From a virus, in IMG/VR virus record IMGVR_UViG_3300020472_002797, positions 1 through 31,814 of that record: 31,814 bases of DNA; one strand, written 5' to 3'. This document shows positions 1 to 31,814 of this stretch, piece after piece. The translations under genes were made by a program, and so were the position numbers. The notes beneath the pieces were generated by a model. The model did not search any database and was not told where the DNA came from. It was given only the letters and a program-made list of their open reading frames with translations. Positions within the stretch are counted from its first letter, which is position 1. Each line of letters opens with the position of its first letter.

Positions 1-231
1 CATATCGATAAGAGTTCGTGTTTCAGGATTTATATCACTCTCGAATAAACCCTCAACTTCCTTATCCCATCTGTAAATCTTTTTGAGTTTATCTCCATAC
101 AAGGAAACATGAGTTCCATAACTATCTTTTACATATGCGTATTTTTTGAATGGAACCATAACATGACCATTCTTGTCATCCCATATGTGAACTTTTCTTT
201 TTGAACTATCGTAGTAAATATTTTGGTACAA
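1..231 (-). CDS. Family B DNA polymerase (gp43-like), N-terminal 77 residues, runs off the window
   Basis: The first 77 residues of a larger protein; the frame stays open to the window edge. The segment (YQNIYYD near the start, then IWDDKNGH, YAYVKDSYG, GDKLKKIYRW, GLFESDINPETRTL) reads like the N-terminal domain of phage and archaeal-type family B replicative polymerases, in which an 'LFESD..PETR.L' stretch precedes the exonuclease domain. The start is a TTG: an in-frame TAA lies immediately upstream, no ATG is available, and a strong Shine-Dalgarno (AAAGGAG, positions 242-248) sits about 10 nt before it. A sigma-70-like promoter at 262-290 lies between this gene and the glutamine synthetase stop. 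A replicase is expected downstream of the helicase/UvsX/gp32 block. The polymerase motifs themselves are outside the window, so the family call depends on the N-terminus alone. Confidence 0.72.
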   Translation of the reverse strand, partial: MYQNIYYDSSKRKVHIWDDKNGHVMVPFKKYAYVKDSYGTHVSLYGDKLKKIYRWDKEVEGLFESDINPETRTLIDM

Positions 232-261
232 TTAAGCACTTCTCCTTTATTTTCGTATTAG

Positions 262-290
262 AATTTACGAACAAAAAACCTAAAAGTCAA
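262..290 (-). promoter_or_regulatory. Sigma-70-like promoter for the DNA polymerase gene
   Basis: The -35 is TTGACT (285-290) and the -10 is TAAATT (262-267), separated by exactly 17 bp. It begins four bases after the glutamine synthetase stop codon and matches the layout of four promoters at 12.4-14.2 kb (TTGACT, 17 bp, TATATT), although its spacer sequence has diverged. Predicted transcription would start about 25 nt before the TTG start codon. Confidence 0.7.
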
Positions 291-293
291 GTA

Positions 294-1280
294 TTAACTG
301 CAGATTGTTTTGATTAATTTTTGTGAAACGACATAAGGATCACAATTTGATGAGGGTCTTCTGTCTTCCAAATAACCTTTTTTATCTCGTTCTACTTGCC
401 ATGGTATTCTAATAGAAGCTCCCCTATCTGAAACTCCATATCTAAACTCTGTAATACTACAGGTTTCATGTAGACCAGTCAATCTTTTATCATTATCTTG
501 ACCATAGGCGTCAATATGTTCTTGTGGATTTTTTGATAACTTTTCACAGGCGTTTATTATATCATCATAACCACCTTCTTCTCTCATCTCCTTTGTAGAG
601 AAATTGGTATGACATCCTGCACCATTCCAATCACCTTCGACTGGTTTTGGATGTAATGAAACAACAACCTCGTGTTTTTCACAAATTCTTTCTAATAACC
701 AACGAGCTACCCAAAGGTCATCACTCATGTGTATTGAACCACCTGCACCAATCTGATATTCCCATTGACCTAACATTACTTCAGCGTTAGTACCGCAGAT
801 ACTAATACCAGCATCAATACAAGCATTCATGTGTTCTCTTGAAATACTTTCACCAATGTTTCTACCACAATAGTAATCTCCTTGTGGTGGTGGAGTTCCA
901 GTTGAAGGCCAACCATAAGGTCTACCACCTTTGAATAATGTATACTCTTGTTCAAATCCTACCCATTCATCAATACCATCAGGTATAGTTTCTTCTAATA
1001 AATGTCTTGTATTCGATTTATGTGGTGTATCATCAACATTGTATACTTCACACAATACTATTGAAGAATTTTTTTCTAATGGATTGGGATAAACTCTTAC
1101 TGGTTTTAAAACACAATCCGAGCTCTTACCATCTGCTTGTTCAGTAGAACTACCATCAAATCCCCATATTGGGTCGAATCCCCACTCGGGTACTTTTAAT
1201 GGTTCCTTTACAACCTTTGTCTTATACCTTATTTGTGTTGGAGTACAGCCATCCAACCATAAATAATCTAACTTATGCAT
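294..1280 (-). CDS. Type II (eukaryote-like) glutamine synthetase
   Basis: ATP-dependent ligation of ammonium to glutamate, making glutamine. It is 328 aa, close to the usual GSII length. Visible motifs: WGFDGSST (39-46), the ExE metal ligands in FEQEY (109-113), a GWP...PPPQGDYYCG segment (123-139) typical of GSII, NAEVMLGQWEYQ (165-176), GAGCHTNFST (220-229), NDKRLTGLHET (263-273), RGASIRIP (286-293) and LEDRRPSSN (304-312). All catalytic blocks are present, so I expect an active enzyme. I chose the ATG at 1280, which has AAAGGA seven bases upstream, over a TTG 12 codons further up that lies inside the terminator hairpin. It follows the TonB receptor gene, separated by that hairpin. GSII is a cellular enzyme, unusual on a phage, and probably host-derived. 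It could raise the glutamine supply for nucleotide synthesis. Confidence 0.93.
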   Translation of the reverse strand: MHKLDYLWLDGCTPTQIRYKTKVVKEPLKVPEWGFDPIWGFDGSSTEQADGKSSDCVLKPVRVYPNPLEKNSSIVLCEVYNVDDTPHKSNTRHLLEETIPDGIDEWVGFEQEYTLFKGGRPYGWPSTGTPPPQGDYYCGRNIGESISREHMNACIDAGISICGTNAEVMLGQWEYQIGAGGSIHMSDDLWVARWLLERICEKHEVVVSLHPKPVEGDWNGAGCHTNFSTKEMREEGGYDDIINACEKLSKNPQEHIDAYGQDNDKRLTGLHETCSITEFRYGVSDRGASIRIPWQVERDKKGYLEDRRPSSNCDPYVVSQKLIKTICS

Positions 1281-1296
1281 TTTTATATCCTTTGAT

Positions 1297-1322
1297 AAAA
1301 GGGGGATATATTTCAATCCCCC
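1297..1322 (-). terminator. Hairpin between receptor and glutamine synthetase genes, possible terminator or attenuator
   Basis: On the minus strand GGGGGAT pairs with ATCCCCC (7 bp, mostly G-C, 8-nt loop), followed by TTTTAT. It lies 15 bp past the TonB receptor stop and ends next to the glutamine synthetase ribosome site. The U-tract is short, so termination may be partial. No clear promoter lies between it and the glutamine synthetase start. Confidence 0.6.
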
Positions 1323-1336
1323 CTAAGTTTATCATT

Positions 1337-4138
1337 TTAGAAATTAACACTAAGTCCTAAGTTAAAACTTCTTGGTGTTCCAAGAAATACTTCGGCGTTA
1401 TGTGCTAGGTGAAGTTTATCACCATACCCATTATACTTAGAGTTATCTGTTGCGTCTTGTACATATACATCGTCAAGTGCGTTAAATAGATGACCATTAA
1501 GAGTCATGTCAAGTCCTGCAATCTCAGGTAATTTGTAAGACAAATGTAAGTCTAACTTACCATAAGATGGAGTTTTCCATACTTGTGCTCTATCAGCGTC
1601 ACCTTCAACTTCACGAGAATCAGGACTCCAATCGGCATAATGATTATCATACCATCTGTAAAGTCCTTGTACTCTCAATCCTTTGACTGGTTTTAATGTT
1701 AATCCACCAACATAAGATGTTTGTGGCATATCACCAACTTTTAGATTGTTGAGTGCGTATTCATACTCAGTAGATGTTTGTCCAATGATTTGGTTATCAT
1801 CATTGTATTCCATACTTGTATAGTCACCGACAGCGTCTCCATCGAAATACCAATCACCAATACTAACTACGAAATCTAACTCTACCATTTCGTGAAGAGC
1901 AACTTTCGTTTCTACTTCTACTCCACTATGAGCTTGATTTACACCAGTTAAATAAATGATGTCGGTATCACCAGAATCACCTGCTCCAGTTTCAACTGAC
2001 TTGGTAAGGTTTCTATCGTTCCATTTAGTGTTATAGTAACTACCTTTAATAGCAACTAACTCACTACGATACTCTCCACCAACTTCAAAAGAGGTGAATT
2101 TTTCGTTATCAGGATCCGTTGATACATTACCATCGTAATCGATTACATTATCAAGAATTGGTGGTTTTTGAACATAACCACTATTGACGAAGGCTGAAAG
2201 TCTATCGTCTAAGTTGTAAGATGCTCCACCTTTAACTTGAAATGTTGTGATTGGGTCTGAAGTAACTGTTTCAAAATCAACAGCAAAATGGTCGTTGTAA
2301 GAGTATCCAATAGAGGATAATCCACCCATACCATAGAGGTTGAGTTTTTCTGTTGTGTAGTTACCTTGTAGAAATCCACCAATCCAATCAACTGTAGTTT
2401 CGTTGTGATAAGCGATAATATCACCTAACCCAACTTTCTTACCATCAGGTGCGTTATCATCAGCAAAGTCTACATAGTAGTCTCCACCTAATAAATCACG
2501 AACCTCACGAGCGTGTTCTATACCCGCCGTTCTCCAATCAATACCAACTTGAACTTCAAGTTCATCTGATACATCATAGTTTAACTTTGAAATCAAACCA
2601 TAAGTATCTTGTCTATTAATTGAATTACGAAGAATACCAGTTGAACGATTTTCGGTATCACTCCAATCACTATCTATGTTATCAGAATTCTGAGCTATCT
2701 CAGCGTTCCAATCCCACATCCAAGGTGAACTTCCGTACCATGCGTTACTCTCACCTTGTGAATCTAAAGCAACTGCTGGTTTACGAGATACACTACCATA
2801 AGTTCCTGTACCACCACCTGAACCACCACTCCAATATAAAACAGAACTTAGTTTTGTCTTATCATTGATAGTTAAGAAATGGTTTAGATTTACTAATGGT
2901 TTATGAAAGAAGTTTTCTCTTTCATTTAGGAAGTTAGGATTGTACCTATCAGTTGTACGGTCTCCGTACATATACCAATACTGCTGTCCTTTGTAGTCTG
3001 AACTAACATCGGCAACATTTTGGTTGAAGAATCTACCAGCTTCAGTTTCGAACTTTCCATCTACAGCAAAAGCTGATGGGTCGTAACCCACACCATTGGC
3101 CGTAACATCACCAGCTTCATTCAATACTGGATCTTCCCATCCAATATCTGTAGCTAGTTTTTGTGAATAAGTTGCGATATTCTGTTTGTATAGATTCTGT
3201 CCGTGTCGCTGTGGTGCTCCTATTGCATATAACTCAAAACGATTATCCTTATTAACGGCGTAAGAACCACCGACATAATATGCCCATGCGTCTGTCCAAG
3301 TGCCATTGATAAGACCATCACCAGTCTTTCTAACGATGGTTCCACTCAAGGCTAGCTTATCTTTAATGAGGCCTGTATTGTAGTTTAGAGTTGTTTTTAG
3401 GAAACCAGCTTCACCAACTTCTTGTTTGAACTTACCACCTTTCTCCATTGCTGAAGGGTCTGTGATTATGTTCATGGTTCCACCAATTGATGGTGTTGCT
3501 AGATTAACAGCTGATAGACCTCTTTGCATCTGAATTGAAGATGTAGCGTCACCCACTCCATCCCAATTAGACCAATAAACCCATCCGTTCTCCATATCAT
3601 TTTGGGGAACACCGTTTATCATTACTGCAACATTTCGTTGATTGAAACCTCTTACATTAATACGGGCATCACCCGCACCTCCACCTTGTTGAGTAGCGTA
3701 TACACTTGGTGTTGTGTTTAGAATCATTGGAATGTCTTGTGAACCAAGTCTGATTTCCATTTCTTCCTTACTAACATTAGTGTAAGCTACAGGTGTACTT
3801 TTATCGGCTCTCGATGCTAAAACTTCAACATCAGAGAGTTTCAAGGAATTAAGTTCGAGAACGAAATTAATACTTGCTACTTCTTCCCCAACTTTAACTG
3901 ATAAAGTTTGAGATTTGTAACCGATAAACGAAGCTGTAATGTCTACATCTCCAGCAGGGACATCAATAAGGAAGTTTCCGTTATTATCCGTTACCCCACC
4001 TAAGTCCGTGCTTTCAATTACGACATTAGCTCCGACAAGTGGTTGACCTTCCCCACTTACATTACCGACAACTGATTGACCCAAAAGGAAAATCGGCATC
4101 ATAAATGCAAACAGAGAAGTAATTAGGCGATTATTCAT
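1337..4138 (-). CDS. TonB-dependent outer-membrane receptor, full length
   Basis: A 933-aa outer-membrane active transporter, intact without frameshift. Residues 1-21 form a Sec signal peptide (MNNRLI, hydrophobic core, cleavage probably after LLG). Residues ~24-105 are a carboxypeptidase-regulatory-like beta-sandwich (PLVGANVVIE, GVTDNNGNF, FIGYKSQ) typical of Bacteroidota receptors. The plug follows at ~110-230 (INVRGFNQRNVAVMINGVPQ, then GGTMNIIT). The rest is a beta-barrel with alternating aromatic strands and a NFFHKPLVNLNH segment, ending in a terminal Phe (LGLSVNF) as needed for outer-membrane assembly. The start at 4138 has AAGGAG seven bases upstream; the longer frame from 4171 has no such site. 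It sits between class II RNR and glutamine synthetase on the phage coding strand. The substrate cannot be told from sequence. The size is larger than BtuB and closer to oligosaccharide or peptide receptors. Likely acquired from a host. Confidence 0.93.
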   Translation of the reverse strand: MNNRLITSLFAFMMPIFLLGQSVVGNVSGEGQPLVGANVVIESTDLGGVTDNNGNFLIDVPAGDVDITASFIGYKSQTLSVKVGEEVASINFVLELNSLKLSDVEVLASRADKSTPVAYTNVSKEEMEIRLGSQDIPMILNTTPSVYATQQGGGAGDARINVRGFNQRNVAVMINGVPQNDMENGWVYWSNWDGVGDATSSIQMQRGLSAVNLATPSIGGTMNIITDPSAMEKGGKFKQEVGEAGFLKTTLNYNTGLIKDKLALSGTIVRKTGDGLINGTWTDAWAYYVGGSYAVNKDNRFELYAIGAPQRHGQNLYKQNIATYSQKLATDIGWEDPVLNEAGDVTANGVGYDPSAFAVDGKFETEAGRFFNQNVADVSSDYKGQQYWYMYGDRTTDRYNPNFLNERENFFHKPLVNLNHFLTINDKTKLSSVLYWSGGSGGGTGTYGSVSRKPAVALDSQGESNAWYGSSPWMWDWNAEIAQNSDNIDSDWSDTENRSTGILRNSINRQDTYGLISKLNYDVSDELEVQVGIDWRTAGIEHAREVRDLLGGDYYVDFADDNAPDGKKVGLGDIIAYHNETTVDWIGGFLQGNYTTEKLNLYGMGGLSSIGYSYNDHFAVDFETVTSDPITTFQVKGGASYNLDDRLSAFVNSGYVQKPPILDNVIDYDGNVSTDPDNEKFTSFEVGGEYRSELVAIKGSYYNTKWNDRNLTKSVETGAGDSGDTDIIYLTGVNQAHSGVEVETKVALHEMVELDFVVSIGDWYFDGDAVGDYTSMEYNDDNQIIGQTSTEYEYALNNLKVGDMPQTSYVGGLTLKPVKGLRVQGLYRWYDNHYADWSPDSREVEGDADRAQVWKTPSYGKLDLHLSYKLPEIAGLDMTLNGHLFNALDDVYVQDATDNSKYNGYGDKLHLAHNAEVFLGTPRSFNLGLSVNF

Positions 4139-4225
4139 AAATCGTCTCCTTGTTTGGTTATTAGTTGACACATTTTTCTACAGGTGTGTCGTCTGCCTGT
4201 CCGCTTTTTTGTATGTGAAATCTTG

Positions 4226-6235
4226 TTATCCATTCGTGGTATCTTGGTCATCAACATCAGGAAATTCTTCTACATCACAGAAGTCTCCATCACAGAATTT
4301 TTCAATGTTGGCTTCCTCATTACTGATAACACCAAAGGTAAGTTTACCAAGTTTTTTAACTCGTTTATTATATGATTTCTCATCAATAGACTCATAGGGC
4401 ATTTGTGGATATGCTCCAAGGTCATGTCGAGGTAATAAACTTATACCCTTTAAATGGTATTGAAAGTAATTTAATACTTGTGGTATCTCCTTACCTTCTT
4501 TTTCAGGATTGAATGTAACCGTACAACTTACTTGATTGTCTGCCCAATGTCGTTGCATAAAAGCTGCTAAAGAGAATTGTTCCCATATTGAGAGTTCTCC
4601 GACAGTTCTTATTCCTTCTCCGACATCTACTGGAACTTCAACAACCATAGTGGTATCTTCTGAACCAAATGCAGGTTCTACTTTATATCCAGCCTTTTTC
4701 ATAGGTTCTAATAGTTCCGAATGTTTCGAAACCCTAATTCTTCTTGTGTAAAATCTTGATTCAGGATAATGTAATCCTGGTGTAGCACCTGCTAATAGTG
4801 AAACCGTTCCACTTGGTTTAACACTTGTGGTCTTGATTGACTTTGGAATGGCGAACCAATCAGAGTACATTTTGTCCCATTCTTGTATTGTATCATATCC
4901 CTCTTCTAACCAATTCTTCAATGTGTCAATTCCACGATTGGTTATGAATTGTGCTACTCCACTTACACTACATCCGATTCTTCTGTTTCTCAACATTACT
5001 CGGTTTGTATCACTCCAATGAGTCTTACCTAATGTAACTGATTTTGCATAAAGATAAGCATATTTGAGTGTTCTTTTGTAATCTTCTAAATCATCATGAT
5101 TGTCAGGAAAAGTTTCTACCAAACAACATAACTCATATGATTCTAATGTTTGTTCCAAACAAGGATTACCACCCATAGCTCTATGGTCTTTGTTATCTCC
5201 ACCATTTTTCATACGAGAATACTTTCTCATATTTTCTAACCATGCAAATCCTGGTTCTCCGTTGTCTACAATTCTCTTTGATGCCTCTGTATAATCCATT
5301 CCTAACTCAGCAAATATTGAGTTATTTGAAGTCCAACCATATTGGTCTCTATGTGGATTAACTTTATAATTTTTTAAATCTAAATATTCTTCATTATCAG
5401 GATCACCAAATACAATCTCAGCCGTTCTTCTTACATTACCTGCAACTACACACTTTCCTATAAGATTCATAATATCAACAATTGTAGTAATTGTAATTGG
5501 TTCCCCACTATTCTTTTCGAGAACAGAGGTGATACTTTCGTGAACCTCTTGTAGTGGTTCAGGACCACTCGAAACACCACCAAAACCTTTGATTGGTACT
5601 CCAGCTGGTCTTACTATAGAGTAATCAAACTCTAATGGTGCTTGACCATGAAAGTAACTTTCCAAAAGTAGTTTAACAGATTCTACCCAACCTTCTCTCG
5701 TGTCAGGTATTTGAAAGGTTTGTGAATCTCTATCTTTCTCCACTCCCTTTACTACTATTTCTCCAGCACCTTTTGTATCAAATCCAACTCCTACACCCAA
5801 CATACTTGCATCCATAAGGAAACAAAATGGTTTAGCATAGTCTTCTTTTAGTGTCTTCGTTGATACAAATGCACAATTGTTTAGGGCGGCGTATAAACCT
5901 TTTTCTTCTGTGACTGGTGTTCCCATGGCCCACAGACCGCGTCCAGGAGGCAAAAACTTCATCGTAAAAATACGCTCATACATATCTTGAGCACTCTTTT
6001 GAGCTTGCCACGCATTCCACCCTAATTGGTGTGATTCAATCCAATTCTTTTGCATAGTGTAGGTTCCCTCAACAACTCGTTGTACGGTTTCCCACCATCT
6101 TTCATTCTTTCCATTGTCTTTTATTCTTGAATAGGTTCTCATGTAAACCAATTCACCTAATCCATTAAAACCAAAAGGAGCTTTTCTCCGCTTGTATTTA
6201 TTTATAAAATTATCCGATAACTGAAATTTTTCCAT
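4226..6235 (-). CDS. nrdJ: Adenosylcobalamin-dependent (class II) ribonucleotide reductase, monomeric type
   Basis: Reduces ribonucleotides to deoxyribonucleotides using a B12-generated thiyl radical. It is 669 aa, near the ~700 aa of the single-chain class II enzymes related to Lactobacillus RTPR. Key residues are visible: Cys121 in NNCAF, the NPCLE block with Cys359 and Glu361, and Cys370 in ELCC, exactly 11 residues after Cys359 as in RTPR (C408/C419). SGPEPL (~223-228), NVRRTAEI (~267-274), VKPSGTVSLL and DNQVSCTVTF are also class II features. The C-terminal CDGDFC pair (648 and 653) is the redox shuttle. The start has AGAGGAG 4-5 bases upstream. It follows the gp41-like helicase by 77 bp and precedes the TonB receptor by 87 bp. 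Activity depends on host or imported cobalamin. Confidence 0.95.
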   Translation of the reverse strand: MEKFQLSDNFINKYKRRKAPFGFNGLGELVYMRTYSRIKDNGKNERWWETVQRVVEGTYTMQKNWIESHQLGWNAWQAQKSAQDMYERIFTMKFLPPGRGLWAMGTPVTEEKGLYAALNNCAFVSTKTLKEDYAKPFCFLMDASMLGVGVGFDTKGAGEIVVKGVEKDRDSQTFQIPDTREGWVESVKLLLESYFHGQAPLEFDYSIVRPAGVPIKGFGGVSSGPEPLQEVHESITSVLEKNSGEPITITTIVDIMNLIGKCVVAGNVRRTAEIVFGDPDNEEYLDLKNYKVNPHRDQYGWTSNNSIFAELGMDYTEASKRIVDNGEPGFAWLENMRKYSRMKNGGDNKDHRAMGGNPCLEQTLESYELCCLVETFPDNHDDLEDYKRTLKYAYLYAKSVTLGKTHWSDTNRVMLRNRRIGCSVSGVAQFITNRGIDTLKNWLEEGYDTIQEWDKMYSDWFAIPKSIKTTSVKPSGTVSLLAGATPGLHYPESRFYTRRIRVSKHSELLEPMKKAGYKVEPAFGSEDTTMVVEVPVDVGEGIRTVGELSIWEQFSLAAFMQRHWADNQVSCTVTFNPEKEGKEIPQVLNYFQYHLKGISLLPRHDLGAYPQMPYESIDEKSYNKRVKKLGKLTFGVISNEEANIEKFCDGDFCDVEEFPDVDDQDTTNG

Positions 6236-6312
6236 TTTACTCCTCTTACTTAAAATTATTTTCTATAACGCCGTATAACCCGACCATAATTAAATATAAT
6301 ATATATTCCATT

Positions 6313-7680
6313 CTATTCGAAGCCATCTAAGTCTTTTTCAAATATTTTTTTCTTTTCTGCTAGTGTTTTTCTCATAAACTCTTGTGAGTTATCCATTTTA
6401 CCTTGAGCATCTACACCACCACTTGAAGTAGATTCAAACACTTCAATTTTACCAATATTGGTATTTATTTGAGATGGATAAGTAACTCCATCTGGCCCGA
6501 ACCTATTTTTAATTACATGAAATCTACCTGTATTGGCTATCTTGTCTTCTACTTTTCTACTAACCGATACCACAAAATCTGCTATCATTACCTTTGAATA
6601 AGCTTCAGCAACCTTTGTAGCATCAATCACTTCCTCTTCCAATGAACTACGATTAGCCTGTGAGGCTGTCCATATTGGACATTCTATTTCACCAGCTAAT
6701 CCTCTTAAATCCTCATAAATATTTTCCAATACATGCCGTTTCTCAGTACCCATACCCTTTAAGATATCAGCGTAATCCACCAATACCAAATCAGGTTTTG
6801 TACCTTGTATTTCTATCTGACTCAGATGAGCGGCGAGAGTTTGAACCGTAGCACTTTTAGTTGGGAAATATTTAATAAGTAGTGTACCTTTAAGAGCATC
6901 TATCTTTTTCTTCACATCTTCTTGATAAAACTTAATATTTGCTGTCGGTACTCCACTAACAATAGTATCGTATCGTAATCCAACATAGTTTTGGTTTAAC
7001 TCTAATGTATAATGAACAACATTCAAACCTCGTTTTACGGCTGATGCTCCCATACTCTGTAAACACCAAGTCTTACCAATACCTGCTGGAGCTACAACAA
7101 CACCGAGTTCTCCACCACCTAATCCACCATCCATCAGTTCATCAATCGGATCCCAACCTGTTTTGACGGTTTCCCTTGAGGATTTTGTAAGTCTTTCTTC
7201 AATACCATCAATGTAATCATGTCCTAAATCTCGTTCACTACCAGCCTTCATGGCCTCATCAACCATCTTTTTTATTTCATCATACTGACCAACTTCTAAT
7301 AAATCCACACTCTCTAATATGGCAGCCTTAATAACTTGATTCCTACAAAACTCTAATGTTTGTTCTTGTACGAATTTCAAGTCTGTACTTTGAATCAATC
7401 TCCAACTTTCTTTTAATCCATCTACTACAGCAACTTTGAGTATATCATTTTCTATCTCATCTATCTTGACCTTCATTACCTCAAGTGTTGGTGAAGTCTT
7501 GTACTCAAAGAAATATTCTCGTATAGTTTGTGCTATCCATTTATTGGAATCAGCATCAAAATATTCAGGTTCTAATATATCACAAATGGTCTGTAGAAAA
7601 ACCTTCTCACCTAATAAAGATGAAATGATTTTAGTTTGGAATTTGTGTCCGAATTTAAGTAAAGTGTTTTGTTCACTCAT
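6313..7680 (-). CDS. Replicative DNA helicase, DnaB/gp41 family
   Basis: Hexameric 5'-3' helicase that unwinds DNA at the fork. The 455-aa protein has an N-terminal helical region (1-150), then a RecA-fold SF4 motor: the GGLGGGELGVVVAPAGIGKT stretch ends in the Walker A (197-204), the Walker B is LVLVDYAD (298-305), the glutamine sensor is TASQANR (338-344) and a late motif is HVIKNRFGPDG (388-398). Length and motif order match T4 gp41. The start ATG overlaps the stop of the preceding 60-aa gene as TAATG, so translation is probably coupled. It is the last gene of the replication block before the RNR cassette. No primase (gp61-like) gene was seen in the window. Confidence 0.92.
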   Translation of the reverse strand: MSEQNTLLKFGHKFQTKIISSLLGEKVFLQTICDILEPEYFDADSNKWIAQTIREYFFEYKTSPTLEVMKVKIDEIENDILKVAVVDGLKESWRLIQSTDLKFVQEQTLEFCRNQVIKAAILESVDLLEVGQYDEIKKMVDEAMKAGSERDLGHDYIDGIEERLTKSSRETVKTGWDPIDELMDGGLGGGELGVVVAPAGIGKTWCLQSMGASAVKRGLNVVHYTLELNQNYVGLRYDTIVSGVPTANIKFYQEDVKKKIDALKGTLLIKYFPTKSATVQTLAAHLSQIEIQGTKPDLVLVDYADILKGMGTEKRHVLENIYEDLRGLAGEIECPIWTASQANRSSLEEEVIDATKVAEAYSKVMIADFVVSVSRKVEDKIANTGRFHVIKNRFGPDGVTYPSQINTNIGKIEVFESTSSGGVDAQGKMDNSQEFMRKTLAEKKKIFEKDLDGFE

Positions 7681-7862
7681 TATTGGTCACCATAGATACT
7701 CTTGCCTCTATTTTGTCTAATCTTTTCTCGTTTCTTCTTCTTGTAAGTATCACGGGCCTTCTTCAAAATCTTATCTTTGTTGCGTTGATAATGTTCCATC
7801 TGCCATTTTCTTTGAGCATCTCGTTTTTCTTCTTCTGTTTGATATTTACGCTTTCGTCCCAT
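7680..7862 (-). CDS. Small highly basic protein between exonuclease and helicase
   Basis: 60 aa, dominated by Lys and Arg (MGRKRKYQTEEEKRDAQRKW at the start, then an uninterrupted charged helix to about residue 50). I do not recognise the family. Composition suggests a nucleic-acid-binding helix; similar short KRKY..EEEKR peptides occur as DNA-contacting extensions of phage proteins, but no HNH or zinc motif follows. Its first 17 bases overlap the exonuclease 3' end, and its stop overlaps the helicase start as TAATG, so it is embedded in a co-translated replication unit. The ribosome site is weak (GAAG). T4 has the helicase loader gp59 functionally linked to gp41; this protein is far too short to be called that. 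Confidence 0.6.
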   Translation of the reverse strand: MGRKRKYQTEEEKRDAQRKWQMEHYQRNKDKILKKARDTYKKKKREKIRQNRGKSIYGDQ

Positions 7863-8907
7863 TGTTTATCTTCGCAAATCTATTTAACTTTGTCCAAGTC
7901 TGCATTATCCAACTATCCATATTTGGAAGTGCTCCAAACATTCGGTCTTCAATAAACATCTTCTGAAAGTTAGGTTTTGATAATTCAGGTATCTTTCCGT
8001 TTACTATGTTATTAACTTTTAATTTAGCATTTCCACTAATATCAACATCTTGAAGTTGCATCAATCTATGATTTAAATGTATTGTATCGATACTATCTAA
8101 AATTAAATCATAAAATCTACTACCTTTATGTTTTTTAGCTTCTTTTATGATTTCATCACGAGTTATCTTGACATCATCACCAAATTGTGGAAAGTTTTTT
8201 AAGAGTGTTTTAATTCCAATTCCCATAACACCCTTAATATTATCAGATTGGTCACCTTCAAAAATTCTACTCAACAATAAGTTTTTAGATGTAACCTTGT
8301 ATTCTTCTAATACTTTTTCAGGATTGTAGAGTTTCTTTTTTGTCGGCGACCAAACCGAAATTCTGTCACTAACCAATTGTAAAAAGTCCTTGTCGGTACT
8401 CATGATTGTTGTTTTACTCTTGGGTAGTAACTGTTTTGCGATATAAGCCATCACATCATCTGCCTCGACATTGTCAACTGATATAATATTTACGGGCAGT
8501 TTTTCCAAATATTCAGCACATCGCGATAGTTGCATCAACATAGAATGCCGTTCATCATCTATGTTTTCGAACTCATTTACACGATTGAGTCTGATTTTGG
8601 TTGTTCGCTTTGCCTTATACTCAGGATAAAGTTTACGGCGGCGGTTACTCCCACCCTTACCATCAAAAACTATGATAGTGCGAGTAGGAGCTAACATCTT
8701 AATTGCGTAACCAACCGATTTAAGAAAACCAACTATTCCACCAACATGAATACCATCATCATTGGTAGTTGGTATAACACTAAATACTCTTATGAAAGTA
8801 TTTAAGCCATCTATTATCAGTACTTTCTCATTGGGATTATTGGAGTAAGAATCACCGCCGCTTTTCTTTATTTCATTTAGTATCGATATGTATCGACCTT
8901 TACTCAT
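7846..8907 (-). CDS. 5'-3' exonuclease / RNase H of the FEN family (T4 Rnh-like)
   Basis: Removes RNA primers and 5' flaps at lagging-strand junctions. The 353-aa protein has the metal-binding acidic residues of FEN-type nucleases: LIIDGLN (30-36), VFDGKGGSNRRRK (80-92, with the basic arch), VEADD (147-151), STDKDFLQL (170-178) and the helix-hairpin-helix DNA-binding segment GDQSDNIKGVMGIGIKT (218-234). I chose the ATG at 8907 (MSKGRY), which overlaps the uvsX stop by eight bases. A longer frame from 8943 would lie deep inside uvsX. The ribosome site is weak, consistent with coupling to uvsX. Its place between uvsX and the helicase fits a T4-like replication operon. Confidence 0.88.
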   Translation of the reverse strand: MSKGRYISILNEIKKSGGDSYSNNPNEKVLIIDGLNTFIRVFSVIPTTNDDGIHVGGIVGFLKSVGYAIKMLAPTRTIIVFDGKGGSNRRRKLYPEYKAKRTTKIRLNRVNEFENIDDERHSMLMQLSRCAEYLEKLPVNIISVDNVEADDVMAYIAKQLLPKSKTTIMSTDKDFLQLVSDRISVWSPTKKKLYNPEKVLEEYKVTSKNLLLSRIFEGDQSDNIKGVMGIGIKTLLKNFPQFGDDVKITRDEIIKEAKKHKGSRFYDLILDSIDTIHLNHRLMQLQDVDISGNAKLKVNNIVNGKIPELSKPNFQKMFIEDRMFGALPNMDSWIMQTWTKLNRFAKINNGTKA

Positions 8908-10006
8908 CGCCAACCACTTCGTCTGTATATTCCACATCATCAATACCCAACTCTTCGGTTTGATATTTTAAGATAGATGCTTCACATATTTTTCCGTATA
9001 GGTATTCTTCGAGTTCAGGTCTTTCATCCAATACTTTTTTGAAGTCTTTAGATTGGAACTTAATGTCCTCATCTTCAAACTGTATTGTGTACCACGCTCC
9101 AGCTACTTTAACCAACTTGTGGTCTTTCATAACTTGTAACCAACTTCCCTTATCATCAATACCACTATCGAAATAAAGGTTAAAGTCAGCGTGTCTTAGA
9201 GGTGGCCCTAATCTGTTCTTGATTATTTGTGCTCGAGCTTTCATACCTAAAGTATTTTTCTTCGTGTCCTTAATCTGTCCCATATTCTTTAATCGAATAC
9301 GAGTAGAAGCGTGAAATGGTAATGCTTTACCACCACTTGTAGTCCACGGGTCTCCAAACATAACTCCGAGTTTTTGTCTGAGTTGGTTTGTAAATACCAA
9401 AGCTACTCTTTCTCTACCTACCATTTGGGTAATCTTTCTCATAGCCTTTGAGATAACAATGGCTTTAGAAGTTGCCCATCCATCTTTGTCATAGTCAGCT
9501 TCCATCTCAACTTTTGTTGAAACTGCTGCTAAACTATCAACCAAGATAGTCACTAACCTATCTCTATCACTTTCACGAACCTTTGTGATTATATTTTCAA
9601 TACACTCAAAAATATCCTCTACGGTTTCAACATGAAGATAAAGTAGGTTTTGTACATCGATACCAATTGTTTCTAACCACTCACGACTAACTGAAGTCTC
9701 AGTATCAATGTAGACTGCAAGTCCACCTTTCTTCTGAGTTTCTGCTAATATGTGAGTTCCTATCAAAGACTTACCACTACTTTCCAATCCGTTGATTTCG
9801 GTTATACGACCAACGGCGATTCCACCATTTGGTCTATTGGAAATAGCTAAGTCTAAGATAGATGAACCAGTTGATATAAACTCCTTGATGTCTGTAGGAG
9901 TGGAATCACTTCCATCTAAAAAGTAAGCTACACGATTGTTCTTGAAGTTCTTATTAAGATTTTCAGCAAGAGCCTGTGCTAGCTCGTCTTTGACTGCTAA
10001 GGCCAT
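8900..10006 (-). CDS. uvsX: Recombinase, RecA/UvsX family
   Basis: Strand-exchange ATPase for recombination-dependent replication and repair. The 368-aa protein shows the RecA core: Walker A GLESSGKS (73-80), the catalytic acidic patch at YIDTETSVS (99-107), Walker B ILVDS (154-158) and the DNA-binding L2 region followed by FTNQLRQKLGVMFGDPWTTS, GGKALPFHASTRIRL (from ~205). Length and motifs fit both phage UvsX and bacterial RecA; the neighbours (gp32-like, FEN nuclease, gp41-like) favour the phage role. The start has AGGAG eight bases upstream (AGGAGACCTCA then ATG). It begins 16 bp after the gp32-like gene and ends overlapping the exonuclease, so these form one transcription unit. Confidence 0.93.
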   Translation of the reverse strand: MALAVKDELAQALAENLNKNFKNNRVAYFLDGSDSTPTDIKEFISTGSSILDLAISNRPNGGIAVGRITEINGLESSGKSLIGTHILAETQKKGGLAVYIDTETSVSREWLETIGIDVQNLLYLHVETVEDIFECIENIITKVRESDRDRLVTILVDSLAAVSTKVEMEADYDKDGWATSKAIVISKAMRKITQMVGRERVALVFTNQLRQKLGVMFGDPWTTSGGKALPFHASTRIRLKNMGQIKDTKKNTLGMKARAQIIKNRLGPPLRHADFNLYFDSGIDDKGSWLQVMKDHKLVKVAGAWYTIQFEDEDIKFQSKDFKKVLDERPELEEYLYGKICEASILKYQTEELGIDDVEYTDEVVGDE

Positions 10007-10022
10007 TGAGGTCTCCTATCTA

Positions 10023-10790
10023 TTAAGAATTAAAAAGGTCATCGAAGGCATCACTTACATTTTCAGTTGTACTAACTGCTGTTTTTAAAGTTGATGCTGG
10101 TACTGATTCTTCCTTATTGGATTCTTCTGTACCTTCTTCGTTCTCAGGAGTCAACCAAGTATTAAGAGCTTCACTTAGTTCATCGTAAGATAACTCTTGA
10201 TAAACTTCGGTGATATCTTTTTGGTTGTCCAAGATATTCTCAAGTTGTGCCTTATCCTCTGTGATAGGTGTTTGATTTGGTTTAACACGGATGTTAGTTT
10301 TTGGGAATGATGCCCCAGTCTCTTCTGCAGTTAGGAACTCAACTCCAACATCACGACCATTCAATGGGTCAGCGATATCACCATAATCAGGATCCGCTAT
10401 GATTGATAGTAATTCTTGATAAACAGTTTTACCAAAACCCCAAAACTTAACACCTTGTGCTTCTTCTCCACGAACCACTACTGGTGCGAATGTTCTGAGT
10501 TTTGCTTCTAACTTCTTACCAAGTCTCCAATCCTCACGATTACCACTTGACTTTAACTTGTCAGCAAACTCTTCGATTGGGTCAGGTCTTCCAAATGAAG
10601 TTGGTGAAAGATAAGACTTTCCACCTAAGTCATAATGAAAAAACAGCTCAATAAACGGAGTGTCTTTTTGTAGTTTGTAAGGTACTATTCTGATTTGGGT
10701 TTTACCCGGTTGAGGTTTCCACAGATTTGTGGTACGAGTATTAGTCGTTTGTAACTGAGCTAATCTCTTGCGTACTGCGTTAATATCCAT
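10023..10790 (-). CDS. Single-stranded DNA-binding protein, gp32-like
   Basis: Coats ssDNA at forks and recombination intermediates. The 255-aa protein begins with a short basic-helical N-arm (MDINAVRKRLAQL) and continues into an OB-fold-like core rich in aromatics (NLWKPQPGKTQIRIVPY, LFFHYDLGGKSYL, VKFWGFGKTVYQELL). It ends in an acidic, Ser/Glu-rich tail finishing DAFDDLFNS (247-255), the type of C-terminus phage SSBs use to bind polymerase, helicase and recombinase. I see no Cys/His zinc site as in T4 gp32. The start has AAGGAG eight bases upstream. It is first in the replication operon, with its own promoter at 10863-10891 and a hairpin at the predicted mRNA 5' end (10835-10859). The identity rests on architecture and context as much as sequence. 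Confidence 0.85.
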   Translation of the reverse strand: MDINAVRKRLAQLQTTNTRTTNLWKPQPGKTQIRIVPYKLQKDTPFIELFFHYDLGGKSYLSPTSFGRPDPIEEFADKLKSSGNREDWRLGKKLEAKLRTFAPVVVRGEEAQGVKFWGFGKTVYQELLSIIADPDYGDIADPLNGRDVGVEFLTAEETGASFPKTNIRVKPNQTPITEDKAQLENILDNQKDITEVYQELSYDELSEALNTWLTPENEEGTEESNKEESVPASTLKTAVSTTENVSDAFDDLFNS

Positions 10791-10834
10791 TCGATATTCT
10801 CCTTATGTTTTATGTTTAATTTGTTAATTATTAA

Positions 10835-10859
10835 TTGTCATTGGTATGACCTTTGACAA
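10835..10859 (-). promoter_or_regulatory. Dyad/hairpin at the predicted 5' end of the gp32-like mRNA
   Basis: A 25-nt near-perfect dyad: TTGTCA pairs with TGACAA, then a 2x2 A/A internal loop, then GGT pairs with ACC around a CAT triloop. It lies just downstream of the -10 element, so it would be the first structure in the transcript. About 45 nt of unstructured A/U-rich leader then runs to the Shine-Dalgarno. It could be an RNA site for autogenous control or a DNA operator. Confidence 0.55.
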
Positions 10860-10862
10860 ATA

Positions 10863-10891
10863 TAAATATAACCCTTTGATAAAAAAATCAA
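10863..10891 (-). promoter_or_regulatory. Promoter for the gp32-uvsX-helicase operon
   Basis: The -35 is TTGATT (10886-10891) with a 17-bp spacer and -10 TATTTA (10863-10868); a TATATT two bases closer is the alternative -10. It lies between the ncRNA terminator and the gp32-like gene, where the next transcription unit must start. Confidence 0.55.
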
Positions 10892-10903
10892 ATATTTTTA
10901 GCT

Positions 10904-10969
10904 AAAAAAAAGGTGATGAGTTTTAAATAATAAAAATTATCGGTATATGTAAAAAGACCTCACCACCTT
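10904..10969 (-). terminator. Intrinsic terminator of the ncRNA transcription unit
   Basis: On the minus strand AAGGTGGTGAG (10959-10969) pairs with CTCATCACCTT (10910-10920) over 11 bp with one G-U pair, followed at once by eight T residues (10904-10911). The 38-nt A/T-rich loop holds a second small hairpin (ATAAT, TTTT loop, ATTAT). It separates the noncoding region from the gp32 promoter. Confidence 0.8.
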
Positions 10970-11301
10970 AAATAAATTGGAAAGTTAGGGAATACAGACA
11001 CACCCTTCTCATCTTTTAATTCTGTAAAGATACTTTCCAAAAATGAAAATTTGGGGATGTAGGGTTTGCGAATACCTACAACTTTCAGACTCAGATTTTT
11101 TCTACCTTGTACCTAACACCCAAAAGCTACTTTGGTTCTCCTCAATGATGGTTAGTCATCGTCAAAGTGAGTACAACCTCTGTGCCATTACCTTAACTCT
11201 CTGAGTTTAGTTTATTCGGTCACAAGATGGGATTTCGGTTTTACCCTTACCCATAACAAGGTCTAAGAATCGCTGTTCTTATATTTATCTGAAAGTACAT
11301 T

Positions 11302-11367
11302 CTCTTAGTGTTGTCACACGGTATTTTGAACATTCACCCGAATACCAACCCACCACGGGTCTAAGAG
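11302..11367 (-). other. H-type pseudoknot domain inside the candidate ncRNA
   Basis: A 7-bp helix CTCTTAG/CTAAGAG (11361-11367 with 11302-11308) encloses two crossing stems. ACCCG (11356-11360) pairs with CGGGT (11336-11340), and GGTATT (11341-11346) pairs with AATACC (11320-11325). The second stem's 5' strand directly abuts the first stem's 3' strand, so the two helices can stack; the connecting loops are 9 and 10 nt, long enough to cross. All pairs are Watson-Crick. Confidence 0.55.
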
Positions 11368-11467
11368 CAGATTACCTTATGAGCTTCAAAGTCACTCATT
11401 TTTCGGTCAATCCCATAGAGAGTTAATTAATCTCTCTACTTTCCATTTTCAATTTTTCAAAAAACTT

Positions 11468-11530
11468 ACGAGTCGATTCCAGTAGTCTCGAAGATCTTGC
11501 AGTGATGACTTAACATCTTAGTCGACTCGT
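11468..11530 (-). other. 63-nt 5' stem-loop of the ncRNA region (domain or upstream terminator)
   Basis: A perfect 9-bp stem ACGAGTCGA/TCGACTCGT closes a 45-nt interior that contains GATG/CATC (6-nt loop). It is followed by AAG and six T residues, so it could terminate transcripts arriving from the 75-aa gene at 11567 instead of being the first domain of the ncRNA. Confidence 0.5.
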
Positions 11531-11558
11531 ATATATATATTGTCTTGATTTCTCAAAA
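11528..11558 (-). promoter_or_regulatory. Possible promoter of the ncRNA
   Basis: TTGAGA (11551-11556) with TATACG (11528-11533) at 17 bp, or TTTTGA (11553-11558) with TATATA (11530-11535) at 17 bp. Either would start the RNA around 11521-11524, inside the first stem, so the real start or the stem's role is uncertain. The TATATATATA run makes a match by chance more likely. Confidence 0.4.
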
Positions 11559-11566
11559 CACATTTT

Positions 11567-11794
11567 TTATGCTTTAAATTCTCCGTTCATTGCTTCGTTA
11601 AAATCATGTTTTTCTTTATCAGAGATTGTAACATTCTTTTCAATCCTATGGATTAATTCACCCATCAAATCTTTTGCTGAATCTATGTAGTAAATAGAAT
11701 CACTATTGATTGGGTCTTCATGTGCTGTATTGTAAGCGTCTGTTAATTCTGAATCAATACTTTCTAAGTAATCTAATATTTCTTTTTTAGTCAT
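11567..11794 (-). CDS. Small acidic helical protein, unknown
   Basis: 75 aa, no recognised family. It is predominantly charged and helical (MTKKEILDYLESIDSELTDA, then GELIHRIEKNV and DKEKHDFNEAMNGEF), soluble, without cysteines or membrane segments. The ATG has an excellent Shine-Dalgarno (GAGGAG, six-base spacing) lying across the end of the previous gene, which stops one base before this ATG. It is last in the operon driven by the promoter at 12385-12413. Position among small early-type genes suggests host takeover or regulation, which is inference only. Confidence 0.7.
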   Translation of the reverse strand: MTKKEILDYLESIDSELTDAYNTAHEDPINSDSIYYIDSAKDLMGELIHRIEKNVTISDKEKHDFNEAMNGEFKA

Positions 11795-11795
11795 T

Positions 11796-12023
11796 CTATT
11801 CTCCTCTATAAACTAAATCTATAATCATACCAAAGTGTTTATCAAATACCTTAATAAGATGTTCATAATCACTTGATTTCATATCTTCAATAATACTATC
11901 GACATCCAAATCAAGTTGTTTTCCAAGTCTTTGTGCTGTCCCCATGAGAAAATATGCGTTTCCTTGAGTTCCATTAAGGTCTATTTCCCTTTTTCTTGGT
12001 TCAGGATTTCTTATGATACTCAT
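11796..12023 (-). CDS. Small unknown protein
   Basis: 75 aa from the ATG at 12023 (MSIIRNPEPRKREIDLNG). I chose this start over an in-frame ATG 33 bases upstream because GAGGT lies seven bases before it and it forms a TAATG overlap with the preceding gene. The sequence has a middle helix (NAYFLMGTAQRLGKQL) and a C-terminal DKHFGMIIDLVYRGE. A protein of this build, with 'GNAY.LMG.A..L.KQL', is common in phage early regions, but I cannot assign a function. Confidence 0.72.
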   Translation of the reverse strand: MSIIRNPEPRKREIDLNGTQGNAYFLMGTAQRLGKQLDLDVDSIIEDMKSSDYEHLIKVFDKHFGMIIDLVYRGE

Positions 12024-12349
12024 TATAAGTACCTCGGTCCTGTCCATGCGAACCAATTAGTTCCACTATCGAAAATAGAACCTCTCTGATGTTTGGCGGG
12101 TCCTCTCCAAGAAGCTGCTTTAAATACATCACCTTTCTTGTAAGGTATTCCTTTTAAAACTCCATCACCATTAGCGATGAAACCCCAAACAGAAGAACCA
12201 TTCATAACTTTAGTGTATTTCCTACCAAAAGATACCTTAACTCCTTCGTTGAATCTCTCAACCATGTCAGGAGAAGTCATAAATTTAGCGTAATCAACTT
12301 TAATGTTCTCAATTAATCTTTCGATGTTTTTTCCAAAATCTTGTTTCAT
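12023..12349 (-). CDS. Unknown protein with aromatic-rich C-terminus
   Basis: 108 aa from the ATG at 12349 (MKQDFGKNIERLIENIKVDY), which has AAGGA six bases upstream; an upstream in-frame ATG lacks this. After an N-terminal helix the chain turns Gly/Trp/Lys-rich: SFGRKYTKVMNGSSVWGFIA, YKKGDVFKAASWRGPAKHQR and GTNWFAWTGPRYL at the end. This looks like a small compact beta domain. It is the first gene after the promoter at 12385-12413. No family recognised. Confidence 0.72.
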   Translation of the reverse strand: MKQDFGKNIERLIENIKVDYAKFMTSPDMVERFNEGVKVSFGRKYTKVMNGSSVWGFIANGDGVLKGIPYKKGDVFKAASWRGPAKHQRGSIFDSGTNWFAWTGPRYL

Positions 12350-12384
12350 TTTATTTCCTTTTTTTATCTCTTTAATCATATAAG

Positions 12385-12413
12385 AATATACGAAGAATAT
12401 TTGACAAAGTCAA
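12385..12413 (-). promoter_or_regulatory. Early-type promoter (copy 4)
   Basis: The -35 is TTGACT (12408-12413), the -10 is TATATT (12385-12390) and the spacer is 17 bp (TTGTCAAATATTCTTCG). It starts ten bases past the stop of the 55-aa gene, whose Lys codons supply an A-tract like an UP element. It drives the 12349-11567 operon. Confidence 0.85.
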
Positions 12414-12422
12414 GTACTTTTT

Positions 12423-12590
12423 TTACTTTTTTTTGTAATTACTAAATAATTCATTATCTCTCATCTTCTCTTCGTCACTCTTAACCCTTACTTTCATCTT
12501 GTGACCACCCAAGTCCATAACTTGGTATTTAATTCCTTTTTCGATTACGAAGACAGGTTTTGAATTTTTGAACTTGTGTATTTTTCTCAT
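12423..12590 (-). CDS. 55-aa basic protein, unknown
   Basis: A short gene in an otherwise empty gap: start MRKIHKFKNSKPVFVIEKGI, middle YQVMDLGGHKMKVRVKSDEE, end in LFSNYKKK. It has an AAAGGA ribosome site eight bases before the ATG and a 4-base ATGA overlap with the stop of the 57-aa gene upstream, so it is very likely translated. The pattern VFVIEKGIKYQVMDLGGHKMKVRV suggests a small beta-barrel-like fold. Its terminal Lys codons merge into the A-tract of the next promoter. Function unknown. Confidence 0.75.
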   Translation of the reverse strand: MRKIHKFKNSKPVFVIEKGIKYQVMDLGGHKMKVRVKSDEEKMRDNELFSNYKKK

Positions 12591-12760
12591 TTTGTTTTTC
12601 CTTTTTTTCTATTGAATAAAAAATCTAAGATATCATCTGCTGTGATATTTTCCTCAACAACCTCATTCAAGTTGTCAAATAAATTTAACTGATTCTTGTG
12701 ATTACCATAGTCAGTTCTCTCAACTAAATCACCAAACGCGTTTATTACTAAGTTCTTCAT
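12587..12760 (-). CDS. 57-aa unknown protein
   Basis: Starts MKNLVINAFGDLVERTDYGN at 12760, with AAGGGG just upstream, rather than at the ATG 18 bases earlier. Acidic middle (NLFDNLNEVVEENITADDIL) and basic tail (NRKKGKTK). It is the first gene after the promoter at 12784-12812 and overlaps the 55-aa gene by 4 bases. No recognised family. Confidence 0.7.
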   Translation of the reverse strand: MKNLVINAFGDLVERTDYGNHKNQLNLFDNLNEVVEENITADDILDFLFNRKKGKTK

Positions 12761-12783
12761 ATTATCCCCTTTTATCATACCAT

Positions 12784-12812
12784 AATATACAAAGAATATT
12801 TGATAAAGTCAA
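12784..12812 (-). promoter_or_regulatory. Early-type promoter (copy 3)
   Basis: The -35 is TTGACT (12807-12812), the -10 is TATATT (12784-12789) and the spacer is 17 bp (TTATCAAATATTCTTTG). The TGA stop of the 161-aa gene upstream lies inside the -35 hexamer, so coding sequence and promoter physically overlap. Confidence 0.85.
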
Positions 12813-13294
12813 GTGTTTTTTTCATTTTTTTTAATTTTTTTATCATACCAAGGTTTATAGTGTTCGTGAAGTTTGTTCATATAGACTAATTGTTTCTTAG
12901 TCAAACCACCCCACTTCTTGGCTGATTCTTTCATTGATAACATAACATTTAATTTATAACCAAAACCAACATCAATCCTACCACCTTCACAAAACCTTAT
13001 CATCTCTTCTAATTTATCCAACTTGGGTAAGTTTCTATCCAACCATAGTTTTTTCTTTTCCACACCACTAACTGAGTTATCTTGTATAATCTTTTTAATG
13101 TGATGGTGCATCTTTGGTGTTATTTTCCTACCACCTGTTACGGCTTCATACATTGATTTTGTAAAGTCATCGGCAGTTCCACTATTGATGATTCTTTCCA
13201 ATTCGAATATTTCAACTGAAAATTTATCTTTATTTATACCAATCCACTTTTTGATGGTTTCAGGTTTTGGTTTTTTATAATAGTGTGGGTACAT
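12809..13294 (-). CDS. Unknown 161-aa basic protein
   Basis: Begins MYPHYYKKPKPETIKKWIGI with a TAATG overlap onto the preceding gene; its ribosome site is weak, so coupling is likely. The chain is helical and basic, with MHHHIKKIIQDN in the middle and a C-terminal KWGGLTKKQLVYMNKLHEHY segment. The latter resembles the 'LT.KQ...L..L...Y' helices seen near the ends of several phage proteins of unknown role. The last residues (IKKNEKNT) are encoded by the A-tract and the -35 of the next promoter. No function assigned. Confidence 0.75.
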   Translation of the reverse strand: MYPHYYKKPKPETIKKWIGINKDKFSVEIFELERIINSGTADDFTKSMYEAVTGGRKITPKMHHHIKKIIQDNSVSGVEKKKLWLDRNLPKLDKLEEMIRFCEGGRIDVGFGYKLNVMLSMKESAKKWGGLTKKQLVYMNKLHEHYKPWYDKKIKKNEKNT

Positions 13295-13566
13295 TAAATG
13301 TATGGATTAACCTTTGTTAAATCTCCCTCAACCCAACCTTTGGATTCAGAGTATACTTGTTTGAATCTCCTACCAAGTCCACTAACATCTTTAGATACCC
13401 TAACCACTTCCAAATTCTCACTATCGAAGTGTTTTTTCATTATCCAAGTGATGTACCACTCTTTGGTTTTATCAGCGATACTTAAGTGGTCGGTATAACT
13501 GAATGTTTTACCATTCAATTTATTTCTAAGTAAAAACCTAAATGATTTCATTGTTTTCCAATTCAT
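13294..13566 (-). CDS. Unknown 90-aa protein
   Basis: Starts MNWKTMKSFRFLLRNKLNGK at 13566 with AGGA nine bases upstream and a TAATG overlap with the previous stop. It contains SYTDHLSIADKTKEWYITWI and ends WVEGDLTKVNPYI. Probably a small alpha/beta protein: basic N-terminus, aromatic-rich centre. No family recognised. It is second in the operon driven by the promoter at 13850-13878. Confidence 0.72.
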   Translation of the reverse strand: MNWKTMKSFRFLLRNKLNGKTFSYTDHLSIADKTKEWYITWIMKKHFDSENLEVVRVSKDVSGLGRRFKQVYSESKGWVEGDLTKVNPYI

Positions 13567-13823
13567 TATGCTATTCCTTCTATTTCTCTAAGTGTTTCAT
13601 ACATTCTTTTCTTAAAATCTTTGTGTAACCAAGCTAGTCTCATCTCCTCATGCATATCAGGTGATGAATGATTATGATTTTCACTATCCCAATATCTCCA
13701 CATATCCACAACCTTTATATCATCACTTACGCTAGATATTACATATTCCACATCTACAATGTGTCCTTCAAAGTCGGTTGAAGAGTCAATTTTTCCCAAT
13801 ACAAATTCGTGTGTTTTAGTCAT
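13566..13823 (-). CDS. Unknown 85-aa acidic protein
   Basis: Starts MTKTHEFVLGKIDSSTDFEG with AAAGGA nine bases before the ATG. It includes VDVEYVISSVSDDIKVVDMW, a His/Asp-rich stretch (DSENHNHSSPDMHEEM) and a helical end (FKKRMYETLREIEGIA). The histidine cluster could bind metal but there is no recognisable motif. It is the first gene after promoter copy 2. Confidence 0.72.
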   Translation of the reverse strand: MTKTHEFVLGKIDSSTDFEGHIVDVEYVISSVSDDIKVVDMWRYWDSENHNHSSPDMHEEMRLAWLHKDFKKRMYETLREIEGIA

Positions 13824-13849
13824 AATGTTTTCCTTTTTTGTTACTATAG

Positions 13850-13878
13850 AATATACAGAGGATTTTTGATAAAGTCAA
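13850..13878 (-). promoter_or_regulatory. Early-type promoter (copy 2)
   Basis: The -35 is TTGACT (13873-13878), the -10 is TATATT (13850-13855) and the spacer is 17 bp (TTATCAAAAATCCTCTG). It begins a few bases past the stop of the 69-aa gene, whose final Lys codons form an A-tract. Confidence 0.85.
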
Positions 13879-13887
13879 GTGTTTTTT

Positions 13888-14097
13888 TTACTTTTTTTTG
13901 ATTATTTCAGCTATATCTTTAGCTAGTGATTCACCACCACAACATTCACAATACTCATACACACCCTTCTCTTCTGAGAAAGTAAGAGCTGCGAAGAATT
14001 CTGATTCCAATCCGAATGATTCACCATATATCTTCAAACCTTCTTTCAAGGCTTTATATGATTTAAGTGCTTTTGGTGTTTTGTATATTGAACTCAT
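13888..14097 (-). CDS. Unknown 69-aa protein with a Cys cluster
   Basis: Starts MSSIYKTPKALKSYKALKEG with AAGGA eight bases upstream. The centre is ESEFFAALTFSEEKGVYEYC; C-x-C-C (YCECCGGES) near residue 50 could be half a zinc site, but no second Cys/His pair is visible, so a dimeric or degenerate site is possible. It ends AEIIKKK. It is the only gene between promoter copies 1 and 2. Confidence 0.7.
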   Translation of the reverse strand: MSSIYKTPKALKSYKALKEGLKIYGESFGLESEFFAALTFSEEKGVYEYCECCGGESLAKDIAEIIKKK

Positions 14098-14123
14098 TGT
14101 TTATTTCCTTTATTTGATACTAT

Positions 14124-14152
14124 AATATACAAAGGATAAATGAGAAAGTCAA
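14124..14152 (-). promoter_or_regulatory. Early-type promoter (copy 1)
   Basis: The -35 is TTGACT (14147-14152), the -10 is TATATT (14124-14129) and the spacer is 17 bp (TTCTCATTTATCCTTTG). An A-rich tract (14153-14173) immediately upstream overlaps the stop of the GH6 gene. This is the first promoter of the small-gene cluster. Confidence 0.85.
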
Positions 14153-14170
14153 GTGTTTTTTTTATTTTTT

Positions 14171-15007
14171 TTACTTTTTATTGTGGATTAGGTCGAGGGC
14201 TAATTGGTGTGAGAATCTTCCAGCCTTAGGGCCTCCGTTGACCCTACCATCACTTTCACCAGGTACCTTTACCCAAAGATATGCATCTACGATTTCATCG
14301 CAGGTTTTTGTGGTGGGATATTCTCCGATTGAACGACCAAATGGATTGAAATGTTCTGAGTTTGCCCCATTACCATTTCTTGATGTGTCGATAACAAAGT
14401 GTGTGTTATCAAGTCTTTTTGAAATCTTTTTACCATAATCATAACAAGTGGTTGTTGCATAATAATTACTCGTGTTTAACGCAAAACCCTTTACCTTGTG
14501 TACATCACATAGAGTTAGATAACTAACGGCCTTTGGTACTGATAACCAAGTGGGATGACCGATATCAATGTAGACTAAAGCATTAGTTCTACTTAATAAT
14601 TCAATTGAAGCCTTAATCAAACTCATTCTATCCATTCCATCCACCACACCCATTTGTTCCATATGTGGAATACAATCAGGCTCATATATTACTATTGGAC
14701 TTCTATCACCTATAGCATCACAAAATTCTTGAATGAATTCTAAATATTCATCAGTAGTATCTGCACCACCCTTTGAATGATGTCCTAAATCTCTATTTGG
14801 GATTGAATAAATTACTATAACAGGTAGGTAGGGATGGGCTCTTTTGAGTAATCTTTTTATTGATTTTTTAGTTTTTCGTATGTTTCTTTTGGGGCCTACA
14901 CCATACCAAAAAGCTATCGGTTCTTTTGTTATTTGTTTGATTTCAGGATAATCTTCACAGACATCCTTTCGACTATTCCAGTCAGGATAATAAAACCTAT
15001 AATTCAT
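14171..15007 (-). CDS. Glycoside hydrolase family 6 (endoglucanase/cellobiohydrolase-like)
   Basis: GH6 enzymes hydrolyse beta-1,4-glucans with inversion. The 278-aa protein carries every core block of the family in order: IPNRDLGHHSKGG (69-81, Asp73 like Asp175 of Trichoderma Cel6A), IYEPDCIPHM (107-116, Asp111 like the catalytic acid Asp221), YIDIGHPTWL (146-155), GFALNTSNYY (~174-183), FVIDTSRNGNG (204-214) and WVKVPGESDG (245-254, Asp253 like Asp401). It is a bare, compact catalytic domain: no signal peptide, linker or carbohydrate-binding module. The ATG directly follows the TAG of the upstream gene with no good ribosome site, implying re-initiation. Without export it must act in the cytoplasm, leave at lysis or ride on the virion. 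A host exopolysaccharide or cellulose-like polymer is the plausible target. Confidence 0.88.
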   Translation of the reverse strand: MNYRFYYPDWNSRKDVCEDYPEIKQITKEPIAFWYGVGPKRNIRKTKKSIKRLLKRAHPYLPVIVIYSIPNRDLGHHSKGGADTTDEYLEFIQEFCDAIGDRSPIVIYEPDCIPHMEQMGVVDGMDRMSLIKASIELLSRTNALVYIDIGHPTWLSVPKAVSYLTLCDVHKVKGFALNTSNYYATTTCYDYGKKISKRLDNTHFVIDTSRNGNGANSEHFNPFGRSIGEYPTTKTCDEIVDAYLWVKVPGESDGRVNGGPKAGRFSHQLALDLIHNKK

Positions 15008-15424
15008 CTACAAATTTTCGTTATTCCAAGTCTCCGTGTTGATTATTCGATGAATTTTTGTCGGTATGACATTTAGTCCTTGTTCATTTACTAATAATAA
15101 CGAATTTTGAAACTCACTCCAAGTTATTGGAAATGTTTTGTCCAACACACCATTGTTCTTTTCACGAATAACCTCGTTTAAAGCATTTATTGTATATAAT
15201 GTATTGGATTGTTTTTTTCTATGTAGTGCTATAGTGTCCATCCCCTCGATAAAATTATCTTGGTTGTTTGGAATGTTATAGGTACATATTAGCTGTGACA
15301 TATCCTTTTGGTTATTGAATATGTAAATCTTATCGAATAGCACATCATGACAACTGATGATTAAATCTATCGTGGGTTTCAACCTATCTTGGATTGTGAA
15401 TGTACAGAGTAATTGAGTTTTCAT
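15008..15424 (-). CDS. Unknown 138-aa phage protein
   Basis: Starts MKTQLLCTFTIQDRLKPTID one base after the stop of the 722-aa gene. It contains LFDKIYIFNNQ, an LICTYNIPNN segment, then IALHRKKQSNTLYTINALNE, DKTFPITWSEFQNSLLLVNE and a C-terminal VIPTKIHRIINTE. A compact alpha/beta fold is likely. I have the impression that related proteins occur in marine T4-like phages, but I know no function and assign none. Its stop codon abuts the GH6 start, so the two may be translated together. Confidence 0.72.
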   Translation of the reverse strand: MKTQLLCTFTIQDRLKPTIDLIISCHDVLFDKIYIFNNQKDMSQLICTYNIPNNQDNFIEGMDTIALHRKKQSNTLYTINALNEVIREKNNGVLDKTFPITWSEFQNSLLLVNEQGLNVIPTKIHRIINTETWNNENL

Positions 15425-15425
15425 A

Positions 15426-17594
15426 TTATTTCTTCATACTCTTTATTTTATCATCTAAAGAGTCGATCCTTTTTTGTATTACATCATACTCTTTTTGAGT
15501 ATAGGATGAACCATCGGCTGTTAATGCCTTTAAATCTTCTTGTGCTTCCTTCTTCAACTTAGAGTAAAAATTCTTTTGAATCTGAAACGGCCAACTTTCA
15601 GGATTCCAACCATGTTGTAATGCCTTCGCTGTATAATCGGTGTGTAAAATCTCCAATTGTGGTGGAGTTGGTAAACCACGACTTCTTGCCTTTGTGTTAA
15701 ATAGTGGGTAGTATCCATTCTCGTGCTTGACACCAATTGTTTTTGTGGCATAATCAACACTTAATTTTCCCCTAACCATTTCCATTACCTCTTCTTGTAA
15801 TTCTTTTCTTTCTTTCTCATCTTTTGTATCTCTGGCCTGACCAATCAATGATAATACCTTATCTTTTTCTTCCCCATCACCAAAAAATAAACCGGTAAAT
15901 GTGTTTAAATCCATCATCGAACCTAATTCGTTAGTACCTTCTCCCTTTTCATTACTACCAAATAAGACTTTGAAATCATCAACACCACCTGAGTCTTTAA
16001 ATCCAAGAACTTCACCCAAATGAACTCCATTCAAAAGAAAGTTTTTGAACGCCTTTTCATTTTCTGGTGACTTTCCAATAAAATCATACATCTTATCAGA
16101 TAGTTTGTGTTCCCATTGTCTGAAATTATTATATAATTCTCTTGACCTTGTATAATTAGGATCATCCTTTGGTGTATCATTTACAACAAATCTAAGTATA
16201 CCTTTTGCATGTTTAGCTGTTGTTTCTAATTTACCACTTTGGAGATATTCGTCTAATTGCTGTTCGGTTGTTTTACCTTCCCAAGTTGATGAATCACCTA
16301 CAAATGGTTTTAAATAATCTTTATATCCAGCCCTTAGTGTTGATTTACCAGTCAATTTTTTAAAATCTTGTTCGGCTTGTCTATCACCATTCATACCTCT
16401 TGTGTATAAATCTTTTGCCCTATCTATGGTGTTTATTAAATTTGTTCGAGTGTTTGACTTTTCTTTTAACTCGTTGGAAAGTGTAGTCTGTGCATCTTGT
16501 ATTCCTTTTTGCCAAACTTGTAATCCTGCTGTATCTTGAAACTCATTTAGTATCTTATCGACTTCTCCCTCATCCATACCCGATTCTAACATCTCACTTC
16601 TCATAGATTCTAAAACCTTTGGAAATTCTTGTTTATAAGTTTTATTTGCTATTGCTACATTTCCATCCTTCTTCAAAGATAGTGCTACAACAGAACCATC
16701 TTTAGTAGATATAAACATATCACCAGCACCTTCTTCAGCTGCCTTATCGTTTTCACCCTTGATACCAACATGCTTTCTACCATTAGTTGTGTCCCAACCG
16801 ATTTCTTTTACATTCTCAATACCTATGGCTTCAGGATTTTTATTCTCGTCTTTAATCATCATCCTTTCAATCGAATTAATGGATGATTCTACCCATTCAG
16901 GTTCAAGATAAGTTTCTTTATTATTTTCCCACTTTCCTTTTTCGTTTTGTGAACCAGCCTTTTGTAACATTTCTGCTCTGAATTTTGATAAAAAATTATT
17001 TCTTAACCAATTCTTTTTATCTTCATAACTTAATGATTCCCAAGCCTGTTTATCGTTTCCAAACTGAGCTCTCCAAGTTTTAACGGCCTGTTTCATTCCT
17101 TTGACTACGGTTGCTTCTCCTGCAGTACTTGCTGGTTTACCCATACCTAAATCAATATCATCAGGTAGTTCCTCACCATCTTCTCGTTCAGTTGCAAATT
17201 CTAAATATCTGTCTTCTTCTTTACTCTCAGGTGTATCATCATATCCTCTTTCATCTTTTTGAGGTTTTTCATCCTTACCTTTCTGTAAATCGTCATCATC
17301 CTTTACACCAAGTGCCTTCTTAACATCTTGAGCTGATGCATCTTTTTTTACTAACCTTTGTCCTCTATCAGGATTAAATTGTTTAACTGGATAATCAGAA
17401 CCATAACTACCATCAGGTTGTTTTTTTCTAACTAAGTCGATTTCGTATAAAAAATTATTAACTGCATTTTTATTCCAACCCCTTTTCAAGAGTTCCATTC
17501 TCAATAACATTCTATCGTTAGGATTTGTAAAATCAGGAGCTCCACCTTTAGATTTAAAACTAAAACCCTCTAATAATTTTTCCCAATAATTCAT
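15426..17594 (-). CDS. Large unknown protein with a nuclease-like motif
   Basis: 722 aa. Residues 1-50 form an ordered start (MNYWEKLLEGFSFKSKGGAP, RMELLKRGWNKNAVNNFLYE), followed by an acidic, disordered, Asp/Glu/Lys-rich linker (about 95-150). Residues ~232-312 (EWVESSINSIERMM, WDTTNGRKHVGIKG, GAGDMFIST, VVALSLKKDGN) have the helix-strand-strand layout and the D...(S/E)xK spacing of PD-(D/E)XK nucleases: Asp292, then Ser306-Leu-Lys308. The C-terminal third includes PLFNTKARSRGLPTPPQLEI and ends in a Lys-rich coiled coil. The start has CGGAGA seven bases before the ATG and a 4-base ATGA overlap with the polymerase-like gene. It could be a virion or DNA-processing protein. The nuclease idea is inference from pattern only. 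Confidence 0.78.
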   Translation of the reverse strand: MNYWEKLLEGFSFKSKGGAPDFTNPNDRMLLRMELLKRGWNKNAVNNFLYEIDLVRKKQPDGSYGSDYPVKQFNPDRGQRLVKKDASAQDVKKALGVKDDDDLQKGKDEKPQKDERGYDDTPESKEEDRYLEFATEREDGEELPDDIDLGMGKPASTAGEATVVKGMKQAVKTWRAQFGNDKQAWESLSYEDKKNWLRNNFLSKFRAEMLQKAGSQNEKGKWENNKETYLEPEWVESSINSIERMMIKDENKNPEAIGIENVKEIGWDTTNGRKHVGIKGENDKAAEEGAGDMFISTKDGSVVALSLKKDGNVAIANKTYKQEFPKVLESMRSEMLESGMDEGEVDKILNEFQDTAGLQVWQKGIQDAQTTLSNELKEKSNTRTNLINTIDRAKDLYTRGMNGDRQAEQDFKKLTGKSTLRAGYKDYLKPFVGDSSTWEGKTTEQQLDEYLQSGKLETTAKHAKGILRFVVNDTPKDDPNYTRSRELYNNFRQWEHKLSDKMYDFIGKSPENEKAFKNFLLNGVHLGEVLGFKDSGGVDDFKVLFGSNEKGEGTNELGSMMDLNTFTGLFFGDGEEKDKVLSLIGQARDTKDEKERKELQEEVMEMVRGKLSVDYATKTIGVKHENGYYPLFNTKARSRGLPTPPQLEILHTDYTAKALQHGWNPESWPFQIQKNFYSKLKKEAQEDLKALTADGSSYTQKEYDVIQKRIDSLDDKIKSMKK

Positions 17595-18910
17595 AATTTC
17601 TCCGTTATATCTTCCATTTCGTGGTAATTCAAACCCTTTGAAGATTTAGTCGGAAACACTCTATTTTGTTCGAGTATTTCTTTTACATCTGTCAAAAAAT
17701 CTAAACCATCGGTTAGTTTGAAGTCAAACAAAAAGCTATCGTAACTATACAATATTAACTTACTTTGTTTACCCTTCAAGAACGGAATCAATTCACTCAT
17801 AACCTTCATATTGTTTTCCGTTTCCAACAACTGAATCATATAGTTAAACAACTTATTACGATTCATGGCCGAAAGATTTTTTTTGTATATTCTCTTGTTA
17901 TAAATATTGCTTTCTACGAAATCTCTTCGTTTGAAATCACTCCAAATTTCATTTATATAGTTATTAACACGAAAGAAAAATGGATTCGTATCAATTACTT
18001 CTTGAGGTATTCTACCATAAAGATACTGAAATGAGGTACTTTTGGATGTTTCATAGTCCACATCACCATAAAATTCACTCATATGTTCATGAACCGACCC
18101 TTTTGGGAACTTATAATCCAAAATATGACCAATCAATCTTAAGTGATATGCATCATAGTCAAACTCCACCAATATACCATCTTGAAATCTACTCGTGTAT
18201 GGTTTTCTTGATTCATCCTTTTTATTTAGAGCTGCAAAATTAATACCACCGAATCTGTTACTTGGTCGACCAGTTGAGGTGTATAAATTATATTCACTAA
18301 ACACCATTTTATCATCTTTTCTTAATCCACTCTTTTCTATGAAACTTAAGTTTTCTATGATTTCATTGTTATACTCTTCGTGGATAGGTAATTTATAATT
18401 GTCCTCTAATAGTTTAACTTGTTCTCTACATAATTCTAAGTGTTTAAGTATTGGTATTATACGATTGGTATTTTTCATTTTCCACATTACTCTGTAAAAG
18501 TAATCATGTGTATTGGTGGATATTTCCTCTATCGATAAAGGCTCATTCTTATTCATGTAATGTTGTAAATTTACATCTATTACTTTTTTCATAACTTCAT
18601 CTTTCAAAACATTACCACTTGGTGTATTAATACCAAATTCCAATATATGAGATAGTTGTTTTTTATCATGAACGAATATACTACCGAACTTATTTATTGT
18701 CAATAGTTTTTTTAAACTTAGTTTTAATGCTTCTCCATGATTAAAGCACAACAAACCCTCTTCACCATCAACTATTTTTACATAAATAGCACAGAGTGAA
18801 TTATCTAATGGATGTCTATTCACATCCGATAATATTGGAATTATAAAGCAATCTTTGTTCTGATTTTCAAGCAAAAAATCATCTAATTGATTGTCTTTTT
18901 CAATTATCAC
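17591..18910 (-). CDS. Short, divergent family A DNA polymerase-like protein
   Basis: 439 aa. The C-terminal half is a family A palm/fingers: TSTGRPSNRFGGIN (211-224, like the TGRLSS..PNLQNIP block), motif A FDYDAYHLRLIGH (250-262; Asp251 = Klenow Asp705), motif B with Lys290, Phe294, Tyr298-Gly299 (= K758, F762, Y766-G), a NYMIQ block (356-360, = N845/Q849) and motif C YSYDSFLF (388-395; Asp391 = Asp882). Both metal-binding Asp are kept, but several usual residues differ: His256 for steric-gate Glu710, Tyr286 for Arg754, Tyr390-Asp-Ser392 for His-Asp-Glu. The N-terminal ~190 residues show no 3'-5' exonuclease motif I can recognise. GTG start with AGG nearby. The genome also begins a family B polymerase at 231. 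Role: repair, primer extension or an inactive accessory factor. Confidence 0.82.
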   Translation of the reverse strand: MIIEKDNQLDDFLLENQNKDCFIIPILSDVNRHPLDNSLCAIYVKIVDGEEGLLCFNHGEALKLSLKKLLTINKFGSIFVHDKKQLSHILEFGINTPSGNVLKDEVMKKVIDVNLQHYMNKNEPLSIEEISTNTHDYFYRVMWKMKNTNRIIPILKHLELCREQVKLLEDNYKLPIHEEYNNEIIENLSFIEKSGLRKDDKMVFSEYNLYTSTGRPSNRFGGINFAALNKKDESRKPYTSRFQDGILVEFDYDAYHLRLIGHILDYKFPKGSVHEHMSEFYGDVDYETSKSTSFQYLYGRIPQEVIDTNPFFFRVNNYINEIWSDFKRRDFVESNIYNKRIYKKNLSAMNRNKLFNYMIQLLETENNMKVMSELIPFLKGKQSKLILYSYDSFLFDFKLTDGLDFLTDVKEILEQNRVFPTKSSKGLNYHEMEDITEKL

Positions 18911-18955
18911 TATAACCTATTTGTTTTTTAATAAGTATCCTTTTGGATACTCAAA

Positions 18956-19459
18956 CTATCTAAATTTTCTGATGGATTCGTGTTCCCAATTGAACCAATC
19001 CAAAACCTCTCGTTGACTTCTATAACAATCTAACAATTCACCCTTTGTTTTAATCATGTCACTATCTAACTTCTCACCTCTATCAAAACACCAAAGTAAT
19101 TCAGGTCTAAGATGAGCTAAAACATCATGACAACCTCTATGTCTTGGATGACCATACTCTCCGTTTTCACCATGTGTTACAATCTTTTTGTAATCTCTTT
19201 CCCTTAATACCCTTAATAGTTCATAGATTAACTTTTCTCTAAAATAGTCCTCTTTACCCTTATATCCAGTCCAATGTTCATATTCATTGATACCAATAAA
19301 TCTCATACTATCTAAGAACTCTCTTCGTCTTATATCATTATGATATTCATCTAAGACTACAACCTTATATTCATCAGGATGACTAAGTAATTCCGCACCA
19401 CCAAATAATGCCTCATCATCAGGATGTGAAACAATCATGATTTTGTCTATTTTATTCAC
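18956..19459 (-). CDS. PIG-L/LmbE-family N-acetyl-glycan deacetylase
   Basis: Zinc hydrolases of this family remove acetyl groups from GlcNAc-containing substrates. The 167-aa protein has the signature HPDDE (12-16) after IMIVS and the late zinc-site region THGENGEYGHPRHRGCHD (95-112). It is shorter than many family members but both metal motifs are present. I chose the GTG at 19459: GAGG lies nine bases upstream, and it overlaps the nagB stop by eight bases. The longer frame to 19528 lies within nagB and adds no PIG-L-like sequence. Its partner is NagB, immediately upstream, so an amino sugar is the likely substrate; other PIG-L clades deacetylate bacillithiol or mycothiol precursors or antibiotics. 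Confidence 0.88.
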   Translation of the reverse strand: MNKIDKIMIVSHPDDEALFGGAELLSHPDEYKVVVLDEYHNDIRRREFLDSMRFIGINEYEHWTGYKGKEDYFREKLIYELLRVLRERDYKKIVTHGENGEYGHPRHRGCHDVLAHLRPELLWCFDRGEKLDSDMIKTKGELLDCYRSQREVLDWFNWEHESIRKFR

Positions 19460-20123
19460 TATAAAATACCTCACAATTTGAATGTTCTTGTAAAAGTGAA
19501 GCTGGGATATCATCGGTAATATCACCATAAACAGCTTCTTCTAAAATTTCTTTTTTATGTTTACCTACTGCAACTAAATATATCTTTTCGGCACCCAAAA
19601 TACTTGACATTCCCATTGTGTATGCCTGTGTGGGAACATCTTCAATGTTTTCAAAAAACCGACTATTATCCTTTATGGTGTTTTCTGTCAAATCAACTAT
19701 TCGTGTAGATGAGTATTTGTGTGAACCTGGTTCATTAAAGGCTATATGTCCATTGGTTCCAATTCCTAATATTTGAATATCGATTCCACCACTATTTTTA
19801 ATCATCAAATCATATTCATTATAATTTTCTTCGGTTGGAAAATGGTGTGTTCTGAAATTTAAATTACTGAACAAATGTTTGTTCATAAAATATTGGTAAG
19901 ATTGGTCATGATGTTTATCAATTCCAACATATTCATCAAGATTAAAAGTTATTGTATCACCGAAATTTGTGTTTCTCATTTTACTGAGTTTTTCATAGAT
20001 ACCAATTGGTGTGGAACCAGTAGCAAGTCCTAAAACAACATGACTTTGGTGTTTTACTTTGTCACGAATATTACTTGATATTAAATGACAAACTTTTTCG
20101 TAAGTATTACTCCTAATCCTCAT
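19452..20123 (-). CDS. nagB: Glucosamine-6-phosphate deaminase
   Basis: Converts glucosamine-6-phosphate to fructose-6-phosphate and ammonium, reversibly. The 223-aa protein has the phosphate-binding GLATGSTP (32-39), NLDEYVGI with the catalytic Asp (61-68), the signature GIGTNGHIAFNEPGS (120-134; His126 and Glu131), TMGMSSIL (169-176) and PASLLQ (207-212). The family's second Asp (GxDGH in E. coli) is Asn here; many short NagB proteins carry the N variant. It is short compared with the E. coli enzyme (266 aa), lacking the C-terminal allosteric tail. It overlaps thyX by 11 bases at its start and the PIG-L gene at its end, so the three are one operon. It can feed sugar carbon into the host and release ammonium for glutamine synthetase. 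Confidence 0.92.
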   Translation of the reverse strand: MRIRSNTYEKVCHLISSNIRDKVKHQSHVVLGLATGSTPIGIYEKLSKMRNTNFGDTITFNLDEYVGIDKHHDQSYQYFMNKHLFSNLNFRTHHFPTEENYNEYDLMIKNSGGIDIQILGIGTNGHIAFNEPGSHKYSSTRIVDLTENTIKDNSRFFENIEDVPTQAYTMGMSSILGAEKIYLVAVGKHKKEILEEAVYGDITDDIPASLLQEHSNCEVFYSE

Positions 20124-20817
20124 TCAAATAAATCTCACTCCATAGTTTAGTGGTTTCAGGAAATGATTCAAACATAATCTTTTTCATTGCCTTGGCATAT
20201 TCTTGAATCTCCCATTGTGCTGTTGGTTCATCTCGTAATTCTATGAAGTTCATAACACTTTGAAACGATGCTGTCCACCAAACCAATGTGTATTGTGAAA
20301 GTGGTAAAACAATTCTAGCCTGTTCTTTAGCCATTCCAGCTTCAATCATCCTATCGTATGTCATCTCGACTTGTTGCATATAATCATTGTAAAATTGAGT
20401 CATTCTCTTTTGTTGTAAATCATCCAACACACCTTCACTTGCCTGTTTGTTATCCTCACTCTGTTTTCTCCAAACATCAGGATGGTAATACTCTTGAACA
20501 GGAATGTAACGACCACTAATCTCATTCCAAGCGTGGTCTTTAGTTACACTTGATGATGTGGTTTCTATACCAACAACATGCTTGTACCATTGTCTTAGTA
20601 CAAATTCAGGTGCCTTTACAATCACCATGATGTGTTGATGTCTAAATGGACTAAAGTGTTTGTGTTTGATTAAAAATTTGGATAGTCTCTTATCCTTAGT
20701 TGTGAATTCGTCTGAACGACCACCAAATGAAACTCTGGCGGCATTAACAGGTGTTAAATCATCACCGAGTGTATCTACTAACTCAATGTGACCTTTATCT
20801 AAAACATCTATTTTCAT
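20113..20817 (-). CDS. thyX: Flavin-dependent thymidylate synthase
   Basis: Makes dTMP from dUMP using FAD and methylene-tetrahydrofolate. The 234-aa length is typical. Visible features: SFGGRSDEF (30-38), FRHQHIMVIVKAPEFVLRQW (58-77), YKH...NEISGRY (78-104) and ARIVLPLSQYT (167-177). The ThyX signature, normally RHRxxSxNExSxRY without a gap, here has a dozen or so extra residues between the RQWYKH half and the NEISGRY half, a variant loop over the active site. The start has AAGG nine bases before the ATG. A TATAAGTA about 25 nt upstream is one base from the T4 late-promoter core, but support is weak. It follows the tail genes and, with RNR, completes deoxynucleotide supply. Confidence 0.93.
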   Translation of the reverse strand: MKIDVLDKGHIELVDTLGDDLTPVNAARVSFGGRSDEFTTKDKRLSKFLIKHKHFSPFRHQHIMVIVKAPEFVLRQWYKHVVGIETTSSSVTKDHAWNEISGRYIPVQEYYHPDVWRKQSEDNKQASEGVLDDLQQKRMTQFYNDYMQQVEMTYDRMIEAGMAKEQARIVLPLSQYTLVWWTASFQSVMNFIELRDEPTAQWEIQEYAKAMKKIMFESFPETTKLWSEIYLNED

Positions 20818-20871
20818 TTTTTATAACCTTGATTTACTTATAATTAGTTGATAAAACTTCTAAAAACATTT

Positions 20872-21681
20872 TTAATATGCTGACTCATTTTGTATATTTT
20901 GAGTGTTTGTTTCTGAGAGTGTTTGTTGTAGTGATTCTGTGGATGACCTTAACTTACCCACCCTATCCTCTAAAGTATTCAATCCACCTGTGTAACCACT
21001 TAAAGGTGAAACTCTATCTATCAAATCAAAACCTTGTTGTTTTGCAATATCCAACTCTTTTAAATTCATGTTTTCTACCAATTCTTTATTTTCACCGACA
21101 AACCATTTTATTATTAATGTTTCGTACATCGGTAACTTTGATTCCCCATCAACCTCGTTGACTTCGAACATACTTCTTCTTCCGAATAACTCACGGACAA
21201 AATATCTATAAGAAAATCCCTTTTTGATATCCTTTTTTGAGATAGTCCACACAAATGGTTTTGCATATGTCTGTTTGGTTTTAAAGGGTTTTACTTTTTT
21301 ATATTCACCAAATGTTGTATCACCAACCATTCGAAGTATAATCTTTGAATTTACTTGGTGTTTATTTTTGGTCATGTAAGTTTCAACCTTAGTAAAATCA
21401 TTTACATGGATGTGATACGGAGTACCGACTTCCACTTTTGTTCCATCTTCAAAAACAAAATCCCTTGTATTTTCCACTACTCCAGCTGATTTAATAATCC
21501 TTTCATTCTCACCTAAAGTATGGGAAGTTCCACCTATTTTACCCTTTAAAAACTCAAGTCTTTGTGAAGTTACTTGTTGACTCAAGTTTGGCAAACTTGG
21601 ATTACTGAAAAATGTAGGTTTATTTTTCTTGGAATTTCCTTTTCGCTTCTTTTTACTCTTTTTTAAATTCGTACCAGCCAT
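20872..21681 (-). CDS. Probable virion/baseplate protein, unknown
   Basis: 269 aa, last gene of the tail module, beginning two bases from the end of the 949-aa baseplate gene. The first 25 residues are almost all Lys/Asn/Ser (KKSKKKRKGNSKKNKP), a disordered basic arm. The core is beta-rich (FVFEDGTKVEVGTPYHIHVN, KIILRMVGDTTFG, FVWTISKKDIKKGFSYRYFV, ETLIIKWFVGE) and the end is a Ser/Thr/Asn-rich helix (LEDRVGKLRSSTESLQQTLS). No enzyme motif. A structural role follows from position and composition. Weak ribosome site, so translation is probably coupled. Confidence 0.72.
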   Translation of the reverse strand: MAGTNLKKSKKKRKGNSKKNKPTFFSNPSLPNLSQQVTSQRLEFLKGKIGGTSHTLGENERIIKSAGVVENTRDFVFEDGTKVEVGTPYHIHVNDFTKVETYMTKNKHQVNSKIILRMVGDTTFGEYKKVKPFKTKQTYAKPFVWTISKKDIKKGFSYRYFVRELFGRRSMFEVNEVDGESKLPMYETLIIKWFVGENKELVENMNLKELDIAKQQGFDLIDRVSPLSGYTGGLNTLEDRVGKLRSSTESLQQTLSETNTQNIQNESAY

Positions 21682-21682
21682 T

Positions 21683-24532
21683 TTAAGTCTCGTTTCTAAA
21701 GTTTACATTATTCGTGTAATTACCTGAACTCTGTAATCCAGCAGTTCCATCATACCCCTCCTTTACATACCTTGTTGAGTAAAGACCACCTCTCCATGTA
21801 AACGCCTTATTTTCTCCGAGTGCCTTTCTTGCCTTTTGAAAAGCCTTTTCGAATGAACTTGCTTCGATTGGTGGAACAGTTTTTTCATCAAAAATATCCA
21901 ATCTTTCTTCCTCAAGTGAAATTATTCCATTGTTTTCCGCAGGTGGGATATCCTTTGTTTCTACTGAAGGATTCATCACTACCCAATCTTTTGTGTCAAT
22001 TACATCATATAGTGTATCCGTTGCTATTCTAACTTGACCTTTTATAGTTGTGTTCCAAACTCCATCGGTGATTGCGTGGTCTACACTCATTGCTTGAAAC
22101 AAAGTCAACTCCCTATATCTCTTTGGAATATACGATACATGAAACAAATTACCAGGAAAGACTCCACCAAGACCTTGTATGACAATCTCACATTCTATGG
22201 GTAACAAATCGGTAGAACCTCTACTTGCCTTTTTAACTTTGGCCTTAACATCACCATCTTTCAAAATACTCAAATCTATCGTACCTGAAAGTATGTTATT
22301 CATGACTCTTTTGAAAACAATTTCATCATCGACTTTTTCGTTTAAGTTACCTTTAGAATCATAGAGAGCTTTCTTTTTCTTAAATTCCTCGGTAAATTTT
22401 TGTATACATTTGGGGTCTCTAGCTCCTTGTTTTGCCTCAATTGTCTTTTTATCCTCTTTGGTCTCATTTTTATCTTCATCATTTTTAGCGTACTTTTTTA
22501 ATATTTCAGTCCAATCTATTTGGTCAAAGGCATGTCCCTTTTTTGAACCAAAGTATTTATTTTGTAGTTTATCAGTTGAACCTGCCCCTTGATAGATGTT
22601 TGGATTTAATGAACCAAAGGAATCAAATAATTTATTTGGTTCGTAAACTTTTTTCTGAGACAAATCTGTGGATTCGGCACCATGCATTTTACCAGTAGCA
22701 ACCGCATCACCATCACCTTGAGAATTATCTGAATTTGGATTGGATATTCCAGCATACATGGCAGTTACCGCAAAAGAACTCGGAAGTTTAACAGACAAGG
22801 TTTGTGACTTCACAATACTTTTCTCTCCCCATGTGTCAAAAACAAACATCTCGGTCAATTCCTTTGGTTTTCCAGCCTGTATATCTTGCTTTCTGTCTTT
22901 GATGTATTGGGATGGTTCCTTTAATGTTGCTTTAGTATCGATAACTTTGATGTTACCAGGTATAAATGGGTCATTGACAACTTGAAAACTCCAAAATCCA
23001 TTTACATCACGATTAATCTCATCAAATAGTCTTTGTAACCCTTGTTGTAATGTTTTTGCTTCCTTGAATGAGTCTTCTATTATATCACAATGTATCAAAA
23101 TATTTCTCAAATATCCACCAGCACCTTTATTACCCTTTTCGACTGAGAAACGATGGTAATTTGTACCATTGTTGAAATATGAAGCTGCCCTTGCTATCAT
23201 TTCTTCTTTTGTTAAGTTGAATGTGTTTTTCTCAAGTGGGTCTATGTCTTCATTGAATGGAAATTGACCTGGTAGAACCCACCTATCCAAATGTGGTGTC
23301 ATTAAAAACTCATTGTTACCAATTACGACAGATTGAAATACTGCCTCTTCAATATTGTTAGTGGAACCACCACCATCTTTTAAAAATGAACCATCGCCTT
23401 CTTTGGATGGAACTGGTTCGATACTTCTAAATTGATTGGTGATTTTACCATCTTCACTTAATTTAGCACACCACTTATTTAAAATGTTATCTTCCATCCA
23501 TCCCCAAGTAATATAGGGGCCGACATTTTTTTCTGTATTGAACCAACTATCTCCACGAAAGTAAGCTACACCAGGTGGTTGTTTATTTGTTGATGGATTC
23601 CAATCGTCATCTGCCCAATTCGATGGTTCCCTACTTTTATCACCTTCTCCACCAATAGCTCCTAATCCACCAACACTCAATGTAATTATTTGTTCTCTTA
23701 GTGCGGATATAAATTCAGGTAATGTTGGTGATACTTCAAATTTTTCAATATCTTTACCATCTTCTCCCTTGATTGTTGTGGCTAAAGGAGCATCAGGTTG
23801 GTCTAATTGTTTACTCAATACATTGACACCACGAGATACAATTGTGGTCTGAACATCGAATCCACCATCATCTCTTAATGACCATTCAAAATTAGATATC
23901 ACCCCACACATTCCATCGTATGTACCACCACTCTCTAAAACCATTTCATTAATACGAGTGTATGCCTTACCATCTTTCATTTCTTCTTCCGAAATATTAT
24001 CAGCTACGGTATTTTTAAATGAGCTTTGATAACCCCACTCCAATAACACACCTTTACCAGGTGAAGCAAAGTGAGGGATTAATCTTTCCAAATCATCTAA
24101 ATCCCAAGCTACCCAGTTGATGGTTGATTCTCTTATGGCAAATAGTCCACCTTTGTACTGACAGGTAAAATCTATAATACCAGGTATTGGTCGGTTTAAT
24201 TCATTTGGTTTTACATCTAAGGCTCCAAGAGCATCATAAACACTTCTTCGACCATATATATTTGAATAACCAGCTGATTCATGATAACTTCCACCTTCGG
24301 AAAATACCTCACCACCATATAAACGAGCTCTGTATTCTCTTTCACCGATTTCTGCAACACTAAACATCTTAACCCATAAGGATTTCATAGTTTCATCTGA
24401 AATTATATTTAGTGTATCTTCAGATTGTGGTTCTAATATATCTCGTCCATTTGAACTGAGACGAGATACGGCCATTTCTCTTTTTACTAAGGTTTTTCTT
24501 ACTTTTTTATTTATTGGTAATAAATTTATCAT
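21683..24532 (-). CDS. Large baseplate protein (hub/wedge type)
   Basis: 949 aa. The N-terminal third (VFSEGGSYHESAGY, PGIIDFTCQYKGGLFAIRES, WDLDDLERLIPHFASPGKGV, GVISNFEWSLRDDGGFDVQT) resembles large baseplate proteins of marine T4-like phages. A central part has QQGLQRLFDEINRDVNGFWS, and near residues 770-850 the segment LPIECEIVIQGLGGVFPGNL, then SYIPKRYREL, VDHAITDGVWNTTIKGQVRI is the kind of hub-domain strand pattern found in gp27/gpD-like proteins. It overlaps the gp53-like gene as TAATG, with GGAGG and GGTGG in the leader. No lysozyme domain seen. The exact T4 equivalent is uncertain. Confidence 0.78.
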   Translation of the reverse strand: MINLLPINKKVRKTLVKREMAVSRLSSNGRDILEPQSEDTLNIISDETMKSLWVKMFSVAEIGEREYRARLYGGEVFSEGGSYHESAGYSNIYGRRSVYDALGALDVKPNELNRPIPGIIDFTCQYKGGLFAIRESTINWVAWDLDDLERLIPHFASPGKGVLLEWGYQSSFKNTVADNISEEEMKDGKAYTRINEMVLESGGTYDGMCGVISNFEWSLRDDGGFDVQTTIVSRGVNVLSKQLDQPDAPLATTIKGEDGKDIEKFEVSPTLPEFISALREQIITLSVGGLGAIGGEGDKSREPSNWADDDWNPSTNKQPPGVAYFRGDSWFNTEKNVGPYITWGWMEDNILNKWCAKLSEDGKITNQFRSIEPVPSKEGDGSFLKDGGGSTNNIEEAVFQSVVIGNNEFLMTPHLDRWVLPGQFPFNEDIDPLEKNTFNLTKEEMIARAASYFNNGTNYHRFSVEKGNKGAGGYLRNILIHCDIIEDSFKEAKTLQQGLQRLFDEINRDVNGFWSFQVVNDPFIPGNIKVIDTKATLKEPSQYIKDRKQDIQAGKPKELTEMFVFDTWGEKSIVKSQTLSVKLPSSFAVTAMYAGISNPNSDNSQGDGDAVATGKMHGAESTDLSQKKVYEPNKLFDSFGSLNPNIYQGAGSTDKLQNKYFGSKKGHAFDQIDWTEILKKYAKNDEDKNETKEDKKTIEAKQGARDPKCIQKFTEEFKKKKALYDSKGNLNEKVDDEIVFKRVMNNILSGTIDLSILKDGDVKAKVKKASRGSTDLLPIECEIVIQGLGGVFPGNLFHVSYIPKRYRELTLFQAMSVDHAITDGVWNTTIKGQVRIATDTLYDVIDTKDWVVMNPSVETKDIPPAENNGIISLEEERLDIFDEKTVPPIEASSFEKAFQKARKALGENKAFTWRGGLYSTRYVKEGYDGTAGLQSSGNYTNNVNFRNET

Positions 24533-24870
24533 TAATAACCACCACCGCCTCCACCAGTCGCTGGACTACCACCTGAATTTAATTCACGGAACTCCAATAA
24601 AATTGGTGCTAGGTTAATAGGAATTCTTAATTCTTCGTTTGGATTCAAAGCGAATCTTCCTTCTCTTAAATTGTTTGCCTCTGCAATTACCCACCATAAA
24701 GATGTATCTTCATAATAACGATATGCCAAATTCTCTAATCTATCACCTTCGGTTGGTGTGACGAACAAGTCTCCATCTTGAATCGGTACTCTTGGATATA
24801 TGGTCAACCCATAAACCCTATTACCCGTATCCTTGTCGATTTTTACTTGTGTTTCTTTATACCTACTCAT
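24532..24870 (-). CDS. Baseplate wedge protein with LysM-like domain (gp53-like)
   Basis: 112 aa. Residues ~32-85 are a LysM-like fold with the usual gp53/tail-LysM pattern: DLFVTPTEGDRLENLAYRYY, then DTSLWWVIAEANNL and LNPNEELRIPI. In T4, gp53 links baseplate wedges through such a domain; similar small LysM proteins (gpX/XkdP type) occur in contractile tails generally. The C-terminus ends in a flexible Gly run (GGGGGGY). It overlaps both neighbours as TAATG, placing it within one baseplate operon. Confidence 0.85.
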   Translation of the reverse strand: MSRYKETQVKIDKDTGNRVYGLTIYPRVPIQDGDLFVTPTEGDRLENLAYRYYEDTSLWWVIAEANNLREGRFALNPNEELRIPINLAPILLEFRELNSGGSPATGGGGGGY

Positions 24871-27800
24871 TAATTATCCCCAAGAATTAAACTTAAGTCT
24901 TTATTATCGGATGACCTCGGTAAATTTGTATATCCACTTGTACCATCATTTCCATTTTGTCTAGCAAGTGGTCTTGTCCAAGGTGTATCATAATGTATAC
25001 CTCTATTAGCTAAAGGATGTTTACCAATATGTGTAAATGTACAATTAACATTGACAATCTTAGGTAATTGGTAACCCTCTTCGGTATCCCAAGTTGCGTT
25101 ATCTTCGACATCATATGTGAGTCCATTTAAATAACCTGGCATCCTATTGTACATATCACCGATTGTCAAACTAATAAATGGTGCCTGCATTCTTGTTGTG
25201 TTTCCTTGTGTGACCCAATTTGGATATGTTAAACCAGTCAAGTAATTTATCTTTTCCCAAACAACCAATAATTGTTGTCTTGACATTGCTGCAATTGAGA
25301 AATCAAATGATATTTCTCTGTTGGTTCCTTGATATACCCATACTTGGTCGGGTCTTCCAATATATCTTTCACTTGCGTAATCAGGTGAAAAAGTATCGTT
25401 CAGTCCCTTGAGTGTTGCTGGAAAGATTATGTGTTTCTTATTGACCTCATCAAAAAATTTAAATTTAATATAGTCTTCATTTGTGTCTTTACCATATTGA
25501 GTCATGTTTATTTTATCATATTTATCTCTCGTATCACCTTTAATGTCATTATTATAAATTTTTATAAATCCAATACCATCTTTATTTTCGAATCTAATCA
25601 AATTATCAGGAACATTGGGCGATTTTCTATCTAATAAAGGTTTTACAGGTTGATTTGGATTATCTTGGGTAGAAACCTTACTTCTTTCATCATATCTGTT
25701 AGCCAATGTACCTTCAGCACCCTCAGATGTAGATGGTAAATCACCATATGCCAATGTTTTATATCTATTAATTGCATTACCACTAATAGTATTCTTTTGA
25801 CTTAAATCGTCTCCTGCCCCTTTGATAAGAGGATTATCCTTGAATTTGTTTGTTTTTTCAGTTTCAAATACCTTTTTGGTATCACTACTACCATCTACAA
25901 TTTTTAACTCTGGTTCATCTGAATTTGATGCTATTCTTGGTAGAATTAATTCATTTGGATTATCCTTTGATTGTTTTATTACTATCTTATTTGGAAAATC
26001 ATCTTTTTGCATCAAATCTTGATATCTATCACCAAGATTACCAAATTTTTCTCTCGTTGGTAATCCATAAAGGTTACCCACATCACCTTTTTCAGGTGAA
26101 AGAAATGAAAGAGCTTGTAATTCAGGACCTGAGTTTGTACCCTCAGCATTTACATCTTTATTTTTTAATGGAAACTCTTGTAATTTTATCGGTTGGGAAT
26201 AATCATATGGGTATCTATTTTTATCAATCCAAGTTTGGGTGATTCGTATCTGTGGGTCTCCCTTTTCTCCATCTGATAAACTATAATGACTACCTGGTGC
26301 ATTTGGATTATCTCTATTTCTTTTGACATCTGAATAGGTAGGTCCTTCCGAATCCTTTTTATCGTTTGCTACCTTATATGGTCTCTGTATCGGGCCTTCA
26401 TCAGGTTTCGTATTTCTTGTTGGAATACCTTTCTTAGTCCTATCCTCACCTTGTCTTGGTTGATGTATGTTGTTACCAAGTTTATACAATCCTTGTGTTG
26501 GTGGGTTATTTGGGTCAATCTCTCCACTAGCAACTAACTCAGGATCCCAAACAGCGTTTCCAATAGGTGTGGTTGCGGCCACCATGTGTGCTTGGTTGGA
26601 TTGATTAATATTATTTTTTCTAACCGATGGAGAACTTAATCCAAGATTGATAAATCCTGGTTTTCTATCATCCTTACCAACTTCATCTTCGTATTTTCTA
26701 CCCTCTCCTCTCATGAATGTATTTTTACCATAATACAATACTTCATTTGAATTAGGACTTAAATCTGTATCAATAACAAAGAAATTATCTCTAAAGATTG
26801 ACCTATCTTGGAGAGTCGGTGGATGTCCTGTTGATATCGAAACAATCGGATTATTTTGGTCTCCGAAAACATGAAAATAGGCTTTGTTGTAATTTATACT
26901 ATCAGGTAATCCTCCTGACCTTCCTATTTGTGCATATAATTCATCTCCACCACCAACAATTCTAGCATTAGTTCTTTCTAAAGATGGGAAAGATTGATAA
27001 TTACCTCGACCACTATAATATGGTGAGAGTTCATCGTCACTATCAGGTCCATGATAATCACCTATGTAAACCCCTTCCTTTGCCAATCTTAGTTGTGAAG
27101 GATAATCCTCAGATAATGGGTCATATATTAATTGTTGTGTAAAGTCAAGTTGTCCAACCTTATCAGCTGGAGTCAATCTGTTGTGAATCGGATTTAATGG
27201 ATTACCAATATTTACAAAATTAACAGTTCTTAAAACATCAACTTTATTGGTGTCTGAATCTACACCAAAATTACTATTGGTATTACTATTACCAAAATAA
27301 GGACTATCAATATCATCTAAATTACCATCGAATCTTTCAGCTCTTAAAACATTATCTGTAATTGCCTTTGATGGAAAATCAATATTAGAACCAGCTTGTC
27401 TAATACCATCTTCGGTAATAAACATTTCCGTGAGCGGTGAACCAGCATATCTACTAGCCAATATACCTGATTTATATCCAGCTTCAGGATTTCTTGCTGG
27501 TAATGTTGATGTTCCATCTATTAGGGTATATGGTTTAGTTCTATTGTACTTGTCAACTCCAACTATATTTCTTGAAAATGCGTTTATATTTCCACTTCCA
27601 CCTGCAGTTAAATCAAATCCTATTTCAGGTAGAGCTCCAATCGATACCTTACCACCAGATCCTGGTACCATTGCTAAAGTATGGGCTAATGTAATTCGTC
27701 TAGCAGTTTGAAATGCTATCTTACCACCTTGTAATGCTGGAGTTGATGTTACGGCATTTCCGTATCCTGTTAGTATTGAATCCTCACCATCTGAACCACC

Positions 27801-29549
27801 AATGGCATCTAAGTAAGTTTCACCACCTAAATGTCTATCTATATGAACTATCGGTGCAAGTGAACCAAGTGACAATGGGTTCCAAATTCTTGTTTCAGCT
27901 CTTGGATTCAGTAGTTGTAAACCAGCCTGTTTCAATCCAAACATTATACCTTTTGGTGTTAATATAAATTTGGCAATTCTTGAAACATCTCCCAAGGTTC
28001 TTGCTACTGATGTAACAGCACCACCTCTAAATAATCCCTCATCTAATGTTGAATCTATATTAGGACCCCATTTGTCTCCAATATCCTTCAGTATAAATGG
28101 TTGGTCAAAACCAAATATTGTATTGTCTCTGGCGTCAAAATTATAAGGTTTTCTATCAGGAAATGTGTAGAAATTATTTCCATCAGGATCTACATTTGGT
28201 GAATCTAAATCGATTGTTTTTAATGAGGTTTCACCTTTTGTAAAAGTTTTAAATGTACCTGAATCTGTAGGACCTCTGTTTGAGGAATCCACATAAAAAT
28301 CATCCGTACTAAATCCTGAATCAAATACAGAATTCATAAGGAATCCATCATCATTTGCAAACCTACTACTAAACGCTTCTATTGGTGTGGTTTGAAAATC
28401 ACTTCCGTGTGCTCCTGTTGCCACTCTATCTAAATTTATTGTTGTTTGATAAGTATCGGTTGTGGGTCCTGTTAGGGTAATCATACTAACTTTATGTGTT
28501 GCAGTATCCGTACCTATTTGACTCGTATAAGATGGTCGAGTCATAAAATCACTACCATGTAAATCTTCTATCAATGGGTCATCACTAAATGCACCTATTG
28601 TAAACTGAGTAGGTCCTGTTGAGTTATGTTGTGGTATTACATATGGTATACCAGTTCCAAATACAAAAGGACTGAAATTAGGTGATGTTAATGTAACTCT
28701 TTTTAATGATGAATCACCACGAGTAAATTGTTTAAATATTATTTCACTCGGTTCAACTAAACTAGCTCCATCAGGTACGGTATACATCCCACTTCTACTA
28801 AATCCACTTTCTATATCTGTCCTTAAATCTCCTATTGAAAACTGACTTGTATAATTTGTCAATGGTGAGAAAAAATCACTCCCATGTGCGTTAGGTACGA
28901 TTGGTTCGGTGTTTAAATTTGATTGGTAGGAATCATCAAAAGGTCCTGTCAATACTATCTGTGGAATATTGAATGTTGTTTGTATTCCATCAAAACCAAC
29001 AATATTACTTTCTGTACCTGGTGGATTTGTATTTCCACCTTGTAATGGTACTCGGAATCCACCGATATCATCTCCATATAGTGAAGCTCGTGGTGTGATT
29101 GGTAATAAATTTCCATAGTATGAAACTCCACCACCTATTGCACCAATGATATCACCATCAGAGGTATGTCTTGAATCACCGAAAGATACACTACTATATT
29201 GATTATATACAGACCTTGAGGTATCTCTCATCTGTGTGTGGTCGAATGGAGTTAATATGGAATTAAATTCTCCCATTCCGTAAATCGAACCTTCACTTCC
29301 AACTATGTCACCACCATAATTTACTATAAATCTTTTATCACCACTTATCGTGTATCCACGAACATTGAAGGATTGTGGTGAGGAATTTGGGTCTACTCCG
29401 AAACCAACTCCATTATCAAAATCTGAATTATCAATAGGAGCATCAATTGTTCCATGTCTACCCTCAACCTGTGATTGTACACTTCCAGCACTACCATAAT
29501 CGGTATATCTGAAGTTTGATAAATCTGTTATTAAATCTTTAAGTGCCAT
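24870..29549 (-). CDS. Giant baseplate/tail protein with internal repeats and a tube-cap-like C-terminus
   Basis: 1559 aa. The N-terminal half is Gly/Ser/Asp/Asn-rich and low in lysine, with repeated units at about 190-460 (see the repeat feature). The middle (about 1000-1350) is Asn/Lys/Asp/Pro-rich and probably extended. The last ~190 residues form a conserved-looking domain (REISFDFSIAAMSRQQLLVV, INYLTGLTYPNW, APFISLTIGDMYNRMPGYLN, LPKIVNVNCTFTHIGKHPL) of the type found in tail-tube initiators or caps (gp48/gp54 class) of marine myoviruses. So this appears to be a baseplate tube-cap domain carrying a very long N-terminal extension. It overlaps the tape-measure gene and the gp53-like gene as TAATG, which fits the order of tail genes. 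No catalytic motif seen. Confidence 0.78.
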   Translation of the reverse strand: MALKDLITDLSNFRYTDYGSAGSVQSQVEGRHGTIDAPIDNSDFDNGVGFGVDPNSSPQSFNVRGYTISGDKRFIVNYGGDIVGSEGSIYGMGEFNSILTPFDHTQMRDTSRSVYNQYSSVSFGDSRHTSDGDIIGAIGGGVSYYGNLLPITPRASLYGDDIGGFRVPLQGGNTNPPGTESNIVGFDGIQTTFNIPQIVLTGPFDDSYQSNLNTEPIVPNAHGSDFFSPLTNYTSQFSIGDLRTDIESGFSRSGMYTVPDGASLVEPSEIIFKQFTRGDSSLKRVTLTSPNFSPFVFGTGIPYVIPQHNSTGPTQFTIGAFSDDPLIEDLHGSDFMTRPSYTSQIGTDTATHKVSMITLTGPTTDTYQTTINLDRVATGAHGSDFQTTPIEAFSSRFANDDGFLMNSVFDSGFSTDDFYVDSSNRGPTDSGTFKTFTKGETSLKTIDLDSPNVDPDGNNFYTFPDRKPYNFDARDNTIFGFDQPFILKDIGDKWGPNIDSTLDEGLFRGGAVTSVARTLGDVSRIAKFILTPKGIMFGLKQAGLQLLNPRAETRIWNPLSLGSLAPIVHIDRHLGGETYLDAIGGSDGEDSILTGYGNAVTSTPALQGGKIAFQTARRITLAHTLAMVPGSGGKVSIGALPEIGFDLTAGGSGNINAFSRNIVGVDKYNRTKPYTLIDGTSTLPARNPEAGYKSGILASRYAGSPLTEMFITEDGIRQAGSNIDFPSKAITDNVLRAERFDGNLDDIDSPYFGNSNTNSNFGVDSDTNKVDVLRTVNFVNIGNPLNPIHNRLTPADKVGQLDFTQQLIYDPLSEDYPSQLRLAKEGVYIGDYHGPDSDDELSPYYSGRGNYQSFPSLERTNARIVGGGDELYAQIGRSGGLPDSINYNKAYFHVFGDQNNPIVSISTGHPPTLQDRSIFRDNFFVIDTDLSPNSNEVLYYGKNTFMRGEGRKYEDEVGKDDRKPGFINLGLSSPSVRKNNINQSNQAHMVAATTPIGNAVWDPELVASGEIDPNNPPTQGLYKLGNNIHQPRQGEDRTKKGIPTRNTKPDEGPIQRPYKVANDKKDSEGPTYSDVKRNRDNPNAPGSHYSLSDGEKGDPQIRITQTWIDKNRYPYDYSQPIKLQEFPLKNKDVNAEGTNSGPELQALSFLSPEKGDVGNLYGLPTREKFGNLGDRYQDLMQKDDFPNKIVIKQSKDNPNELILPRIASNSDEPELKIVDGSSDTKKVFETEKTNKFKDNPLIKGAGDDLSQKNTISGNAINRYKTLAYGDLPSTSEGAEGTLANRYDERSKVSTQDNPNQPVKPLLDRKSPNVPDNLIRFENKDGIGFIKIYNNDIKGDTRDKYDKINMTQYGKDTNEDYIKFKFFDEVNKKHIIFPATLKGLNDTFSPDYASERYIGRPDQVWVYQGTNREISFDFSIAAMSRQQLLVVWEKINYLTGLTYPNWVTQGNTTRMQAPFISLTIGDMYNRMPGYLNGLTYDVEDNATWDTEEGYQLPKIVNVNCTFTHIGKHPLANRGIHYDTPWTRPLARQNGNDGTSGYTNLPRSSDNKDLSLILGDN
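28160..28980 (-). repeat. Protein-level repeats within the 1559-aa baseplate protein
   Basis: The unit (A/L)HGSDF occurs three times (encoded near 28395-28409, 28545-28559 and 28872-28886). LTGPxxDxYQxxxN precedes two of them, and FKxFTxGxxSLKxxxLxSPNxxP occurs twice between them. The copies have diverged at the DNA level, so these are old structural repeats and not a recent tandem duplication. Confidence 0.7.
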
Positions 29550-31810
29550 TATGCAAATGTTACCAAGTCACTAAATCCTTTAGCTTCATCGGCTCCTCTC
29601 TTAGTGTTGGATTTGATTGTTTTTAATTGATTATTCATCATATCCAACTTTTGATTTTGTTCTGTTAATAATTGTTCTACTTTATTATCCTCTTCTCCAC
29701 CACCACCAGCTCCACTTACTGCGTTGAATGCTGTAAGAGCGAGAAGTGCTGGTAATGCAAGTAATCCAGCTCCTGCGAATAGTGTCATTGAACCTGCAAG
29801 TGCGGTAAATCCTGCGGCCGTAGCGAATAATCCTAATGCTACAGTTGGACTGGCTACTGTCATCAACTTGACTGCAAAATCTCCGATTGCTCCTATAATT
29901 GTTGATATACCCTTTGCAATAGATTTAATCATAATTCCCATTACAAATCCAATAGCCTTGATGGCAGGTACTACAGATTTAACTATACTCGATATGGCTT
30001 CTCCGAAAGCTCTGATACCAGGTGCGGCGAGTTTAAGTGCAAATCCCATACCAATTAATTGTAGGGTTATAGCTGCCATTCCAAGCATAACTTTAGGATT
30101 TGAAAAGGCTCCCATTCCTTTGGCTAATCCTGATAATCCAGCACCCATTCCTTTTCCACCTTTTGCTAAAGCTTGACCAACTCCACCACCTTTTGCGGCA
30201 CCAGCGGCTCCACCACCACCACTTACTGCACTTTTTAATTTATCTTTCACACCACCAAGTGATTTCATAAGACCACCACCGATATTTGTACCAGCTAATT
30301 TCATTTTTAGTGCGAATAAAGTAGCTAGTGCAACAAGTGAACCTAATAATACTCCTCCAAATTCAAAATGTTTATTAATCACCTCAACTAGCTTACCAAG
30401 TGCTACAAATCCAGCTATGGTTAAGGTTACAGGATAAAATGCTACAGCTATGGCTATTCCCAATCCAACGAATGCTGGTATCATAGCCTTTGCTAAAGAC
30501 AAAAGACTTGCCATTGACCCACCGATAAACTTTAGTATCCCTGCTATCATATCTCTTGATTTTTTCTCACCTTCGGTCATGTTATTGATTTTATCTTGGT
30601 TGGTAATCATCTTACCTAATTCACCAACACTAACACCAAAAGCGTCTGCTAATGCTCTCCTCTGTACAACATTCATAGCTTCAAAATCAGCTTGACTACC
30701 TATCTGTGAGGTAATCTCTCTTTGCATACCATCTAAATCACCTGAAAGTGCCAATTCACGAGCTTTATCGGTATTTATATTTCTACCCGTTAACATCTGA
30801 GCTTCCATCTGTGCGTTTACAGATTCTTCGAAATTTAATAGACTATCCGTAATCTTACTTACGGTTGCCATTTCTAAACCGAGTTTCTTTGCTGTTATGG
30901 CGGCCATAGCTAGGTTTCTTCCACCATCTTGTGCGAAACCAGCGAATAAATCACTATCACTTGCTATGTCATTTAGAATATCACCTGGTGCCACATCGTT
31001 AGCTCTTGCAAGTGCGGCAACTGATTCAATCTGTGACATCGCGGCTTCTTGACTACTTGCCCCAACTGCCATCATTTGAGTGGCTAACTTGGTTACATTC
31101 TCACCACTAATTCCTGTAGTGGCTACTAAACTTGTAAATCCTTTTACTAAATCTGCCGATGGTTGTGTGGTTCCACCTAAGTTCTGTCTAATACCATCGG
31201 TTATTCCCTTTACATCTTCACCAGTAACTCCTAATAACTTAAACTGCATAGCGGTTAGATTTATTGTGGATTGTAGTTTGGCGGCGTTACCGAATGATAC
31301 ACCTAATTCTTTACGAGTCTCCAATATACCATCATACATTGCGGAAAGTGCTGTACCAGCTGCTACCATAGCAACTACAAAAGCAAACATTGGGTTGGCT
31401 AATACTGCCTTTCCAAGAGATGTAAATCCGTCAACAATACCATTAATGGCTGTCATACCACTCGTTCCTATTTCTGATATTGCTTCATCAAATGTTTTAA
31501 CATTGTTAGGATCCATTGCGGCAACTAATCCTTCTCTTGTGGTTTCGACAAAATCTTCCATGGCTCTATCGACACCAATTATTGGGGCTATCAATGAACC
31601 CATAGGCATGGATTCTAATAAACCATGTAAAGTTTCAAATGGTCCTGTTATAAATTTTGACGCACCCTTCACTTTTCTATCTAACTCATCTTGGAGTTTG
31701 TTTTGTCTATCCGTAGCATCTAATGCTGCAAGTTGTGACTTATAAATTTCTTTTTTCTCGTCACCAATGGATTTATTTACCCCAAAATATCTTCGGGTAA
31801 TCATTTCCAT
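29549..31810 (-). CDS. Tape-measure protein, possibly 5'-truncated by the window edge
   Basis: 753 aa visible; sets tail length and passes through the tube. Typical composition: hydrophobic Ala/Gly/Met/Leu-rich segments at ~141-158 (MFAFVVAMVAAGTALSAM), ~440-500 (SLAKAMIPAFVGLGIAIAVA and following) and ~620-705, a Gly-rich hinge (SGGGGAAGAAKGGGVG) and a C-terminal coiled coil (VEQLLTEQNQKLDMMNNQLK). Between them is a helical body with regular heptads (TGISGENVTKLATQMMAVGA). No peptidase or lysozyme domain. The frame stays open through the four bases before the first ATG, so the true start could lie outside. At ~1.5 angstrom per residue, 753 aa would correspond to a tail of roughly 110 nm, near T4. 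It overlaps the 1559-aa gene as TAATG. Confidence 0.88.
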   Translation of the reverse strand: MEMITRRYFGVNKSIGDEKKEIYKSQLAALDATDRQNKLQDELDRKVKGASKFITGPFETLHGLLESMPMGSLIAPIIGVDRAMEDFVETTREGLVAAMDPNNVKTFDEAISEIGTSGMTAINGIVDGFTSLGKAVLANPMFAFVVAMVAAGTALSAMYDGILETRKELGVSFGNAAKLQSTINLTAMQFKLLGVTGEDVKGITDGIRQNLGGTTQPSADLVKGFTSLVATTGISGENVTKLATQMMAVGASSQEAAMSQIESVAALARANDVAPGDILNDIASDSDLFAGFAQDGGRNLAMAAITAKKLGLEMATVSKITDSLLNFEESVNAQMEAQMLTGRNINTDKARELALSGDLDGMQREITSQIGSQADFEAMNVVQRRALADAFGVSVGELGKMITNQDKINNMTEGEKKSRDMIAGILKFIGGSMASLLSLAKAMIPAFVGLGIAIAVAFYPVTLTIAGFVALGKLVEVINKHFEFGGVLLGSLVALATLFALKMKLAGTNIGGGLMKSLGGVKDKLKSAVSGGGGAAGAAKGGGVGQALAKGGKGMGAGLSGLAKGMGAFSNPKVMLGMAAITLQLIGMGFALKLAAPGIRAFGEAISSIVKSVVPAIKAIGFVMGIMIKSIAKGISTIIGAIGDFAVKLMTVASPTVALGLFATAAGFTALAGSMTLFAGAGLLALPALLALTAFNAVSGAGGGGEEDNKVEQLLTEQNQKLDMMNNQLKTIKSNTKRGADEAKGFSDLVTFA

Positions 31811-31814
31811 TTCT

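Follow-up and report, generated by a model that had tools for sequence, protein, structure and literature searches.

Phages of a marine T4-like myophage lineage carry, directly behind the gene for a class II ribonucleotide reductase (RNR), an intact gene for a TonB-dependent transporter that appears to descend from Marinimicrobia, and the leader of this gene contains an RNA pseudoknot that is newly described here. Because nearly every copy of the receptor gene has its own conserved pseudoknot, the receptor appears to belong to the regular equipment of these viruses and not to be there by accident. We consider it rather probable that the product is a captured transporter, encoded by a near-core gene, that sustains or raises uptake by the host during infection and is subject to post-transcriptional control.

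The gene lies in the window, that is, the whole stretch of DNA that was analyzed (a 31,814-base linear virus record), whose features are listed in Table 1. The preliminary description of this DNA had read from it a full-length, intact 933-aa receptor with a signal peptide, a CarboxypepD domain, a plug, a barrel, and a terminal Phe, and the sequence, the Pfam matches, and an AlphaFold2 model all bear this out. The N-terminal signal peptide is hydrophobic, the protein ends in ...LGLSVNF, and its Pfam matches are CarbopepD_reg_2 (3.5e-17) and Plug (2.6e-13); no barrel model matched the protein in the Pfam scan. The AlphaFold2 model, built from 69 aligned relatives, comprises a complete plug and barrel (mean pLDDT 83, pTM 0.79), and its nearest solved structures, found by Foldseek and VIA-align, are TonB-dependent transporters over residues 100-933. 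Two hallmarks of such transporters, a plug inside a C-terminal outer-membrane barrel and a terminal aromatic residue, are present (Pfam, model, and sequence). With regard to a TonB box, a linker (residues 101-118) with an invariant EVLASRA is conserved in both phage and host receptors. Against the SusC/RagA model TIGR04056, the receptor scores 70 bits, below the cut-off of 368. A SusCD pairing was rejected, as no SusD lipoprotein partner was found among the scanned proteins of the window or among the neighboring genes that were scanned at four host loci. The open frame extends upstream to a GTG at position 4171, yet this codon was rejected as the receptor start because it sits within the 3' strand of the leader pseudoknot.

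Table 1. Features of the receptor locus in the window (receptor parts are given in amino acid residues, all other positions in nucleotides of the window)
Feature	Position	Strand	Details
T4-type family-B DNA polymerase, N-terminus	1..231	-	Cut by contig end; recognized via full-length homolog in L008
GlnII-type glutamine synthetase	294..1316	-	Optional neighbor downstream of receptor
Terminator-like hairpin, strong	1293..1334	-	Right after receptor stop; -18.6 kcal/mol, z -2.65
TonB-dependent receptor/transporter CDS, 933 aa	1337..4138	-	ATG 4138, stop 1337-1339
Receptor parts	about 1-20; 25-106; 113-230; 234-933		Signal peptide; CarboxypepD-like; plug; barrel, with C-terminal Phe
Shine-Dalgarno AAGGAG	4146..4151	-	Serves ATG 4138; basis, sequence
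Leader H-type pseudoknot	4167..4204	-	Covariance model 65.4 bits
Pseudoknot stems	S1 4200-4196 with 4184-4180; S2 4190-4185 with 4172-4167	-	
Pseudoknot loops	L1 4195-4191; L3 4179-4173	-	L1 CAGAC; L2 0 nt; L3 AGAAAAA
Adenosylcobalamin-dependent (class II) ribonucleotide reductase	4226..6235	-	TIGR02505, 361 bits, above cut-off; invariant upstream neighbor

Profile matches, together with the polymerase homolog in L008, place the receptor between RNR and glutamine synthetase and near the DNA polymerase, just as had been described; besides RNR, the region around it encodes ThyX and, in some cases, glutamine synthetase. The window also encodes gp32, UvsX, and DnaB (profile matches), PolB is encoded in L008, and a 130-kb contig, G248, carries the receptor together with the gp23 capsid protein, the tail sheath, and the tail tube. 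Because these genes are joined on G248, the receptor-bearing phages are assigned to the T4-like myophages; no cultured member of the group was found. Relatives of the glutamine synthetase that are 51-52% identical to it occur in megaphages of 635-735 kb, and in one phage two tRNA genes come straight after the receptor (L077, positions 12767-12916). Elsewhere on the minus strand, the window encodes a glycosyl hydrolase of family 6 (14171-15007; PF01341, 3e-46), which is unusual for a phage and has no obvious signal peptide, as well as a PIG-L de-N-acetylase and a NagB-like glucosamine-6-phosphate deaminase whose genes overlap (18956-20123) and form a small amino-sugar module.

A protein scan of IMG/VR returned 328 stretches that encode a relative of the receptor, a count that is a lower bound and includes nonindependent assemblies from overlapping samples. 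Among the best 80 of these 328, which are 72-97% identical to the receptor, the RNR-then-receptor order was found in all 75 loci that have upstream sequence (glutamine synthetase stands between the two genes in 3 of the 75), and contigs with this order reach 130 kb. A second scan was seeded with the reductase, so its sample is not biased toward the receptor; it yielded 70 relatives with enough downstream sequence, of which 61 carry the receptor at the same site and 9 lack it. On a tree of 111 reductases, from loci that came partly from the receptor and leader searches, the presence and absence of the receptor amount to 5 changes, with the absences scattered and nested among the carriers. One receptor-less lineage (L210, L215, L224, and L244), a single clade in the RNR tree, retains the leader; at positions 7880-8010 of L215, the pseudoknot leader and ~11 receptor codons are left, the rest of the gene is deleted, and the next gene is unrelated. 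Given the scattered absences and this remnant lineage, the history of the receptor is best fitted by one gain and later losses.

The gene is clearly of host origin, which would also be expected of an assembly chimera or of randomly packaged host DNA, but the probability of either is negligible: the identical junctions in many assemblies rule them out, the leader RNA is found only in phages, and the gene has evolved inside phages for long enough to be represented by 96 distinct coding sequences with pairwise identities down to 61%. Neither of the objections that the preliminary description had raised against its own reading, a break or chimera at the edges of the gene and absence from related phage assemblies, materialized, and the insertion that it had proposed to seek in related phages is the one counted above in 61 of 70. 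Fecal "Bacteriophage sp." entries with TonB-dependent receptor (TBDR) matches were set aside; in the record examined (L376, MT837128), the open reading frames read as bacterial genes, including one for a RadA-like repair protein, and the record is probably mislabeled host DNA.

In the phage loci, the gap between the reductase stop and the receptor start is about 40 to 100 nt long and holds a conserved element. An H-type pseudoknot was recognized in 120 of 121 distinct phage leaders, with 4-5 pairs in stem 1, 5-6 pairs in stem 2, 0 nt between the stems, a CAGNN loop in most leaders, and an A-rich loop, mostly of 7 nt; the distance from its end to the ATG is 24-39 nt, mostly 28-31. Across 60 distinct cores, pairing is retained in 98.2% of cells and two-sided changes are seen at 6 of 11 pairs (29 cells). 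Stem 1 varies among ACAGG/CCUGU, AUAGG/CCUAU, and ACUGG/CCAGU, and stem 2 varies among GACACA/UGUGUC, GACGCA/UGCGUC, and GGCACA/UGUGCC. None of 500 shuffles came up to the real cores in pairing, in two-sided changes, or in covariation score, and the signal vanished when the partners were slid. Single-sequence folding of the leader (z -0.5) gave no pseudoknot because the program does not predict such structures. The leader pseudoknot is supported by covariation. It could not be assigned to a known RNA family, as no Rfam family was reached (the best, DUF2815 RNA, scored 17.9 bits against a gathering threshold of 41.2), and it is a candidate for a new one. The preliminary description, while right about an intact receptor in a genuine phage, had missed this conserved leader RNA.

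The covariance model detects the pseudoknot once per contig in all 6 long receptor-bearing phage contigs and in neither of 2 long receptor-less ones; searches of further loci, receptor-less or from hosts, did not turn it up. It is also absent from all 75 cellular receptor leaders. The 245 Marinimicrobia genomes, for each of which 27 candidates were scored under stricter filters that weak matches might escape, produced a single partial match, which is short. When IMG/VR was scanned with a DNA pattern that was independent of the receptor, no pseudoknot was immediately followed by an intact gene other than the receptor; the exceptions are cut off at locus ends or belong to the remnant lineage. 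Just upstream of the pseudoknot, TTCACATAC (window 4211-4219, minus strand) recurs in many phages; the rest of the window and the 130-kb contig show no enrichment of it, and it was for that reason rejected as a genome-wide promoter. Many loci have a recurring TATACTTATTA-like element, a hairpin, and a UUAA-rich linker before gp32 (about 10800-10890 in the window, minus strand), possibly the promoter and autoregulatory leader of that gene itself. A manA RNA (RF01745, E 1e-14) is located about 260 nt upstream of gp32 (window 11054-11255, minus strand) and is found in L037, too.

The nearest cellular proteins of the phage receptor are those of Marinimicrobia (SAR406), which have the same domains and are 57-65% identical to it by best segment and mostly 60-68% identical over the full match. 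Phylogenetically, the phage receptors group as one clade inside the Marinimicrobia orthologs (SH-aLRT 100), which provides the donor that the preliminary description had hoped to find in a TonB-receptor phylogeny. The receptor of one Marinimicrobia metagenome-assembled genome (L081; positions 986-3736 of L383) nests within the phage clade; restricting that clade to phages is rejected (p-AU 0.0175). This gene, known from a single 4.3-kb contig, has cellular surroundings, with a second receptor gene beginning in tandem with it, and may have been transferred from phage back to host. Orthologs of the receptor (E<=1e-180) are present in at least 89 of 244 Marinimicrobia genomes, with one strong copy in nearly all carriers. 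Unlike the phage copies, these genes are chromosomal, their leaders have no pseudoknot, and in the loci examined they stand alone, without SusD or telling neighbors. The ancestry of the receptor is what suggests Marinimicrobia as the hypothetical host of these phages; comparison of contigs of the receptor-bearing group with Marinimicrobia genomes gave only weak, nonspecific matches.

Over 107 phage pairs of moderate synonymous divergence, the dN/dS ratio of the receptor is 0.14 overall, 0.05 in the plug, 0.12 in the modeled strands, 0.15 in the modeled surface loops (whose boundaries, taken from the predicted model, are approximate), and 0.31 in the N-terminal CarboxypepD domain. The phage receptor is under purifying selection, surface loops included. 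Such strong selection across the whole protein, with ratios well below 1, makes it highly improbable that the protein is a neutral passenger of a selected leader RNA, as one might suppose from the lineage in which the leader outlasted the gene; this lineage forms only one clade, and in the DNA-pattern scan the leader never stood immediately before an intact gene other than the receptor. Between the 96 phage and 18 Marinimicrobia sequences, the only consistent differences are one residue and two one-residue gaps, and no longer indel consistently separates the two sets. Judging from these sequences, the phage receptor seems to have retained its host job and not to have been remodeled.

TonB-dependent receptors are well-known phage receptors, and the structural neighbors of the model include FhuA bound by T5 pb5 and by the exclusion lipoprotein Llp. 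The phage protein might therefore replace or dilute the host version, so that competitors adsorb less, or debris-bound receptors might alter adsorption; we regard this as unlikely. A receptor that escapes binding is expected to differ at the surface, and the conservation of the modeled loops, where dN/dS gives no hint of diversification, counts against remodeling, as does the lack of consistent differences between the phage and host proteins; moreover, no accessory exclusion gene was recognized beside the receptor. Of the two roles that had been proposed initially, boosted uptake stays the leading one, whereas competitor exclusion or altered host range is little supported, given the host-like residues and conserved loops.

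Vitamin B12 was tested as the imported compound because the adjoining reductase is AdoCbl-dependent and BtuB ranks first among the structures compared by VIA-align (Z 38.0 versus 36.0 for the next family). An importer of B12 would serve the phage's own reductase, in keeping with the adjacency of the two genes in all 75 testable loci among the best 80 of 328 relatives. However, a VIA-align Z that is higher by 2 to 3 is too little to identify a substrate, and the Foldseek ranking does not favor BtuB. In Marinimicrobia, a cobalamin riboswitch is present in 11 of 14 genomes, mostly at a locus with a different CarboxypepD-type protein (TBDR-like by sequence reading), and none was found beside the orthologs of the phage receptor; in addition, 9 of 70 phages have the same RNR without the receptor. 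For these reasons B12 is disfavored as the substrate, and its import for the reductase is quite doubtful.

The preferred reading remains a captured transporter that supports uptake in the infected cell. A marine T4-like myophage lineage acquired, apparently once, a single-copy, stand-alone TonB-dependent transporter gene of Marinimicrobia, which has stayed near-core in it, immediately after the class II reductase. As no promoter-like site was found on this strand in the reductase-receptor intergenic space and a strong hairpin follows the receptor, the simplest reading is read-through from the reductase combined with separate post-transcriptional control. The receptor would be read through from the reductase operon in the early or middle phase, and after export its product would be placed in the membrane by the Bam machinery of the host and energized by the host TonB. 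Import of a limiting compound might then persist or rise as host gene expression declines, with the imported compound feeding nucleotide and protein synthesis, and the pseudoknot would tune how efficiently the receptor mRNA is translated or how stable it is, independently of the cotranscribed reductase. The fact that 9 of 70 relatives live without the receptor gene has been counted against an importer.

For the control step, a possible counterpart is the mRNA of T4 gene 32, in which a pseudoknot upstream of the start codon and an A+U-rich stretch leading to the ribosome-binding site are bound by gp32 (PMC3014915); upon inspection, the T4 sequence has the matching layout of an H-type pseudoknot followed by an A/U-rich stretch. 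The receptor leader resembles this operator in its H-type pseudoknot, with 0 nt between the stems, upstream of an unstructured A/U-rich stretch that runs into the ribosome-binding site. It differs in sequence and in the gene that it precedes. The likeness is one on paper and membership is not claimed, as the receptor pseudoknot is missing from the gene 32 leader of these phages themselves. In its most likely form, the pseudoknot would be bound as an operator by an RNA-binding protein of the phage or the host, in a position like that of the T4 gene 32 operator. With a low probability, it could instead represent a new class of phage riboregulator, a ligand-sensing switch that reads the receptor substrate or a downstream metabolite, making viral nutrient import feedback-controlled.

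Host-derived uptake genes retained by lytic marine phages include the auxiliary metabolic gene pstS of cyanophages; pstS-type genes encode a periplasmic binding protein, whereas here the product is a full outer-membrane gated channel. Phage outer-membrane importers were previously known from a few megaphages, in single sentences. A TonB-dependent SusC receptor was reported in the marine megaphage Mar_Mega_1 and in LR745206, where it was proposed to boost uptake (PMC9723777). These precedents, which likewise involve a complete TonB-dependent transporter in a marine phage, correct the statement in the preliminary description that no established class of phages is known to carry such a receptor, although LR745206 has a TBDR of another family; in the present case, a large lineage of T4-like phages has the receptor as a near-core gene. 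The receptors of LR745206 and LR756501 look like members of that other family, captured separately, because they are shorter (660-681 aa), lack the CarboxypepD domain, and match ours at about 30%, mainly over the plug region; they also lack the pseudoknot. A BFVD entry from an uncultured marine phage, "TonB-dependent receptor SusC," is a structural match at 12% identity. PHROG 5687 may be a TBDR-like phage family, since its profile matches the plug region of the receptor (120-140 residues align). The literature searched, mostly outside subscription journals, yielded no paper on a phage lineage with this TBDR as a near-core gene or on this RNA.

A near-core importer in a widespread T4-like lineage, tied to Marinimicrobia by ancestry, would mean that these viruses put resources into the surface of the cells they infect, with a bearing on the flow of nutrients through infected cells in the ocean. 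The ancestry of the receptor also makes it possible to name a hypothetical host for these phages, of which no cultured member was found, and its covariation-supported pseudoknot provides a test case for post-transcriptional control in phages.

Follow-up and report, generated by a model that had tools for sequence, protein, structure and literature searches.

Among described RNAs, the closest to the one reported here is manA, a family found in marine T4-like phages. It is typed as cis-regulatory in Rfam (RF01745) and was listed as a riboswitch candidate in the main paper of Weinberg et al. (2010; PMC2864571). An ordinary manA RNA contains one core, in which helix P6 forms a local hairpin. A riboswitch candidate since 2010, manA is still without an assigned ligand or function. 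The main text of that paper gives tandem copies for glnA and mentions neither tandem copies of manA nor a link to gp32, and the R2R paper (PMC3023696) refers to unspecified modular structures in some manA RNAs. Other systems of interest are the GOLLD and ROOL RNAs, which are large, phage-borne and rich in pseudoknots and often lie in tRNA arrays (PMC12286853), and the tandem riboswitches, such as those for glycine or the tandem glnA elements (PMC2864571), which hold two like cores in one RNA. The RNA described here is a nested two-core variant of the manA family and is most likely made as an RNA of its own. Our search of main texts in the literature found no published description of this nested double form; an earlier account in supplementary files is possible.

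The window, the whole 31,814-nt stretch of phage DNA analysed here, contains one long gap between ORFs, which measures 776 nt between the flanking ORF edges at 10790 and 11567, whereas each of the remaining gaps separating the main ORFs is shorter than about 100 nt. The first-pass annotation had read this only long gene-free stretch of a tightly packed window as a candidate for a large and richly folded RNA running in the direction of the genes, and both the coordinates it gave (11530-10904) and the orientation (minus strand) are correct. The RNA region fills the gap bounded by a small ORF on its 5' side (11567-11794, minus strand) and by gp32, the single-strand DNA-binding protein gene that comes first downstream (10023-10790, minus strand; PHROG phrog_1192, E 1.5e-17). 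No sense ORF of at least 40 aa is found inside the gap, and the single ORF there is antisense and 53 aa long (11043-11204). In most homologues the longest stop-free runs reach merely 27-66 codons (101 in one homologue). A conserved ORF, which the annotation had named as evidence against an RNA, is thus missing from the region, and a protein-coding reading was rejected. The phage is T4-like, yet several of its large proteins (15426-18910, 21683-24532 and 29549-31810) have no PHROG match at E 0.001.

An Rfam scan of the whole window gives a single match, manA, which scores 65.5 bits at 11255-11054, above the cut-off of 55.2. A separate scan of the 5' half of the region aligns it with the complete manA model at 11438-11224; its 36.4 bits (E 3e-8) are below that cut-off. 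Many relatives show two adjacent manA matches. Since both the second core (core B) and the 5' half match manA, the region holds a genuine RNA of a named family, and its two manA cores agree with that family in sequence and structure. The manA features P0, closing pseudoknot, P1a/P1b, the P2-P5 multistem junction and P7 are all present with compensatory changes, P4 of the first core (core A) being too variable for scoring. In ordinary manA P6 is local to one core, whereas here the second core interrupts it and P6 pairs across the insert. Its outer and inner helices thereby connect A with B, which makes the RNA a variant rather than a plain member. In addition, the closing pseudoknot spans both cores, and P1, a 5' hairpin, a pseudoknot with a loop of core B and a terminator of its own are extra to the ordinary form. 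The manA family thus extends to a two-core, interlocked RNA of about 440 nt, which in Rfam is scored as no more than one 192-nt motif.

For GOLLD, ROOL, OLE, HEARO, RNase P and tmRNA, the Rfam scan returned no match, whether at gathering score or with the threshold relaxed to E 5; at the relaxed threshold rox2, on the other strand, is the sole match besides manA (25 bits against a cut-off of 55). ARAGORN detected no tRNA or tmRNA, and blastn of the RNA region against phage records gave nothing real. It is therefore highly improbable that the RNA belongs to GOLLD, ROOL or another known class of large ornate RNAs, or to an entirely new one, as had been suggested at first. The similar size, the many pseudoknots and the phage origin would suit such a class, as would the tRNA neighbourhood of manA in cultured cyanophages, which recalls that of GOLLD and ROOL (PMC12286853). 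However, manA is the sole significant match, and the window RNA is shorter than GOLLD and ROOL, shares no Rfam similarity with them and has no tRNAs nearby. Membership of the GOLLD and ROOL families is refuted by the scan, and instead of a wholly new class we find a nested form of a known one.

Homologues were collected by a gp32 protein search, which gave 80 related viral contigs, and by a 19-base pattern taken from the RNA and independent of gp32, which gave further loci. About 105 loci carry the RNA, which is kept, with its promoter-like start and its terminator, in about 100 related phage contigs. Conservation of the loop that holds the 19-base pattern is partly a selection effect, because the pattern sits in that one loop; L019, L020, L022 and L048, which were recruited through gp32, lack the pattern and yet fit the fold. 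Apparent extra copies of the RNA further upstream in L019, L020, L048 and L053 result from a seed sequence that was misanchored; they overlap with coding sequence and were left unused. Matches to the pattern in the genome contigs L167-L176 are not this RNA. The alignment (A1) contains 42 sequences, most of them less than 96% identical to each other, with a mean identity of 66%.

Folded as a single sequence, the RNA exceeds shuffles in stability by only a modest margin (z -1.8), so the roughly ten stems counted in the first-pass annotation are no proof of structure by their number, although structure itself is upheld by the comparative test. The structure on the 42-sequence alignment has 95 pairs in 19 helices, and 96.6% of its paired cells are standard pairs, compared with 79.0% in 500 shuffles and 35-44% when the partners are slid by one to three columns. 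Similarly, the covariation score is 0.555, compared with 0.214 for the shuffled and 0.08-0.11 for the slid controls. Compensatory changes on both sides occur in 68 of the 95 pairs; the nested form thus supplies many homologues with strong covariation, the kind of evidence on which the annotation had made its proposal depend. RNAalifold recovers the pairing of the first core's start with the second core's end from the alignment, and the final structure combines the RNAalifold result with pairs added by inspection. Because the structure derives in part from these sequences, the slid control flatters it, and stronger support comes from the size of the difference from the controls and from a strand-shuffle test of the P6 outer helix. 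Altogether, comparison of the sequences establishes which family the RNA belongs to and that it has the nested fold with its pseudoknots, as well as the 5' hairpin and the terminator.

The layout revealed by this comparison is manA within manA, with the second core located inside helix P6 of the first. The closing helix P1 (11044-11451, minus strand as all features of the RNA) pairs UGAAAAU (11451-11445) with AUUUUCA (11050-11044) around both cores. In an alignment-free test the ends of each sequence pair better with each other than with those of other sequences, and 0 of 2000 permutations were as good (p <0.0005). Inside P1, the whole nested core (11054-11439) begins with P0 (11439-11415), followed by GGGAU (11414-11410), which forms the closing pairing with AUCCC (11058-11054), and it contains P7 at 11079-11059. 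This one long-range pairing and this one P7 close both cores. Core A (11302-11407) is composed of P1a, P1b, P2, P3 and P5, all of which show compensatory changes, and it fits the manA covariance model. P6 of the outer manA (11081-11296) is split by the insertion into two helices, which enclose core B and join A to B. The outer helix pairs ACUUUCAG (11296-11289) with CUGAAAGU (11089-11081). Once a gap has been moved by one column it is 88.7% paired, a value that none of 2000 strand shuffles equalled. The inner helix pairs CCUUGU (11261-11256) with ACAAGG (11110-11105) and is 98% paired, with compensatory changes in five of its six pairs.

Core B (11114-11254), which lies within the 65.5-bit Rfam match, contains an opening hairpin (11254-11227; AUGGG/CCCAU here, of GUGGGUAAGGGUAAAACCGAAAUCCCAC type in relatives), P1a, P1b and P2 to P5. 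Its P1b loop forms a pseudoknot (11090-11205) through CUCAGA (11205-11200) and UCUGAG (11095-11090). This pairing is complete (100%) in the 42 sequences and covaries, three of its pairs showing compensatory changes, with variants such as CUUGGA/UCCAAG, CUCUGA/UCAGAG and GUUAGA/UCUAAC. Moreover, an invariant GAANAA loop is kept in both cores. A further candidate pseudoknot (PKA), between the P1b loop of core A and GUACUUC, has four pairs with one-sided changes only and was dropped in favour of the P6 outer helix.

Two adjacent manA matches could also stand for two independent riboswitches in simple tandem, each closing on itself and together giving cooperative or more digital control; indeed, the covariance model allows core A to be closed by the CCC in core B's opening hairpin. 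Covariation, however, selects the long-range partner. In five sequences (L158, L042, L080, L102 and L128) the closing pair has become GGAAU/AUUCC while the nearer AUCCC is unchanged, and in four sequences it is GGGGU/ACCCC. The GGAAU/AUUCC changes disfavour separate closure, and the outer and inner P6 helices connect A with B, which leaves the simple tandem very unlikely. The nested RNA resembles the known tandem riboswitches in holding two like cores, but here one core is nested in the other and the two interlock, and we found no switching platform.

At the 5' side of the RNA lies a promoter-like element, TTTTGAG-N12-TATATATATA (11530-11558). The pattern TTTTGRGN{10,18}TATATATA occurs at a single site in the window, where two matches overlap, with an expectation of 0.00 from shuffles, and TTTTGRG with TATATATA recurs at the equivalent place in most homologues. 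The RNA probably starts near 11529. It opens with a 5' hairpin (11469-11529) in which CGAGTCGA and TCGACTCG form 8 bp around a 45-nt insert with GATGTTAAGTCATCACTG. Nearly all homologues have a hairpin at this position, its sequence differing in almost every lineage, and its folding z averages -3.2 among homologues and is below -1 in 32 of 35.

Between the closing arms, at 11526-11469 of the window, the 5' hairpin carries a small element, GATGTTAAGTCATCACTG..GACTACTGG, which also occurs in L016 (470-487), L157 (593-610) and L015 (1091-1108). As a hairpin of its own, with a T run after it, it stands upstream of the RNA in L016 and L157, and the copies in L119, L105 and L108 enclose a larger insert. 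The element has the look of a portable RNA cassette. The gene-free stretch upstream of the RNA holds a further repeated element, CGTGGTTTCGTCCTTTCTACGATAATTTGAAAGG, in L006 and L016, and in L016 also a tRNA-like remnant, GGTTCGAATCC.

At the 3' end, the intrinsic terminator (10904-10969) pairs AAGGTGGTGAG (10969-10959) with CTCATCACCTT (10920-10910) through 10 Watson-Crick pairs and one G-U around a loop of about 38 nt and ends in T8 (10911-10904), in agreement with the 11-bp terminator described at first reading. A long hairpin followed by a T-rich tract is found 3' of the core in 40 of 41 loci, with arm sequences that vary freely; the T tract is weak in the two nested loci before hsp20 (L147 and L092). 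The transcript probably extends from about 11529 to about 10904. With a promoter-like start and a terminator of its own and no ORF, the locus has the make-up of a stand-alone RNA gene, at the level of sequence. Upstream segments were no more complementary to a locus's own terminator arms than to the arms of other loci (p 0.19 and 0.32 for the two arms), so neither arm has a matching upstream segment above the chance level. A classic attenuator, that is, a transcription-attenuating riboswitch with a competing antiterminator, is therefore without support, but a protein-controlled terminator would slip past this test. In most lineages (L022, L044, L062, L066 and others) the long loop of the terminator hairpin keeps an inner stem, TTTTTAGTTTCCACY..ACTTAAAAA, that is absent from the window's. 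The near-invariant GUGG loop of core A might find a pairing partner in the CCAC of the terminator loop of these relatives.

The terminator is followed by gp32's own leader (10791-10900), which carries the promoter-like TATATTTATA; it is kept in relatives with and without the RNA and belongs to gp32 rather than to the RNA. This leader opens (window 10900-10791) with a hairpin, GUCAAAGGUCAUACCAAUGAC, whose form recurs in relatives with changed sequence and which may be a T4-like gp32 operator. In T4, gp32 represses its own mRNA through a 5' pseudoknot of about 28 nt, to our knowledge without a terminator. The present locus is alike in having a pseudoknotted RNA upstream of gp32, but that RNA measures 440 nt and only here is there a terminator.

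In 55 of 61 nested loci the first conserved gene to follow on the same strand is gp32, an unbiased count since these loci were found through the RNA and not through gp32. The RNA precedes Hsp20 (L147 and L092) or other genes in the other six, in whose records no relative of this gp32 was found. Such a neighbourhood fits cis-control and plain synteny equally well. The main rival to a separate RNA is a cis-acting leader in which manA senses a ligand or protein and a terminator or read-through sets the output of the gp32-uvsX replication operon; as a sub-version, gp32 itself might bind the manA fold. It is this recurrence of gp32 downstream of the nested form, and likewise of the single-core form, that keeps cis-control alive. 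However, among gp32 loci with enough upstream sequence the RNA is present in only 21 of 58, and it is missing from many close relatives in which this leader precedes gp32.

Single-core manA in other phages bears on both sides of this question. In marine phage contigs (L177-L296) its commonest next gene is gp32 (27 of 109, at 27-89 nt), followed by transaldolase (talC), a phosphomannomutase-like gene, Hsp20 and others. A sigma70-like promoter lies directly 5' in 28 of 44 non-redundant metagenomic loci, a terminator-like hairpin is found in only 13 of the 44, and an ORF often follows within 20-90 nt. Metagenomic single-core manA therefore mostly looks like a 5' leader, and the notion that manA is never one was rejected. 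In the cultured cyanophages examined (S-CREM1; ACG-2014f; S-B05, S-H68 and RN05-S), by contrast, single-core manA fills the space between tRNA genes almost to the nucleotide. For example, in L164 tRNA-Arg occupies 1410-1483, manA 1485-1695 and tRNA-Thr starts at 1697, whereas in ACG-2014d, which lacks manA, tRNA-Arg and tRNA-Asn are 22 nt apart. Because manA fills that gap so exactly, the Rfam 'cis-reg' label is a poor fit there. This placement cannot be generalised, because, of about 110 single-core loci from metagenomes, only about 5 have a tRNA abutting manA; manA as a tRNA-array RNA holds for the cultured cyanophage lineages examined.

Weighing these observations, we consider the cis-acting leader possible but rather unlikely. 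Single-core manA at transcript 5' ends, the gp32 counts for both forms, the Rfam type and the candidate status in the main paper of Weinberg et al. (PMC2864571) all speak for it. On the other hand, a strong terminator and a separate gp32 leader intervene between the RNA and gp32, which follows it on the same strand. Moreover, the terminator arms vary freely while the core stays fixed, no antiterminator is seen, and manA has other neighbours as well, preceding talC, Hsp20 or a phosphomannomutase-like gene or lying inside tRNA arrays. Our preferred reading, to which we assign a probability of about 0.58, is a phage noncoding RNA gene of about 620 nt with its own promoter and terminator. The manA matches and the covariation of the nested fold, the conserved promoter-like start, the variable 5' hairpin, the terminator, the lack of an antiterminator, a gp32 leader that occurs with or without the RNA and the six loci with other genes downstream argue for it; gp32 as the usual next gene, the mostly leader-like single-core manA and the poor T tract of L147 and L092 argue against.

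In this stand-alone gene, the transcript would fold as a manA RNA with a second manA core inside P6, closed by the long-range pairing and P7, and would be made as a discrete, stable molecule acting in trans. The 5' hairpin and the terminator hairpin may protect its ends, the two cores with their invariant GAANAA loops could bind a ligand or protein, either at two sites or at a composite one, and gp32 would be expressed from its own promoter behind the RNA. That a structured RNA inserted into a helix of its own relative yields a large, interlocked two-core phage RNA that is separate and acts in trans during infection has, in our estimate, about even odds. If so, the manA family would have a two-core end that exceeds a cis-regulatory element, beside a single-core form packed between tRNA genes in cultured cyanophages. 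We found no published discussion of the gp32 link of either form or of the tRNA-array position in cultured cyanophages. Together, the link and the position lead to three predictions: a discrete RNA, control of gp32, or processing out of tRNA arrays.

A single manA between two tRNA genes is seen in L084 (2133-2502), L161 (1406-1764) and L164-L166 (1410-1771). In S-CREM1 (L084, 1746-2568), wcaG, manA and abiF RNAs are interleaved with tRNAs within 820 nt.

Follow-up and report, generated by a model that had tools for sequence, protein, structure and literature searches.

A predicted Klenow-like accessory family A DNA polymerase with a histidine at the steric gate position in a marine T4-like phage

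T4-like phages that possess a complete replicase and a primase still keep a second DNA polymerase, which raises the question why. We analysed one such locus, located in a 31.8-kb fragment (31,814 nt, hereafter the window) of a virus record; the baseplate and replication genes of this phage are T4-like. The minus strand harbours at 17591..18910 a real ORF of 439 aa with a GTG start, whose last bases share a 4-base overlap with the next ORF. An initial annotation had read it as a degenerate but possibly specialised family A DNA polymerase beside a family B replicase. According to our analysis, the ORF is almost certainly a member of the divPolA1 family. This family was named by Yutin et al. (2024, Virol J 21:200; PMC11348598) for 14 genomes including that of Flavobacterium phage immuto, and in the literature searched the name occurs only in that paper and its preprint. 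Its main text describes divPolA1 as a protein with a truncated thumb, a dead exonuclease and an intact palm that occurs alongside a regular PolA, PolB or PolC; the authors suggest a role in replication and infer that polymerase activity has been retained.

Family membership and predicted fold

The window protein shows every divPolA1 feature given in the main text of PMC11348598: homology to the immuto protein, presence in addition to a regular polymerase, catalytic palm residues, a truncated thumb, replaced exonuclease acids and replication genes downstream. With the divPolA1 proteins of immuto and its relatives described there it shares full-length homology, the inactive exonuclease, the truncated thumb, the intact palm and the same downstream cassette; in contrast to the immuto protein, it belongs to a more distant clade and to a phage with a PolB replicase. 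Its identity to immuto gp1 is 32% over 90% of the query (tblastn, E 9e-56), and the two can be aligned over their full length. A first search revealed 44 close relatives in viral contigs, and a profile search raised the number to at least 586 IMG/VR stretches. Full-length homologues were restricted, in a set of 50,697 phage records, to immuto (4 records), the Microcystis phage Mel-JY01 and LR756508, an uncultured phage of 484 kb. Of 13 immuto-like contigs, 12 carry the gene; it is absent from the T5-like, crAss-like and RM378 genomes tested. A scan of bacterial and archaeal genomes yielded only three metagenome-assembled contigs.

As a single sequence the protein has no match in Pfam, PHROGs or PDB sequences, and a profile search of PDB sequences likewise gave nothing. 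The immuto homologue, however, exceeds the cut-off of Pfam DNA_pol_A, a model that is matched by only 6 of 27 family members. Aligning the family profile with canonical PolAs gave a match across palm and fingers (hhalign 96.8%, E 2e-10), which confirms the family A landmarks noticed initially, i.e. the TGR block and motifs A, B and C. Since there are at least 586 relatives, 106 of them with invariant key residues, and since the immuto protein matches DNA_pol_A, the resemblance to family A goes far beyond chance. Kinship with the split polymerase of Rhodothermus phage RM378, which had been considered at the outset, found no support. RM378 is T4-like and its annotated polymerase ORF (p092) is, with 522 aa, short like divPolA1; yet its genome lacks divPolA1, and the divPolA1 profile has no significant match to the single p092 sequence (hhalign 0.15%).

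An AlphaFold2 model built from 64 relatives (pLDDT 93.5, pTM 0.90) has Klenow as its best Foldseek match (E 1.7e-15). Residues 1-433 of the model superpose on residues 302-876 of the Bacillus Pol I chain with Z 26 over 381-395 residues at 3.5-3.8 Å, and a superposition with Z 26.4 over 387 residues at 3.7 Å supports the Pol I large-fragment fold. As predicted, divPolA1 is a miniature Pol I large fragment across its whole length. Its approximate layout comprises a vestigial exonuclease domain (residues ~1-125), a shortened thumb (~126-205) and the palm and fingers (~206-439). In common with Klenow and the Bacillus large fragment (BF) it has the whole-chain fold (Z 26), the metal-binding Asp residues and the Lys, Phe and Tyr of the fingers. 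It differs from them by His in place of E710, Tyr in place of R754, Tyr in place of H881, the loss of the exonuclease acids, shorter fingers and ~100 residues fewer between the exonuclease domain and TGR. By the standards of canonical Pol I, therefore, the large-fragment fold is present and the Glu at E710 is absent.

The earlier statement that no exonuclease is recognisable holds for the sequence, where the alignment of the N-terminal domain with canonical exonuclease domains is not significant (0.45%). It does not hold for the structure, in which a vestigial domain of exonuclease fold aligns from residue 1 to residue 302 of Bacillus Pol I. Because the sequence alignment is not significant, this domain is assigned from structure only. 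In a forced alignment, itself not significant, I26 and S28 stand opposite the exonuclease acids D355 and E357, and D82 is an Asp in only 70 of 106 family members. To judge from these residues, the exonuclease is probably dead and its catalytic acids are gone, in agreement with the main text of PMC11348598. From D112, the equivalent of D463, to Arg215 of TGR there are ~103 residues as compared with 205 in E. coli, and the model has few helices there. The thumb region is therefore shortened by about 100 residues, while the palm is intact.

Active site and selection

The motifs of the window protein are located at 213-215 (TGR), D251-Y-D-A-Y-H256 (motif A), Y286/K290/F294/Y298-G299 (motif B) and Y390-D391-S392 (motif C). 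In the hhalign alignment D251 is equivalent to D705, H256 to E710, Y286 to R754, K290 to K758, F294 to F762, Y298 to Y766, G299 to G767, N356 to N845, Q360 to Q849, Y390 to H881, D391 to D882 and S392 to E883. It becomes clear from 106 family members that D251, K290, F294, Y298, G299, N356, Q360 and D391 are invariant (106/106 each) and that the replaced positions are equally fixed, with His at E710 and Tyr at H881 in all 106 and Tyr at R754 in 104; the search patterns contained the TGR and YD[SA] stretches, which biases those columns and leaves the others unaffected. Both metal-binding Asp residues, D251 and D391, are thus kept as first noted, and the exchanges of Glu710 for His and Arg754 for Tyr were read correctly.

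For comparison we compiled 57 non-redundant canonical phage and bacterial PolAs from three single-protein searches. The E710 position is Glu in 56 of them, the only exception being the RM378 ORF, which aligns poorly; Arg is found at R754 in 55 and His at H881 in 54. The E883 position is variable, with Gln in 29, Ser in 15 and Glu in 10 of the 57, and the active phage PolA Tt72 carries Ser there as well (PMC9324360). The Ser of YDS, being ordinary among phage PolAs, was consequently rejected as a sign of decay. Of the degeneration from HDE to YDS proposed initially, only the replacement of H881 by Tyr, fixed throughout the family, is unusual.

A published description of family A treats E710 as a universally conserved residue that pairs with Y766 (PMC4882331), yet it is His in every tabulated member of a widespread phage family whose core is under strong selection. 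The family therefore represents a natural experiment on the steric gate. H256 probably still touches the invariant equivalent of Tyr766, so that the nucleotide pocket would be re-tuned and not simply opened to ribonucleotides. The words "steric", "histidine" and "ribonucleotide" are absent from the main text of PMC11348598. New beyond that text are the invariant His/Tyr/Tyr signature, the scale of the family, the argument from primases and the pairing with a second protein (p138, see below), some of which may be contained in its figures or supplements.

It could be argued that such a protein has lost catalysis and survives as a relic that binds DNA or contacts other proteins inside the replication complex. 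The exchanges at E710, R754 and H881 indeed hit positions that are nearly invariant in other phage PolAs, the thumb is short and the exonuclease domain is dead. Decaying active sites, however, normally lose the metal-binding Asp and core catalytic residues first, and here the metal-binding Asp residues are retained in all 106 members together with the equivalents of K758, F762, Y766, N845 and Q849. Moreover, the dN/dS of related copies over the whole gene lies at 0.07-0.11 for six of the seven pairs compared, the remaining pair having 0.21, and the palm and fingers half has a lower value than the N-terminal half in all seven. The gene is thus under strong purifying selection, which together with the invariant catalytic Asp, Lys, Tyr, Asn and Gln residues disfavours the relic. 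Retained polymerase activity is also what Yutin et al. infer in their main text (PMC11348598), and we regard a relic as unlikely. The replacements of E710 and R754 could nonetheless mean very weak or altered catalysis.

Replicase, primase and gene neighbourhood

The family B replicase noted initially is indeed encoded in the window, as its N-terminal ~77 codons at 1..231 (read 231..1, minus strand), ending at the contig edge. According to tblastn this fragment is 90% identical to the PolB of one relative (L056, E 3e-39) and 78% identical to that of another (L054, E 1e-34). The initial proposal that a specialised family A enzyme accompanies a replicase of family B is supported. PolB is also present in Mel-JY01, LR756508 and most of the long non-immuto contigs searched, whereas immuto has a full-length PolA in its place. 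The replicase is swapped among divPolA1 carriers; therefore, the accessory polymerase stays while the replicase changes. In LR756508.1 (260623-266900) the PolB matches fall into two open frames ~4 kb apart (1022 and 625 aa), like an insertion or a gene split. The PolB gene of the window adjoins a gene at 294-1316 (minus strand) for a 340-aa glutamine-synthetase-like protein with the N- and C-terminal Pfam domains. Also near PolB in the replication region, 1337-4171 (minus strand) codes for a 944-aa protein that resembles TonB-dependent receptors and contains carboxypeptidase-regulatory and plug domains.

Primer synthesis had been suggested as one possible task of the second polymerase. A ribonucleotide-tolerant enzyme of this kind would make primers or RNA and so replace a primase. 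It would be in line with the His at the steric gate in all relatives and with the lack of a primase in the window, where a search with a relative's primase agreed with the initial observation for the 31.8-kb fragment. Separate DnaG-type primases are present, however, in four long or complete genomes of relatives (immuto, Mel-JY01, LR756508 and one 165-kb contig), and primer synthesis as the task of divPolA1 was rejected on these grounds. An open steric gate does not follow from the exchange either, because His is bulky and Phe is retained at the 762 position, and no RNA-polymerase structure is found among the best 50 VIA matches. We thus consider a ribonucleotide-tolerant primase substitute very unlikely.

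Downstream of divPolA1, in the window as in relatives, the minus strand carries genes for a gp32-like single-strand DNA binding protein (SSB, 10023..10790; PF08804, E 2e-11; PHROG 1192), a UvsX/RecA-like recombinase (8900..10006; PF00154, E 7e-59; phrog_97), a 5'-3' exonuclease, the separately encoded counterpart of the Pol I 5' nuclease domain (7846..8943; PF02739, E 7e-35; PF01367) and a DnaB-like replicative helicase (6313..7680; PF03796, E 4e-15; phrog_19). In 58 divPolA1 loci with at least 7.9 kb of downstream flank, we found SSB (53 loci), UvsX (52) and the 5' nuclease (49). Variable insertions, namely the GH6-like protein described below and a 722-aa protein, displace the remaining neighbours out of range in at least some loci. 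All 17 divPolA1 records examined for the 5' nuclease have a PF02739 match, 16 of them above the cut-off. divPolA1 thus holds a fixed place heading an SSB-UvsX-5' nuclease-DnaB cassette. The 722-aa protein (15426..17594, minus strand), encoded between divPolA1 and p138 (see below), has no confident Pfam or PHROG match, is variable among relatives (13/58 loci) and probably lies outside the divPolA1 core. Directly upstream of divPolA1, a PIG-L-type deacetylase gene overlaps a glucosamine-6-phosphate isomerase-like gene (18956-20123, minus strand); each occurs in 7 related loci.

The neighbourhood also distinguishes divPolA1 from divPolA2 of barbaviruses. According to the main text of PMC11348598, divPolA2 is likewise an extra divergent PolA that has no exonuclease activity and occurs in PolB phages; its N-terminal globular domain is unrelated and its gene neighbourhoods vary, whereas divPolA1 of the window has a vestigial exonuclease domain and a fixed neighbourhood.

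The link to UvsX and SSB, together with the dead exonuclease and the altered nucleotide pocket, might suggest a translesion (damage-tolerant) or end-joining polymerase in the manner of the exonuclease-dead family A enzymes Pol nu and Pol theta, both of which are among the Foldseek matches of divPolA1. Pol theta uses insertions for such work, however, and divPolA1, being shorter and not longer, has no room for them. Furthermore, Klenow-type enzymes are the better match, and retention in 12 of 13 immuto-like contigs resembles core replication and not an optional damage response. A translesion or end-joining role is therefore decidedly improbable.

The co-occurring protein p138 and the proposed function

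A nameless protein of 138 aa, p138 (15008..15424, minus strand), strictly co-occurs with divPolA1. It was found in 58 of 58 divPolA1 loci with enough flank (at least 7.9 kb downstream), and in the reciprocal search divPolA1 was present in 35 of 35 p138 loci with at least 3.3 kb upstream. Both are confined to the same six of the 50,697 phage records; p138 was not found in RM378 by tblastn, and its relatives amount to at least 591 IMG/VR stretches. The protein has a near-invariant stretch, HRKK..NTLYTIN.LN, and an AlphaFold2 model of mixed alpha/beta type (pLDDT 93.3). Comparison with PDB folds gave no clear match, the best Foldseek E being 0.05 and the best Z 6.5, under the background of 7-8; accordingly, p138 has no confident PHROG or PDB identification. 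The idea that it is a UvsY equivalent, which was based on size, is not supported by the mixed alpha/beta fold and the weak PDB matches. The link between p138 and divPolA1 rests on co-occurrence, from which p138 is probably a dedicated partner or subunit of the polymerase. This strict pairing offers a tangible starting point for working out what p138, which otherwise has no name, does.

Taken together, it is reasonable to propose that divPolA1 is an accessory DNA polymerase, active but non-proofreading, that serves gap filling, primer replacement and/or recombination intermediates and would act with SSB, UvsX and the 5' nuclease, having p138 as partner. We favour this reading, which sequence comparison and models make the probable one. 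Catalytic activity is inferred because of the fold, the invariant core residues, the purifying selection and the separate replicase and primase. The enzyme would be distributive, lack proofreading and make short stretches of DNA that the replicase does not. In gap filling and primer replacement it would work alongside the 5' nuclease, so that the two separate genes together would amount to a Pol I; it may also, or instead, extend recombination intermediates made by UvsX. The evidence appears compatible with either task and does not separate them, and the neighbourhood does not single out one of them, as T4-like phages commonly carry SSB, UvsX and the 5' nuclease. Nick sealing would need another ligase, because an ATP-dependent ligase was not found among 11 divPolA1 phages.

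A further-reaching proposal, conceivable if rather doubtful, sees divPolA1 and p138 as the two obligate components of one polymerase, specialised for a T4-like replication step outside the reach of replicase and primase, e.g. at ribonucleotide-containing primer ends or UvsX D-loops. Its active site would be unique in family A: the Glu gate is replaced by His, and Tyr stands in both for the triphosphate-binding Arg and for the His of motif C.

A glycosyl hydrolase family 6-like gene (14171-15007, minus strand; E 3e-46) separates p138 from the SSB gene and is present in 21 of the 58 related loci.
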